Assembly (NCBI GenBank): GCA_002730365.1
Contig: PBZZ01000056.1
Coordinates: forward strand, 1-5,079
Reading direction: 5' to 3'
DNA: 5,079 bases
Source of the DNA: Deltaproteobacteria bacterium
Lineage (GTDB): Bacteria; SAR324; NAC60-12
Made by a program: the position numbers and the translations under genes. The notes under the pieces were generated by a model. That model was not told the DNA's origin. It saw only the letters and a program-made list of their open reading frames with translations, and did no database searches. Position 1 is the stretch's first letter. Every line of letters begins with the position of its first letter. Shown here piece by piece: positions 1 through 5,079 of this stretch.

Positions 1-176
1 TCTATTGATTTTTTTCGAAAATCCACAGTGAGATAGATTCCAGCTTACCAGAGTGATTTTGTTAGAGTACCAGAGAGACAGGCGCGTCTACTTGATTGAG
101 AGAGGCATAGCCGGTAATTGATCTAGAAAGATGCTTGAGCGATTACCTAGGTGAAAGTCATTTACAGTGAGGAAAT

Positions 177-332
177 ATGAGTGTGATCTGCATTGATGAG
201 CTTATTGAGAAAGATCAGCAGCGTCAGAAGGCGTTGGAACTCGATGAACTGGAGGAGTTGGATGAGTACGAGCTATGGGATTTGCAGGCCGATGAAATCC
301 TCAACGGTTCTGGTTCGGAGATTCTGTGTTGA
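177..332 (+). CDS. Small acidic hypothetical protein (51 aa)
   Basis: I do not recognise this protein. An ATG at 177 opens a 51-codon frame that ends at TGA 330-332. The sequence TGAGG at 168-172 lies 4 nt upstream and could serve as a ribosome binding site, though the spacing is short. The product is strongly acidic: about 16 Asp/Glu against 3 Lys/Arg, with the acidic, Leu-containing stretch concentrated at residues 20-41, which could form an amphipathic helix. It has no signal peptide, membrane segment or cysteine motif beyond Cys5 and the terminal Cys51. It lies 42 bases before the DUF4174-type gene on the same strand, so the two could share a transcript. An overlapping 61-aa frame (193-378, TTG start) is the alternative; its composition looks less like a protein. 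The gene call rests on the RBS and composition only. Confidence 0.4.
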   Translation: MSVICIDELIEKDQQRQKALELDELEELDEYELWDLQADEILNGSGSEILC

Positions 333-374
333 GAATAAAATTTCTGCAACCGATGCCTGGCTGAGATTGCACTG

Positions 375-788
375 GTGATGTCTCATCGTCTAGCCATTGC
401 TTTGCTCCTCACGCTCACCAATCTTGTGATCACCATGCCGCTTCAAGCCACTCCACTGAAAGACCATCTTTGGAAAAACCGTGTGATCATTGCCTTCTCT
501 GCATCAGGGAAGGAACCGGAGCGTCTTGCCCTTCAAAAGCAAATGGAAGAGAAAGCCTGTGCATTCACAGACAGCAATCTTGTGCACATGGATCTGCTGC
601 AAGGGTCAGAAGACTTTGACGAGATGAGCCAATAATTTGCGGTATCAAGCTCAGGATTTCAGTCGCTGCTACTGGGCAAAGATGGTGGGGTAAAGTTAAG
701 ATCGATTACCGCGTCCTCGGAAGATATTTTCTCTCTGATCGATACGATGCCGATGAGAAGAAGAGAAATGAGAGATGACCAGTGCTGA
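375..788 (+). pseudogene. DUF4174-type secreted protein gene with an in-frame TAA
   Basis: The frame encodes a small exported protein that I recognise as DUF4174-like; the function of that family is unknown. Residues 1-24 (counted from ATG 378) form a signal peptide: a short basic start, a Leu/Ile/Val-rich core, and a likely cleavage after Leu-Gln-Ala. The family pattern follows: LWKNRVIIAFSAS at residues 31-43, a helix with paired charges, then LVHMDLLQG. TAA at 633-635 (codon 86) interrupts the frame. Past it the same frame continues without shift into the diagnostic C-terminus, with LLLGKDGGVKLRS (residues 97-109) and IDTMPMRRREMRD (121-133), ending at TGA 786-788. Total length with the interruption is 136 codons, normal for the family. 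The start could be GTG 375 (TGAGA 8 nt upstream) or ATG 378. A single substitution from a sense codon such as CAA, AAA or GAA explains the stop. It may be a recent nonsense mutation, a sequencing error, or less likely readthrough. Confidence 0.75.
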
Positions 789-816
789 AGCAGCCCTACT
801 TTAAGTAATCTTGGGT

Positions 817-999
817 TCAGTGAGTCTTCAGTTTTTTATTTTTTCGGTTTTTCCACGTTCCTCCATATTGATAGTTTAGATTATTTGGCCGTACAACTTC
901 CAGGCATCTTCTACACACAAAGATCCACTCCTTGCTTGCGGAAACACGCACTCGAAACAGGGTGTTCATTTCTTTGAGACACTGATCACAAGATTTCAT
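817..999 (-). CDS. Small two-CxxC (zinc-ribbon-like) protein, 60 aa
   Basis: The product has two CxxC knuckles, Cys4-x2-Cys7 and Cys29-x2-Cys32, 21 residues apart and separated by a beta-like strand (LFRVRVSASKEWIFV). This is the layout of a small zinc ribbon. It then ends in a YGGTWK motif (residues 45-50) and a Lys/Asn/Arg-rich tail. From memory, short proteins with a CxxC pair, a W-x-FVC strand and a terminal YGGTWK are a recurring uncharacterised bacterial family; I cannot name a function. Metal binding is inferred from the cysteines. The basic tail would allow nucleic-acid contact, but nothing proves it. The ATG at 999-997 puts the first CxxC at residue 4, as expected for such proteins; no strong ribosome binding site precedes it. 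It converges with the DUF4174-type gene (28 bp between stops) and diverges from the MerB-like gene. Confidence 0.65.
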   Translation of the reverse strand: MKSCDQCLKEMNTLFRVRVSASKEWIFVCRRCLEVVRPNNLNYQYGGTWKNRKNKKLKTH

Positions 1000-1055
1000 G
1001 GAAAATTTGTGTGCTCAGTCAAGTTCATCCATTTGCCAAATCAAAACCACCGTCA

Positions 1056-1083
1056 TTGCATCTCTTCACAGAGAAGTTATTCT
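1056..1083 (+). promoter_or_regulatory. Candidate sigma70-type promoter for the MerB-like gene
   Basis: TTGCAT (1056-1061) and TATTCT (1078-1083) are separated by 16 bp and lie about 55 bp before the ATG at 1139. Both hexamers are partial matches to the consensus. The -10 element falls within the inverted repeat at 1067-1096. This is a motif match only. Confidence 0.3.
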
Positions 1084-1096
1084 AGAATTTCCTGTG
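1067..1096. repeat. Imperfect inverted repeat enclosing a 10-bp palindrome, possible operator
   Basis: CACAGAGAA (1067-1075) mirrors TTCCTGTG (1089-1096) with one bulged A, giving 8 complementary positions around a 13-bp centre. Inside lies the perfect palindrome ATTCTAGAAT (1079-1088). The site sits in the 139-bp region between the divergent two-CxxC gene and the MerB-like gene and covers the candidate -10 element. A dimeric regulator could act here on one or both genes; that is inference. Confidence 0.3.
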
Positions 1097-1127
1097 CAAA
1101 TCAGAAAGTACATCAGATGAGACTCTT

Positions 1128-1131
1128 GGAG
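1128..1131 (+). promoter_or_regulatory. Ribosome binding site of the MerB-like gene
   Basis: GGAG at 1128-1131 lies 7 nt before the ATG at 1139, which is normal Shine-Dalgarno spacing. It supports this start and shows that the frame holding the two internal TGA codons is set up for translation. Confidence 0.6.
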
Positions 1132-1138
1132 TAGAATC

Positions 1139-1816
1139 ATGGCTGAAGACCCTACGTTGGATAATGAAGTGAGGTACTTCATCTATCAAACCTTTATAAG
1201 TACATCAAGGCCACCGACAACCGCAGAAACTGCAAAACGATTTCAACTGCCGATTAGCAAAATAGAAAGTGCTTTCGAACGTCTTGCTGCTTCGCACGAC
1301 ATTGCACTGGCTCCTGGCAGTCACTCAATCTGGATGGCCCATCCGTTTTCTGCCTTGCCGACCAACTACACTGCCCAAATAAACGAAAAAAAATACTACG
1401 GTAATTGAATTTGGGATGTCTTTGGTATTGCTGCTATCGTGGGCAAGGATGCCAAAGGTCACACCCCGTGTGGGTGTGGAGAGTGTAATGATCATTTGAA
1501 TGTGTTGGTTGGCAAAAACCAGCTAATTACATCCGAATGGCTTGTCCATTTTGTTGTTCCTGCCAAACGGTTCTGGGAAAAAATTGGCTTCACCTGAGCG
1601 ACGATCCTCGCTTTCAGTTCGAAAGCCCATTTGCAGAATTGGCTGAAGAGAACGGCTCAGAATCATGGTGCAACGATTTCTCTCCAAACCTGCCATCAAT
1701 TGGCGATCCAGTGGTACTCTGGGCGAGCAGAAAAACATTGGGAAAGACGCTCGGTTGACTCAACACAGGCGATGTTTGCCGAAATAGGACTGACAGGGCC
1801 ATTTTGGAGTCTTTGA
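1139..1816 (+). CDS. merB: Organomercurial lyase (MerB) family protein, probable double-selenocysteine selenoprotein
   Basis: MerB enzymes cleave the carbon-mercury bond of organomercurials with two cysteines and an aspartate (Cys96, Asp99, Cys159 in the R831b enzyme). Here one frame of 225 codons runs from ATG 1139 to TGA 1814-1816, interrupted only by TGA at 1406-1408 (codon 90) and 1595-1597 (codon 153). Residues 10-70 look like the N-terminal winged-helix region. YYGN-U90-IWD matches MerB YAW-C96-ALD, with Asp93 at +3. Cys111 at +21 matches Cys117. FT-U153-ATILAFSS matches the segment around Cys159, 63 residues after the first site in both proteins. The C-terminus ends in IGLTGPFWSL, as in chromosomal MerB-like proteins. 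Other cysteines (111, 113, 116, 185) use TGT/TGC, Trp uses TGG, and TGA terminates neighbouring genes, which argues against a changed code. Hairpins after both TGAs fit bacterial SECIS elements. I infer selenocysteine at both sites. The alternative, a pseudogene with two nonsense mutations at exactly the catalytic positions, is much less likely. The true substrate may differ from organomercury. Without UGA decoding only 89 residues would be made. Confidence 0.85.
1418..1459 (+). promoter_or_regulatory. Putative bacterial SECIS hairpin for Sec90
   Basis: Starting 9 nt after the TGA at 1406-1408, 1418-1429 pairs continuously with 1448-1459 (12 pairs: 7 Watson-Crick and 5 G-U). A 2x2 internal mismatch follows, then a 4-bp upper stem (1432-1435 with 1442-1445) and the 6-nt apical loop AUCGUG at 1436-1441, which contains a GU. 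The loop begins 27 nt after the UGA, within the roughly 16-37 nt usual for bacterial SECIS elements. A competing, weaker fold pairs 1418-1427 with 1435-1444. The fold was worked out by hand, with no energy computed. Confidence 0.55.
1610..1626 (+). promoter_or_regulatory. Putative bacterial SECIS hairpin for Sec153
   Basis: GCTTTC (1610-1615) and GAAAGC (1621-1626) form a perfect 6-bp stem closing the 5-nt loop AGUUC. The loop starts 18 nt after the TGA at 1595-1597 and has G then U at its second and third positions. This fits the bacterial pattern of a short hairpin with a G near the start of the apical loop, recognised by SelB. The stem does not extend below 1610. Confidence 0.6.
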
Positions 1817-2021
1817 AGGCCCTTGTTAGCGTGTGTCGACGAAGTGTTTAGCCACGGAGGGGATTCAAGCAACCACCTTTCACTTGGCAACACCCAGGCC
1901 TTTCCAAAATTTTTGTATTACATCCAAACATTTTCAACAAATGGATCAGCCATTCACTGCTGACCGAAACTCTTGAAATCAAGCTCAATATTCCATTCAT
2001 CTTCCTCATTGATTACGAAAT

Positions 2022-3953
2022 ATGGCTAAAGCTCCTTACGGTTCCTGGAAATCACCAATCAGCACGGATCTGATCGTTGCTGGTTCGATTAGCTTGTCCT
2101 CCCCTCATGCCCTGCAAAAAGGTCGCTGCTGGATTGAGTCCCGGCCCCAGGAAGGAGGACGGTCGGTGCTGGTCCAACAGGATCCAGACGGCAAGGTTCG
2201 TGACATCACACCGGCCCCGTTCAACATCAGAACCCGAGTTCATGAGTATGGAGGAGGAGCCTCGCTGATTCATGGAGACAGCATCTATTTCTCCAATTTT
2301 GCAGATCAGCAACTGTATCGACAGGGATGGGAAGATCCGGCTCCGACCCAACTCACACATGCGGAGGGCTTTCGTTTTGCGAATGGCTGTGTTGATACCC
2401 GGCGGAACCGCATGATCTATGTGGTTGAAGACCACAACGTCTCCGGGGAACCTCAAAACCTGATTGGCGCAGTTGATCTGGAAACAGGTGAGTTGTCGAT
2501 TCTTGCCAAGGGGCACGATTTTTATAGCTCCCCAGTGATCAGTCCGGACAGATTGAGGATGGCGTTCATGACTTGGGATCACCCCAACATGCCCTGGGAC
2601 GAATCGACAATCTGGGTTACTGAACTGGACGAAGCAGGCATGCCCAGAGAAATGATTCCGGTGGCAGGTGGAAAGCAAGGAGAGCAGAAGATCTCTGTTC
2701 AACAACCGCAGTTTTCAGCAACTGGAGAACTCTTTTACATCTCTGATGAGAGTGGTTACTGGAATCTGTATCGAGAGAAGTCTGGACAGAGCATATGTCC
2801 AAGAGAAGCTGAATTTGGTGGGCCTCACTGGGTGTTTGGGATGCACCACTACGAGTTTCTTAATTCAGGAAAAATCATCTGTTGCTACAGCGCAAAGAAC
2901 CTTGATCAGCTGGCCTTGCTGAATCCAGAGACCGGTGAGCTGGAAGATCTGGATCTTCCATATACCTCCATCGGGAATCTTTCTCTTTCTGGCAACAGGC
3001 TCCTGACAGTGGCATCTTCACCAACGCTTTTTCCAGAAATCATTGAAATCGAGCTCTCTACGAAAACGGTAAATACCGTTAAGACTTCCACGAATTTGGA
3101 GTTGGATCAGGCTTACCTCTCTGTTCCAGAAACGATTGAGTTCCCCACTGCGGGCAATGCTGTTTCCCACGGATTTTACTACCCTCCGACAAACCAAGAT
3201 TTTCAGGGTCTGGATGGAGAAACTCCTCCGCTGATCGTGATGCTGCACGGTGGTCCTACTAGCGCTACCCATGCAGTGCTCAGCTTCAAGACGCAGTACT
3301 GGACAACGCGTGGATTTGGGGTGCTCGACCTGAATTATCGGGGATCCACAGGATACGGAAGAGCCTACCAGGATGAGTTGATCCGTCAGTGGGGAATCAT
3401 CGATGTGGAGGACGCTGTCGCTGGGGCAGAGTACCTGGTGCGTCAGCAAAAAGCCGACCCACAGCGCCTGGCCATCCGTGGAGGTAGTGCTGGAGGCTAC
3501 ACTACACTAGCTGCCTTGACCTTCGCGGATACGTTCAAAGCAGGAGCGAGCCTCTATGGCATCAGTGATTTGGAAATCCTCGCACAGGAAACGCACAAAT
3601 TCGAATCACGCTACCTGGACCAGCTGATTGGTGACTACCCCGAAGAGGAAGAAGCCTACCGGGCCCGTTCACCGATCAATCACCTGGATCAACTTTCGAG
3701 CCCCTGCATCTTCTTCCATGGACTGGAGGATCAAGTGGTTCCTCCCAACCAGGCAGAGATGATGGTCGAAGCACTGCGGACAAAGGAGATTCCCGTGGCG
3801 TATGTGCCCTTTGAAAAAGAGCAACATGGCTTTCGTATCGCAGAGAACATCAAGCGCTGCCTAGAGCTTGAGCTGTATTTCTATTCCCGTATTTTTGGCT
3901 TCCACCCGGCAGATCTGATCGATCCGATTGTGATTGACAACCTGGAGGAATGA
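2022..3953 (+). CDS. S9 family (prolyl oligopeptidase-type) serine peptidase, 643 aa
   Basis: This is a soluble serine peptidase of the S9 clan (acylaminoacyl-peptidase/dipeptidyl-peptidase-like) that would trim short, often proline-containing peptides in the cytoplasm. The N-terminal two thirds (about residues 15-360) is a beta-propeller with repeated blades; clear strands include VHEYGGGA (73-80), which is typical of this subfamily, and the D/N-ETGEL turns at 153-157 and 301-307. The C-terminal alpha/beta-hydrolase domain (about 385-625) has the oxyanion segment HGGPT (409-413), RGSTGYG (440-446), the nucleophile elbow GGSAGG with Ser489, Asp570 in HGLEDQVVP and His602 in EQHGF, so the triad is complete. 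It has no signal peptide or membrane segment. The start is supported by the family-typical opening APYGSWKSPI, although no clear Shine-Dalgarno precedes ATG 2022. It is preceded by a 205-bp gap and converges with the HypD-like gene. The exact specificity cannot be read from the sequence. Confidence 0.93.
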   Translation: MAKAPYGSWKSPISTDLIVAGSISLSSPHALQKGRCWIESRPQEGGRSVLVQQDPDGKVRDITPAPFNIRTRVHEYGGGASLIHGDSIYFSNFADQQLYRQGWEDPAPTQLTHAEGFRFANGCVDTRRNRMIYVVEDHNVSGEPQNLIGAVDLETGELSILAKGHDFYSSPVISPDRLRMAFMTWDHPNMPWDESTIWVTELDEAGMPREMIPVAGGKQGEQKISVQQPQFSATGELFYISDESGYWNLYREKSGQSICPREAEFGGPHWVFGMHHYEFLNSGKIICCYSAKNLDQLALLNPETGELEDLDLPYTSIGNLSLSGNRLLTVASSPTLFPEIIEIELSTKTVNTVKTSTNLELDQAYLSVPETIEFPTAGNAVSHGFYYPPTNQDFQGLDGETPPLIVMLHGGPTSATHAVLSFKTQYWTTRGFGVLDLNYRGSTGYGRAYQDELIRQWGIIDVEDAVAGAEYLVRQQKADPQRLAIRGGSAGGYTTLAALTFADTFKAGASLYGISDLEILAQETHKFESRYLDQLIGDYPEEEEAYRARSPINHLDQLSSPCIFFHGLEDQVVPPNQAEMMVEALRTKEIPVAYVPFEKEQHGFRIAENIKRCLELELYFYSRIFGFHPADLIDPIVIDNLEE

Positions 3954-3999
3954 ACAGGTTCAACCTCACTGCTTGAGAACACTGGTCAGGATTTGAAAA

Positions 4000-4953
4000 C
4001 TATTCCACAGGATATTGTTTTCCTGGCCATCTGTTCCACCATCGTTCAAACAAAGCCAACTGGCTCGCCGCAAAATCTTTCTGGCTTGGGCCCAGTTCAT
4101 CAAAGGCATTGAGATGGTGTTGATAGTCAGTGTCTCCCTTGAGAAACAACAGATATTTGTAGTAGAGCACAAGGTCCGGGCCTTCATCAAAAATGGATAG
4201 CGTTTTTAGGGCATCTTCGAGCTCATACGCATAGTTTTTTGCTTGGCAATCTCCGCTGAGGGCCATTTGGCAGAGTGCAAACAACTTCAGTACGGGTTGT
4301 GGCAGAACGTTGCCAACCCCAGTAATCAATCCAATGGCGCTACATCGAAGTACTCCGTGGCAAACTTGGGTATCGACCCCAACCAGTAGTTCCAGCTCTT
4401 CCTCCCCGCTGGTGATGTGTTCTGCAGCGTAATTCAGCGCCTCAGCGCCTCCAAATTCTTTGAATCCAACAAGATGCGGGTAATCTTTCCGTAAATCAAA
4501 AAACAACTCTGCTTTCGTTTCAAATCCATAGTACGGACTGTTGTAAATAATGGATGGAAGATCAATCCCAGCTTCCAAAACCGCAGCCAGATGAGCTCTT
4601 TGAGCTGTGGGTGAAGTGCCCCTGGAGAGGACCCTGGGAATGATCATCAACCCTCTTGCCCCACTAGCCTTTGCATGGACAGCGTGAGCTACTGCGTTCT
4701 GAGTATTTTGAGCACCAGTTCCCACAATGACTGGAAGACCAGCTTCGATCAGGGCATTCACTCCGTGGCGGCGATGCTCCTCAGAAAGTAACGGCCAGTC
4801 CCCCATTGATCCACAGTACACCACTGAACTCATCCCTTCTTCAACCAGCTCCTGGCCTTTGCGGACTAGCGCATCAAATTTGGGGCTGCCAGATTCGTCG
4901 CAGGGAGTCATCAGGGCTGGAATACAACCATAAAACGTGTGTGGTGACTTCAT
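4000..4953 (-). CDS. DapA/NAL-superfamily enzyme, probable pyrroline-4-hydroxy-2-carboxylate deaminase (HypD-like), 317 aa
   Basis: This is a class I (Schiff-base) aldolase-fold TIM barrel. Lys165 in LVGFKEFGG is the Schiff-base lysine and Tyr137 in IIYNSPYYG is the conserved tyrosine. The substrate-binding loop usually seen as GTTGE in DapA reads GSMGD (48-52) followed by WPLL, so true dihydrodipicolinate synthase activity is unlikely. The segments IPALMTP (11-17), VVYCGSMGDWPLL (44-56), IPRVLSRG (105-112) and FDEGPDLVLYYK (255-266) match from memory the subgroup that includes the rhizobial HypD, which deaminates and dehydrates pyrroline-4-hydroxy-2-carboxylate to 2-oxoglutarate semialdehyde in trans-4-hydroxyproline catabolism. 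Function is inferred from this resemblance; no other hydroxyproline gene lies in the window. Length is normal for the family. ATG 4953 fits the family start; only a weak GAG lies upstream. It converges with the S9 peptidase (46 bp between stops), with no evident terminator there. Confidence 0.88.
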   Translation of the reverse strand: MKSPHTFYGCIPALMTPCDESGSPKFDALVRKGQELVEEGMSSVVYCGSMGDWPLLSEEHRRHGVNALIEAGLPVIVGTGAQNTQNAVAHAVHAKASGARGLMIIPRVLSRGTSPTAQRAHLAAVLEAGIDLPSIIYNSPYYGFETKAELFFDLRKDYPHLVGFKEFGGAEALNYAAEHITSGEEELELLVGVDTQVCHGVLRCSAIGLITGVGNVLPQPVLKLFALCQMALSGDCQAKNYAYELEDALKTLSIFDEGPDLVLYYKYLLFLKGDTDYQHHLNAFDELGPSQKDFAASQLALFERWWNRWPGKQYPVE

Positions 4954-5079
4954 TGAGCTACTCGTTTGATGAATCTGTTTGGGGCATGCTTCGATGGAAA
5001 GTAAAGCAAGGGAAGAGCGATTAGCTGAAACCCCTAGGAGAATTTCTTCTCAGATATGTAGATTACCCTCTGCTACCTG

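What the first reader, a model, noticed from the sequence alone, without database searches (positions are those of the whole stretch)
1139..1816. MerB-family protein with selenocysteine at both catalytic cysteine positions
Seen: a single frame with two internal TGA codons at 90 and 153, and intact family-like sequence before, between and after them. Known: MerB of R831b uses Cys96, Asp99 and Cys159. Here U90, D93 and U153 keep both the +3 and +63 spacings, and Cys111 keeps the +21 spacing of Cys117. Inference: a double-Sec organomercurial lyase or a MerB-like enzyme of other chemistry. Selenolates bind mercury very strongly, so this could be a high-affinity demethylase, a selenium-mercury detoxification protein, or a redox/lyase enzyme with a different substrate. 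I cannot say whether such a form has been described before.
Basis: partly seen in the sequence, partly recalled or inferred. Interest (0 to 1): 0.95.

Follow-up and report, generated by a model that had tools for sequence, protein, structure and literature searches.

The report
Mercury-lyase relative with two selenocysteines
A bacterial gene related to MerB, the enzyme that breaks the carbon-mercury bond of methylmercury, has a UGA codon at each of its two catalytic cysteine positions, both likely read as selenocysteine, so enzymes like it would mostly escape current searches for methylmercury-degrading microbes.

Summary
Window 1139-1813 is one frame with UGA at codons 90 and 153, scoring as MerB (PF03243, E 2e-20). 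A structure model (mean pLDDT 96.5) has MerB and MerB2 as its best solved matches. In 187 distinct MerB-type sequences from the window and genome surveys, UGA falls at exactly these two columns (51 and 104 times); other in-frame stops inside the domain number six. The alternative there is almost always cysteine. A hairpin with a GGUC or AGUUC loop starts about 12 bases after UGA-153, with a covarying stem; the signal after UGA-90 is weaker. SelB is over cut-off in 88 of 93 tested genomes with UGA-type genes. Purifying selection acts before, between and after both UGAs. One-selenocysteine MerB-like proteins (SaoL) are already described. Selenocysteine at both catalytic positions was not found in what I could read, but two key papers were not held. 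Organomercurial activity is inferred: no mer gene was seen beside it, and MerA was over cut-off in none of four close relatives. A second double-UGA lineage (UEU) co-occurs with the mercury-methylation gene hgcA in 17 of 24 genomes tested; no base rate was measured.

The parts
1139..1813 (+). MerB-fold gene, 225 codons, with in-frame UGA at codons 90 and 153
   Evidence: Ka/Ks 0.09-0.33 between window and four relatives in all three segments
1128..1131 (+). GGAG, Shine-Dalgarno-like, 7 bases before the ATG
   Evidence: read directly from the sequence
1406..1408 (+). UGA codon 90, predicted Sec; aligns with catalytic Cys96 of MerB
1415..1417 (+). GAT, Asp93; aligns with Asp99 of MerB (proton donor; role recalled)
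1424..1453 (+). candidate stem-loop for Sec insertion at UGA 90 (outer stem GGTATT/GATGCC); weaker evidence than for UGA 153
   Evidence: consensus fold of 7 sequences; one of 200 synonymous shuffles was as stable
1469..1486 (+). Cys111-Gly-Cys113-Gly-Glu-Cys116; Cys111 aligns with Cys117 of MerB
1595..1597 (+). UGA codon 153, predicted Sec; aligns with catalytic Cys159 of MerB (gapless against MerB2)
1610..1626 (+). bacterial SECIS-like hairpin GCTTTC[AGTTC]GAAAGC, starting 12 bases after UGA 153
   Evidence: 98 of 104 UGA-153 sequences reach the hairpin score of 5, 12 of 78 Cys-153 sequences do; E. coli fdhF comparison
1814..1816 (+). TGA used as the true stop of the same gene
   Evidence: homologs end at or near this place with TAG (L004), TAA (L005) or TGA (L001-L003, L006)

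Best explanation
The window holds a stand-alone MerB-family gene with in-frame UGA codons at both catalytic-cysteine positions, which are likely decoded as selenocysteine by SelB and tRNA-Sec to make a predicted organomercurial (or related organometallic) lyase that would break carbon-metal bonds with two selenolates and Asp93. Shown by calls: the family match and predicted fold, the two conserved UGA columns, exchange with cysteine in homologs, the covarying hairpin after UGA 153, the Sec machinery in relatives, and selection on all three segments. Inferred: that both UGAs are decoded as Sec in the cell, and that U90 and U153 would grip the metal of R-Hg+ while Asp93 protonates the leaving carbon, as Cys96, Cys159 and Asp99 do in MerB (recalled). 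Untested: the substrate, and what becomes of the released metal.
Against: No activity data. The window's genome is not held. G002 gave no tRNA-Sec (its Rfam hit is a tRNA-Leu), and five genomes with UGA-type genes lack selB over cut-off (G005, G043, G368, G472, G999), possibly because the assemblies are incomplete. The SelB contrast is modest, as most Cys-only genomes also have it (44 of 57). Part of the 153 hairpin comes from the protein motif itself: synonymous shuffles of the UGA sequences average 4.4 against 6.2 for the real ones. At site 90 only 7 of 51 UGA sequences reach score 5 (4 of 127 Cys), none in the window lineage. NCBIfam MerB equivalog scores are far below cut-off (26.5 vs 193). 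No mer gene was seen beside it, and MerA is over cut-off in 0 of 4 close relatives.
Confidence: 0.78

Rival explanations
1. A double-Sec MerB-fold lyase whose natural substrate is not mercury but another organometallic or organometalloid compound, like the role implied by the name of SaoL.
For: SaoL is named a MerB-like organometallic lyase in NCBIfam, and L075 and L080, which carry one UGA at the 153 column, score over its cut-off (163.5 and 148.6 vs 140). The window lineage has no mer gene seen beside it and no MerA over cut-off.
Against: The window protein itself scores 31 bits against SaoL (cut-off 140). Another double-UGA lineage (UEU) in the phylum of G004 (the Desulfobacteraceae record) co-occurs with hgcA in 17 of 24 genomes tested, which points to methylmercury, although no base rate was measured and the window lineage has no hgcA hit (0 of 4).
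Confidence: 0.3
2. A selenol redox enzyme or metal sensor that has reused the MerB fold and no longer cleaves carbon-metal bonds.
For: Most prokaryotic selenoprotein families are thought to be involved in redox reactions (PMC9312934, start of abstract in the listing); the N-terminal helix-turn-helix part also matches LexA, MntR and DtxR domains.
Against: The complete U-D-U triad sits at MerB spacing, the acidic residue (D or E) is kept in all 51 sequences with U90, and MerB itself has this N-terminal part (MerB2 aligns over model residues 2-198).
Confidence: 0.12
3. A decaying pseudogene or a sequencing artefact with two chance stops.
For: Gene callers stop at the TGAs: 23 of the 29 protein hits end right before the 153 column and one (P0019) right before the 90 column. 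The upstream gene in this window is itself cut by a stop (see noticed items).
Against: Both TGAs occur in five separate genome records under three group names, 155 of 161 in-domain stops are at these two columns, and Ka/Ks is 0.33 or lower in every segment.
Confidence: 0.01
4. UGA is reassigned to Trp or another residue throughout this genome, with no selenocysteine involved.
For: Public entries P0002-P0004 carry Trp at both sites, as a TGA=Trp translation would give.
Against: The state exchanged with UGA in genomic DNA is Cys (one Ser), not Trp. TGA ends the same gene and the next one (1814-1816 and 3951-3953). SelB and tRNA-Sec are present in relatives.
Confidence: 0.01

Closest known systems
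MerB, alkylmercury/organomercurial lyase (plasmid R831b; PDB 3f0o, 3f2f)
   Same: Fold and the catalytic triad positions C96-D99-C159, matched by U90-D93-U153, plus C117 matched by C111.
   Different: Both catalytic cysteines are UGA codons; 13-16% identity in the structural alignments; far under the MerB equivalog cut-offs; no mer gene seen beside it.
MerB2 (PDB 5c17)
   Different: Uses two cysteines, and has Ser where the window has Asp93 (alignment).
SaoL, MerB-like organometallic lyase selenoprotein (NF040728)
   Same: MerB-like protein with UGA at the column of U153: L075 and L080 score over the SaoL cut-off and have U there. Listed as a selenoprotein with motif CU and 1 Sec in PMC13188914 (passages).
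   Different: L075 and L080 keep Cys at the 90 column, one Sec only; the window protein scores 31 bits against a cut-off of 140.
Ferredoxin-thioredoxin reductase with two Sec (Global Ocean Sampling study)
   Same: Two predicted Sec at both redox cysteines of one enzyme (PMC2398784, section 7 read).
   Different: Unrelated enzyme with redox chemistry.

Membership tests
MerB superfamily (PF03243) | Profile score over the Pfam gathering cut-off | tested here: met
   73.3 bits vs 27
MerB superfamily (PF03243) | MerB fold | tested here: met
   Model mean pLDDT 96.5; MerB/MerB2 entries are ranks 1-11 in Foldseek and 1-8 in VIA-align
Organomercurial lyase MerB, equivalog | NCBIfam equivalog score (NF009710, NF033555) | tested here: not met
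   26.5 bits vs 193 and 16.8 vs 200
Organomercurial lyase MerB, equivalog | Cys96, Asp99, Cys159, Cys117 | tested here: not met
   Asp and the Cys117 equivalent are kept; both catalytic cysteine codons are UGA
Organomercurial lyase MerB, equivalog | Located with other mer genes | tested here: not met
   Window neighbours are an S9 peptidase and a DHDPS-family gene. No mer gene was recognised by eye among the ORFs of L001-L007 or of 16 further loci; those ORFs were not scanned with profiles
Organomercurial lyase MerB, equivalog | Cleaves carbon-mercury bonds | not testable with these tools
   Needs an enzyme assay
SaoL (NF040728) | Score over the equivalog cut-off | tested here: not met
   31.1 bits vs 140
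Bacterial selenoprotein | UGA aligned with Cys in homologs | tested here: met
   Columns 90 and 153 carry TGA or Cys codons, with one Ser at 90
Bacterial selenoprotein | SECIS-like stem-loop just after UGA 153 | tested here: met
   98 of 104 family members reach the hairpin score vs 12 of 78 Cys sequences; window lineage energy matched by 4 of 200 synonymous shuffles
Bacterial selenoprotein | SECIS-like stem-loop just after UGA 90 | tested here: inconclusive
   7 of 51 UGA sequences reach the hairpin score, none of the window lineage; yet only 1 of 200 synonymous shuffles is as stable in the window lineage, and plain shuffles do not separate UGA from Cys (p 0.12)
Bacterial selenoprotein | SelB and tRNA-Sec in the genome | tested here: inconclusive
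   The window's genome is not held. Close relatives: SelB in G001-G003 and G009, tRNA-Sec in G001 and G003, not in G002
Bacterial selenoprotein | SelA and SelD in the genome | not tested
   Not searched; only SelB and tRNA-Sec were
Bacterial selenoprotein | Selenium found in the protein | not testable with these tools
   Needs 75Se labelling or mass spectrometry

The most novel reading that the evidence does not exclude
A widespread, largely uncounted class of double-selenocysteine organomercurial lyases exists in several bacterial phyla. With both metal-gripping residues as selenolates it demethylates methylmercury at trace levels, and in one lineage it works inside the very bacteria that make methylmercury with HgcAB. 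Gene callers and residue filters drop it, so current estimates of microbial demethylation capacity are too low.
Probability: 0.42. Interest if true: 0.93.

Novelty: new variant of a known kind. Interest (0 to 1): 0.85.

Why it matters
MerB is the textbook enzyme for breaking methylmercury, and its two catalytic cysteines are treated as fixed. [quoted passage not shown] Double-Sec and single-Sec forms would therefore be missed. Selenolates bind mercury far more strongly than thiolates (recalled), so an enzyme gripping the metal with two of them poses a direct question: how does it let go of the product? The family also gives a natural series (C/C, C/U, U/U) for testing what selenium adds, site by site, and the tree implies repeated switching between Cys and Sec at both sites.

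Tried and rejected
Sequencing error, pseudogene and code reassignment were considered and rejected (see rivals). Rfam on the window with a permissive threshold listed three matches, all under their gathering scores. A viral-contig search found no relative. Gene neighbourhoods gave no conserved partner that I recognised: ORFs of L001-L007 and of 16 longer loci were read by eye, without profile scans. Folding energies with simple shuffles separated UGA from Cys sequences at 153 (p 3e-7) but not at 90 (p 0.12). Synonymous shuffles did better at 90. RNAalifold on all 104 UGA-153 sequences at fixed offset gave almost no consensus (-0.56), because the stems lie in two registers (loop of 4 or 5 bases); the covariation statement rests on the per-sequence hairpins. 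No pair-by-pair covariation count was run. A third Sec at the terminal TGA was rejected because homologs end there with other stops. Nine partial or weak PF03243 places were not fetched, and 26 of 213 aligned hits were dropped as identical to or contained in another. selB was tested in 158 of the 164 genomes with a PF03243 hit. The tree used 176 rows with both columns filled, quick method, SH-aLRT only. Papers not held: Haft and Gwadz 2023 and Haft and Tolstoy 2025, so a double-Sec MerB could be described there. Paper searches behind the not-found statement.

Full report
Observation. The frame 1139-1816 reads as 225 residues with TGA at codons 90 and 153 and a terminal TGA at 226. Its PF03243 score is 73.3 bits (E 2.3e-20; residues 70-193, so on both sides of both TGAs). 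Against solved MerB and MerB2 the alignment places residue 90 on the first catalytic cysteine, 93 on the acid position, 111 on Cys117 of MerB and, without gaps against MerB2, 153 on the second catalytic cysteine. Against R831b MerB the phmmer alignment puts a one-residue gap next to residue 153, so Cys159 or Cys160 is formally open there; the +63 spacing and the MerB2 alignment favour Cys159. A GGAG lies 7 bases before the ATG.

Relatives. Seven loci in named genome records encode the protein at 40-93% identity: three records titled Deltaproteobacteria, one Desulfobacteraceae, one Anaerolineae, one Longimicrobiales and one Acidimicrobiia. TGA is at 153 in 7 of 7 and at 90 in 5 of 7; L006 and L007 have Cys at 90. 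Of 29 protein-database hits, 23 end exactly before the 153 column and one (P0019) before the 90 column; P0002-P0004 carry Trp at both sites; P0007 and P0029 leave the frame earlier.

Survey. PF03243 was searched in 298, 395, 52 and 301 genomes of the phyla of G006, G004, G001 and G005 (hits in 61, 50, 12 and 41), and alignment A1 in 58 relatives of G001 (11 hits). Fetched loci and the window gave 213 aligned hits, 187 distinct. At 90/93/153: C/D/U 51, C/D/C 49, U/E/U 31, U/D/U 18, C/E/C 11, C/C/C 8, C/E/U 2, U/E/gap 2; the remaining 15 are partial or odd rows. U90 never occurs with C153. Stops: 104 TGA at 153, 51 TGA at 90, 22 elsewhere, of which 16 lie at or after column 281 and 6 are inside (1 TGA, 5 TAA/TAG). 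Three sequence styles carry U/U: the window type (NUIWD...GFTU), a type common in the phylum of G004 (GQU.FESLAV...AUSTMNLFRSE) and a third (AAU..D...FU..SVFFWSE). On a tree without the three columns, site 90 needs at least 4 and site 153 at least 9 changes of state (176 rows, quick method).

Sec insertion signals. After UGA 153 a hairpin with G in the first two loop bases and score 5 or more is present in 98 of 104 sequences, against 12 of 78 with Cys there. The window has GCTTTC[AGTTC]GAAAGC; others have CTCTTCC[GGTC]GGAAGAG, TTCTTCT[GGTC]AGAAGAA or GCCTTCC[GGTC]GGAAGGC, so the stem changes on both sides together. The protein motif alone gives part of it: synonymous shuffles of the UGA-153 sequences average 4.4 against 6.2 observed, and 5 of 11 C/E/C sequences also reach 5. 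E. coli fdhF has GGTC one base nearer its UGA (sequence found in fdhF; that it is the SECIS loop is recalled). After UGA 90 only 7 of 51 sequences reach score 5, against 4 of 127 with Cys. The UEU lineage has GCTGGC-loop-GCTGGC hairpins with G-U pairs, and the third lineage GCCCTTCGTGCAAGGGC-type hairpins. The window lineage has a stem 18-47 bases after the T of the UGA whose mean folding energy, over 7 sequences of which 5 are near-copies, is reached by 1 of 200 synonymous shuffles. By plain shuffles, site 90 did not separate UGA from Cys sequences (p 0.12).

Machinery and selection. SelB is over cut-off in 6 of the 7 first genomes. tRNA-Sec was found by ARAGORN in 6 of 7; G002 gave only tRNA-Leu. 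SelA and SelD were not searched. In the larger set SelB is over cut-off in 88 of 93 genomes with UGA-type genes and 44 of 57 with Cys-only genes (p 0.003; 8 of the 158 tested unclassed). Ka/Ks between the window and four close relatives is 0.09-0.33 in segments 1-89, 91-152 and 154-225; over all ten pairs the range is 0.06-0.33.

Function. By analogy with MerB (mechanism recalled), U90 and U153 would bind the metal and Asp93 would protonate the carbon. Nothing here shows the substrate. MerA is over cut-off in 9 of 66 genomes chosen and in none of the four close relatives. HgcA is over cut-off in 20 of 66: in 17 of 24 UEU genomes of the phylum of G004 (two more partial), 2 of 6 U/D/U-only and 1 of 2 C/U genomes of that phylum, and none of 34 genomes of other phyla. 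The 66 were hand-picked and no base rate was measured, so this is a lead.

Known work. SaoL is a listed MerB-like selenoprotein with one Sec (PMC13188914, passages); the same review says that a small subset of families contains 2-3 Sec residues (passages). The 2022 review lists an alkylmercury lyase MerB-like selenoprotein (PMC9312934, passages), and a 2020 review lists organic mercuric lyase MerB2 among predicted selenoproteins (PMC7435645, passages). L075 and L080 score over the SaoL cut-off and have their UGA at the 153 column with Cys at 90. So the single-Sec site at 153 is known and the double-Sec form is the new part, as far as the searches reach. Two papers most likely to mention it were not held. 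A 2026 ocean survey kept only merB sequences with all four canonical residues (PMC12874090, passages).

Verdict. By the sequence tests run here it is a double-Sec MerB-family protein, with the second site (153) better supported by RNA signals than the first (90): new variant of a known kind. Its lyase function on organomercurials is the most likely reading but is untested.

Noticed in passing
window 375-635 (+): A DUF4174-like gene is cut at 86 codons by a TAA where relatives L001, L002 and L003 have 137-codon frames.
   Followed up: partly
L084, L085, L088, L090, L092, L093, L095-L099 and others (UEU type): A distant double-UGA MerB lineage with Glu in place of Asp co-occurs with HgcA, the mercury-methylation protein, in 17 of 24 tested genomes of its phylum, with two more partial. 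Methylmercury makers may carry a selenium-based lyase.
   Followed up: partly
L043, L048, L050, L052, L057, L063, L102, L142: Eight MerB-type sequences have Cys at all three triad positions (C/C/C), so the acid is replaced by a third Cys; they form one branch (SH-aLRT 99).
   Followed up: no
L022 and L023: Rfam tRNA-Sec hits just over the gathering score are tRNA-Leu by ARAGORN, a trap for automated Sec-trait calls.
   Followed up: yes
L186, L189, L190, L193, L211, L181, L184, L185, L191, L195: A third double-UGA MerB lineage (AAU..D...FU) with a conserved GCCCTTCGTGCAAGGGC-type hairpin after its first UGA.
   Followed up: partly
window 2022-3953 (+) and 4000-4953 (-): S9-family peptidase and DHDPS-family genes follow the MerB gene and lie in the same order in L001-L003.
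   Followed up: no
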